Source: a virus
Strand: one strand, 5' to 3'
IMG/VR virus record: IMGVR_UViG_3300046171_000004
Coordinates: 1 to 40,879 of that record
Length of the DNA stretch: 40,879 bases
Shown piece by piece: positions 1 to 40,879 of this stretch. The first letter of the stretch is position 1, and each line of letters opens with the position of its first letter. Under the pieces are notes generated by a model, which had not been told where the DNA came from, ran no database searches, and was given only the letters and a program-made list of their open reading frames with translations. A program made the position numbers and the translations under genes.

Positions 1-747
1 CATAGTCACGTCAATTTCCAAAGCCTTGCGTCAGATCGTGCTGCTTACCGTTTGGGTGATCAGTTTGACCAAGACGTACTTGGTTACTTGACAGGCTTTA
101 AACAGTCTGCACTACACGGTACACCCGATACTGTAAACACAACTGTTAATGGTAGTGTTGCTGTATCTACTGCAGGTACTGACGAACTGTTGTCTTCAAT
201 GAAAATTGATGCAGCAGACTTCGGTGGTTCAGCAGGTGATGCTTTGGCACTGCAGCCACGTACAGGTGGAGCAACTGACTCAACTCCTGCCGTTGGTGAT
301 ACTTTCCCACTGACAGTTATTGCACGTATGTCACGTCTGTTGGATCAACAGAATGTGGATACTCAAGGCCGTTGGTTGGTAGTAGATCCTGTGTTTATGG
401 AGTTGTTGAAAGACGAAGACTCACGTTTGTTTAACGCTGACTTTGGTGGTTCTGGATTGCAGAATGGTCAAATCGGAACAAACATTCATGGTTTCCGTGT
501 ATACACTTCAAACAATTTGCCATCAGTAGGTACAGGTCCGTCCTTTACTGGAACGAACTCTGCTGTCAACTATGGTATGATTGTTGCTGGTCATGATTCA
601 GCCGTTGCAACTGCAGAGCAGATCAACAAAACTGAAACTTATCGTGACCCAGATTCATTCGCTGACATTGTTCGTGGTATGCATCTATATGGTCGCAAGA
701 TTCTTCGTCCAGAAGCTCTTGTGAACGCTAAGTATCACTTGGCATAA
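1..747 (+). CDS. Major capsid protein, C-terminal part (5' end outside window)
   Basis: The frame is open from base 1, so the gene begins left of the window and about 248 codons are visible. A TTG at 52 is simply an internal Leu codon. The visible part looks like the C-terminal half of a phage coat protein: a domain rich in beta strands and Gly/Asn loops, then a conserved-looking tail containing DIVRGMHLYGRKILRPEALV. It is followed 14 bases later by another structural gene with a good ribosome site (GGGAGG). Its position ahead of the head decoration and tail genes supports the capsid call. The exact coat family (HK97-like or P22-like) cannot be settled from this fragment. Confidence 0.75.
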   Translation, partial: HSHVNFQSLASDRAAYRLGDQFDQDVLGYLTGFKQSALHGTPDTVNTTVNGSVAVSTAGTDELLSSMKIDAADFGGSAGDALALQPRTGGATDSTPAVGDTFPLTVIARMSRLLDQQNVDTQGRWLVVDPVFMELLKDEDSRLFNADFGGSGLQNGQIGTNIHGFRVYTSNNLPSVGTGPSFTGTNSAVNYGMIVAGHDSAVATAEQINKTETYRDPDSFADIVRGMHLYGRKILRPEALVNAKYHLA

Positions 748-761
748 GGGAGGATTGAAAC

Positions 762-1247
762 ATGGCTAACATTACTTCACTTCTAAAGGCAGCGTCTGGT
801 AATTCTCAGCGTGGTCGTAACCCTTACATGGTCGAGAACACTCTTGACATCGTAGCTACAACTATTGATCCGTCTTCTGCGGATTCAGTTCAAGCTATCA
901 CTATTCCTGCTGGTCACAAAGTTATGGCTTGTGGTCTTGAAGTTGTTGAATCAGCAACTATGAACACAGGTACAGATGCTACAGTAACTGTAGGTTTTGT
1001 AGGTGGTGATGTTGACGAGTTTGTTGCATCATTTGACATCGACGGTGCTGCTGATGGTGCTTACGCCCCAAGTGTATCCATTACTGGCGACACTGTATCT
1101 GCATCTGATGATACCATTGATGTAATCTTTGGTGGGGCAGGTGCTTCATTTACTGCAGGTAAACTTCGTGTTTATGCGGTAATGATGGACGTAAGTTCAC
1201 AAGGTGACACTGCTGCTAATGAAGTAGATCGTGACGCACTTGCGTAA
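762..1247 (+). CDS. Small virion protein, possible head decoration protein
   Basis: A 161-residue protein with no transmembrane segment, strongly beta in character (alternating Val/Thr/Ile with many Gly and Asp). It lies directly after the capsid gene, where many phages encode a capsid-decorating or capsid-stabilising protein. The start ATG follows GGGAGG at a normal distance. I recognise no catalytic motif. A terminator-like hairpin follows it (about 1256-1291), so this gene and the capsid gene may be transcribed at a higher level than the rest. The role is inferred from position and composition only. Confidence 0.55.
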   Translation: MANITSLLKAASGNSQRGRNPYMVENTLDIVATTIDPSSADSVQAITIPAGHKVMACGLEVVESATMNTGTDATVTVGFVGGDVDEFVASFDIDGAADGAYAPSVSITGDTVSASDDTIDVIFGGAGASFTAGKLRVYAVMMDVSSQGDTAANEVDRDALA

Positions 1248-1255
1248 CTAATATA

Positions 1256-1291
1256 TAAGTGGGCTGCTTAAATGTGGCCCACTTACTTTTG
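1256..1291 (+). terminator. Terminator-like hairpin after capsid and decoration genes
   Basis: The arms TAAGTGGGC (1256-1264) and GCCCACTTA (1277-1285) are perfectly complementary over 9 bp with a 12-base loop, followed by CTTTTGT. The T run is short, so it may attenuate rather than stop transcription into the tail genes. Confidence 0.55.
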
Positions 1292-1308
1292 TATAAAGGA
1301 TCTAAAAC

Positions 1309-1746
1309 ATGGCTATTACAACAGCAATGTGTACAAGTTTCAAGTCAGAGCTACTTGGTGGTGTCCATGATTTAGACACTGACAGCATTAAGCTTGCGTT
1401 GATTAAGGCTTCACCTACAGGTACATACAGTGCAGCTACAACTAATTACAGTGACGTGACAGGTAACTCTGATGAGTCATCTGGTACGAACTATACTGCT
1501 GGTGGTAACGTACTTGACAGTGCAACTATTTCAGTAAGTGGAACAACAGCTATTGTAGACTTTGCAGATGAAACGTTTGCAGATGTAACTACTTCAGCAG
1601 ATGGATGTATTATTTATAATGCAGGTCAAGCAAATAAAGCTATTGCAGTAATTGACTTTGGTGGTACAGTAAGTGCTACTGCAGGTGATTTAACTATTGA
1701 GTTCCCTGCTGCAGGAGCAAGTACAGCAATCATTCGTATTGCATAA
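1309..1746 (+). CDS. Phage structural protein, 145 aa, unknown role
   Basis: Starts MAITTAMCTSFKSELLGGVH and is otherwise beta-rich with many Thr, Ser, Gly and Ala. Proteins starting this way, with a conserved N-terminal part mentioning a short helix (CTSFKSELL) and then LIKAS, recur next to capsid and tail genes of marine podoviruses and siphoviruses; this is from memory of the family, not a search. The ATG follows AAAGGAT. It is probably a virion component such as a head fibre or minor tail protein. No enzyme motif is visible. Confidence 0.6.
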   Translation: MAITTAMCTSFKSELLGGVHDLDTDSIKLALIKASPTGTYSAATTNYSDVTGNSDESSGTNYTAGGNVLDSATISVSGTTAIVDFADETFADVTTSADGCIIYNAGQANKAIAVIDFGGTVSATAGDLTIEFPAAGASTAIIRIA

Positions 1747-1759
1747 AGGATAAACAGTT

Positions 1760-2524
1760 ATGGCTGTTACCGTCAACGCTGCAGTATATGGTGTAGCTGT
1801 CTATGGTACAGCACGTTACGGTAAAGTTATTGTTAGTAACTTAGATCAAGTTACAACAACAGCTAATACCAATACAGTAACTGTAAATGTAGTACAACCT
1901 ATTTCAGGTGTAGTAGGCACAACAGCAGTAGAACCTGTAAGTGCTGGTGGCTTTGAGATAGATGTTACGGAGCGTATTACTGATAGTACTCTTGGTAGCA
2001 CTGCTCTAGGTACGATACAAGTTAATACTGCTGCTGGTCTTACGGGTGTTGTAGGTACTGGTGCAGTAGGAGCCTTAGAGCACAGCAACACAGTTACACT
2101 TACAGGTGTTGTAGGTACAGGCCAAGTAAATATAGTAGAAGAGAAACCTACTGAAGTACTTGAGAGTGTAAGCGCTACAGGTCAAGTAAACACAGTACAA
2201 CCTAACACTGCTGCAGGTTTAACTGGTGTAAGTGCAACTGGTGCAGTAGGCACTGTAGTAGAGAATACATCTGAGGCTATAGCTTCTGTATCAGCTACAG
2301 GTCAGATAGGTACACTAGCACTTAGCAATACTGTAACTCTTGTAGGCGTTCTAGGTACTACTGCATTAGGTCAAATAGAATATGGCTCTGAAGTATATCC
2401 TACAGGTGTAAGTGCTACAGGTCAGGTAGGTACAGTAACAGCTACAGGTATTATATTTGACTTTGATGCCTTTAAGGAACAGTACAGTAGACGTAGAACT
2501 ATTTATATAGCGAGGGCTGCATAA
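1760..2524 (+). CDS. Repeat-rich virion protein (Gly-Val-Thr repeats)
   Basis: A 254-residue protein. Residues about 45-230 are built from imperfect repeats around GVVGTGAVG and SVSATGQVGTV, each about 20-30 residues, suggesting a regular beta structure such as a fibre. The C-terminus differs: an acidic/aromatic stretch, then a basic one (EQYSRRRTIYIARAA). The gene starts 13 bases after the previous stop with AAAGGATAAACAG as the ribosome site, and its stop TAA touches the ATG of the next tiny gene. It is most likely a head or tail fibre, but the role is not known. Confidence 0.55.
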   Translation: MAVTVNAAVYGVAVYGTARYGKVIVSNLDQVTTTANTNTVTVNVVQPISGVVGTTAVEPVSAGGFEIDVTERITDSTLGSTALGTIQVNTAAGLTGVVGTGAVGALEHSNTVTLTGVVGTGQVNIVEEKPTEVLESVSATGQVNTVQPNTAAGLTGVSATGAVGTVVENTSEAIASVSATGQIGTLALSNTVTLVGVLGTTALGQIEYGSEVYPTGVSATGQVGTVTATGIIFDFDAFKEQYSRRRTIYIARAA

Positions 2525-2701
2525 ATGTCTACATCAGCAGAAAGAACAGCTAGAGTACCTCAAGAGAATAGATTAATATTTATTGAACGTGGTACTACAA
2601 CAAAAGATAGAACGGTACGTATTCCCCAACAGATAAGAATAGTTTTTATAGAAAGACAATCTACTGCAGCGGAACGTACTGTATTTGCAACTGAGGATTA
2701 A
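2525..2701 (+). CDS. 58-aa repeat protein, small virion-block gene
   Basis: This short gene begins with an ATG immediately after the TAA of the upstream gene and ends 2 bases before the next ATG at 2704, so it fills the gap exactly. The protein contains two similar units of about 22 residues: ERTARVPQENRLIFIER and DRTVRIPQQIRIVFIER, then a third partial ERTVFA. The clean fit between neighbours and the internal repetition support a real gene. The product is small, soluble and basic-to-neutral; a virion or fibre-associated role is guessed from context. Confidence 0.65.
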   Translation: MSTSAERTARVPQENRLIFIERGTTTKDRTVRIPQQIRIVFIERQSTAAERTVFATED

Positions 2702-2703
2702 GC

Positions 2704-3051
2704 ATGAGCTTTAGATGGCCTAATAAAGATCCAGATGAAACGTTAGACTATAGTGTAGACTGGTCACGTTTCTTAGGTAGTGCAACTATAGCGAGTGCTA
2801 TTTGGTCAGTTAAGACTACATCGTACACTACAAAGACTACCTTAGCTGCAGGGCAAGATTTAAATACTGCATCAAGTGGTGCGAGTACAGATACTATTCA
2901 GAATACTGCACAGTCTAATACTAATACCGTAGCTACAATTAATATAGCTGGTGGTACAAATAATGAAGAGTATACTTTCTTCTGTACTATGACTGACAGT
3001 ACAGGTAGTATTGCTGAAAGAAGTATTAAGCTTCGGGTAAGGGAACGTTAA
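2704..3051 (+). CDS. Small beta-rich tail protein (fibre-tail adaptor-like)
   Basis: A 115-residue protein whose start, MSFRWPNKDPDETLDYSVDW, resembles small proteins often found ahead of phage adaptor genes and annotated as fibre-tail adaptor or head-tail proteins (PKDPDExLDYxxDW, then IASSxW). The rest alternates Thr, Ser and hydrophobic residues as in an immunoglobulin-like sandwich. The stop TAA directly precedes the ATG at 3052, so translation with the adaptor gene is probably coupled. The function is by resemblance and context. Confidence 0.5.
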   Translation: MSFRWPNKDPDETLDYSVDWSRFLGSATIASAIWSVKTTSYTTKTTLAAGQDLNTASSGASTDTIQNTAQSNTNTVATINIAGGTNNEEYTFFCTMTDSTGSIAERSIKLRVRER

Positions 3052-3774
3052 ATGGCTTATGATTATCTTGGTCTAGTAAATGACGTAAACCGTAGACTTA
3101 ATGAGGTGGAGCTTACATCAAGTAACTTTGCTGCTGCTACTGGTGAGTACAGTATGATTAAAGATGCAGTAAACTCTGCTATTCGTTATATTAATCAACA
3201 CGAATATGAATGGCCTTTTAATCATGTAGAAACAGAAGAGACACTAACTGCAGGTACAATACGTTATGCTTATCCTGCAGATGCTAAGACACTTGATATG
3301 GATAGTTTTCGTATTAAACGTAATACTACTTTTAACAACTCAACTAAAAGACTTCGTTTAATTTCTTACGAAGAGTATTTAGATAAGTATGTAGACTATG
3401 AGTATGATACAGATACAAGTATTAGGACTTTACCTGAGTATGTTTTTAGAACTCCTAACCAAGAGTTTGGACTTGTAGCTCCCCCAGATAATGCTTACGA
3501 ATTAGTTTATGAATATTATAGATTACCTGTAGATCTTATTAATGCTACAGATGTACCCTCAGTACCAGAGCAGTTTAGGTACATGATTACTAACGGTGCA
3601 ATGCACTTTGCTTACATGTTTAGGGGTGAGGGTCAAGAAGCTGCAATGATTCAACAACGCTTTGATAGTGAAATAAAACAGTTACGTAGTCTTTATATAA
3701 ACCGTTATGACTATTTAAGATCAACTGTAATAAATCAAACAAACTCTTCTTATAACACTATTAGGGTTTCTTAA
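3052..3774 (+). CDS. Head-tail adaptor (T7 gp11-like tail tube protein)
   Basis: A 240-residue, mostly helical, Tyr-rich protein starting MAYDYLGLVNDVNRRLNEVE, with an aromatic midsection (INQHEYEWPF) and a conserved-looking late part (PEQFRYMITNGAMHFAYMFRGE). This pattern, short N-terminal helix, then paired helices about 'DAVNSAIRYI', is typical of the ring protein that joins the portal to the tail in podoviruses (T7 gp11, P22 gp4). The next gene is nozzle-like, which is the expected order. Family assignment is by pattern; the role is fairly secure from context. Confidence 0.65.
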   Translation: MAYDYLGLVNDVNRRLNEVELTSSNFAAATGEYSMIKDAVNSAIRYINQHEYEWPFNHVETEETLTAGTIRYAYPADAKTLDMDSFRIKRNTTFNNSTKRLRLISYEEYLDKYVDYEYDTDTSIRTLPEYVFRTPNQEFGLVAPPDNAYELVYEYYRLPVDLINATDVPSVPEQFRYMITNGAMHFAYMFRGEGQEAAMIQQRFDSEIKQLRSLYINRYDYLRSTVINQTNSSYNTIRVS

Positions 3775-3777
3775 TAC

Positions 3778-5763
3778 ATGCCATCAACTCGTCAAACATA
3801 CCCTATAGAATTTAAGGGTGGACTTGTTACTAATATGAGTCCATTGCAACAAGGTATTAACGCACCGGGATCTGCAAGAACTCTTAGAAACTTTGAGCCA
3901 TCTATTGAGGGTGGTTACAGACGTATCTTAGGTTATACTAAATATAATAGTAGTATTATCCCACCATACGGTGCTCCTGTTGTACACGGTGCTAGTCAGT
4001 CTGGTACTACACTTATTATAGGTAATATACACCAGACACCAGAAGCAGGTGATACACTTACAGTAGTTGGGATTACAGGTACATACACTATTGCATCTGG
4101 TGGTGTATCATATGATGCTACAAATAACAGAGCTACATTAACCCTTACAGGTGCTTTAGCTAGTTCTCCTGCTAATGCTGCAGCAGTTACATTTGCTACC
4201 ACAACAAGTAATTATCTTGCACTTGGTTGTGGCGTATTTTTAGATAGAGTTATTGTTGCAAAAAATGATGATTTATTTAAAGTATCTTCTAGTTCTATAA
4301 CACATATTAATGTACCTAACTACGGTACAGTACTTGTAAATGGTGCATCACAAACTGGTTCAAGTCTTATTGTTGATGGTTTAACTGCAGCACCTCAAGC
4401 AGGTGATATATTTAAAGTAGCAGGTATAGATAAAGTATATACTGTAACTGCAGATGCAACTGTAAGCTCTGGTGGAGCTACTGTAGCAATAAACCCTGCA
4501 TTAGCTTCTAGTCCTGCTGATAATGCAGCTATTACATTCTTAGCTACAGAGAGAGCGCTGGGCGGTGTAAATAGATTTACTAGGTATAACTTTAGCGGTA
4601 CACCTGAAGTTATGGTAGTAGACGGTACTAACAAACCGTATAAGTATAACGGTACAACTTTTACTGAACTTACCGCTGCACCAAGTGATGTAGATGCAGC
4701 AGACCACGTAGTAGCTTTTAAAAGCCAGATGTTCTTCGGTAAGGGTAGTACTTTAAGTTTTACTGCACCGTTTACTGATAATGACTTTACTGCAGCTAAT
4801 GGTGCTGGTGTTATAAATGTTACGGATGACATTACAGGTTTAATAGTTTTCCGTGAACAGTTAATTATATTTAGTCGTGGTAAAATACATAGACTTGTAG
4901 GTAATACAATAGCTGACTTTCAGTTACAACCTATATCACTAGACATTGGTTGTATTAAAGAAGATACTATTCAAGAGGTTGGCGGTGATATTGCATTTGT
5001 TGGTCCTGATGGTATTAGACTACTAAGTGCAACTGATCGTATTGGTGACTTTGGTTTAGCTGTTGCGTCAAGACCTATACAGAGCGAAACAAATCAACTG
5101 TTTAGTTCTAATACTAAATTTAGCTCTTGTGTAATCAGAAAGAAAAACCAGTACAGGTTATTCGGTTACGCTGCAGCTATTAGTGAAGACTCAGCACAAG
5201 GTATACTTGGTACACAGTTTGCTGATCAAACATCACAAGGTATGGCGTGGGCTGAAACTAGAGGTATACGTTCTTATGTAGCTGATAGTGTATTCTCTAC
5301 TGACGATGCAGATGAAGTAATTATATTTGCTAATAGTGACGGTTACGTGTATCGCATGGAGAGTGGTAACAGTTTTGATACTGCAAATATCTTAGCTACA
5401 TTTAGTACACCTTTCTTTGCTATGGGTGATCCACGTATAAGAAAGACTATGTATAAGCTGTCTACTTACATTGATCCTGAAGGTTCAGTAGATGGTAACG
5501 CAACGTTAAAGTTTGACTTTGATGAACCTAATAAGATACAGCCTACATCTGTAGGTATAGCTAATACAACAGCTACTGTTGCGTTTTACGGTGTGTCAAG
5601 CTTTGGTTCAGGTAGTTACGGTGGTAAGCTTGTATCGGTGTTTAATAATCAAGTTGTAGGTTCAGGTTTTGTTGTATCAATACAATATATCTTTGAGGGA
5701 ACAGATCCACCGTTTTCACTAGACGCAGCTACGTTAGAGTTTGCAGCGCACGACAGGCAATAA
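3778..5763 (+). CDS. Tail nozzle protein (T7 gp12 / P22 gp10-like)
   Basis: A 661-residue protein that starts with the typical nozzle N-terminus: FKGGLVTNMSPLQQG, then SARTLRNFEPSIEGGYRRI. It contains beta-propeller-like repeats (for example RALGGVNRFTRYNFSGTPEV and ITGLIVFREQLIIFSRGKI). The domain order and size fit the protein that forms the distal tube of short tails. Residues about 66-139 and 183-254 are an internal duplication of one domain (both have GASQ-G-L, then EAGD/QAGD, YT, and ALASSPA-NAA-TF). It follows the adaptor after 3 bases. The duplicated domains may be exposed decorations on the nozzle. Confidence 0.7.
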   Translation: MPSTRQTYPIEFKGGLVTNMSPLQQGINAPGSARTLRNFEPSIEGGYRRILGYTKYNSSIIPPYGAPVVHGASQSGTTLIIGNIHQTPEAGDTLTVVGITGTYTIASGGVSYDATNNRATLTLTGALASSPANAAAVTFATTTSNYLALGCGVFLDRVIVAKNDDLFKVSSSSITHINVPNYGTVLVNGASQTGSSLIVDGLTAAPQAGDIFKVAGIDKVYTVTADATVSSGGATVAINPALASSPADNAAITFLATERALGGVNRFTRYNFSGTPEVMVVDGTNKPYKYNGTTFTELTAAPSDVDAADHVVAFKSQMFFGKGSTLSFTAPFTDNDFTAANGAGVINVTDDITGLIVFREQLIIFSRGKIHRLVGNTIADFQLQPISLDIGCIKEDTIQEVGGDIAFVGPDGIRLLSATDRIGDFGLAVASRPIQSETNQLFSSNTKFSSCVIRKKNQYRLFGYAAAISEDSAQGILGTQFADQTSQGMAWAETRGIRSYVADSVFSTDDADEVIIFANSDGYVYRMESGNSFDTANILATFSTPFFAMGDPRIRKTMYKLSTYIDPEGSVDGNATLKFDFDEPNKIQPTSVGIANTTATVAFYGVSSFGSGSYGGKLVSVFNNQVVGSGFVVSIQYIFEGTDPPFSLDAATLEFAAHDRQ

Positions 5764-5778
5764 GGAAGAGAGTAAGTT

Positions 5779-8700
5779 ATGGGAACAGGTTACACACGTA
5801 ACGATACAGCAAACAATATTGCTGACGGAAACATTATTAATGCGTCTGACCTTGACGGTGAGTTTGACGCAGTACAATCAGCGTTTAACAATTCATCAGG
5901 CCATACACACGATGGCACTGCAGGTGAGGGTGCGCCTATTGAAACGATTGGCCCTAGCCAAGACGTTGTAGCTACAGCTTCCGTACTACGCCCTAAGACT
6001 GACAATACAGTTGACCTTGGTACAACTTCCTTAGAGTATAAAGATCTCTTCCTTGATGGCACAGCCCATATAGATACTCTTGATGTTGACGAGAACGCAA
6101 GCATTACAGGTACGCTAGGTGTAACTGGTACAACGACTCTTGGTACAGCTAATATCACAACGGGTACTATCACAACTGCTGACATTAACGGTGGTAACAT
6201 TGATGGTACAATTATTGGTGCATCTTCTGCAGCAGCAATTACAGGTACAACTATTACAGGTACTAGCTTTGTAACCTCTGGTGATATGACCTTTGGTGAC
6301 AACGACAAGGCTGTGTTTGGCGCTGGCTCTGACCTACAGATTTATCATGATGGGTCGAATAGTTATATTGATGAAGCTGCGGCTGGCGATTTATATATTC
6401 GTGCTTTTGATAGACTGAAGCTAAACAACTACACTGATAACGCAGCTATGTTAAATGCTAAGTCTGGTGCAGAAGTTGAGTTGTATTACAATGGTGGGCT
6501 AAAACTCGCCACCACCAGCACAGGTGTAGACATCACTGGAAATGTTACATTCGCTGATAATGGTAAAGCCATCTTTGGTGCTGGGTCTGACCTACAGATT
6601 TATCATAATCCTACTGGCTCGCACAGTTATATTACAGAAAGCGGTGGCGGTAGCCTTTATATACAAGGTACAGAACTTAACTTAACAAATTCGGCAGGTA
6701 CTTCAACATATGCTAACTTTGTAGATGGCGGTGCTGCTTTTATTAGACACGCAGGTTCAACAAAACTCGCCACCACCAGCACAGGTGTAGACATCACTGG
6801 GACTTTGACCAGCGATGGGCTGACTGTTTCTCAAGAAAACCCTAAAATTACCATTACAGATACAGGCACTGGTGCTGACCATGAGCTTAATGGTGCTTCA
6901 AGTATTGGCAATCTTACATTAAACTTTGATAAAAATGATGACGGGTCTTCACCTTATTTCTATATTCAGCATGCTGGTAATAAGTTGGCTGCCTTTCGTA
7001 AGGGCGGCGACATCAGCTTCTACGAGGACACAGGCACCACTGCAAAGTTCTTCTGGGATGCGAGTGCGGAGAGCTTGGGGATTGGGACGAGTTCGATACA
7101 GTCTAATGTAAAAATGCAAATAGTAGGTGAAGATGGTTCTTCTGGTGCATCTGCCAACGTTGCTGCAAATGAACTGTTTGTGGACAACAACGGAAATGCA
7201 GGTGTTACAGTTGGCACATCCAACACTGGAGTGGGGTATTATGCCTTTGCTGATAGTGATGTGGCATTGCGAGGCGGCATCTTTTACAACCACACAGATG
7301 ATGCAATGGGTTTCCGTGTTTTATCCGAAGAAGCCATGCGCATCGACAGCAGCGGTCGGGTTGGAATTGGCCGAACACCAACTTCAAATTTGCTTGAGGT
7401 TGCGGACACAATAAAACTTACAAATTTAGGAACTGGCGAAGGTTTTATTGGATATAACACAAACGGCCAAAAACTTAGCATAACAGCAACAGATGCAGTT
7501 GGCGCAGGTATGAAGTTTGAGGTTGGTTCATCCGAAGCCATGCGCATCGACAGCAGCGGTAACTTGCTTGTGGGTAAGACGAGTGCAGATAACACCACGC
7601 AAGGCATACGTTTGTTGGGTTCAGCAGGCTTTGCATCTTTTGTGAGAGCAGAGGCTGAACCTATTGTTGTTAATCGTTTAACGGATGATGGCGATCTAAT
7701 TGAGTTCCGCAAAGACGGCGCACCTGTGGGGAGTATTGGGTCACTTGGTGGCGTTGCTTATATGAACTCTGGTGATGTTGGTTTTTCTCTTGATTGGGGC
7801 AGTGACCAAATAAAACCTCGTCAAGCTAATGGTGCTAATAGGGATGCTGCTATTGACTTAGGTGCTTCAGCTTCACGCTTCAAAGACCTCTACCTGTCTG
7901 GCACAGTAAACGCAGCTACCTTAAACGTAGATGGCGGCACGATTAAGCTGGATGGGAATTATCCTACTGGTACAAACAACGTGGCGTTGGGTAATGCTGC
8001 TCTTGATGATGGCTCTTTGAGTGGTGGTTATAATGTAGCTATTGGAGTAAATACTTTTACCAACAATACATCTGGGCAACTTGGAACTGCTGTTGGAAAT
8101 GATGCGCTTTTTGCAAACACCACAGGTAGCTATAACACAGGTGTAGGTGGTCAAAGCCTTGGTTTAAACACTACAGGTTCAAGTAACGTAGGCGTAGGGC
8201 GTCAGGCTCTATATAACAACACCACCGCCAGCGAAAACACAGCCGTTGGGTATCAGTCGCTTTATTCTAACCAAACAGGAGTAGAAAATTCCGCACTTGG
8301 CAGGGGGGCTTTGTATAATAACCTAAGCTCGTATAATACAAGTGTTGGTAGAAGCTCTATGTATAATAACACCACAGGCAATAGGAATGTTGCACTAGGT
8401 GTGCAAGCACTACTATCCAACACCACCGCCAGCAACAACACTGCGGTTGGGTATCAAGCTGCTCAAACCAATACTACAGGTTCTGCCCTTACGGCTATAG
8501 GTTATCAAGCCTTAGGAGCCAACACTACAGGCTCCAATAATACGGCAGTTGGGTATCAAGCTAACAGTAGTAACACAACAGGTATTTACAACGTATCACT
8601 GGGTTTACAAGCATTGTTGTATAATACAACAGGCGGTTCCAACACAGCACTAGGGTATCAGTCCCTACAGTCAAACAATGCTAGTCATAACGTGGCTGTT

Positions 8701-9474
8701 GGTCAGTTAGCGATGTTTACAAACACCACAGGCCAACAGAACACTGCCGTTGGCTCTTCCGCATTATACAGCAACACCACAGCTAATGGTCTAGTTGCTG
8801 TAGGTAGACGTGCCCTTGAAGGCAACACTACAGGCGCAAATAACAGTGCTCATGGTTATGAAGCATTAAAAGTTAATACTACAGGTGCAAATAACAGTGC
8901 TCATGGCTATGGCGCACTCCAAGCCAACACCACCGCAAGCAACAGCACCGCTGTTGGTTACAAAGCTCTTTACTCAAACACGACTACAACAGGTAACACA
9001 GCGATTGGTTATCAGGCACTGTTAAACAACACTGGGTCAAGCCGTCAGGTTGCTGTTGGTTATCGTGCAATGGAAAACGCAACAACAGCCCAAGAAAGTG
9101 TAGCTGTTGGATATGATGCTTTGCAGCAAGTCACATCAGGGCAGAACAACACTGCCATTGGATACAATTCCCTTGATGCTTTGACCACAAATTCAAACAA
9201 CACTGCGGTTGGCGCAAGCTCAGGAACATTAGTAACGGGCCAAGGAAACACGTTTATTGGTTCAAGTTCTGGTCATGAAATGACCTCTGGCAACAAAAAC
9301 ACCATCCTTGGACGCTACTCAGGCAACCAAGGCGGCGTGGACATCCGCACCGCAAGCAACAACATCATACTGTCGGATGGGGATGGTAATCCTTTCTACT
9401 GGGGCAGAGGTAGCGGAACGCACGTTTACAGTTCTGAAACAGGTGCGGCAACTGCCTTTTGTTTCTGCAATTAA
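5779..9474 (+). CDS. Tail fibre, main frame (lacks the chaperone, which is in +1 frame)
   Basis: A 1231-residue fibre with a Gly/Asn/Thr-rich composition. The N-terminus (GNIINASDLDGEFDAVQSAF) is of the kind that attaches marine podovirus fibres to the tail. Residues about 150-720 hold repeated modules such as IFGAGSDLQIYH and EAMRIDSSG with GIG. Residues about 730-1170 contain some 25 units of about 16 residues around NTAVGYQAL-NTTGSN, resembling the left-handed beta-roll of YadA-like adhesin heads. The frame ends at TAA 9472-9474 just where conserved sequence continues in the +1 frame (to 9937). The natural product is probably the joined protein of about 1386 residues. Confidence 0.75.
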   Translation: MGTGYTRNDTANNIADGNIINASDLDGEFDAVQSAFNNSSGHTHDGTAGEGAPIETIGPSQDVVATASVLRPKTDNTVDLGTTSLEYKDLFLDGTAHIDTLDVDENASITGTLGVTGTTTLGTANITTGTITTADINGGNIDGTIIGASSAAAITGTTITGTSFVTSGDMTFGDNDKAVFGAGSDLQIYHDGSNSYIDEAAAGDLYIRAFDRLKLNNYTDNAAMLNAKSGAEVELYYNGGLKLATTSTGVDITGNVTFADNGKAIFGAGSDLQIYHNPTGSHSYITESGGGSLYIQGTELNLTNSAGTSTYANFVDGGAAFIRHAGSTKLATTSTGVDITGTLTSDGLTVSQENPKITITDTGTGADHELNGASSIGNLTLNFDKNDDGSSPYFYIQHAGNKLAAFRKGGDISFYEDTGTTAKFFWDASAESLGIGTSSIQSNVKMQIVGEDGSSGASANVAANELFVDNNGNAGVTVGTSNTGVGYYAFADSDVALRGGIFYNHTDDAMGFRVLSEEAMRIDSSGRVGIGRTPTSNLLEVADTIKLTNLGTGEGFIGYNTNGQKLSITATDAVGAGMKFEVGSSEAMRIDSSGNLLVGKTSADNTTQGIRLLGSAGFASFVRAEAEPIVVNRLTDDGDLIEFRKDGAPVGSIGSLGGVAYMNSGDVGFSLDWGSDQIKPRQANGANRDAAIDLGASASRFKDLYLSGTVNAATLNVDGGTIKLDGNYPTGTNNVALGNAALDDGSLSGGYNVAIGVNTFTNNTSGQLGTAVGNDALFANTTGSYNTGVGGQSLGLNTTGSSNVGVGRQALYNNTTASENTAVGYQSLYSNQTGVENSALGRGALYNNLSSYNTSVGRSSMYNNTTGNRNVALGVQALLSNTTASNNTAVGYQAAQTNTTGSALTAIGYQALGANTTGSNNTAVGYQANSSNTTGIYNVSLGLQALLYNTTGGSNTALGYQSLQSNNASHNVAVGQLAMFTNTTGQQNTAVGSSALYSNTTANGLVAVGRRALEGNTTGANNSAHGYEALKVNTTGANNSAHGYGALQANTTASNSTAVGYKALYSNTTTTGNTAIGYQALLNNTGSSRQVAVGYRAMENATTAQESVAVGYDALQQVTSGQNNTAIGYNSLDALTTNSNNTAVGASSGTLVTGQGNTFIGSSSGHEMTSGNKNTILGRYSGNQGGVDIRTASNNIILSDGDGNPFYWGRGSGTHVYSSETGAATAFCFCN
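6501..6800 (+). repeat. 39-bp exact direct repeat inside tail fibre gene
   Basis: The same 39 bases occur at 6501-6539 and 6762-6800, in frame, encoding KLATTSTGVDITG. Near-identical flanking blocks (GSDLQIYH at about 6330 and 6590) show that a whole module was duplicated. A second pair of 27 identical bases, encoding EAMRIDSSG, lies at 7330-7356 and 7534-7560. Such near-identity at DNA level suggests recent duplication or shuffling. Confidence 0.8.
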
Positions 9475-9937
9475 CAGTACAAACACTAGCTCACAAATAT
9501 TTAGAGGGTCTAATTCAGCCAGTAATATAAATGACGTTGGCGCTGACCAGTTTGTTGTTTTTGGTACAGGAAACGTACAAAACACAAACAATAGTTACGG
9601 TGCTATATCCGATCAAAAGCTGAAAGAAAATATTATTGATGTTGGATCGCAATGGGATGACATAAAAGCAATTAGAGTACGCAAGTACAGTTTGATTGCA
9701 GATTCTGAGACAACAGCAAATCGCCTTGGCGTTATTGCACAAGAACTAGAAGCAAGTGGTATGTCTGGTCTTGTTGAAGAGCATATGGATCTAGGCCCGA
9801 ATGATGAAGATTTAGGGACAACAACTAAAGGAGTAAAGTATTCCGTTCTTTACATGAAAGCAGTCAAGGCACTGCAAGAGGCAATGGATCGCATTGAAAC
9901 ACTTGAAACTAAGGTTGCAACACTGGAAGGAAACTAA
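9458..9937 (+). CDS. S74-type intramolecular chaperone domain of tail fibre, +1 frame
   Basis: The continuous coding signal from about 9458 reads VSAINSTN..., then SDQKLKENI and, at the end, a coiled coil (ALQEAMDRIETLETKVATLE). This matches the C-terminal chaperone of endosialidase-type fibres (peptidase S74), which trimerises the fibre and then cuts itself off just before the Ser of SDxxLKxNI; the Ser and the Lys five residues later are the expected dyad. It is in the frame one base ahead of the fibre frame; GCC TTT T GTT (9454-9463) would join the two if one T of the four-T run is skipped or is a sequencing error. Frame is open upstream to about 9308. Confidence 0.75.
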   Translation, partial: FVSAINSTNTSSQIFRGSNSASNINDVGADQFVVFGTGNVQNTNNSYGAISDQKLKENIIDVGSQWDDIKAIRVRKYSLIADSETTANRLGVIAQELEASGMSGLVEEHMDLGPNDEDLGTTTKGVKYSVLYMKAVKALQEAMDRIETLETKVATLEGN

Positions 9938-9940
9938 ACA

Positions 9941-10165
9941 ATGACTGATACACCAACCACAGAAGAAATCGCACAGCACTACACAGCAATGGGTCACTCT
10001 GTTGACTTGCTAAATGCTGGGCAACCAGAGGACATGGAAGATGCCGATTGGGCTGACACTGTGTCACGCAACGTAGAGCATCTGGAAATCATGGTTGCTA
10101 AAGACTTCTGGACTACAGAAGACATGACTGCTGCTAATGCAGCTATTGCGGCTAACGGAGGATAA
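9941..10165 (+). CDS. Hypothetical protein, 74 aa
   Basis: A small acidic protein directly after the tail fibre chaperone, with AAGGAAACTAAACA ahead of the ATG. It begins MTDTPTTEEIAQHYTAMGHS and has an overall helical look with a DADWADTVSRNVEHLEIM segment. No known motif is recognised. Its place between the fibre and another small gene suggests a fibre assembly or virion role, but nothing in the sequence proves it. Confidence 0.6.
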   Translation: MTDTPTTEEIAQHYTAMGHSVDLLNAGQPEDMEDADWADTVSRNVEHLEIMVAKDFWTTEDMTAANAAIAANGG

Positions 10166-10166
10166 C

Positions 10167-10475
10167 GTGGCTATTACTTACACTTGGAGTATTCCAACAA
10201 CAGAACGCACTTTAGCAGATGGTGGTGTGACAGTAGCACACTGGCGTTGCACAGGAGTAGAAGGTGACAACAGTGCATCTTCTTATGGTACAGCAAGTTT
10301 CACACCTGATGCATCAGCAGATGGCTTTGTAGCCTATGACAGTTTAACTGAAGCAAATGTACTTGCTTGGGTGTGGGGCCAAAGTGAAACATGGAAAGCT
10401 GATGTAGAAGCATCTATTGCATCTAAGATTGATGCACTAGCTAACCCAACATCTGAGGCGGGAGTGCCTTGGTAA
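10167..10475 (+). CDS. Hypothetical protein, 102 aa, GTG start
   Basis: The frame is open from 10137, but the best start is GTG at 10167, five bases after a strong GGAGG (10157-10161) and one base after the previous stop. The protein then reads (M)AITYTWSIPTTERTLADGGVTVAHWRCTGV, beta-rich, with a C-terminal helical stretch. The TWSIP...HWR pattern is familiar from small proteins next to fibre genes in marine phages, where the role is unknown. The ATG of the next gene follows its stop directly. Confidence 0.6.
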   Translation: MAITYTWSIPTTERTLADGGVTVAHWRCTGVEGDNSASSYGTASFTPDASADGFVAYDSLTEANVLAWVWGQSETWKADVEASIASKIDALANPTSEAGVPW

Positions 10476-10736
10476 ATGTCTGAAGATAGCTGGCACCTTA
10501 GCAAGTCTGTACCGATTACACTAATCTTTGGCTTACTTGTTCAAGGGGCAGCTATCGTATGGACAGTTAGTATGATGATGTCTGACATAGAGAATAACAG
10601 AGAAGAAATCATCGTATTAGAAAAACGTATTGGACGCATAGAAGTGTCCGTACAAAACCAAGCAATATCACTTGCACGTATTGACGAAAACATAAAAGCA
10701 ATAAGATCATCAGTAGAAAAGATGGCAAATGAATAA
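10476..10736 (+). CDS. Small membrane protein with coiled coil, possible lysis protein
   Basis: 86 residues: a short polar head, one membrane segment at about residues 12-32 (ITLIFGLLVQGAAIVWTVSM), then a long charged coiled coil (NNREEIIVLEKRIGRIEVSVQNQAI). This one-membrane-span plus coiled coil plan is common among phage holin or spanin-like accessory proteins near late genes. The start ATG follows the stop of the previous gene with no gap. Function by topology only; an internal virion role is also possible. Confidence 0.5.
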   Translation: MSEDSWHLSKSVPITLIFGLLVQGAAIVWTVSMMMSDIENNREEIIVLEKRIGRIEVSVQNQAISLARIDENIKAIRSSVEKMANE

Positions 10737-10753
10737 CAATAAGGTTTGCCATA

Positions 10754-11221
10754 ATGATAGAAGTATTAGCTTTAGCAGGTGCAGTTACTAAAATAGCTGG
10801 TGCAGTTAGTTCTGCAGTTAAAGCTGGTAGTGATATAGCAGACTTACTGCCTCACTTTGGTAAGCTTGCTAAATTAGAAGCTGACATAAGTATAGCTGAA
10901 CAAGGTAGACACAAAGGCCCATTAGGTAGACTTACCTCATCTGAAGAAGAAGGCTTTGCTATAGCCCAAGCTAAGATGAAACACAAGGAAGCACAGAACG
11001 AATTACGTGAAGTGTGTAGATTATACGGACCACCAGGAATGTGGGACTTAGTAGTTAAGGAACAAGCTGCAGCTAGAGTTAGACAGAAAGAAGCACTAGA
11101 GGCACAAGCTAAAGCTAGAGACAAATTATTCTGGGGCATATCACTAACAATAGGTGTGCTATTATTCTTAGGTGGTACAGGTGCAATGATCTGGGGTCTT
11201 AACGAAGTAGTGAATGGATAG
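10754..11221 (+). CDS. Protein with C-terminal membrane segment, 155 aa
   Basis: Begins with a small-residue hydrophobic stretch (LALAGAVTKIAGAVSSAVKAG), has a charged helical middle (about 40-120, rich in Lys, Glu, Ala), and ends in a clear membrane segment at about 128-148 (ISLTIGVLLFLGGTGAMIWG). Its place next to the previous membrane protein suggests a pair acting in lysis or in the virion. No catalytic motif. The last codons overlap a possible start of the next gene (ATG at 11214). Confidence 0.5.
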   Translation: MIEVLALAGAVTKIAGAVSSAVKAGSDIADLLPHFGKLAKLEADISIAEQGRHKGPLGRLTSSEEEGFAIAQAKMKHKEAQNELREVCRLYGPPGMWDLVVKEQAAARVRQKEALEAQAKARDKLFWGISLTIGVLLFLGGTGAMIWGLNEVVNG

Positions 11222-14200
11222 TATAAAAATGAAATTCAAAGGATTTAAACCACAAGCCATGCAGCGTATAGCTGGTACTCTAGGGTATCAGGGAGACATG
11301 TCTGGTTTTAACGATTATCTTAATCAAAATCCTGATAAAAAACAACAGATGAATATGTATCAACAAAAAGCTATGCAGATGTTACAAGGTGGTCTTGTTA
11401 AAATGCAAGAAGGTGGTCAGGTTCCTAATTTATACAATGCACCAAATTCTGCTTTAGGAACAGAAATAAAAGATAATACTGAATTAACATATCAACCTAC
11501 TCTTGCATCTCAACCAAATATGTTACGTACAGATAGTTTACCTACTACAGGTACATCTATTTCGGAGGGAGTAGCTGCGCTTGGAAAGGCAAGTGGTTTT
11601 TTGGGAGCAGAAAATCAAACAATACCTACTCCAAAAACTTCATCTATTGCTTCTACTATTAGTGACCCACGTTTAGATCAAACACAGTTGTTAACGGATA
11701 CAACTTTTGAAGTTGATCCAAAAGCTGATCTTAGAGGTGGGCCAATTAAACCTCTTACTACGGATTTAAGTAGTCTTTCTGTTGCTGATCAACCCAAAGA
11801 AACATTTGGTATATCCGCTACACCACCTGCACCTGATCCTGAAGTAGTAGCAAAAGAAAAAGCAAAAAGACGTAAACAATCCGATGAAGAGTACGCTGCA
11901 AAAATAGAAAAATTTGGACCTGTACAATTACCAAGTGCACCTGATCCAGTAACTGGAATAAGGGATTTTAAGTATAAAGGATTTGGTAATCCTGATGAAG
12001 CCTATCCTGTTCCTGTTAAAAGAAAACCTAACTACGATCCATCTACTATTAAAACAGATGCATATGGTCGTAAGGTAGCAAATATTATAAATGCAGATGG
12101 GACTATTGATACTAGTAATTTTATTAGTGTAGAATACGCAGATAAACTAGTAGATGAGGCATATGAAAAACAACTAGAAGATTATAATAAACTTAAAGAA
12201 ACATTAGGTGAAAACTTTACTAAAAAACAAGCGTATAATCTTAAACGGACAGAAAATTTAAAAGCAACAAAAGAAAAATATGCTAATTTAGATCCCGATT
12301 ATTTTGAATCTCAAGAATACTTTGAGTATTTAGAGTACGGACCTACAATAGGTGGTCAAGCTGTTACTTACTCACCTTATTTTGGTTTTGCTGGAAGTAC
12401 TGCTATTGGTGCTCACGATATGCAGTATGAAAAATATCTAGAAAGAACTGGTAAAACAGATATGTTAGCTGGGGGAAGTTCTTATGTAGAACCTTCTGAA
12501 GACAATCCTTGGGGGATGAAAAAACCTAGTAATAAAAGTATAGCAGAAAGTAATCCTACAATGACGCCAAATCAAGCTAATACTACTATTGCCGATATTA
12601 TGGCAGAAAGAGCACAAGCTCCTAGCTTACCTGCGGGTGCAACAGTACAACCTGTAGGAACTACAATAACATCTGATCAACTAATTGGGAGTACTACAGG
12701 TCAAGTAGGCGCTGCGCCAACAGTAAGCGGTGTAGCTACTGTAGATGCTGCAACTGCCGAAATGCCTGAAGGAATGGATGCAGCTTCTGTGACTGCAGTT
12801 ACTGCTGCACCAAAGGTTGGCGAAGCTTTAGCTGGAATACAAGATGTAACAGGAACAGTATCTCCTCAAGCACAAGTTGAAGCTGCTCAAGGAACTATAT
12901 CTCCTGATAGTTTAGCTAAAGCTGTAGGTGTAGATTCTAAATACATTCAAGAAGTGCAAGCAGGAACACGTACTGTATCTCAAAATGAAATTGCGAGTGC
13001 TGCTAAAGCACTAAACATTCCAATTGCTCAAGCACAAAAATTATTAAGTCCTGTAGTTACTGCTGATGCTGCTAAATTTAAAGACACTGCACCTCAAGTA
13101 ACTGCAGTTACAGACTACGACACTGGTAAAATGGGTGTCGCTGAAGGTACAGTTAAACCTAATGAAATAGTTAAGGCTCAAGGTGTAGGACTTACAGCAG
13201 AACAATCCAATGCAGCTACTAGTAACTATGAATCAACTTTAGAATCTGCACGAGGTAAAGTAGCAGAAGGTGAAACTATTACCTCCCAAGATTATTATAA
13301 TTTACCTGCTACAGACATTGCAAATATTCAAAAAACTGCAGTAGAAAAAGCAGCTAAAGCTTCTACTATACCTGAAGCAGGTGTGGCTACTAGCTCATAC
13401 AATTCTGCTGTTCAAGGTGCTAAAGGACGTGTTGGATCTAAAGAACTTGTTGATGCAGAAGCACAAGGATTACAAATTGGTCAAGCTGTAGAGGCCGTTG
13501 CTGCAATCTCTGGTGAACTAAATAAAGCAGCAACTGCTGTAGCACAACAAGGCACAATGTCACAGTATCTTGCTGAAGCTGCCTCTATAAACCAAACTGC
13601 AAAATCTACTGTACAAGGTCAGATGTCAGATCTTATGGAACAGTTTGCTAGTGGAACACCGACATGGGCTGCAGGAGCTATGAGGGCTGCTAATGCTGCT
13701 ATGTCTGCACGTGGACTAGGCGCAAGTAGTATTGCAAGTGCGGCTATTGTACAAGCCACTATGGAATCTGCATTACCTATTGCGCAAGCAGATGCTAAAA
13801 TGTTGTTTGAGGCGAATATAGCTAATGCTAACTTTAAACAACAAGTGTCTTTAGCTAATGCTGCAGCACAACAAAATATGGAGCTTGCTAATCTTAACAA
13901 TAGGCAGCAAACTGCTCTTGCTAATAGTACTAATGCTTTTACTTTACAAACTCAAAACTTATCTAATGAACAATCTGTAGTTTTAGCTAATGCTCAGTTT
14001 AAAGCTGCTGTCCAACAAAAGAACTTAGATGTAAAAACACAAACGTCATTAGTAAATGCTGCAAGATACGCTGAAGTAAATAATATTAATCTTAATAATG
14101 CGCAACAAGCTATTTTGCAAAGGTCTTCTGAAAACTTACAAGTTGATATGGCTAATTTGTCTAATCAACAACAGACTGCATTATCTAATTTACAAGTACA

Positions 14201-15809
14201 AGCATCTATTGCAGGACAAGAACTTACTAACGAACAGCAGATGGCTGTACTAACTTCATCACAAGCATTTGAAGCAGCAGAGTTTGAAGCTACAGTCAAA
14301 CAGCAAGCCTTTATGCAAGATGCACAGTCTCGTGCAGCACTTGAAGGTAAAGCTATGGACATTAGGCAACAAACTGCGTTGTTTAATGCAGCACGTGTTG
14401 CTGAAGTTAATGATATTAATCTTACAAATGAACAACAAGTTAGGTTACAAAAATCTACAGAATCTTTACAGATTGAAGTTACAAACTTGTCTAATCGTCA
14501 ACAGACTGCTCTTGCTAATGCACAAATACGTGCATCTTTGCAAGGTAAAGTACTTGACAACAAACAGCAAGCTGCTATAATTAATGCAGAGCGTTATGCA
14601 GAAGTTAATAACATTAATCTTTCTAATAAGCAACAAGCCTTTGTACAAGAGTATGCTGCTCGTACCGCTTTTGAAGGTCAGGCTATTAGTAATAGTCAAC
14701 AGGCTGCTATATTTAATGTGTCTAGTATTCTTGAAGAAAGACAAATTGAATTAAGTAACGAACAACAAACTAATCTCTTTAATGCAACTAACCGTATGAC
14801 AGTTGACATGACAGAGTTATCTAATAGACAACAAACAGCTATTGCTAATCTTCAAGTAGAGTCTACTTTACGTGGGCAAGAATTACAAAATGAACAACAA
14901 GTAGCTATTGTAAATGCAGAACGTTTTGCGGAAGCTAATAACTTGCAATACACTACTGAGCAGCAGATGACACTCGCTAACTCTCAGATGATGCAAACTA
15001 TTGGATTAGCAGAAATGTCTAGTGCTAACACTGCAGCACTTCAAAATGCCGCACAGTTAGCGGGTATGGACATGGCTAATCTTGACGCTAGACAACAAGC
15101 TGCTGTACAAAATGCTCAAGCGTTTTTAGGTATGGACATGGCTAATTTAACTAATCGCCAGCAAACTAATATGTTTAAAGCACAAGCTATGCAACAGGCT
15201 ATTCTATCAGATCAAGCTGTGGAAAATGCTGCTGCTCAATTTAATGCTACTAGTGAAAACCAAGTAAATCAATTTATGATAAACTTAGCTGCTCAAGTAT
15301 CACAGTTTAATACTACTCAGCAAAATGCAACTAAACAATTTAATGCTGGTGAAGCTAATGCAATTAATCAGTTTAATGCGCAAATACAAAATCAACGTGA
15401 TCAATTTAATGCATCTAACCAACTTGTAATTGCACAGAATAATGCAAACTGGCGTAGACAAGTAGCTACGGAAGATACTGCAGCCATCAATAGAGCAAAT
15501 GAAATTAACGCTGCGAATATGTTAGCTGTATCTAATACTGCATACGATAACTTATGGAACTACTACTCTGACACAATGGAATATGTGTGGACTAGTGCTG
15601 AAAGTGAACGTGAGCGTGTAGTAGATATTGCTATTGCTAATTTAAATAATGATGCTGCTGCTGATGCTGCAAGTGCTGCAAATGATTATAACTCTTCACT
15701 AGCTTTTGGTAATTTAATTGGTAGTTTATTCACAACTCCATTGTCTACTTTTGGTTCTAGTATTGGAGGATCTGCAGTTGGCGCAGCGTGGGATTGGCTA
15801 ACTGGTTAA
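11214..15809 (+). CDS. Giant repeat protein, probable internal virion/ejection protein
   Basis: About 1531 residues; ATG at 11214 overlaps the previous stop, with a second ATG at 11229 (MKFKGFKPQAMQ) equally possible. The N-terminal third is mixed and Pro-rich. Residues 872-1333 are 21 tandem 22-residue units of the type LSNRQQTALANAQ + 9 residues, followed by eight residues, then at 1342-1407 six 11-residue units starting QFNA or similar. An 11-residue period predicts a long hendecad helix. The C-terminus has Gly-rich, membrane-like character (FGNLIGSLFTTPLSTFGSSIGG). Size and position next to other large late proteins suggest an ejected internal protein. No lytic enzyme motif is seen. Confidence 0.65.
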   Translation: MDSIKMKFKGFKPQAMQRIAGTLGYQGDMSGFNDYLNQNPDKKQQMNMYQQKAMQMLQGGLVKMQEGGQVPNLYNAPNSALGTEIKDNTELTYQPTLASQPNMLRTDSLPTTGTSISEGVAALGKASGFLGAENQTIPTPKTSSIASTISDPRLDQTQLLTDTTFEVDPKADLRGGPIKPLTTDLSSLSVADQPKETFGISATPPAPDPEVVAKEKAKRRKQSDEEYAAKIEKFGPVQLPSAPDPVTGIRDFKYKGFGNPDEAYPVPVKRKPNYDPSTIKTDAYGRKVANIINADGTIDTSNFISVEYADKLVDEAYEKQLEDYNKLKETLGENFTKKQAYNLKRTENLKATKEKYANLDPDYFESQEYFEYLEYGPTIGGQAVTYSPYFGFAGSTAIGAHDMQYEKYLERTGKTDMLAGGSSYVEPSEDNPWGMKKPSNKSIAESNPTMTPNQANTTIADIMAERAQAPSLPAGATVQPVGTTITSDQLIGSTTGQVGAAPTVSGVATVDAATAEMPEGMDAASVTAVTAAPKVGEALAGIQDVTGTVSPQAQVEAAQGTISPDSLAKAVGVDSKYIQEVQAGTRTVSQNEIASAAKALNIPIAQAQKLLSPVVTADAAKFKDTAPQVTAVTDYDTGKMGVAEGTVKPNEIVKAQGVGLTAEQSNAATSNYESTLESARGKVAEGETITSQDYYNLPATDIANIQKTAVEKAAKASTIPEAGVATSSYNSAVQGAKGRVGSKELVDAEAQGLQIGQAVEAVAAISGELNKAATAVAQQGTMSQYLAEAASINQTAKSTVQGQMSDLMEQFASGTPTWAAGAMRAANAAMSARGLGASSIASAAIVQATMESALPIAQADAKMLFEANIANANFKQQVSLANAAAQQNMELANLNNRQQTALANSTNAFTLQTQNLSNEQSVVLANAQFKAAVQQKNLDVKTQTSLVNAARYAEVNNINLNNAQQAILQRSSENLQVDMANLSNQQQTALSNLQVQASIAGQELTNEQQMAVLTSSQAFEAAEFEATVKQQAFMQDAQSRAALEGKAMDIRQQTALFNAARVAEVNDINLTNEQQVRLQKSTESLQIEVTNLSNRQQTALANAQIRASLQGKVLDNKQQAAIINAERYAEVNNINLSNKQQAFVQEYAARTAFEGQAISNSQQAAIFNVSSILEERQIELSNEQQTNLFNATNRMTVDMTELSNRQQTAIANLQVESTLRGQELQNEQQVAIVNAERFAEANNLQYTTEQQMTLANSQMMQTIGLAEMSSANTAALQNAAQLAGMDMANLDARQQAAVQNAQAFLGMDMANLTNRQQTNMFKAQAMQQAILSDQAVENAAAQFNATSENQVNQFMINLAAQVSQFNTTQQNATKQFNAGEANAINQFNAQIQNQRDQFNASNQLVIAQNNANWRRQVATEDTAAINRANEINAANMLAVSNTAYDNLWNYYSDTMEYVWTSAESERERVVDIAIANLNNDAAADAASAANDYNSSLAFGNLIGSLFTTPLSTFGSSIGGSAVGAAWDWLTG
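13827..15434 (+). repeat. In-frame tandem 22-residue then 11-residue coding repeats
   Basis: Bases 13827-15212 encode 21 units of exactly 22 residues; every unit has a conserved QQ (or similar) at positions 5-6. Bases 15237-15434 encode six units of exactly 11 residues beginning QF. DNA copies have diverged, so selection seems to hold the protein period. Confidence 0.8.
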
Positions 15810-15821
15810 TGAGGAAGTAAC

Positions 15822-16034
15822 ATGTTTGATATTTTTGGAAAGGCATACAACAATATAAAAATGCCAGAAAGAAAAGAAGTAAATTCTTTAGATAAAGCAA
15901 AGGGTTTATTATCTCGTGATAGAAATACTATGCCTGATAATAACAATAATAACGAACCTATGGAACGTGTAGCAAGATACGTAGCCCAAATACGTGAAGA
16001 TAGAATGAGGATTAAAGATGATAGAAACGCCTGA
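15822..16034 (+). CDS. Hypothetical protein, 70 aa
   Basis: A small basic, Asn-rich protein (NNNNNEP in the middle) with a C-terminal Arg/Asp-rich helix (YVAQIREDRMRIKDDRNA). It begins after TGAGGAAGTAAC and overlaps the next gene by 17 bases. No known family recognised. It sits between two probable internal virion genes, so a virion or scaffold role is plausible. Confidence 0.55.
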   Translation: MFDIFGKAYNNIKMPERKEVNSLDKAKGLLSRDRNTMPDNNNNNEPMERVARYVAQIREDRMRIKDDRNA

Positions 16035-16530
16035 TATATCCTTTAACAGACCTACTCCTGGTATGGGTATGACTGCTGAATTAGGAAGTAGACCTTGGCA
16101 AAATCCTCCACAGTATAATACTGTCGAAGAAGCGTTAGACTTTTATTTACCTAAACTTACAGAAGAAAACTTTCATGATCAACTGCTTGACGTTATGGAG
16201 ATGGGTATACCTTTAACTACTATTGCTAATAGTATTCAATCTGCAGGTGTTATGGAAGGTAAACATACTATTGATGTAGGTATGCTTATTATGCCTGTAC
16301 TTATTGAGATGATGGCGTATATTGGTGACGATGCAGATATAGATTATAAAATGGGTACAGATATTGAAAAAGATCCTGATCGTATATCAAATACAAAGGT
16401 TGCTTTAGCTATGAAGAAAATGAAAGAACGTTTACCAGAAGAGCTAGATAAAGAAGATGAACCTGTAATAGACGAACCCGTAGAAAGTGTGGAAGCACAA
16501 CCTTCTGGACTTATGGCAAGGAGAGTATAA
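16018..16530 (+). CDS. Conserved-looking structural-module protein, 170 aa
   Basis: Starts MIETPDISFNRPTPGMGMTAELGSRPWQ..., and has a helical middle with a hydrophobic patch (TIDVGMLIMPVLIEMMAYIG, about 90-105). The opening PxPGMGMTxELGxRPW..P is a pattern I associate with marine phage late genes of unknown role. The acidic C-terminal part (EELDKEDEPVIDEPVESVE) is low complexity. It overlaps the upstream gene by 17 bases and abuts the next ATG. Probable virion-associated protein; function unknown. Confidence 0.6.
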   Translation: MIETPDISFNRPTPGMGMTAELGSRPWQNPPQYNTVEEALDFYLPKLTEENFHDQLLDVMEMGIPLTTIANSIQSAGVMEGKHTIDVGMLIMPVLIEMMAYIGDDADIDYKMGTDIEKDPDRISNTKVALAMKKMKERLPEELDKEDEPVIDEPVESVEAQPSGLMARRV

Positions 16531-17565
16531 ATGGCGTTTAATTTAGGTGGCTTTGCAGCAGGTGCAGCAACCGCTGTTACTACTCGCATAAGAGAAGAAG
16601 AAGACAGAATACAAAAACGTTTAGAAGAATCTAGGCGTGATGCAAGAGCATTACGTTTACGTAAAGAAGCGGAACGTGAAGCAGAAAAGAAAGCTACAGA
16701 AGAAGCTATTGGTGCTTTAACTTTTATGGGATACAATCCTGAAACTGCTCAATACATAGCAGGTCAGGGTAAAACTGCAGTATCTTTGGCTAGTGATGCT
16801 GGGCAACGTGCTATGCAGCGTGGTTTAGATATTAACACTATATATAATCTACCTGACGTAACCACAAGTTTAGATGTTGATGAAACAATTAACGGCACAG
16901 ATACTACAGATACTGTATTTGGGGGATTTGATCGTGAAGCATATCAAAAATTATATCAAGAACCAGACGAAATAAGCAATAGTTTTGGTGCTAGGCTTGC
17001 TGTATTGTCTCAGAAACAATTAAAAACTAATGATCCTGATAAGATTGCAGACTATGAAAGACAAAAAACAAAAATACTAAAAGATTTACGTGCTATGAAA
17101 GAGGCTGAAAGTATTAAGGACGGTGAAAAAGGTCCATCGTTTAGCTTAGGTACAATTCAATCTAACGTAAACTCTGCATTTAAAATGCAACTATCCTTGT
17201 TTGATTTAGGCATGGACATGGAAGGTAATATTATAGGTAAGATTGAAGGTAGAGAAGCACAAGCAGAAGTAGCTAGGTTACGTGCAGCAGACTATCTTGA
17301 GGGTACATATGGTTCACTAGAAGATGCTGTTATGAATGATGGTATTACTACTTTACGATCTCAAGCTGCGTCTAATCTAAAAAACTACAGAGATTCTGTA
17401 TTAGCAGCAGGTCCACTTAGCCCAGATTTAATTTTTAAAAATGAAAAAGATTTATTAAGTAAAATAAATACTTTAGACATTGGGCAAGTAGTTAGCATAC
17501 CTAATGTAGGAGAATTTGTATATACACAAATAGTTAATCCAATAACAGGGCTACCTTTTTATTAA
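16531..17565 (+). CDS. Coiled-coil internal virion protein candidate
   Basis: 344 residues. A short hydrophobic start (MAFNLGGFAAGAATAV) precedes a long, highly charged helix at about 17-65 (Arg/Glu/Lys-rich), then mixed sequence. It starts one base after the stop of the previous gene, and its TAA shares a base with the next ATG (TAATG), so these genes are coupled. The hydrophobic head and charged coiled coil suit a protein ejected into or attached to membranes, but there is no diagnostic motif. Confidence 0.55.
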   Translation: MAFNLGGFAAGAATAVTTRIREEEDRIQKRLEESRRDARALRLRKEAEREAEKKATEEAIGALTFMGYNPETAQYIAGQGKTAVSLASDAGQRAMQRGLDINTIYNLPDVTTSLDVDETINGTDTTDTVFGGFDREAYQKLYQEPDEISNSFGARLAVLSQKQLKTNDPDKIADYERQKTKILKDLRAMKEAESIKDGEKGPSFSLGTIQSNVNSAFKMQLSLFDLGMDMEGNIIGKIEGREAQAEVARLRAADYLEGTYGSLEDAVMNDGITTLRSQAASNLKNYRDSVLAAGPLSPDLIFKNEKDLLSKINTLDIGQVVSIPNVGEFVYTQIVNPITGLPFY

Positions 17566-20500
17566 TGGCTGACACACTTTCCCTTTTAGACTACGTAAAG
17601 TCTAGAGACAAGGACAGTGACGAAGAAGATACAGTAGTCACACCTTCTCTACCAACTCAACCTGCATCACAAGATGGTGCGGGTTCTATGTCGTTAAGTG
17701 ACTACGCTTCTAAACGTGATGGTGATACTACTGCAACTATGTTCCCTGAAGTAGAAGAAGAAGTAGATGAAGACCCTACACAAATAGACATGGCTACTTT
17801 TGGTATACCAAGCGCAGATGAAGATCCTGTACCTGAAGTAGAACCCTATGACCCATCCTTTAGGTCTGGTGCGGATCGTTTAGCTGAAGCAAAAGAATAC
17901 TCTGGTTATATTCTTGTTAAAGATGAGAGCGGTGAAGACGTTGGTAAACTTATTAGTGAAGCTACAGACGAAGAAATAGCTGCGTTTGGTAAAGTACTAG
18001 CAAAAGATATAAGATCTGGCGAGGGTACATATGCGGGTGAAGCTGATCCCGTTAGTAAAATAATTAGTACAGTACCTGATGGCGGTGCTTTAGGCACTAA
18101 AGTATTATTAAAATTAGCAAACTATATAAATATAGGCGGTGCTGCAGTAGCAGATGGCATAGAAGATACACTAGAAAAAATGTCCGATCAAAAAATAGCA
18201 GGTTATTTTGTAAATAAATTATATGAAGCTGCTTCTGTAGGTAGAAATGCTGACATATCTACCCCTAAAGAACTTACAGATTTAATAGTAAAAGGAACTT
18301 CTGGCGCACTAGAGTTTTCAGAAACTTTACCTGCTGTTGGCGCTCTTGGTAAATACATATCTGCTATTAAATCTTTACCTGACGTAGTAGCGGATGGTCT
18401 TGTAAAGAAAACTATAAAAGAAACTAAACAAAAAAAGATTGCGGAACGTTACAACGTAGGCGGTGCTCGTATTGCTACTATGGAAGCTGCAGAAGACGCA
18501 CGTATTGCCGCTGCTAAAGTTGCGGATGCAAACAAAGACATAGCACAAGAGCTTATCATTGCATTTGAAGATAAAGTAGGTAGGACTGTATCAAAAGAAG
18601 TTGATGGTGTAAAAACACTTGACTTTGATTTAGCACGTGAAGCTGGTGAAGACATTGCTCGTACAGTTACAGAACGTGATGGTGAACTGTTTGATCTAGC
18701 ATTAGGCGACGATGTAATCACAGATCCTATACTGCAGCCAGATAAGTTTAATGGTATTGTTGCTATTGCATCCGACCTTAAACGTAAAAACCCAGAGGCA
18801 TTTAATAATAATAAAACTATTATAGATAACTTATTTGAATTAACAGTTAATAAAGATCTTATTGGTGGGCAAGAACTGATAGACGATCTTAATAGATATG
18901 GCCTGTCTTTTGAAGACTATGTACTTACTGTAGCTAGTTCAGGATCTAAAGCTGGTAAAGTACTAAACCAACTATCACAGATAGCTCGTATTAAACCAGA
19001 CAATATCAAAGCAGATGCTAAACAAAAAGAATTACTAGAGCAACAAGGCAACATACGTAACAGTGTTATGCGTGTTGAAAATGTTCGTCGTGGATTACTT
19101 GTGTCGCAGATTGCTACTGCTGCCCGTAACCTTACATCAGGTGGTGTACGTGCTCCACTAGAAGGCTTAGGCAATGTAATGGACAATGCCCTATATGAGT
19201 TTAGCCAGCCTATTGGTAAAGGCACTGGTGGCTTCTTAGGTGCAGGTAAACAAATAGTATCTGGTGAGAACTGGAAAGATAGTTTCAGACACATGAAGTA
19301 TATGTTTGATCGTCCTGATGTAGCTAAGGCATACACTGATTTAGTTCTTGAACAACCACAGTTGGAATCACAGTACAACAGAATGTTCAACAACCTTAAT
19401 GAAATACAAGAGCTAACAGGTAGAGGCAAAGGTGGTGCAGTGGACAATGTACTCAGTGGTCTTGAAGATGTAACTGATGTACTAAACACACCTAACCGTT
19501 GGCAGGAATACCTTATTCGTAGGGGTGCTTTCTTTGGTGAGCTTGAGCGTTTAACTAAACGTGAGTACAAGATAGATCTTATTGATGCGTTACAAGACGG
19601 TAAGCTAAACGACTTGTTAAATGATGCAAGCTCTGTAAAGCCAGAGGGTGCTAGGTCTTTTGTAAATATTGTAGATGATGCTGTAACAAAGTCATTAGAT
19701 ATTACATATGCAAAACAACCAGACATACCTGTGTTTCGTAGTACATCACAGTTTATAACACGGAACGGTTTAACAGTTGTAATGCCCTTCCCACGTTTTA
19801 TGTTTAATAGCATGGAGCTCATGGGTCAGTATGCAGGTGGTGCGTCAATACCATTGACAAAGAAGATGACAGAGCTTGTTACTCTTGGTAAATACAAAGC
19901 ACCAATTACAGCTAAAGACAGACAACGCATATCACGTAATCTTGTAGGTATGGCTGCTGTTGGTGCTGCTTATCAATACCGCACAAGTGAAGAAGCACCT
20001 GCGGAGTTTAATCAGGTTAGTGTATCAGATGAAACACAAGCAGACACACTGCCATTGTATCCTGTACCACAGTATCTGTATCTTGGTGAAGCAACTAAAC
20101 GTTTAGAAGATGGAACATTCAATGATTGGTTTGATGCCAAAGAGTTTGTGGAAACATTCGCTGGTACTAATCTACGTACAGGCACAAGCAATGCAATCCT
20201 AGAGGAAGTGTCTGCCTTTGCTGATGCTACTGACCTCACTAAAGGTGAGGCTATGGGGCGTTTAGCAGGTCGTACATTAGGCAATTACTTAGGTACATGG
20301 GCTGTACCCTTCGCACAGGTAATAGAGGCACAGAGGGCTGCAGGAGTACGTGGACTAACGTATAAAGATGCTGCAGAAGATCCTACCTTAGACTTCATGG
20401 GTACATTTAAACGTGAGCTTGTACGTCCTATGGCACAACGTGGTGTTCTTACTACGCCAGAGGAAGAGGCAGAGTTACCTGAACGTTCATTCTTGTTTGC

Positions 20501-21035
20501 GGAAGACACTACAAAGAAACGTGTAATGCCACTGGCTAGATTTGGTTTGGGTCTAAACCTTAGTGAGAAAGACAATGAAGCTGGTGAGTACCTAGCTAAG
20601 ATGGGCTTTAAAGATTATAAACTTGGCAGTACATCTAAAGTACCTAGTATCAAACGGTTTGAGAATAAACTACTGGGTGATCTAGTACCTACTGTAGTTG
20701 AAGCAATGCAGGGTGTTGAAGAGTACTACCGTAATGACTATGCTAAACAATCAGATAAGTTTAAAGAAAAAGTAAAAGAAGAAAAGTATGTTAATACTAA
20801 TTTAAAACCTTTAATAAAAACTGAGTTTACAGCTATAAAGACTGCGTTACGTGAGGGCAGTATTAAAGAGGGTGACGAATACACAAGAGCAATTGTTAGG
20901 TATCGTAACCTGCGCCCTGACTTACGTAAGATGGCAACGTTAGATTTTTATAAATACTTTCCTGATGAGAAACTAAATGTTCTAAACACAGATCACATAA
21001 ACAAACTAATAGGAATAGCAGAAGCTAGAAAATAA
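17565..21035 (+). CDS. Large internal virion/ejection protein, 1156 aa
   Basis: The last gene of the late block. The N-terminal ~100 residues are acidic and low complexity with a repeated LLDYVKSRD / LSDYASKRD motif at about 6-14 and 44-52; the rest is helical with amphipathic stretches (for example ARNLTSGGVRAPLEGLGNVM, and MFNSMELMGQYAGGASIPL). I see no lysozyme or transglycosylase active site. Size, position at the end of the virion block and helical character fit a large ejected protein similar in role to T7 gp15/gp16. It is followed directly by the convergent terminator. Confidence 0.6.
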   Translation: MADTLSLLDYVKSRDKDSDEEDTVVTPSLPTQPASQDGAGSMSLSDYASKRDGDTTATMFPEVEEEVDEDPTQIDMATFGIPSADEDPVPEVEPYDPSFRSGADRLAEAKEYSGYILVKDESGEDVGKLISEATDEEIAAFGKVLAKDIRSGEGTYAGEADPVSKIISTVPDGGALGTKVLLKLANYINIGGAAVADGIEDTLEKMSDQKIAGYFVNKLYEAASVGRNADISTPKELTDLIVKGTSGALEFSETLPAVGALGKYISAIKSLPDVVADGLVKKTIKETKQKKIAERYNVGGARIATMEAAEDARIAAAKVADANKDIAQELIIAFEDKVGRTVSKEVDGVKTLDFDLAREAGEDIARTVTERDGELFDLALGDDVITDPILQPDKFNGIVAIASDLKRKNPEAFNNNKTIIDNLFELTVNKDLIGGQELIDDLNRYGLSFEDYVLTVASSGSKAGKVLNQLSQIARIKPDNIKADAKQKELLEQQGNIRNSVMRVENVRRGLLVSQIATAARNLTSGGVRAPLEGLGNVMDNALYEFSQPIGKGTGGFLGAGKQIVSGENWKDSFRHMKYMFDRPDVAKAYTDLVLEQPQLESQYNRMFNNLNEIQELTGRGKGGAVDNVLSGLEDVTDVLNTPNRWQEYLIRRGAFFGELERLTKREYKIDLIDALQDGKLNDLLNDASSVKPEGARSFVNIVDDAVTKSLDITYAKQPDIPVFRSTSQFITRNGLTVVMPFPRFMFNSMELMGQYAGGASIPLTKKMTELVTLGKYKAPITAKDRQRISRNLVGMAAVGAAYQYRTSEEAPAEFNQVSVSDETQADTLPLYPVPQYLYLGEATKRLEDGTFNDWFDAKEFVETFAGTNLRTGTSNAILEEVSAFADATDLTKGEAMGRLAGRTLGNYLGTWAVPFAQVIEAQRAAGVRGLTYKDAAEDPTLDFMGTFKRELVRPMAQRGVLTTPEEEAELPERSFLFAEDTTKKRVMPLARFGLGLNLSEKDNEAGEYLAKMGFKDYKLGSTSKVPSIKRFENKLLGDLVPTVVEAMQGVEEYYRNDYAKQSDKFKEKVKEEKYVNTNLKPLIKTEFTAIKTALREGSIKEGDEYTRAIVRYRNLRPDLRKMATLDFYKYFPDEKLNVLNTDHINKLIGIAEARK

Positions 21036-21066
21036 AAGAGGGAGCAATTAAGCTCCCTTTATTTTT
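21033..21066. terminator. Bidirectional terminator between convergent blocks
   Basis: AGGGAGC (21039-21045) and GCTCCCT (21052-21058) form a perfect 7-bp stem with a six-base loop, flanked by A-rich sequence on the left and TTATTTTTG on the right. It therefore works as an intrinsic terminator for both directions: it ends the virion block and the early/middle block that meet here. Confidence 0.85.
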
Positions 21067-21068
21067 GT

Positions 21069-21398
21069 TTATCGTGTGTCTCCGCTGCCACCTATTGTAC
21101 CAGCAGTTTTCCTAGCACTTAGTTTGGCTTCATTCTGACCAGCTATCATACCCAAGGTAAGGTTGAGGTCAGTAGCAAGTGCAGCACAGTACCACAGTAC
21201 GTCACCTATCTCACTGGCTATGTCCTCTCGCCACGTATCAGGACGCTTATCAGGCCCATCACGTACAAGTTTCTTCACTTTGTTGGCTACCTCACCTGCC
21301 TCACCAGCAAGACCCAATGCAGGATATAGGATCTTGTGTTGATCAGGATAGATAGCAGTCTTAGATGCGTTACGTTGATACGAATTGAAATCAGACAT
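21069..21398 (-). CDS. mazG: MazG-like nucleotide pyrophosphohydrolase
   Basis: A protein of 109 residues if it starts at the ATG at 21398 (MSDFNSYQRNAS), which has AGGAG nine bases ahead; an upstream in-frame ATG at 21449 has a weaker site and would add 17 residues. It has the MazG metal-binding pattern: GLAGEAGEV with E33 and E36, then EIGDVLWY with E63 and D66. The family hydrolyses nucleoside triphosphates or alarmone-like nucleotides; phage copies are thought to tune host nucleotide pools or starvation signals. It is the last gene of the minus-strand block and overlaps the gene before it by 8 bases. Confidence 0.8.
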   Translation of the reverse strand: MSDFNSYQRNASKTAIYPDQHKILYPALGLAGEAGEVANKVKKLVRDGPDKRPDTWREDIASEIGDVLWYCAALATDLNLTLGMIAGQNEAKLSARKTAGTIGGSGDTR

Positions 21399-21648
21399 GT
21401 TGTATTTCTCCTGTAGAAACTGCTCTGCTTCCTGCTTTAGTTTGTTCATACTTTAATACTCTTTTTAACTGTTCAAAGTAGGCTTTATTAAATCCTCTTT
21501 CCCACTCTCTGCACTGCATTGTATCCTTGTGAAAGGGATTAATTGTTTTACCACGTTTGAAGGCTGAGTAACCTTGATCATATTGAAAGCGCAATGGTGC
21601 GTCATACTTACCAAGGCCACGGTCTTTTCTGCTAGTCTTTTTTATCAT
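21391..21648 (-). CDS. Small protein resembling ribosome modulation factor
   Basis: 85 residues, basic. The middle, QGYSAFKRGKTINPF then REWERGFNKAYFEQL, resembles the pattern of ribosome modulation factor (GYxAGxxG...CPY...WLxGWREA), which silences ribosomes in stationary phase. The similarity is by eye and short, so I call it RMF-like only. AAGGAG lies six bases ahead of its ATG. Its last codons overlap the start of the MazG-like gene. Confidence 0.5.
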   Translation of the reverse strand: MIKKTSRKDRGLGKYDAPLRFQYDQGYSAFKRGKTINPFHKDTMQCREWERGFNKAYFEQLKRVLKYEQTKAGSRAVSTGEIQHV

Positions 21649-21658
21649 AAGAAACTCC

Positions 21659-22093
21659 TTATGCTACGTTGATTAATGTTGCTTCGGTGTAGGGCACATG
21701 GTAAAATTGTTCACCTGCATAGATGTTACGTCCACGTGCTTCACGCAACTTATCATCTGTTAGTAGTGAACTGTCTATACACCAGCATTTATCCATGTCA
21801 TTGCTGAAGATATAGAACTGTAGATTATCATGCTTAGATAGTAACTTCTTCTTACGCTCAAGTATACGTATCTCTGCCCAGTTAGTAGGCCAGTCACCTA
21901 CCCACGCAGTCTTTACTTCAGCTTCACTGTAATATTTTACTCCATCTTTTTGAGTTACAACGTCTGCGTCATATGACTCTGTGCTATCTACAAGTTCGTG
22001 ACCCTCACCAATAAGGTGAGTGATCAGTGCTTGCTTTGCTGCTTCGTCATACTTAGCGTAAAGGTCACGTGAGAAAGGTTTTCTGTAGGCCAT
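21659..22093 (-). CDS. PD-(D/E)XK-type nuclease, 144 aa
   Basis: A small protein with the fold markers of this nuclease family: YDADVV (D44), then 14 residues to EAEVK (E59, K61), which binds the metal. The later half (VGDWPTNWAEIRILERKKKL, then FYIFSNDMDKCWCID) suggests the usual extra beta strands. The substrate is unknown; resolvase, restriction-like or host-DNA-degrading roles are possible. GGAGTAAGAC precedes the ATG. Located just downstream of nucleotide metabolism genes. Confidence 0.6.
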   Translation of the reverse strand: MAYRKPFSRDLYAKYDEAAKQALITHLIGEGHELVDSTESYDADVVTQKDGVKYYSEAEVKTAWVGDWPTNWAEIRILERKKKLLSKHDNLQFYIFSNDMDKCWCIDSSLLTDDKLREARGRNIYAGEQFYHVPYTEATLINVA

Positions 22094-22096
22094 GTC

Positions 22097-22303
22097 TTAC
22101 TCCGATTCTTCTGGTGTTTCTGTTTCTAGCGATTGTTTTAGTTTAGCTGTAAGAGCATCACGTGCCACAGCTAGGCTGTTAGACTGATAATTTAACTGCG
22201 TTTGTACATTATTGTTGTACATAATTTCCTGCAGAATTGTGTTTTGCTCCTCTGTAAAGTCATCTGTTTCATACTCTACATCATCTAACGTTAGTTTAGC
22301 CAT
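22097..22303 (-). CDS. Small hypothetical protein, 68 aa (DUF6447-like)
   Basis: MAKLTLDDVEYETDDFTEEQ... is the kind of start seen in short phage and bacterial proteins of the DUF6447 type, which share this 'MAKLTL-DxxYD' opening followed by a helix; I recall this and did not search. An acidic helical tail ends ETETPEESE. Good AAGGAG site ahead of the ATG. Function unknown. Confidence 0.6.
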   Translation of the reverse strand: MAKLTLDDVEYETDDFTEEQNTILQEIMYNNNVQTQLNYQSNSLAVARDALTAKLKQSLETETPEESE

Positions 22304-22314
22304 ATTATTTCTCC

Positions 22315-22503
22315 TTATGTAGCTGTTGGTAACTGTATGCAGTACGTTACTGCGGTTGCTTCTGGTGAGGGTTTAGTGCTCACTAATCTTTCTTCCATTG
22401 GTGCTGCTACTTTTCTACAACTAGCGTAGTCGGTAAACAATGAATGATAAGTCTGTATCTTCATCTCACCTTGGAAGGTCATAATGAGCACCAACACATA
22501 CAT
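22315..22503 (-). CDS. Small exported or membrane-associated protein, 62 aa
   Basis: Has a short hydrophobic start (MYVLVLIMTF), then a polar part with two cysteines (SCRK and TYCIQ) that could pair. The plan resembles small secreted phage proteins of unknown role. Its ATG overlaps the TAA of the preceding tiny membrane protein gene as TAATG, showing coupled translation. Confidence 0.55.
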   Translation of the reverse strand: MYVLVLIMTFQGEMKIQTYHSLFTDYASCRKVAAPMEERLVSTKPSPEATAVTYCIQLPTAT

Positions 22504-22595
22504 TAGAATATCCCTGAGACTGTATCCACTACCATTGGGATAACAAAGTCTGCCAATACTACTGCACCTGCTAAGAATGTTATTACTTCAAACAT
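22503..22595 (-). CDS. 30-aa single-span membrane protein
   Basis: Reading the gap between two genes gives MFEVITFLAGAVVLADFVIP and then MVVDTVSGIF. AAGGAGATATAAT stands at perfect distance before the ATG, and the stop overlaps the next ATG as TAATG. The near full-length hydrophobic helix predicts a membrane micropeptide. Strong ribosome site and exact fit between neighbours make it likely real. Confidence 0.6.
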   Translation of the reverse strand: MFEVITFLAGAVVLADFVIPMVVDTVSGIF

Positions 22596-22607
22596 ATTAT
22601 ATCTCCT

Positions 22608-24533
22608 TTATGTTATATCTACTATTTCACATACATCACCAGAGCAAGCCATAGTTTGCATTGCAACAGTGTTATCGTCTTTCTCGTACTCAGACAGCCC
22701 AGCCCAATCAATTCGTTCAGGCATAGTCTGTAGTACCATTTTATATGTGTCTTTGTCTACCTCTTGGTAAGGTGCTTGCTGATAAGTATGTTCAGAGTGT
22801 GGTAAAAATGACACACCTGACATCTCATCAAAGTACTTGTACACAAATGCACCTACTTCCATCCACTCTTCCTCACGTACAGAGATTGTAACGCTTGGTT
22901 TGTGCTCACAGAAGTGTCGTTGATACATAAGCCACATTTCTAGTTGCTCAATGGCTGTCATATCATTGCGTGTAACTGATTTTGTTGGTGACTTAACAGG
23001 AAAACTAAACACTGTAGTAGTGTCACCCTTCATTACACATGGCTCATTAGGTATACCTTGATCAATCATAAACTGTGTTAGCGGATCTTTATTATCACCA
23101 CGGACAGTACGGATATAATGGGCACTGTGGCGAGCATGTATGCCACTGGCACTATCCACCAGTTGTGAGACTGTGCCTGACGGTTTGACGCATGTAATTG
23201 CAGCAGCAACAGGTATACCAAGACGGTCAGCCCATTCAGCATTAGTAGATACAGCGACCCCACGAAGATGTTCAAGAGTACTCTCCAATCCTTTGTTACT
23301 TAATGTCATTAAGGGGTTGTCCATTATCCCTGTGAGTGACACACCAAGCAGTCGTTCTTCTTCTGTATTGGTAGACCACACCTTTCGCAAGTATGGGAAC
23401 TTGGTGTATGTTGACTGGATAGTTCCCAGAATTGTTGCCAAACGGATCTTTCGTTCAAGATCTTCCATAGTGTCTGTAGCACGTACAACAACTTCCGTAA
23501 GATTACAGAACTGATATGGACGAAGGATGATCTCGCTGCAAGGATTAGTTCCAAACTCGTAATCTGGATTTCTACGCTTAAACTTTTTAGCTTGGTTCTT
23601 AGCTGCTTGCCTATTGTATACACCACGTTCTCCTGATTTGCTCTCAACTAATGCTTGCCATTCACGCATGAATGTTTCCATGTCTGGCTTCTCTGTATAA
23701 CTAACACTATTGTTAGCTAAAGCACGATGCGCTGCAGTTTCCCACCACTGTCCCGACTTAGCATGTCGCATACGATCATCAGATAGGTTGGACAAACTAA
23801 TCATGGCTGACCTACGTACACCACCTACAACTACAATCTGTCCAATGAAGCACATAAGATCGTGACACTCAATGCTAGATAGCTTACGACCTTGTGCGCC
23901 CTTGAATGTAGTGACAGCAAAGTTAAACAGTTCCACCAAAGGTGCAGGGCCACTGGCTCTACCACCAAAGATCTTTAGTCGTGCACCAGCAGGACGTACC
24001 TTAGATACATCCCACTTAGGGATCTCACCAGCCCAGAGGAGAGCAAGAACTTGACGGAACGCTTTAGCCCAACCTTCCTTACTGTCTTTGACAACGACTG
24101 TGGTATCACTGTCGAACAACTCAGGAACTTCAGGGAGCTTAGATATAAACTGCCGCTCAACACTGAAGCCGACACCAGTACCACACAAGAGGATGAACAT
24201 AGCCTCGTCGAAGGACTTAGGGTCATCTACGGGTAGGTAACTGCAGTTATACCCTGCAGTGTTGTCACGCTCTAATGCCTTACCAGCGGTCATCATAGCT
24301 CTCATAGAGGGCATAACCTCTAAGCTAAGAATAGCTTGTTCAATATCGTGAGCAACATTAAAGTCAGCTTCACTAGCGCCACTGTCAACTACAGGCTCAA
24401 CTACGTTATTCATATAACGATCTACTGTTTCATCCCATGCTTCTCGTCTACCTTCTGTGTCAAGCCATCGTGCATAACGTGACTTGTGAATGAAGGATTG
24501 ATAGTCTGTTGGTAAATAATTGTCCATATACAT
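22608..24533 (-). CDS. Class II (B12-dependent) ribonucleotide reductase
   Basis: About 641 residues. It shows the marks of a monomeric adenosylcobalamin-dependent ribonucleoside-triphosphate reductase: NCSYLPVDDPKSFDEAMFIL, then GTGVGFSVERQ, VGGVRRSAMISLSNL, the NPCSEIILRPYQFCNL segment with catalytic residues, and a C-terminal CxxxxC (MACSGDVCEI) for reduction by thioredoxin. It makes deoxynucleotides for phage DNA without needing oxygen. ATG at 24533 overlaps the upstream TGA (TGATG); an in-frame ATG at 24527 is an alternative, and a GTG at 24536 is less likely. It needs cobalamin from the host. Confidence 0.9.
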   Translation of the reverse strand: MYMDNYLPTDYQSFIHKSRYARWLDTEGRREAWDETVDRYMNNVVEPVVDSGASEADFNVAHDIEQAILSLEVMPSMRAMMTAGKALERDNTAGYNCSYLPVDDPKSFDEAMFILLCGTGVGFSVERQFISKLPEVPELFDSDTTVVVKDSKEGWAKAFRQVLALLWAGEIPKWDVSKVRPAGARLKIFGGRASGPAPLVELFNFAVTTFKGAQGRKLSSIECHDLMCFIGQIVVVGGVRRSAMISLSNLSDDRMRHAKSGQWWETAAHRALANNSVSYTEKPDMETFMREWQALVESKSGERGVYNRQAAKNQAKKFKRRNPDYEFGTNPCSEIILRPYQFCNLTEVVVRATDTMEDLERKIRLATILGTIQSTYTKFPYLRKVWSTNTEEERLLGVSLTGIMDNPLMTLSNKGLESTLEHLRGVAVSTNAEWADRLGIPVAAAITCVKPSGTVSQLVDSASGIHARHSAHYIRTVRGDNKDPLTQFMIDQGIPNEPCVMKGDTTTVFSFPVKSPTKSVTRNDMTAIEQLEMWLMYQRHFCEHKPSVTISVREEEWMEVGAFVYKYFDEMSGVSFLPHSEHTYQQAPYQEVDKDTYKMVLQTMPERIDWAGLSEYEKDDNTVAMQTMACSGDVCEIVDIT

Positions 24534-24691
24534 CACTCCGTAATTAGTTTCATTGCTTTAATCTTCATACCATCTACATCGTAGATAAATTCCTGTAGTG
24601 CATCCTTTACTTCTTCATCGACAAAGCCATCCACAGGAATAGGATATTCGTCTTCGTCTAGTTCTAGTGTAAGGAAGACTTTAACTATCAC
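24533..24691 (-). CDS. 52-aa acidic protein, GTG start
   Basis: The sequence between the DUF3310 gene and the reductase gene reads (M)IVKVFLTLELDEDEYPIPVD, then GFVDEEVKDALQEFIYDVDG and a basic end. GGAAGAG lies ahead of the GTG, and its TGA overlaps the reductase ATG. It is too short for common cut-offs. An alternating beta-alpha-beta look with an acidic loop; function unknown. Confidence 0.6.
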   Translation of the reverse strand: MIVKVFLTLELDEDEYPIPVDGFVDEEVKDALQEFIYDVDGMKIKAMKLITE

Positions 24692-24908
24692 CGTTCTCTT
24701 CCTCAATTAATTGGTTTAGATACCACTGTGCTTTTTGTAAGTCTTCTATACCATTCTTATATCTGTATCGCCATAGGTATTTCATAATGTTACCCTGCAG
24801 GTAATACTGAAAACCTTCTTCACCAGTTGCTGCACGAATAGCATCAATACATTCTACTCCTGCAAAGTTGTAGTGCTCTGGTGAGTTTACCATATCTTTA
24901 TCTGACAT
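24681..24908 (-). CDS. DUF3310 family protein
   Basis: 75 residues with the full DUF3310 pattern: NSPEHYNFAGVECIDAI at about 8-24, then GNIMKYLWRYRYKNG and EDLQKAQWYLNQLI. These small helical proteins are widespread in phages and sit near nucleotide metabolism genes; their role is not settled. Here it lies just before the ribonucleotide reductase, which supports a link with nucleotide pools. GAGGAGATATGT precedes the ATG. Confidence 0.85.
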   Translation of the reverse strand: MSDKDMVNSPEHYNFAGVECIDAIRAATGEEGFQYYLQGNIMKYLWRYRYKNGIEDLQKAQWYLNQLIEEENGDS

Positions 24909-24919
24909 ACATATCTCCT

Positions 24920-25252
24920 CTAATTAAACTTTACTTTAACCACATTGTCCTCTACACTCTCCACTGTAGCTTTTGGTGCGGCATCTTCTTCTTCTTCTAA
25001 CACATCATTGGCATACTTGGCAAGTGTTTCTCGTATGTCATTATCTTCTTCCATAGCTGGGATGGATGCACAAACCATGTGACACAAACGCATTAGGTTT
25101 ACGTAGTCATCATCTGTAGTAGTGTTCTCTCCTGTAGTCACAGTACCCACCATCAACTCACCTGTCCAGTTACCCTTGTGGTCTAGGAAAGGTGTGATAC
25201 GTACAATGAAATCGTTTGGATCAAAGTCCATGAATACTTTTTCTTCAGCCAT
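24920..25252 (-). CDS. Hypothetical acidic protein, 110 aa
   Basis: Begins MAEEKVFMDFDPNDFIVRI and has a helical centre with a strongly acidic patch (LEEEEDAAPKA). No catalytic motif is recognised. It sits between endonuclease I and the DUF3310 gene in the nucleotide and DNA processing run, and has AGGAAATAAT before the ATG. It may be a small accessory or inhibitor of a DNA protein, but this is only a guess from its charge. Confidence 0.6.
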   Translation of the reverse strand: MAEEKVFMDFDPNDFIVRITPFLDHKGNWTGELMVGTVTTGENTTTDDDYVNLMRLCHMVCASIPAMEEDNDIRETLAKYANDVLEEEEDAAPKATVESVEDNVVKVKFN

Positions 25253-25253
25253 A

Positions 25254-25706
25254 TTATTTCCTCTTCACTTTTTTGTATGGGAAATGTATTAGATCAGGAT
25301 GCATGTCCTTACCCTTTTCATTTAACCAATCTTCTGGGATGATCCTGTCATAGTACGGGATCTTATTTTTTTCACACCACTGACCGTAGGTTGTCTTTGC
25401 ACCCTTACTCAGCTTACGTCTACTACTTTCAAACACAAACCTAATGTCTAGCTTTGGATGCTGTTTCTTAATAGCGGCATGTTTACGTCTATCGTCTGAT
25501 GTAAACCTACCCTTAGTTTCTATTATGATCCCATTAGGTAACACAAAGTCTGGGGTATAGGTGCGGTACATGAGATCTTCCCATTCAATCTTAATGGCTT
25601 CATACTTGACACGAACATTACGTTCTACCAAGTAGTCCTTTACTTTGATCTCTAGCCCACTCCTATACCCATGTTTCAGAGCAGCGGCAAACTGCTTGCC
25701 ATTCAT
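25254..25706 (-). CDS. T7-type endonuclease I (Holliday junction resolvase)
   Basis: 150 residues from the ATG at 25706, which shares its A with the previous TAA (TAATG); T7 gp3 is 149 residues. It keeps the T7 gp3 active-site plan: SGLE (E19), YTPDFVLPNG (D53), then ETKG (E63, K65). The enzyme cuts branched DNA and degrades host DNA so that its nucleotides are reused. It sits next to a coiled-coil protein and near an exonuclease, matching the T7 gene 3-6 pairing in function. Confidence 0.88.
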   Translation of the reverse strand: MNGKQFAAALKHGYRSGLEIKVKDYLVERNVRVKYEAIKIEWEDLMYRTYTPDFVLPNGIIIETKGRFTSDDRRKHAAIKKQHPKLDIRFVFESSRRKLSKGAKTTYGQWCEKNKIPYYDRIIPEDWLNEKGKDMHPDLIHFPYKKVKRK

Positions 25707-25933
25707 TAGATACGCCACAACCCATTCCAAGGACTAGGCAAACTACTTACAGTAGCTACACCTAGTGTGCGTAGTTCTTCTCGTACTGCTGCTTCTGCTG
25801 CCTTACGTGCTTCCATAGCGGAACGTAACCCTGCATACTTAGCCTCATGCAAGGCTTTCTTACGCTCAAGAAGATCCTGCTCCATCGCATTGATCTGCTC
25901 TTGCATTTCTTTTATTTCATCATCACCTAACAT
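25706..25933 (-). CDS. Coiled-coil protein, 75 aa
   Basis: A highly helical protein: residues about 5-55 are rich in Glu, Lys, Met and Ala and have a heptad pattern (IKEMQEQINAMEQDLLERKK). The C-terminal tail is Trp-rich (PSPWNGLWRI). Located between the exonuclease and endonuclease I, with a TAATG link to the latter and AAAGGAG ahead of its own ATG. It may help or regulate one of the nucleases; this is inference. Confidence 0.55.
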   Translation of the reverse strand: MLGDDEIKEMQEQINAMEQDLLERKKALHEAKYAGLRSAMEARKAAEAAVREELRTLGVATVSSLPSPWNGLWRI

Positions 25934-26788
25934 TTAATACTCCTTTACTTCTATGTATGGTACAATGGGTTTTACCTTAGCCTGAGATACCTTAGATGGT
26001 AACTCTTGTAGCGTAGGGTAACACTCAAACCTGTAGTCACAGAACTTACAATTACCGTTCAATACTTTGTTGCCTGATGCCTTACCTCTGAATGTCTCAG
26101 GTACAGGATCAAAACAACGCTTGAACTCGTTAGCATTTACTGTGTCAACAGTATCTTCTAATGTAGTAATTTCTGCGTCAATGTCAATACCCTCTGCTGG
26201 AACATATTTAATTCCACCGTTGGCTTTGTTGACTACCCACCAGCCACCTGCCTTCTTACCTGCGGCTTTAGCGTAGCCAGCTAGTTGACCTACGTAACCA
26301 AATGGGTCACTGTCTTTCAGTGTTTGGAATGATTCAAACTTGTTTCTGTATGACCAGTCCGATGCAGACTTAACGTCATCGACTGCCCCATCCAGCACAA
26401 GATCATATGATCCCTTTACTGTTGTGTCACCTAACTGTAGTTCAACAAAGTTGTCATCGTCTTCGTACTTAACTCCTGCTTCTGTTATGATACCCTTGAA
26501 CGCTGCTTCTACGATGTCACCCATCAGCATGTTCATTACGAATGTTGTTGGTTTAGGCAACGCCTTCTCTGGTTTATTCTTTTCAAACCAAAGCTGACAA
26601 GTCGGTCTGCCCACATTGGACATACGCAACCGAAACTTGTCACGCTTATTGCCCCCACCAAACTGGCGTCTAACAGCATCCATTACATCTGCACCAATCT
26701 GTTTGATTGTTTCTTCCGACATTGTTGATTTACCAGATGTAGCATCTTCAAGATACTGATTGATCGCCAGTTCAGCAGGATGGTTCAT
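25934..26788 (-). CDS. Cas4/RecB-like exonuclease with Fe-S cysteines
   Basis: 284 residues. A PD-(D/E)XK core: GSYD (D129), then DDVKSAS (D138, K140). Four cysteines are placed as in Cas4/AddB-like nucleases: one N-terminal (TCQLW, C64) and three near the end (CKFCDYRFEC: C247, C250, C256), typical for binding an iron-sulfur cluster that ties the domain together. Such nucleases trim DNA ends. It starts by TAATG overlap from the probable ssDNA-binding gene, and with it and the polymerase forms a T7-like recombination and replication set. Confidence 0.8.
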   Translation of the reverse strand: MNHPAELAINQYLEDATSGKSTMSEETIKQIGADVMDAVRRQFGGGNKRDKFRLRMSNVGRPTCQLWFEKNKPEKALPKPTTFVMNMLMGDIVEAAFKGIITEAGVKYEDDDNFVELQLGDTTVKGSYDLVLDGAVDDVKSASDWSYRNKFESFQTLKDSDPFGYVGQLAGYAKAAGKKAGGWWVVNKANGGIKYVPAEGIDIDAEITTLEDTVDTVNANEFKRCFDPVPETFRGKASGNKVLNGNCKFCDYRFECYPTLQELPSKVSQAKVKPIVPYIEVKEY

Positions 26789-27681
26789 TAGACAAAATCC
26801 TCTGCGTCAATGTCTACGAACTCTTCCACAGTATTTGTGTCAACCTCTTCATTTTTGTGCATGTTTTCATCCCACGCATTGAGGATATACGTATTGTAAT
26901 TCTCAATCCATGCCATAAAGTTAGCAAAGTTCTCCTGTGCTTCATTGTCCATGTCCAACGTATTGTTCAAGTCCAGTGAAGTGTTAGGCACATAGAAGCT
27001 GCTACCATTAGGTAACGGTACTTCTGTTGTGGTCATTGACACATAGTGCTGTGGTGGCAAGCGGCGCATCTTTGTCAGATCAGCAAATACTTTACCGACT
27101 ATTTTAAATGCGTCACGGTTGTCAATCTCCCAGATGAATGGGGTAGACTCTACGTCAACAGAGTTACCTTGATCATCTGTAGGATTGACCATCTCAACGA
27201 CACCAAACAATGCACGAACACGCTTGATTGATCTAATCAAGTCTTTCATATTGTCTGGTAGTGCAGCCCAATCTTGGATAAATCCAGCAGGTTTACCGCA
27301 ATTGAAGCCACCATCGTTGTCTTTCATGTCAGCGTTAAGGTCATTAGCCATAACAGTTTTGACATAACGGTTTGGTCTTGAGTCATTACCCATGACAAAC
27401 TTCTTGTGCATGAAGCGTTGTAGGTAAGGACGAATAGACACACTCTCAGCGTAGTATGTAGGCCCATCAGGGATCTCTAGCTTGTAGGTGCCACCACTTA
27501 CAACCTCTACGTTCTTCATCTTACCAGCAATCTCTTGCTGACCCATGATGGGTGAGTGATGAATACGTAAACGTGCAAGTGTACTTGCTTTAGCAGATTG
27601 CTTTGGTGCATCTGCGTTCATGCCCATTGCTTGGGCCATTGCTGAGAAATTGTTTGTGTCGATTGTTGATACTTGATTCAT
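26788..27681 (-). CDS. Probable single-stranded DNA-binding protein
   Basis: 297 residues between the DNA polymerase and the exonuclease, the place T7-like phages often give to an SSB (gp2.5). It ends in a strongly acidic tail (EEVDTNTVEEFVDIDAEDFV), typical for SSBs, which use it to bind other replication proteins. Middle has mixed alpha/beta and aromatic residues. No hallmark sequence motif exists for this kind of SSB, so the call rests on position and tail. AAAGGAGACTTAAT is ahead of the ATG. Confidence 0.6.
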   Translation of the reverse strand: MNQVSTIDTNNFSAMAQAMGMNADAPKQSAKASTLARLRIHHSPIMGQQEIAGKMKNVEVVSGGTYKLEIPDGPTYYAESVSIRPYLQRFMHKKFVMGNDSRPNRYVKTVMANDLNADMKDNDGGFNCGKPAGFIQDWAALPDNMKDLIRSIKRVRALFGVVEMVNPTDDQGNSVDVESTPFIWEIDNRDAFKIVGKVFADLTKMRRLPPQHYVSMTTTEVPLPNGSSFYVPNTSLDLNNTLDMDNEAQENFANFMAWIENYNTYILNAWDENMHKNEEVDTNTVEEFVDIDAEDFV

Positions 27682-27719
27682 ATTAAGTCTCCTTTTCTTT
27701 TAGACGAATGGTGGTTATA

Positions 27720-29762
27720 TCATATTACATCTTTTACGTCAAGCCAATTCGGACCAATCTTTGCCTCTAATAATAGAGGTACATTGAAATCTATGTTCCA
27801 CTTGCGGTTGACGATTGCGATTAGTTTGTCATTAGCTGTGCTAATAACCTTTAGTACTTTGTCCTTCTCATCTGGGTGCACATCAATCACAACGGAGTCA
27901 TGTACACTGTTTACTACACAACTGTGTAGCCTGTTTGCTGTTAGTAACCTATCTATGTATATCAAAGATATAGGTACAATGTCAGCGGTTGCAAACGATT
28001 GTACTGGATAATTTTTTATCTGTGTGAAAAATGTCACACCTCCAAAGCGTCTACGTACAACGTCAGGGAAAGCGAACTCACGTCCAGATGGCGTAGTGAT
28101 CTTGCCTGTGTTTAATGCTTCTTTGGCTAGTGCCTCATGCCACTTGGCAATACCAGAATACTTTGTCGTAAACTGTTGATAGTATGTCGCTTCTGCTTGT
28201 GACCTACCGAAACCACTGGCACCATACAATGGAGCAAAGGTGTGTGCCTTAGCCTCTTGTCGTGACATAGGTTGACCTGCATCACTGATGACCTTGGCGG
28301 TGTAAGCATGTACATCAAAACCTGTAGACACTTCCTCAATAGCAGTAGTATCTTGTGCAAGGAACGCAGCAACACGAAACTCTAACTGTGCCATGTCAGC
28401 TTCCATAATCTGACCACCTTCCCAACGTGATGTAAACACACGCTTGACAGGGAATGTACCACCACGTGGCATGTTCTGCATGTTAGGGTCTGCACCTGAT
28501 AAACGGCCTGTGCCAGTGCGGTGTTGCAGTAAGCGTACATGCAGCCTACCGTCATTCTTTACATGCGTTGCTATGCCCTCTACAAAGCTGCTGAGATATG
28601 TTTCTACTGCAGACAATCTACGTAGGTTCTGTAAGAATAGCTCTGCCTCTTTCATGCCTTTGGAACGTGCAATGCCCTCAAGATACAGCAAGTTACCTTT
28701 GTCTGTACCAAAGCCATTGGAGCTTACCCACTTGGCTGTAGGAGGTGAAAACTTTAGACCTGCTAAAGAAATTGAGTCAGTATAAAAGAAACCGCTTCCA
28801 GTACAAGTAGTACATTTATTAGTTCTAGCAAAGGGAGTTCCATCTTTCTTTACCTTTCTTATCTGACCAGTGCCAAAACATTCCTTACACTGGTGTGCTT
28901 TCTGTTTGTACAAACGATCACTGTGTAATCGTACTGTACTGCGATATTCTGCGTCAGACATACGCTCATCAAACAAGTCTGCCCACACCTTCTTGTCATG
29001 TGGTCTACGGCTGTAGATTACCCATGACTTCTGCTCTGGGCTGTTGAGATTGATGGGTCTGTCACCCATAAGATCTGCAACCTGTTCTTCTAGTGCGATA
29101 GTGAGTACGTTACGTTCTTGTTCAAACTCATCTCGCACCTTCATCAATGCGTCCATGTCTACCTGAAAACCACGCTGATAGATACGTGCAAGGTGTATCG
29201 CAAGCTGGTTGGTCAGAGTGATCGTTGGCTCCAGTGAAGTGCACTCCTCGTACTTCGTCTGCAAACGATTGAACAATTGCTGCGTAGCATGTAAGTCGTG
29301 TGACAAGTAATCAGACAATTCGTCATGCGGTATGTCACGAGTAGACAAGCCTTGCTTGAAGTATTCTTTGAGAGTGTCCTGCTTCTTAGTGTCAAGCTCA
29401 TAGCGTTCTGCACATGCCTCAAGGGACAGTGCCTCTTTCTGTCCACGCTGCAGTACATACTCGCCTAGCATGGTATCAAAGATGTCACCGTCATAAGTAA
29501 AGCCTGACTCCCACAACCACACAAGATCGTGAGGGGCATTATGTGCAACCAACAGGCGGGTAGAGTCCAGTGCATCCTGAACAATACGCCGCCCATCTGT
29601 GGTGGGTTGATGCTCTGCGTGATCAAATGTTACAATAGTTTCGTTATCGTTGTCATCTAGCATACCTACCATTACAAGTGTGTTGTCTGGTTCAAACGGA
29701 TCAAGGTGCATCTTGCCGTTGCGTTTAGTTACTGTGTTTTCTACGTCAAGGGTCAGTATCAT
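27720..29762 (-). CDS. Family A DNA polymerase with DnaJ-like zinc insert
   Basis: 680 residues. The 3'-5' exonuclease has DVE (D6, E8), HNAPHD (D79) and YLSHD (D156). The polymerase has motif A (EADMAQLEFRV, D456), motif B (RQEAKAHTFAPLYG: R501, K505, F509, Y513) and motif C HDS (H621, D622, S623; usually HDE). The residue equal to Pol I 762 is Phe (F509). Between the domains lie two DnaJ-type motifs, CKECFGTG (C292, C295) and CTTCTGSG (C317, C320), which together can bind zinc. This insert is described in phage HMO-2011. Good GGAGAC site; replicates the phage genome. Confidence 0.93.
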   Translation of the reverse strand: MILTLDVENTVTKRNGKMHLDPFEPDNTLVMVGMLDDNDNETIVTFDHAEHQPTTDGRRIVQDALDSTRLLVAHNAPHDLVWLWESGFTYDGDIFDTMLGEYVLQRGQKEALSLEACAERYELDTKKQDTLKEYFKQGLSTRDIPHDELSDYLSHDLHATQQLFNRLQTKYEECTSLEPTITLTNQLAIHLARIYQRGFQVDMDALMKVRDEFEQERNVLTIALEEQVADLMGDRPINLNSPEQKSWVIYSRRPHDKKVWADLFDERMSDAEYRSTVRLHSDRLYKQKAHQCKECFGTGQIRKVKKDGTPFARTNKCTTCTGSGFFYTDSISLAGLKFSPPTAKWVSSNGFGTDKGNLLYLEGIARSKGMKEAELFLQNLRRLSAVETYLSSFVEGIATHVKNDGRLHVRLLQHRTGTGRLSGADPNMQNMPRGGTFPVKRVFTSRWEGGQIMEADMAQLEFRVAAFLAQDTTAIEEVSTGFDVHAYTAKVISDAGQPMSRQEAKAHTFAPLYGASGFGRSQAEATYYQQFTTKYSGIAKWHEALAKEALNTGKITTPSGREFAFPDVVRRRFGGVTFFTQIKNYPVQSFATADIVPISLIYIDRLLTANRLHSCVVNSVHDSVVIDVHPDEKDKVLKVISTANDKLIAIVNRKWNIDFNVPLLLEAKIGPNWLDVKDVI

Positions 29763-29770
29763 ATTGTCTC

Positions 29771-30022
29771 CTACTTTATATCTCCATCATGCCAATCATC
29801 CCATGTATCCTGTTCTACATTGTACAGACTGTCAAGATCATCGTGAAACTTTTTATCCATAGCATATGTATCTATGGCATTTATGCACTCCTCTAGTGTC
29901 AGGTTGTTGCGTATCATTGCATTGTGTAAACGTATCTCACATATTGATTTTGATGTAGTCATATTAATAAGTCTCCTCTCAGTAGAACGTTCTCTTTCTT
30001 CTTGTGTCATAGGTCTAATCAT
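29771..30022 (-). CDS. Small hypothetical protein, 83 aa
   Basis: The frame is open from an ATG at 30052, but AAAGGAAG is at normal distance from the ATG at 30022 (MIRPMTQEERERSTERRLIN), so I choose that. The protein is helical and charged, with an acidic end (DDLDSLYNVEQDTWDDWHDG). Nothing recognised. It sits just ahead of the DNA polymerase and overlaps no gene strongly. Confidence 0.55.
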   Translation of the reverse strand: MIRPMTQEERERSTERRLINMTTSKSICEIRLHNAMIRNNLTLEECINAIDTYAMDKKFHDDLDSLYNVEQDTWDDWHDGDIK

Positions 30023-30024
30023 AA

Positions 30025-30240
30025 TCATTCTTCCTTTAAACAGAAGCCGCACATGTCACTCAGTGCAGGGCCACCACAACTTACACAGGTCTGCCACTGC
30101 TCACCTTCTAGACCTCTCTTTATTAAAGTCACAAAGCCTAAGTCAAAGATAGCTGCGAATGTCTTAGGATCACACTCCACTTGTAGTGTAGCACTACCAT
30201 CCTCGTGTTCTTCTATATCAGTTACTTTTATTTCACTCAT
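30025..30240 (-). CDS. Small zinc-ribbon protein, 71 aa
   Basis: The N-terminal half is a beta-type domain (IEEHEDGSATLQVECDPKTF) seen in small phage proteins; the C-terminal half has two paired cysteines, CVSC (about 52-55) and CGFC (about 64-67), as expected for a zinc ribbon that may bind nucleic acid. The ATG overlaps the stop of the preceding tiny membrane gene. Confidence 0.65.
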   Translation of the reverse strand: MSEIKVTDIEEHEDGSATLQVECDPKTFAAIFDLGFVTLIKRGLEGEQWQTCVSCGGPALSDMCGFCLKEE

Positions 30241-30388
30241 TGGTCACTCCTATACAAGGTAATAGGATAGATAGCTTGCAGTACTTTGGGTATTCGTCAT
30301 ACGTCATAGCTATCAACACAGGTGGCGCAGCTATAAGTAAAGCTACAATAGCTGACGCCTTGATTGCACCGTCAATGTTACCTCTCAT
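30233..30388 (-). CDS. 51-aa small membrane protein
   Basis: This gap-filling gene reads MRGNIDGAIKASAIVALLIA, then APPVLIAMTYDEYPKYCKLS and a short end. It has one predicted membrane segment (about residues 11-28), a positive head inside and a Cys-containing tail. Its ATG overlaps the ThyX stop as TGATG, and its TGA lies inside the next gene's start, so it is coupled on both sides. A GGAGAATGA site precedes it. Role unknown. Confidence 0.6.
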   Translation of the reverse strand: MRGNIDGAIKASAIVALLIAAPPVLIAMTYDEYPKYCKLSILLPCIGVTNE

Positions 30389-31041
30389 CATTCATTCTCC
30401 CTTAATGCTTTCCATGATACAGGGAACAACTTAGCCATCTCTGTGTCAATGTGACCAGCCACAACCTGTGTCTCGTACTGTGTGTCAGGCTTACAACGTA
30501 GGTTACACATGTCTGCAAATGCATCCAAGCTACCTGACCAGTACCACTCAGTGACCATGCTCTGTGGCAGTACCATACGTGCTTGCTCTGGACAGATACC
30601 TAAGTCTAGTAAGTACTCGTAATCTTTTAAACTGGAAGCAGCCATGTCTGCAACAATATCATTTGACATAGTAATCTTACCCGAACTACCTTGCTTCTTA
30701 TCAAGGCTACGTCCACGCCACTCTGTTGGCTGATAGAACTCAGGCTCATGGTCTACATACCTACGGCTGATCTCATTCCACCGTAGGAACTTGTGCTTGA
30801 CTAACTGCCTAGCTACAAACACAGGTGCTTTAACGTGGAAGCTGGCAAAGCAATGCCCAAAGGGGCTGATGTGCTTGTGCTTGGCTAGATAACGTATGAG
30901 CTTGGCATCCTTGTCTTTCAACTTAGGTGGACCCCATACGTCACTTGTATCCATTTCACTACGCTTACCAAAACTTACTCGTGCTGCATTAGCTACAGAT
31001 AAGTCTGTACCCATGTGGTCTACGTAAAATGTTTGTATCAT
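30388..31041 (-). CDS. thyX: Flavin-dependent thymidylate synthase ThyX
   Basis: 217 residues, typical length for ThyX. It makes dTMP from dUMP with methylenetetrahydrofolate and FAD. The family motif region reads VARQLVKHKFLRWNEISRRY (residues 76-95): R78, H83, N89, E90, S92, R94, Y95 fit the ThyX pattern, but the canonical RHRxxSxNE is KHKFLRWNE, so both flanking Arg are Lys and the usual Ser is Arg87. Many marine phage ThyX proteins vary here. It follows the GIY-YIG-like gene and a 29-residue membrane gene and supplies thymidylate for replication. Confidence 0.85.
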   Translation of the reverse strand: MIQTFYVDHMGTDLSVANAARVSFGKRSEMDTSDVWGPPKLKDKDAKLIRYLAKHKHISPFGHCFASFHVKAPVFVARQLVKHKFLRWNEISRRYVDHEPEFYQPTEWRGRSLDKKQGSSGKITMSNDIVADMAASSLKDYEYLLDLGICPEQARMVLPQSMVTEWYWSGSLDAFADMCNLRCKPDTQYETQVVAGHIDTEMAKLFPVSWKALRENE

Positions 31042-31127
31042 TTATTTACCTCACTCATTATGATATATACTATACCACAGATAAGAAATAACAGTATCAT
31101 AAGTGCTGTCAATGCTTCTCCTATCAT
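31038..31127 (-). CDS. 29-aa membrane micropeptide
   Basis: Reads MIGEALTALMILLFLICGIV then YIIMSEVNK. It has AAGGAGATAGA just before its ATG; the ATG overlaps the previous stop (ATGA) and its stop overlaps the ThyX ATG. It is nearly all one membrane helix. The double coupling and the strong ribosome site argue for translation. Confidence 0.6.
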   Translation of the reverse strand: MIGEALTALMILLFLICGIVYIIMSEVNK

Positions 31128-31612
31128 TCTATCTCCTTTATTATATCTATTGCTTGCTGCTGTGTCAGCTTAAACCATTCACCGTTTTCATGTTTGTTCC
31201 AAGGGTGTGTCGTTTGTGTTGCAGCTAAGACATGCGCTTTCTTTTCTGCTGTATTACGATCATCAAAATATCTGTAGTACAACAGCGTGTAGTCACGCAT
31301 GGGTGAGCTTGTCTGATATCCATTAAGCCTGTCTTCTGCATCAATAGCTTTACCTATTTTAATCCACTCAGGCCATGCTGCATTTTGTATTGCATACACA
31401 TAGCCCTCGCTGATCTGTTGGTCTTTTTGCAGTGAAGCAAAGGCGGCATCACCAAAAGATTTATAACGACCTGCTTTGTATAGTGCGTGTTTTTTACTCA
31501 CCTCTTTACCGTTGACAAACATTCTCAACGCATCACGTTTTTTAACAGCTTCAGGATTGTCTTTATAATAAGGAGTTTTTCCTGTCTTTGGATTAATATT
31601 ATTATCTATCAT
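31124..31612 (-). CDS. GIY-YIG-type (T5orf172-like) nuclease-domain protein
   Basis: 162 residues. The C-terminal part (about 68-162) has the T5orf172/GIY-YIG pattern: GYVYAIQN, EWIKIGKAIDAEDRLNGYQT, a conserved E after RNTAEKKAH, and a terminal NGEWFKL. The N-terminal part (KALYKAGRYKSFGDAAF) may bind DNA. Such proteins in phages act as nucleases, sometimes as homing endonucleases or anti-host factors. It starts by ATGA overlap from the helicase stop and sits in the replisome run, so it is not clearly a free-standing invader. Confidence 0.65.
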   Translation of the reverse strand: MIDNNINPKTGKTPYYKDNPEAVKKRDALRMFVNGKEVSKKHALYKAGRYKSFGDAAFASLQKDQQISEGYVYAIQNAAWPEWIKIGKAIDAEDRLNGYQTSSPMRDYTLLYYRYFDDRNTAEKKAHVLAATQTTHPWNKHENGEWFKLTQQQAIDIIKEIE

Positions 31613-32832
31613 GATACATACCTCGCTATCTTGTATTCAAGATCTGTGTGAACAATGCCATGCCACCCAGATAATTTGTTTTTGACCACATTGATGTGGC
31701 GTTGGTTGTCTTCTTCCTCTTGACCCTCAACTGTAGGGTTCTTGGAGATCATAATCATAAGGTCAGCTTCTGCTGCCTTACCTGTACGTGAGCCTTCCAT
31801 CATGGCTTGGTTGAGTACAACCTTACCTTCTGCTTCTGCAGATAGCTGAGACATGTAGAACATGGCACACTCTTGCTGCTTGGCAATCTGACGTGCTTGT
31901 ATGGCGTTAGCCTTGAGTGCCTCGTCAGGACGTGAGAAGCCAGCAGTACGGGCAAACTTATCACCCATGTCTAGTATAACTACGTCAGGTTTGTACGACT
32001 TGCACACAGACTCAACCCAGTTCATGTCACGTCCTGTTGCATCCTTGAACATGATCTTGTCACGTATCTGACCAAAGACACGCATGGCTTCCTGTTTGTT
32101 CTTCACTATCTCAAACTTGTCCATGCCTGTAGCTGCCGTGATGTAACGGTGAGCCACACGGTGGTAGCCTTCTTCGTTACACAACACAACAACACGTGCA
32201 CCCTGCCATGCAAAGCCATTAGGCCCAGCCACAAGTGAGGCATGGAAGGATGTCTTGCCTGTGTTAGGACGTGCACCTACCTCAATCAAGTGACCAGCAT
32301 TGATGCCCTCAACCTTACGTGTCAACGTAGGTATGTTGAATGTCCACTGTGACTCAAGGTCAGTCATGGCAAGAATAGTATCAAGGTCAATGTCTTCCCA
32401 ATCAATACGTAGGTTGGGTGTGAAGTCATCGCCATACTGCTCAAGCATCTGACGTAATGGTTCTAGTGTAGACTTGCTACCATTTACGTAGTCAAAGCCA
32501 AGGTTGGCAATGTCCTCACCAATCACCTGTTGGAACAGCTTGGATAGCACCTCTTGTGCAATGTCCTCACCCATAGGCTGTTCTCGCTTTACTGTAGCGA
32601 ACAGCGCACTGTAGGCAGTCTTCTGTGCTGTAGTCAGGGTAGCATTGTTTGACATAAACAACGCCTCAATCTCGTCAGGTGTAACGGTACGCTCATAACG
32701 GTGCATTGCACTGTCAATGGCCTTCTTAATCTTGCGTACATCAGGGCTGAACAATCGTTCTGGACAACGAGAGCCACGATGACTGTCATAAAACTCTTTG
32801 TTCATCAGGCTGCGTATTAGTGCTAGTTCCAT
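31609..32832 (-). CDS. Replicative DNA helicase (T7 gp4 helicase-like, DnaB/RecA fold)
   Basis: 407 residues. The Walker A motif reads GARPNTGKTS (K193), and a Walker B-like VVILDMGDKF lies about 90 residues later, then a Gln/Ser-rich motif (YMSQLSAEAEGK) and an Arg-finger-like KNKLSGWHG. The N-terminal part is helical as in DnaB-type linkers. It unwinds DNA ahead of the polymerase. The primase lies directly upstream (8 bases), matching a split of the fused T7 primase-helicase. Confidence 0.85.
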   Translation of the reverse strand: MELALIRSLMNKEFYDSHRGSRCPERLFSPDVRKIKKAIDSAMHRYERTVTPDEIEALFMSNNATLTTAQKTAYSALFATVKREQPMGEDIAQEVLSKLFQQVIGEDIANLGFDYVNGSKSTLEPLRQMLEQYGDDFTPNLRIDWEDIDLDTILAMTDLESQWTFNIPTLTRKVEGINAGHLIEVGARPNTGKTSFHASLVAGPNGFAWQGARVVVLCNEEGYHRVAHRYITAATGMDKFEIVKNKQEAMRVFGQIRDKIMFKDATGRDMNWVESVCKSYKPDVVILDMGDKFARTAGFSRPDEALKANAIQARQIAKQQECAMFYMSQLSAEAEGKVVLNQAMMEGSRTGKAAEADLMIMISKNPTVEGQEEEDNQRHINVVKNKLSGWHGIVHTDLEYKIARYVS

Positions 32833-32839
32833 GTGGGGT

Positions 32840-33646
32840 CTATCCTTGTGTTAGGGTTATCAGATTACTTATATCGTCAGGGTTACTATACTTTAAATCG
32901 TCTGTCAACTTTAAAACACGTACATCTGAACAGTACGTGCGTAATTCTTTAGCGAACTTGAGTGACTTGGGTAAAGCATCGGGGTCAAGTGCTACTATTA
33001 TGGTAGAGAACTGCGACAAGTACCGCTTGTGTCCCTCTGATAATGATGTACCCAACACAGCCACCCCGACATATACATCATCATCTTTGGCATCCAGCTT
33101 TAGATCGTTGTTCACTGTCGCACCTACAACTGCAGCACTCACGCTGTCCTCTACCACTACAGCGACATTACCACATCCACAATGGTATGGCAAGTCACTA
33201 TTACCATATCTTTTCCATTTAGGTATTCTTTTTCCCAGTGATCTACCTGATCCATCAACTATACAACCTCTGTCATCTAGCACAGGAAAGACTATACGGT
33301 GATCCTTTACGTCATACAATACAATAACATCTTCAGATGATAGGCCATACTGTTTAAGAAAATCCCAACACTCAGGCCCATCATTAACTAGGTAGTCAGG
33401 CTTTACAAATGGGGAAGGGTCTAGCTCGTCAGTCATATAACCAAGTGCCTTACGAACATCACCAACAGATAGTGCCACATTTGTACCGCCGCTGACAGTA
33501 CAACTAGCCTTGTAACAATTCCAAACAATCTTACCCATAGTATTAGTAATAGTAAATGTATTCTTAGCATGACACACTGGACATGCCATACGTTTACTGT
33601 CACCAACACTTAGCTGTAAGTCATTTATAATTTCTATTATGTTCAT
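32840..33646 (-). CDS. DNA primase (zinc-finger and TOPRIM)
   Basis: 268 residues from the ATG at 33646, which overlaps the integrase stop as ATGA; a TTG at 33652 is less likely. N-terminal zinc finger with C22, C25, C44 and C49 (CPVC...CYKASC). The TOPRIM part has VAVVVEDSVSAAVVG (E) and IIVALDPDALPKS (DxD). It makes RNA primers and is the separate counterpart of the primase half of T7 gp4; the helicase gene is next. Confidence 0.85.
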   Translation of the reverse strand: MNIIEIINDLQLSVGDSKRMACPVCHAKNTFTITNTMGKIVWNCYKASCTVSGGTNVALSVGDVRKALGYMTDELDPSPFVKPDYLVNDGPECWDFLKQYGLSSEDVIVLYDVKDHRIVFPVLDDRGCIVDGSGRSLGKRIPKWKRYGNSDLPYHCGCGNVAVVVEDSVSAAVVGATVNNDLKLDAKDDDVYVGVAVLGTSLSEGHKRYLSQFSTIIVALDPDALPKSLKFAKELRTYCSDVRVLKLTDDLKYSNPDDISNLITLTQG

Positions 33647-34767
33647 AGCCAATCACTTTCAATGTTCTTCGTTACACTCAATTCTACATGAGCATTACGT
33701 GCTGTCAAGGCTTTATTAGCAGAGGCGAATGTATTTTTTATGTATGGTTTCACAGATGCAACATGTGTGTGACCAGTAACAGCCATCAACTGTGGCAATG
33801 GTACACCTGCCTCAACCATTTGTGTTACCCCTGTCCTACGTAAGTCCATAAGGCGTAGGCTTTCTGGTAACTCAGCCTCTCGCATTACCCTACGTCCTAC
33901 TTTAGATAGTCTTTCCATGCCATAGGGTTTGAACGTACCACCTACAGGTGTAGGGTGGGGTGCAACATAAGGCTGAAAGCCGTAGTCCTCATGCTGTTCC
34001 TTGAGCATTACATGTAACTGATCATCAATGGGTAGGAACACCTCTGCCCTACGCTTAGACTGTTCAAGGTACATGCGCTGCCTGTCTAAGTCAAGGGCAT
34101 CCCACGTAAGCATACGCATGTCACCTAGTCTTTGACACCACTGATAGGCCATAGCCACGATCATGCCCACGTTACGGTACTTGTACTTACTGAAGGCGGT
34201 GTCCATAAAGTTAGTCACATCAGCATGTTCCCATACTACCTTACGTTGTGGTGTAGCCTTACGCTTAATGTTGGTGAAAGGATTAGTGTTAATCTGTTCC
34301 ATTTCAATGGCGTAGTTAAAGACACGGCTGGCACAGGTAGCACCATGATTGGCAAAGCTAATGCCTTGCTCAACCCACTGTTCATACAAATGCTTTGCAA
34401 CCTTAGAGGTAACATCACCATGCCTCATGTGACCTATGGCATTGTCCAGTAGACCAATGAAGTACCTGTAATGTACCTTAGTTGTATTACGTAACGCCTT
34501 GAAATCATTAGAGGCAAAGTAATACTGTGACAAATTTGCAACAGTGCTGCTTGGCTTAACATTGAATATCAATGCCTGTTCTTCACGGTACTTGTCAACT
34601 AAGTCATTCAACTCTTTGGCGAGTACCTTAACCTGTTTAAGATCAGTACCCCATTCCTTGCGGCTCACCACCCCAGCATCAACAAGAGACTGAGGTGGGT
34701 TGAAGCGATAAGACACTACACCCTTGGGTTGTTTACGTGGCTGTACATATCGTGGCAACTTAGTCAT
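33643..34767 (-). CDS. int: Tyrosine recombinase (integrase)
   Basis: 374 residues. The N-terminal ~170 is a SAM-like core-binding domain. The catalytic domain has CQRLGDMRMLTW (R213), then LMDLRRTGVTQ (R310), TGHT (H333) and KPYIKN (nucleophile Y342). The His usually two residues before the second Arg is Met307, a known tolerated variation. It could integrate the genome, suggesting a temperate life. ATG overlaps the previous stop (TAATG). It lies inside the replication operon instead of near an obvious att site, and I could not find attP by eye. Confidence 0.85.
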   Translation of the reverse strand: MTKLPRYVQPRKQPKGVVSYRFNPPQSLVDAGVVSRKEWGTDLKQVKVLAKELNDLVDKYREEQALIFNVKPSSTVANLSQYYFASNDFKALRNTTKVHYRYFIGLLDNAIGHMRHGDVTSKVAKHLYEQWVEQGISFANHGATCASRVFNYAIEMEQINTNPFTNIKRKATPQRKVVWEHADVTNFMDTAFSKYKYRNVGMIVAMAYQWCQRLGDMRMLTWDALDLDRQRMYLEQSKRRAEVFLPIDDQLHVMLKEQHEDYGFQPYVAPHPTPVGGTFKPYGMERLSKVGRRVMREAELPESLRLMDLRRTGVTQMVEAGVPLPQLMAVTGHTHVASVKPYIKNTFASANKALTARNAHVELSVTKNIESDWL

Positions 34768-35600
34768 TATGCAGCTTCCAATGTGATGAACTTAGGATCA
34801 CTGACCCACTTGCTCACCTCTTGCTCACGTGACCACATGCTGACTGCCTGTGTATCATTGCCAGTATTCTTGAGGCTGAACCCATTACGTTCATCAGCAT
34901 AGCTGGCATAGTTGGTGAAGGCAGAGTACAAAGAGAACTTGTTATGCCCACGTACACTGGCCTCATGGCTATACAACTGAAACATTTTCTCTGCTTTACG
35001 CTTAGATGAAATCATATCATCAAGCAAAGACTTAACATCTACATATTTAGTTGAGGTGTTAGCCCACACCTGCATCTTTGCAGCGTTGTCATAGAAACTA
35101 GCCCTTGCACGTGCCAACTCATAGATGAAACCCTCAAGGGTAAAGTTGGCTGTGTTCTTCTTACGGATTTTGTCATAGTCACCACTGATCATTCCGTTTT
35201 TACAGAAGTAATCAATAGCACCAAAGTAAGATTGATTGCTGCATGATCCATCAATGCCATGCAGACTAATGATACGATTGCCAATGCTAGTCTCATGCTT
35301 GTCTGTAGTTATGGTACTACGCATGTTGGGTAAGGTAACATCAAGCATTGCCCATGCCCCACCTCTAGCAGTATGCCATGTAAAGTCTGCATCTGCTAAC
35401 TCATTAGGTGACATTTCCTCTGTCACTGTGTCCCATACACCTCGGAAGAAATCACCGTGGCTGGCACACTGAAAGCCTTGACCAACAATACCCATGTACT
35501 TGCCAGTGTCTGCATTAAGCACATACTTTTTGTCGTGCATTTTTGTGTCCTCAAACGCTACTGCGAAGTCAAGGTTCTCTGGAATAAAATCTAAAGCCAT
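34767..35600 (-). CDS. DUF932 family protein
   Basis: 277 residues from ATG 35600 (MALDFIPENLDFAVAFED), with AAGGAAC nine bases ahead; the longer frame to 35651 would run into the promoter, so I reject it. The middle shows the DUF932 pattern (GNRIISLHGIDGS... and a helical KAEKMFQLYSHEASVRGH). These proteins are common in phages and plasmids and are of unknown function; some are near recombination genes. A promoter at 35647-35675 seems to drive it. Confidence 0.75.
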   Translation of the reverse strand: MALDFIPENLDFAVAFEDTKMHDKKYVLNADTGKYMGIVGQGFQCASHGDFFRGVWDTVTEEMSPNELADADFTWHTARGGAWAMLDVTLPNMRSTITTDKHETSIGNRIISLHGIDGSCSNQSYFGAIDYFCKNGMISGDYDKIRKKNTANFTLEGFIYELARARASFYDNAAKMQVWANTSTKYVDVKSLLDDMISSKRKAEKMFQLYSHEASVRGHNKFSLYSAFTNYASYADERNGFSLKNTGNDTQAVSMWSREQEVSKWVSDPKFITLEAA

Positions 35601-35646
35601 TGTCTGTTCCTTATGTTGTGGGCAACTATGCCCTTGTTGTATAGCT

Positions 35647-35675
35647 ATCATAACCTATACTAGTAAAGATAGCAA
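35647..35675 (-). promoter_or_regulatory. Sigma-70 promoter before DUF932-integrase-primase run
   Basis: On the minus strand, -35 TTGCTA (35670-35675), 17-base spacer, and -10 TATGAT (35647-35652). Start site would be near 35640, about 40 bases before the chosen ATG. It overlaps the end of the hydrolase gene. Good match, not tested. Confidence 0.6.
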
Positions 35676-35678
35676 GTG

Positions 35679-36087
35679 TTATCTGTTCAGCCCATCTATT
35701 TCTCTAAAGAAATAATGAGAGCCAAAGTCTCCTTGGTATAGCATCTTGTCAGCCCAATAGGGCTTGACATAGTACGCATGATAGTGGGTTGATCCACCAG
35801 TAAAGTCAGGGACTTCGCCACGTAGTACATCTGCCGCCACCATCTGAGCATATGCCCAAGCATATTCATCATCAGGCTTGTCAGCTTTACCATCACAGTA
35901 CCAACTGAATTGGCAGACGTTGTTATCATTACGTTGTGTGACTACTTCGCATACCTCATTAGGCCAGCGGCTATCCTGTACCCTGTTGAGTACAACATGA
36001 GCCACGGCATACTGTCCAGACATGTTGTCACTACGTGCCTCAAAGTATACGTTCAAGTGCAATGCACATCAATGCTGCTTCAATCAT
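35679..36087 (-). CDS. SleB-type cell wall hydrolase (endolysin), needs +1 shift near start
   Basis: The main frame (to 36062) encodes NVYFEARSDNMSGQYAVAHV, then CQFSWYCDG, GGSTHYHAYYV and SHYFF, the pattern of SleB-like hydrolases that cut peptidoglycan. The likely start is ATG 36087, after AGAGGA and overlapping the preceding gene (ATGA). That frame reads MIEAALMCIAL and then would run to a stop; one extra base (G, 36054) places NVYFEAR in the next frame, and together they make the usual ALNVYFEAR. So the gene is either shifted by +1 during translation, has a sequencing indel, or starts at the TTG at 36062. Confidence 0.65.
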
Positions 36088-36149
36088 TTATCTTTCCTCT
36101 TAGGTAAAGGTGTACCTGACCAATCATCACATGGATCATCAGGCGGCAT
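36084..36149 (-). CDS. 21-aa acidic/basic small peptide gene
   Basis: Encodes MPPDDPCDDWSGTPLPKRKDK. It starts within the last bases of the upstream gene and its TGA overlaps the endolysin ATG as ATGA. The tight coupling makes it a credible tiny gene, though the length is at the limit of what can be trusted. Confidence 0.45.
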   Translation of the reverse strand: MPPDDPCDDWSGTPLPKRKDK

Positions 36150-36495
36150 CGGTTTCTGATCCAGATGTGTAGACTGATATGAATATACGTGTACCATCGC
36201 CATCGCTTTCGCTGTCTGAGATGAGGCGTACTTCATTACCTGCATCGGCATATTGCTTTAGCTTTTGTATGCTAATGCGTTTGTCACCACGTTTACCACT
36301 GCGATAGAACGTGATGTCAGCTTCTGTGCCATCAATGTACTCGCCTGTGATAGTGAACTTGTTACGTTCAAATCTATCTTTCTCAGAGTTATAAAACTGT
36401 TCTGTAAAAAACTTGTCGGTGTAGTCCATACCAAAGTCCTCTAGCAAAAAACTTTGAACAGTTTTGTTGGCGTCAATGATGCTCTTATCAAGCAT
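36139..36495 (-). CDS. Hypothetical protein, 118 aa
   Basis: MLDKSIIDANKTVQSFLLEDFG, then a beta-rich middle with repeated charged turns (TFYRSGKRGDKRISIQKLKQY) and an acidic tail (SDSESDGDG). No known family. There is no clear ribosome site at its ATG; instead, a short upstream frame, MDAKIN (36504-36524), has GGAG and stops just before it, so translation may restart. Function unknown. Confidence 0.55.
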   Translation of the reverse strand: MLDKSIIDANKTVQSFLLEDFGMDYTDKFFTEQFYNSEKDRFERNKFTITGEYIDGTEADITFYRSGKRGDKRISIQKLKQYADAGNEVRLISDSESDGDGTRIFISVYTSGSETDAA

Positions 36496-36533
36496 CGTTT
36501 TAGTTAGTTTATCTTAGCGTCCATTGCTTTCTC

Positions 36534-36773
36534 CTATTGCAATACTACTGGTGCATCATAGACATAACCAATGTCTGCATACTCGTCTGCTTCGTATTCT
36601 GCACATGATACGAACTCTACTTCTTTGTCAGGGTGAATGTGCTTTGCCATCAGGACTGCCATGCTGCAAGCACTTGCCCAGCTATCAATGGCAGGAAAGG
36701 TATCATCAAGTGTGATACAACTCTCCTGTCCATCAATCTCTAAGACAATTTCGTATGCCTTAATGCTTGGCAT
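36534..36773 (-). CDS. Hypothetical protein, 79 aa
   Basis: The long frame runs to 36845, but the likely start is ATG 36773 (MPSIKAYEIVLEIDGQES), in the last codons of the upstream gene. It is acidic and ends with VSCAEYEADEYADIGYVYDA. Beta-alpha appearance, no enzyme motif. Part of the run of tiny early genes. Confidence 0.5.
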   Translation of the reverse strand: MPSIKAYEIVLEIDGQESCITLDDTFPAIDSWASACSMAVLMAKHIHPDKEVEFVSCAEYEADEYADIGYVYDAPVVLQ

Positions 36774-37050
36774 TATAGTACCATGCACGATCATCATTAG
36801 GCAGAACACATGGCTTCCAATGACATGGTCTGTCTTCGTATTCATCGTGCTTTTGTGCCTTGAAACTAAATGTCTCCTTTAACGAATACGCTTTGTGCCG
36901 CAAGTCAGCTAACGTACTCAGGTTTACGTCAAACATTTCTGCTGCGTCATCTAGCATACGGTCTAACGCATTGTACAACTCAAGCATTTCTAATGCTTTG
37001 TCCTCTTGTAGTAAGTATGTTACTGGCTCTTGTGTTTTTTTCTTAGTCAT
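36760..37050 (-). CDS. Hypothetical protein, 96 aa
   Basis: A helical protein (LQEDKALEMLELYNALDRML) with a C-terminal part holding Cys, His and Trp (EDRPCHWKPCVLPNDDRAWY) that might bind metal. AAGGAG is well placed ahead of its ATG. It overlaps the following gene by 14 bases. No known family. Confidence 0.6.
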   Translation of the reverse strand: MTKKKTQEPVTYLLQEDKALEMLELYNALDRMLDDAAEMFDVNLSTLADLRHKAYSLKETFSFKAQKHDEYEDRPCHWKPCVLPNDDRAWYYNAKH

Positions 37051-37411
37051 ATTGTACTCCTTCTGCTTGTATTGTTGGTATCTTGTCGGTCACAGTTAGC
37101 CATGCCCGACTTGCTTTATATACAGGTTCTTCTGTCTTCTTGTCAACAAAAGATACATACTTGTATGGGTTGTAAGTTAGAGTGTCCAACATTGGACGGT
37201 TTGTATAACGAAAGAATGTGGCATCACCACGCACAAAGGCATGGACATTTTTCCTGCCCTCACTGAGTACACGATTACGCCCCGACTGACGCACTACAAA
37301 CTCAGGGTTTTCAATGTGCACTTCGTCCGTGTGTACCATAACTCTGCCTGTCCTACATGAACGAACAGAGAATGTTTTCTTATGTAGATTGAAGTAGACT
37401 TCAACTCTCAT
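37043..37411 (-). CDS. Conserved-looking phage protein, 122 aa
   Basis: Starts MRVEVYFNLHKKTFSVRSCR and has a middle (VVRQSGRNRVLSEGRKNVHAFV) that I associate with small proteins in many phages. The C-terminal region is beta-like. It overlaps the stop of the previous membrane gene by 11 bases. One copy of the 14-bp palindrome (37184-37197) lies within it and encodes part of NRPMLDT. Role unknown. Confidence 0.6.
   Translation of the reverse strand: MRVEVYFNLHKKTFSVRSCRTGRVMVHTDEVHIENPEFVVRQSGRNRVLSEGRKNVHAFVRGDATFFRYTNRPMLDTLTYNPYKYVSFVDKKTEEPVYKASRAWLTVTDKIPTIQAEGVQYD
37184..37197. repeat. 14-bp palindrome site 1
   Basis: GTCCAACATTGGAC inside the 122-residue early gene, coding for PMLD on the minus strand. 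Same flanks as the other copies (ggttt on one side, agt on the other). Confidence 0.75.
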
Positions 37412-37586
37412 TGGATTTACCTTTCAGTTTTGTGATCACAAATAAGTATACGTATATCTGAATGTATATACACCAGATAGTGAAGGTGTCCACACCCTTC
37501 ACGTCATAGCCTATACTGTGCATGATTACAATAGTAATTAGCATAGCAAAGTAGCCAGCGAAAGGTGTGAACAATAGGTAGAGCAT
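37401..37586 (-). CDS. Small two-span membrane protein, 61 aa
   Basis: Hydrophobic from residue 1 to about 22 (MLYLLFTPFAGYFAMLITIV) and again at about 35-53 (FTIWCIYIQIYVYLFVI), with a basic tail. Its ATG overlaps the stop of the HTH gene as TAATG. Two spans and small size recall phage membrane accessory or superinfection-exclusion proteins, but this is only topology. Confidence 0.55.
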   Translation of the reverse strand: MLYLLFTPFAGYFAMLITIVIMHSIGYDVKGVDTFTIWCIYIQIYVYLFVITKLKGKSNES

Positions 37587-37924
37587 TAGCCTACTTTCGC
37601 AAGCTCTGCATCAATCTCTTTCAGCCATGTAGCTGCCTCTTTACGCTGCCGCATAAGGTTGGCACGTTCCATGTTGTACTTGTTTTTGATTACACCAAGC
37701 TCTTTAAGGATTCTCACACGATACTTGATGCGGTTGGGATACTCGTTTAACGCTTCGGCAATCTCTGACATAGTCATCTCATTCCAAAGCTCACGAATAA
37801 CCTCGTCAATCACCACATAATTGTATGTGTAGCATACTGCTTTCTTCATGTGGAACGTATGCTCTGCATACAATTCTGGGTGAGAAGTTTTTACTACGGG
37901 TGCATTTACGTTTGAATTTGTCAT
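37586..37924 (-). CDS. Winged-HTH-like regulator, 112 aa
   Basis: Residues about 45-80 read EMTMSEIAEALNEYPNRIKY then RVRILKELGVI, the helix-turn-helix and following wing pattern of small DNA-binding regulators. The C-terminal part is a charged helix. AGGAGC lies ahead of the ATG. It is the clearest DNA-binding regulator in the early block and hence a candidate for the palindrome repeats nearby, though no evidence links the two directly. Confidence 0.6.
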   Translation of the reverse strand: MTNSNVNAPVVKTSHPELYAEHTFHMKKAVCYTYNYVVIDEVIRELWNEMTMSEIAEALNEYPNRIKYRVRILKELGVIKNKYNMERANLMRQRKEAATWLKEIDAELAKVG

Positions 37925-37935
37925 TGTGTTAGCTC

Positions 37936-38049
37936 CTATGCTACTGATTTACGAAGGTTTAGTTTAGCTTGACGTGCAATTTTACGAGCACGTTTCCACT
38001 CATCACGAGTAGATTTCTGTCCATAATTGAACGGTTTTTTCTTAGTCAT
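37936..38049 (-). CDS. Small basic protein, 37 aa
   Basis: The frame runs to 38118, but the likely start is ATG 38049 (MTKKKPFNYGQKSTRDEWKR), overlapping the previous stop by 8 bases. The protein is rich in Lys and Arg and probably binds nucleic acid or ribosomes. No ribosome site is visible except in the upstream gene, so it is likely coupled. Confidence 0.5.
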   Translation of the reverse strand: MTKKKPFNYGQKSTRDEWKRARKIARQAKLNLRKSVA

Positions 38050-38212
38050 CTTGATAAAGTTTTGCATCTCGCATCGCATTGAGATTGTCCTTTCTTCGGT
38101 TGCGTTTAGCCTTGCCACCTTTCTTAGGCGGCACGACTTGTGGTGATTTACGCTCCTGTAACATAGCCTTTGCCACAGGGTTTCGGTATGTTACAGAAGT
38201 CTTTTTAGCCAT
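38042..38212 (-). CDS. Small basic protein, 56 aa
   Basis: Start ATG 38212 (MAKKTSVTYRNPVAKAML) overlaps the stop of the HhH gene by 8 bases; an ATG at 38224 would add four residues. Lys/Arg-rich, with PPKKGGKAKRNRRKDN in the middle. Likely nucleic-acid-binding. No family recognised. Confidence 0.55.
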   Translation of the reverse strand: MAKKTSVTYRNPVAKAMLQERKSPQVVPPKKGGKAKRNRRKDNLNAMRDAKLYQDD

Positions 38213-38834
38213 GTTCAAATCCATATGTTACACATTCTACATGATAATGTGATACCACATCGCCAGTATCCAAGGCACGGTTGGCACGATTACCTGCCAC
38301 ATATTCGCACCATGTATTCCACCAGTATTCACTGCCCTCTTGCTGCGTCAGTTCGACATACTGTTCAACCTTCTTGCGTACTGTAGCGGGCTTCATGCCT
38401 GATGGCGGTGTCTTCACAAGGTTAGGTGATATGCCCAACCGCTTGATATTGTGGCTGTCTATACATGCCACATTGAAACCAAGGCACTGAGCTAGGAAGG
38501 CAGCTTTGACCATGCCAAGGTTAGGTACAGCCATGAACAGTTGTATGACATCGGCACATGCTTCCACACTGTCATAACCTTTGGTGTCCACTATGTGGTA
38601 CAGCTTGCCATACAAGAACTCTTTGTTCTCGTTTAGGTACTCATAGCCATCAGCTTTCTTACCCCACAAGCAATCAGCTTGGTAGAAGTCATGTTCTACT
38701 TTGACCATACTGCCACGTACTGTGGACAAGCCAGCTTGTATTGTAAGCAGTACAAACAGGCCAGTGTTTACCAAGGCATCTGGGCCACGCCATTTTACGA
38801 AAGCTTTGATTTCATTTACATCACGTTGATACAT
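38205..38834 (-). CDS. Helix-hairpin-helix (DNA glycosylase-like) protein
   Basis: 209 residues. The region AVPNLGMVKAAFLAQCLGFN then VACIDSHNIKRLGI (about 107-141) resembles the helix-hairpin-helix plus catalytic Asp loop of endonuclease III-type glycosylases (PGVGxKTAxx...VDTHVxRxxxRLG); the Asp in CIDSHN would be catalytic. The rest is helical. The Lys/Cys marks of a bifunctional enzyme and the iron-sulfur cluster are missing. It may process modified or damaged bases in host or phage DNA. The 14-bp palindrome lies 20 bases ahead of its start. Confidence 0.6.
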   Translation of the reverse strand: MYQRDVNEIKAFVKWRGPDALVNTGLFVLLTIQAGLSTVRGSMVKVEHDFYQADCLWGKKADGYEYLNENKEFLYGKLYHIVDTKGYDSVEACADVIQLFMAVPNLGMVKAAFLAQCLGFNVACIDSHNIKRLGISPNLVKTPPSGMKPATVRKKVEQYVELTQQEGSEYWWNTWCEYVAGNRANRALDTGDVVSHYHVECVTYGFEHG

Positions 38835-38853
38835 TGTATCGTCCTTTTAAAGT

Positions 38854-38867
38854 GTCCAACATTGGAC
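38854..38867 (-). promoter_or_regulatory. 14-bp palindrome site 2
   Basis: GTCCAACATTGGAC (plus strand) in the leader of the HhH gene, 20 bases before the ATG, with the shared flanks (aaacc before and acttt after on the minus strand). Confidence 0.75.
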
Positions 38868-38936
38868 GGTTTCAGTAAGCAGGTAAAAGCACACTTGGGT
38901 TGTAGACTGGACGGCCTATCTCCACACCATTGATTA

Positions 38937-38966
38937 TGTATAGTGAAAGTTATATATAACTTCCAA
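38937..38966 (-). promoter_or_regulatory. Candidate promoter with AT palindrome, for HhH gene
   Basis: Minus strand: TTGGAA (38961-38966), 18-base spacer, TATACA (38937-38942). The spacer holds AAGTTATATATAACTT (38947-38962), a perfect 16-bp palindrome, which could be a repressor site. Match to the consensus is weak. Confidence 0.4.
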
Positions 38967-38982
38967 GTGTACTTATATCTGC

Positions 38983-39249
38983 TTACACCCACTCAGCGTG
39001 GATGTTAGCTTGCTCAAGCCATCGCATGGCAGTGTCTATGTCAGGAGCACCATGATCCATACAAGCATTGATGCTTGCATCCTCATCAGCACGAGCAAGT
39101 TCAAGGTCTTGCTGAACCCACTCTTGATACATCTCAATGGCGCTTTCCATCTGTTCTACAGATAGATCATTGAGGAAACCATGAGGGCGAACACCATGAT
39201 ACTCTTTAAAAGCATCACTGTATGTTTGGCAAAGATCTTGATAGGTCAT
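38983..39249 (-). CDS. Hypothetical protein, 88 aa
   Basis: Starts MTYQDLCQTYSDAFKEYHGV and has a helical Glu/Gln-rich middle and an acidic end. The DAFKEYHGVRPHGF part resembles small phage proteins with a Y-G-x-RPR motif. ACGGAG precedes the ATG. Intergenic sequence upstream carries a promoter-like element and a palindrome. Function unknown. Confidence 0.6.
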   Translation of the reverse strand: MTYQDLCQTYSDAFKEYHGVRPHGFLNDLSVEQMESAIEMYQEWVQQDLELARADEDASINACMDHGAPDIDTAMRWLEQANIHAEWV

Positions 39250-39268
39250 AATAAACTCCGTTTAAAGT

Positions 39269-39282
39269 GTCCAACATTGGAC
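39269..39282 (-). promoter_or_regulatory. 14-bp palindrome site 3
   Basis: GTCCAACATTGGAC 20 bases ahead of the ATG of the 88-residue gene. Sequence on both sides is nearly identical to site 2, including aaacc before and acttt-aaa after on the minus strand. Confidence 0.75.
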
Positions 39283-39301
39283 GGTTTCAGTTATCTTTAG
39301 T

Positions 39302-39353
39302 ATTATACATATGTTATATAACACTTTCACTAAAGTTTCAAGTGTTTATATAA
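39302..39353 (-). promoter_or_regulatory. Promoter-like region with inverted repeat
   Basis: A perfect -10 TATAAT (39302-39307, minus strand) has no good -35. Just upstream lies an inverted repeat: GTTATATAACACTT (39313-39326) and AAGTGTTTATATAAC (39339-39353), one base from perfect. This could be an operator for a dimeric regulator. Confidence 0.45.
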
Positions 39354-39363
39354 CTATGTAATA

Positions 39364-39531
39364 CTACTTGTCAAGTGGCCTTTCACAAATTGTGATAAAC
39401 CCCAACATTGCAACGGGAACCGCAATGCCTATGAGTATATGCAAGTGACCATTGAGTGATACAACGGCAATGGTCAAATAGGTAAGTAATACAAGTATTA
39501 CAGACCAAGCAATAGCGAGAATAATTTTCAT
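39364..39531 (-). CDS. Small two-span membrane protein, 55 aa
   Basis: ATG 39531 overlaps the previous TGA as ATGA; the longer frame to 39546 is less likely. Sequence MKIILAIAWSVILVLLTYLT then AVVSLNGHLHILIGIAVPVA shows two hydrophobic segments separated by a short polar loop. It may be a small phage membrane accessory protein; no function known. Confidence 0.55.
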   Translation of the reverse strand: MKIILAIAWSVILVLLTYLTIAVVSLNGHLHILIGIAVPVAMLGFITICERPLDK

Positions 39532-39728
39532 GATGCATCCTTCCATCCACTATCGTAGATAAGTGTTGGTTCACGTTTCTTTAACTCTTTAGGAGTTAAT
39601 GTGTTAGCAATCAAAGTGTCCAATGTTGGACGGTTCATATCGTCTGCGAGTTCACAGAACTGTGCCATAGCAGCGTCAAGCTGTGATTGCTCAACGCTGG
39701 CTTTGGTGTTAGGTACTTTGTACCTCAT
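39528..39728 (-). CDS. Hypothetical protein, 66 aa
   Basis: Small soluble protein: MRYKVPNTKASVEQSQLDAA, then a middle NRPTLDTLIANTLTPKELKK. Its ATG overlaps the preceding stop (ATGA). It carries palindrome copy 4 (39618-39631), coding PTLD. No recognised family. Confidence 0.55.
   Translation of the reverse strand: MRYKVPNTKASVEQSQLDAAMAQFCELADDMNRPTLDTLIANTLTPKELKKREPTLIYDSGWKDAS
39618..39631. repeat. 14-bp palindrome site 4
   Basis: GTCCAATGTTGGAC (plus strand), inside the 66-residue gene. Flanks aaagt and ggttc on the plus strand match the other copies; the two centre bases differ (TG instead of CA). Confidence 0.75.
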
Positions 39729-39955
39729 GCAGCTACTTGCTGTGAAGGAACAGCAGCCATCAGATCCTCAATGATCTTTTCAAGATCCAAGCCATTGAGT
39801 TCAGCTTGAGCAAGGATGGTATTTACCATCACTTTGTGAGTGATACGAGGCTTAGGTGCATCAGCCTTTGGCTGTTCAGTAGGCTCAGACTGTCCAACAT
39901 TGGACGGTTCACCTTCGCTGGTTTCAGCGTCATCTGCTTTAGCAGCTTTACGCAT
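39725..39955 (-). CDS. Hypothetical protein, 76 aa
   Basis: Ala/Glu/Pro-rich start (MRKAAKADDAETSEGEPSNV) and a helical end (MVNTILAQAELNGLDLEKII). The ATG at 39955 has no ribosome site; a CTG in frame at 39976 follows AAAGGT at good spacing and would give LTALQAAMRKAAKAD, so the true start is uncertain. It carries palindrome copy 5 (39892-39905). Confidence 0.55.
   Translation of the reverse strand: MRKAAKADDAETSEGEPSNVGQSEPTEQPKADAPKPRITHKVMVNTILAQAELNGLDLEKIIEDLMAAVPSQQVAA
39892..39905. repeat. 14-bp palindrome site 5
   Basis: GTCCAACATTGGAC (plus strand), within the 76-residue gene but in a different reading frame from sites 1 and 4 (it codes SNVG). Flanks: gact before, ggttc after. Confidence 0.75.
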
Positions 39956-39986
39956 TGCAGCTTGTAAAGCTGTCAGAGATGAACCT

Positions 39987-40298
39987 TTAAAGCTTGTAGG
40001 CTTCTATGAACTCACGACACTCCTTTTCGTTTTCAACGAACCACAAAGCCTCTGAACGACGACGACGATCAATTTGCTGAATACCATGAGTCCGAAGGAC
40101 ATGTGTTGGTATTTGACCACTATCGGAGCTAGACTGAGCCTTCAACTCTTGTAAGAGTTTACCCAAACGAGTGTCAAAGCCATTGGCTTTAATGGTCTGT
40201 TTCAGACTGTTAGTCTGTCTCCAGATTGATCCAAGGGCTTTGCCCTCTTTCACTAAAGCGTCGATGGAAGTTCCTGAAGTTTTAGCTGAGTTTTTCAT
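39987..40298 (-). CDS. First early gene, hypothetical 103 aa
   Basis: The first gene behind the early promoter; AAAAGGATAAACCG precedes its ATG. MKNSAKTSGTSIDALVKEGK, then a basic helical middle (SLKQTIKANGFDTRLGKLLQ) and an RRRR patch (QQIDRRRRSEALWF). It may bind nucleic acid. First early genes of phages often modify host machinery, but nothing in this sequence proves that. Confidence 0.6.
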   Translation of the reverse strand: MKNSAKTSGTSIDALVKEGKALGSIWRQTNSLKQTIKANGFDTRLGKLLQELKAQSSSDSGQIPTHVLRTHGIQQIDRRRRSEALWFVENEKECREFIEAYKL

Positions 40299-40332
40299 CG
40301 GTTTATCCTTTTATCTATATTCTGTTTATATG

Positions 40333-40374
40333 AGAGAACCTATATCTCTCACAAATAGTGAGATATAGTTCTCT
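40333..40374 (-). promoter_or_regulatory. Leader hairpin or operator at start of early transcript
   Basis: AGAGAAC...TATATCTC...CAC and GTGAGATATAGTTCTCT form an inverted repeat of about 15 bp with small bulges. It starts at the predicted start site (about 40375), so it would be the very 5' end of the early RNA, or a DNA operator blocking the promoter. Confidence 0.55.
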
Positions 40375-40381
40375 TTATAAA

Positions 40382-40410
40382 CTAGTAGAATATAGTATAA
40401 GTTCTGTCAA
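40382..40410 (-). promoter_or_regulatory. Early promoter (near-consensus sigma-70)
   Basis: Minus strand: TTGACA (40405-40410), 17-base spacer, TACTAG (40382-40387). The -35 box is perfect and the -10 has four of six bases. It points at the first early gene, whose start is about 80 bases downstream. This is the best promoter in the window and probably drives the minus-strand block. Confidence 0.7.
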
Positions 40411-40565
40411 GTCGGTTCTTCACATGTGATCCTCTGCGCCTGTCGTTTCCCATGTGACTGCAGTAATTATAAATAATTACGAAGTTCGTGCGCTAAACTC
40501 GTGAGGCTAGTTTGGGTTGGGCAAACTGTTGGTGTTGCATAATTACCACAGTATAACTGTGACAT

Positions 40566-40579
40566 GTCCAATGTTGGAC
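40566..40579. repeat. 14-bp palindrome site 6
   Basis: GTCCAATGTTGGAC, about 160 bases upstream of the early promoter. Its flank acact lies on the plus side, so it is turned around relative to the other five copies. Confidence 0.75.
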
Positions 40580-40594
40580 ACTGTTGGTTAGATA

Positions 40595-40669
40595 GATTTG
40601 TGATGGCACTAACTCTGTTAGAGGATTATATGTGCATCAACTCTGCAACACTCACTGCCATCACAAATC
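40595..40669. repeat. 14-bp inverted repeat with 47-base loop
   Basis: GATTTGTGATGGCA (40595-40608) and TGCCATCACAAATC (40656-40669) are exact reverse complements. A smaller dyad, CTAAC-TCT-GTTAG (40609-40621), sits in the loop. May be a replication or regulatory element. Confidence 0.7.
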
Positions 40670-40839
40670 CTATGGTTCACATCATACTTTAGTATGGCAA
40701 CTGATTGCATAACAGTTGTCTCACCTTTGTAACTCATTGTTTTTGTTAGGGTTCCTCGTATGCTGGTGTAATGTGTGTCACATAATGTGTGCACCAACGA
40801 CACATGCACCTCATATGCGCTATGTATGTACGACATGCA

Positions 40840-40865
40840 GGGGTGGGCAGGGGCCATGCGGGGGG
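40840..40865 (+). other. G-run cluster (possible G-quadruplex)
   Basis: GGGG-T-GGG-CA-GGGG-CCATGC-GGGGGG lies on the plus strand at the window's right edge. Four runs with short loops satisfy the usual quadruplex pattern, and such G density is unusual in this fairly AT-rich genome. Confidence 0.5.
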
Positions 40866-40879
40866 TGTACGTTAGTATA

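Follow-up and report, generated by a model that had tools for sequence, protein, structure and literature searches.

Whole-unit length variation in two repeat modules of a candidate ejection protein from an HMO-2011-type podophage

The gene at the head of a four-gene cassette in an HMO-2011-type podophage encodes a protein with two helix-rich modules that evolve by whole units, of 22 residues in the first module and of 11 in the second. The protein is probably packed in the capsid and helps DNA across the cell envelope. A more specific reading, which we hold with about even confidence, makes it an internal virion (ejection) protein in which the 22-residue repeats (22-mers) form a spacer solenoid and the 11-residue repeats (11-mers) a channel helix. 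The window analyzed here is the whole of a 40,879-base IMG/VR virus record. The record is a marine, short-tailed phage of the HMO-2011 type, and its nearest deposited phages are the HMO-2011-type podophages CRP-345, CRP-1 and their relatives. Phages of this type have been described as one of the most abundant groups of marine viruses (PMC9038755). The gene, its parts and the downstream genes are listed in Table 1.

Table 1. Positions of the repeat protein gene, its parts and the following cassette genes in the window
Feature	Position	Strand	Description
Whole gene	11214..15809	+	1531 aa; homolog of HMO-2011 ORF25 (phage1322_25) and CRP-1 gp35
N-terminal domain	11226..11423	+	~66 residues (FKGFKPQAMQRIAGTLGYQGDMSGF...); 78 loci including the window; absent from Pfam
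Linker	11424..13658	+	Long, low-complexity, containing A/T/P; weak HTH-like stretch inside, residues 546-606
Head motif	13659..13799	+	Conserved PxWAxGAxR...RGLGxSS...ESALPIAQxDA, residues 816-862; anchor preceding the repeats
22-residue repeats	13827..15212	+	21 units, residues 872-1333; consensus LSNxQQTALxNAQxxAxVxxxN; 110-residue super-repeat
11-residue repeats	15213..15446	+	Seven units, QFNA type, residues 1334-1411; Asn+Gln 41%
C-terminal region	15447..15806	+	Conserved; WRR..AT..TAA.NR.NE.NA, W.SAE.ER.R, FGNLIGSLF tail
Cassette gene 2	16018..16530	+	170 aa; one hydrophobic stretch, residues 85-103
Cassette gene 3	16531..17565	+	344 aa (315-928 aa in relatives); gp15-like by position only
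Cassette gene 4	17565..21035	+	1156 aa (817-1893 aa in relatives)

The 22-mers ran without gaps through 21 units, exactly where a preliminary description of this DNA had placed them, and the exact period over 462 residues (872-1333) that it had reported was borne out. Identity at lag 22 was 0.278 versus 0.10 in shuffled sequences (z 14), lag 11 gave z 5 against shuffles, and the strongest lag was 110, equal to five 22-mers (identity 0.352, z 17). The reported switch from 22 to 11 also held, as splitting the sequences at the junction in 168 homologs marked a true boundary, with a module of 22-residue units on one side and a module of 11-residue units on the other. The QFN 11-mers were confirmed as well, with the count revised from six to seven by the family junction and the end placed near residue 1411. 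Both arrays of the window protein were free of Pro and Cys, and Asn plus Gln made up 28-41% across them, with the upper value in the 11-mer part. Tandem Repeats Finder detected no array in the DNA of the gene; at that level, therefore, the repeats are old.

Homologs were found in hundreds of viral contigs as well as in phages of Roseobacter, SAR116, Pelagibacter, Sinorhizobium, Rhizobium, Pseudoalteromonas, Vibrio and Aeromonas. They are known mostly as 'hypothetical protein', and the repeat family is new to Pfam, NCBIfam and PHROGs, where no model describes the HMO-2011 ORF25-like family. The ctYwJ313 homolog (L019:8356-10947) is named 'huntingtin' in GenBank, an evident misannotation from the Gln-rich sequence. 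All homologs share one order: the head motif ending in LPIA, the 22-mers, the QFNA 11-mers and WRR. HMO-2011 ORF25, CRP-1 gp35 and Vibrio phage CHOED gp13 are true homologs that share the head motif, 22-mers, QFNA 11-mers, WRR and downstream gene order, but the number of 22-residue units differs. Most relatives have 6 and CHOED gp13 has 2, compared with 21 in the window and up to 26 at loci L001-L005. The C-terminal region is replaced or extended in some relatives. In the CRP-3 homolog (L027:8641-10497) a Peptidase_S74 chaperone domain takes the place of the usual tail, and the HMO-2011 homolog (L018:17359-19476) carries a different C-terminal module (CWVAREVYG...), present in 17 loci and giving no Pfam match.

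Lengths were measured in 168 homologs, the window included, between two profile anchors that both lie outside the repeats, the I of LPIA and the W of WRR. Sixteen different I-to-W distances occurred, the shortest 117 and the longest 667 residues, and all of them were 7 mod 11. The 22-mer part was 13 mod 22 in 167 of the 168 homologs and the 11-mer part was 5 mod 11 in every one, corresponding to 1, 2, 3, 4, 6, 7, 9, 14, 16, 19, 21 or 26 units of 22 and to 6, 7, 9, 10, 11 or 18 units of 11. The single exception (L233) had a 22-mer part shorter by exactly 11 residues, and the hendecad phase ran unbroken across the junction of the two modules in all 168. Recombination between tandem repeats by itself yields length steps of whole units; the quantization thus proves the unit and not the fold. 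The lack of any other indel among the 168 sequences nevertheless points to a strict structural register.

Periodicity analysis did not support a hendecad coiled coil for the 22-mers. Their hydrophobicity showed no excess at 3.67 (11/3) residues (permutation p 0.53); the peak lay at 2.75 residues, with the 11/4 harmonic dominant (p 0.016). In the 11-mer part, 40% of the hydrophobic power fell at 11/3 (p 0.12), and the term hendecad, originally applied to both parts, may be apt for this one only. An apolipoprotein-like membrane-binding helix, with each 22-mer made of two 11-mers, was rejected because the 22-mers have no 11/3 amphipathic face. Among 572 units, position 2 of the 22-mer was occupied by Ser, Thr, Asp or Asn in 92.7%, and 76 of the 161 Gly residues in the 22-mers were concentrated at position 20. 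Helices are capped at their start by Ser, Thr, Asp and Asn, and such a cap would recur once per 22 residues. The QFN 11-mers also have a small polar residue following a hydrophobic one every 11 residues, without a helix break. A capping role is impossible for the polar residue there, which means that the preference at position 2 of the 22-mer may have a different cause.

Structure prediction gave helix-forming sequence throughout, as anticipated, but with a different arrangement in the two modules. In a single-chain AlphaFold2 model of the window protein, built from a nine-sequence alignment and with a pTM of only 0.43, each 22-mer formed a 16-residue helix and a 6-residue turn (pLDDT mostly 70-88, residues ~921-1241), and the 11-mers lay inside one continuous helix (1347-1460). 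For a short relative (L029, 40 sequences), the model contained a 104-residue helix over the 11-mers and beyond, with pLDDT mostly 61-81, and the 22-mer part appeared as long, low-confidence helices. Sequence and profile searches of the PDB returned chance matches only. Among natural proteins of solved structure, Foldseek found none like either model; its top match was a designed protein, and in a viral library it gave only weak matches beyond close homologs. These included tape measure proteins of siphophages, which are likewise length-variable helical repeat proteins; the matches were not significant (E 0.05 and worse), and the relatives here are short-tailed, with no tail tube to measure.

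The preliminary description had suggested that the 22-mers and 11-mers could form a helix of about 80 nm. As a model, this becomes one straight hendecad helix whose oligomers span the envelope as a rod or tube, at least once ejected. Several observations agree with such a rod. Neither part contains Pro (across the family, the 22-mer part had no Pro and no Cys in 12,314 non-redundant residues), the hendecad phase passes through every junction, the 11-residue deletion in L233 keeps that phase, and long helices appear in the short-form model. The Asn plus Gln content also recalls the amide-lined, partly hendecad tube of phiX174 H. However, the 22-mers lack the 11/3 periodicity and are dominated by the 11/4 harmonic, and both the cap signatures and the modeled turns recur every 22 residues. 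The arithmetic behind 80 nm requires the entire stretch to be a single helix. We consider the full-length rod doubtful. For the 22-mer part we weigh a helix-turn solenoid about twice as heavily as a rod, and this part is probably not a straight 80-nm rod.

The variation in length also bears on the suggestion that the helix is long enough to cross the envelope, which does not hold as a principle of design. Most relatives carry 1 to 6 units, which span 117-227 residues and would measure 18-34 nm as a complete helix, and some reach 26 units and 100 nm. Unit number shows no link to the thickness of the envelope, and a purpose of crossing it does not account for a spread of 18 to 100 nm. With 6 units in most relatives and 21 in the window, the length is not tuned to the envelope. 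A different proposal treats the 22-mer array as a two-state spring, a compact solenoid of capped helices in the capsid and portal that becomes a continuous hendecad helix after ejection, with repeat number setting the reach of a DNA conduit. Such a spring would explain helix-cap signals alongside zero proline and an unbroken 11-residue phase, and we nevertheless regard it as improbable. The natural series of 1 to 26 units in otherwise similar phages offers a way to relate repeat number to DNA delivery, capsid size and host envelope.

A conduit for genome delivery, proposed at first for the whole repeat region, remains plausible solely for the 11-mers together with the C-terminal sequence that continues them, some 104-114 residues of helix in the models; by analogy with phiX174 H this is the better candidate. 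The 22-mers give the proposal no support. The H tube (PDB 4JPP) is a proline-free helix with hendecads, and amide side chains line its lumen (PMC7354561). Asn plus Gln amounts to 26% in H versus 28% here. H has no sequence similarity to the window protein, and its three hendecads are followed by heptads; it is an oligomeric tube, whereas the models here are single chains. Every homolog has the 11-mer helix, whereas the other module varies from 1 to 26 units, which suggests an essential role for that helix. In the 22-mer part, the 11-residue loss in L233 fits a continuous helix better than a solenoid.

The genomic context agrees with the earlier designation of a probable ejected virion protein. 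The gene heads a clustered block that ends in a very large gene, as in T7-type ejection cassettes, and the order and sizes of the cassette resemble those of podophage ejection genes (PMC8954989). The gene was followed by proteins of ~120-240 aa, 250-1100 aa and at least 700 aa in 63 of the 73 loci with enough sequence; the other 10 had one or two additional ORFs in the cassette. In HTVC033P, the counterpart of the fourth gene (L025:11715-15893) matched LPD38 (polyvalent proteins) with E 1e-23, and LPD38 was not detected in 11 relatives. LPD38 occurs in proteins for which packaging and injection have been argued (PMC5512222). We found no virion proteomics for any homolog. The likeness to T7 gp14, gp15 and gp16 lies in gene order, the size pattern of the ejection cassette and helix-rich proteins (PMC8954989). 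A profile comparison covering gp14 (the deposited record) and gp15 of these three detected no similarity to the family. In addition, gp14 has predicted transmembrane helices, whereas a hydropathy scan predicted no membrane segment in the 1531-aa protein.

The same context bears on two other assignments. The first is a trimeric coiled-coil stalk that serves as an external fiber or tail appendage and is not ejected. The CRP-3 homolog does end in Peptidase_S74, a chaperone domain of trimeric tail fibers, and the ORF order puts the gene downstream of the tail-fiber and lysis genes. Yet S74 occurred only in CRP-3 among eight homologs scanned against Pfam, a separate fiber gene lies upstream, and the gene always adjoins the large ejection-like genes, which makes a fiber quite improbable. 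The second is a non-structural or assembly protein, such as a scaffold that leaves before packaging. An alpha-helical, Ala/Gln-rich protein of no known family could be of this kind, but its gene is the first of a late cassette that lies far from the coat gene, and its long C-terminal motifs are conserved family-wide. We judge this assignment very unlikely.

For the preferred ejection protein, the models suggest that each 22-mer folds as a short capped helix and turn, together making a slender, weakly held alpha-solenoid, and that a single unbroken, amide-rich helix runs through the 11-mers into the beginning of the C-terminal region. The protein would be packed in the capsid and, as a chain easily unfolded and refolded, would pass out through the portal before the DNA. 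The universal 11-mer helix may then associate with its own copies or with partners as part of an envelope channel. The variable 22-mer solenoid would serve as spacer or filler, its length set by repeat gain and loss and not by envelope thickness.

Two minor observations concern other parts of the window. Residues 546-606 of the repeat protein (window 12849-13031), inside a presumed virion protein, weakly resemble an HTH (HTH_3, E 0.09; phrog_4583, E 0.004), and neither match was used. The stretch is present in 8 loci, including the window. Upstream, positions 5779-9474 hold a tail spike or fiber gene with many 'NTAVGYQ' repeats. It is overlapped by an ORF (9308-9937) whose SDQKLKENI looks Peptidase_S74-like by eye, possibly reflecting a split or frameshifted fiber gene.
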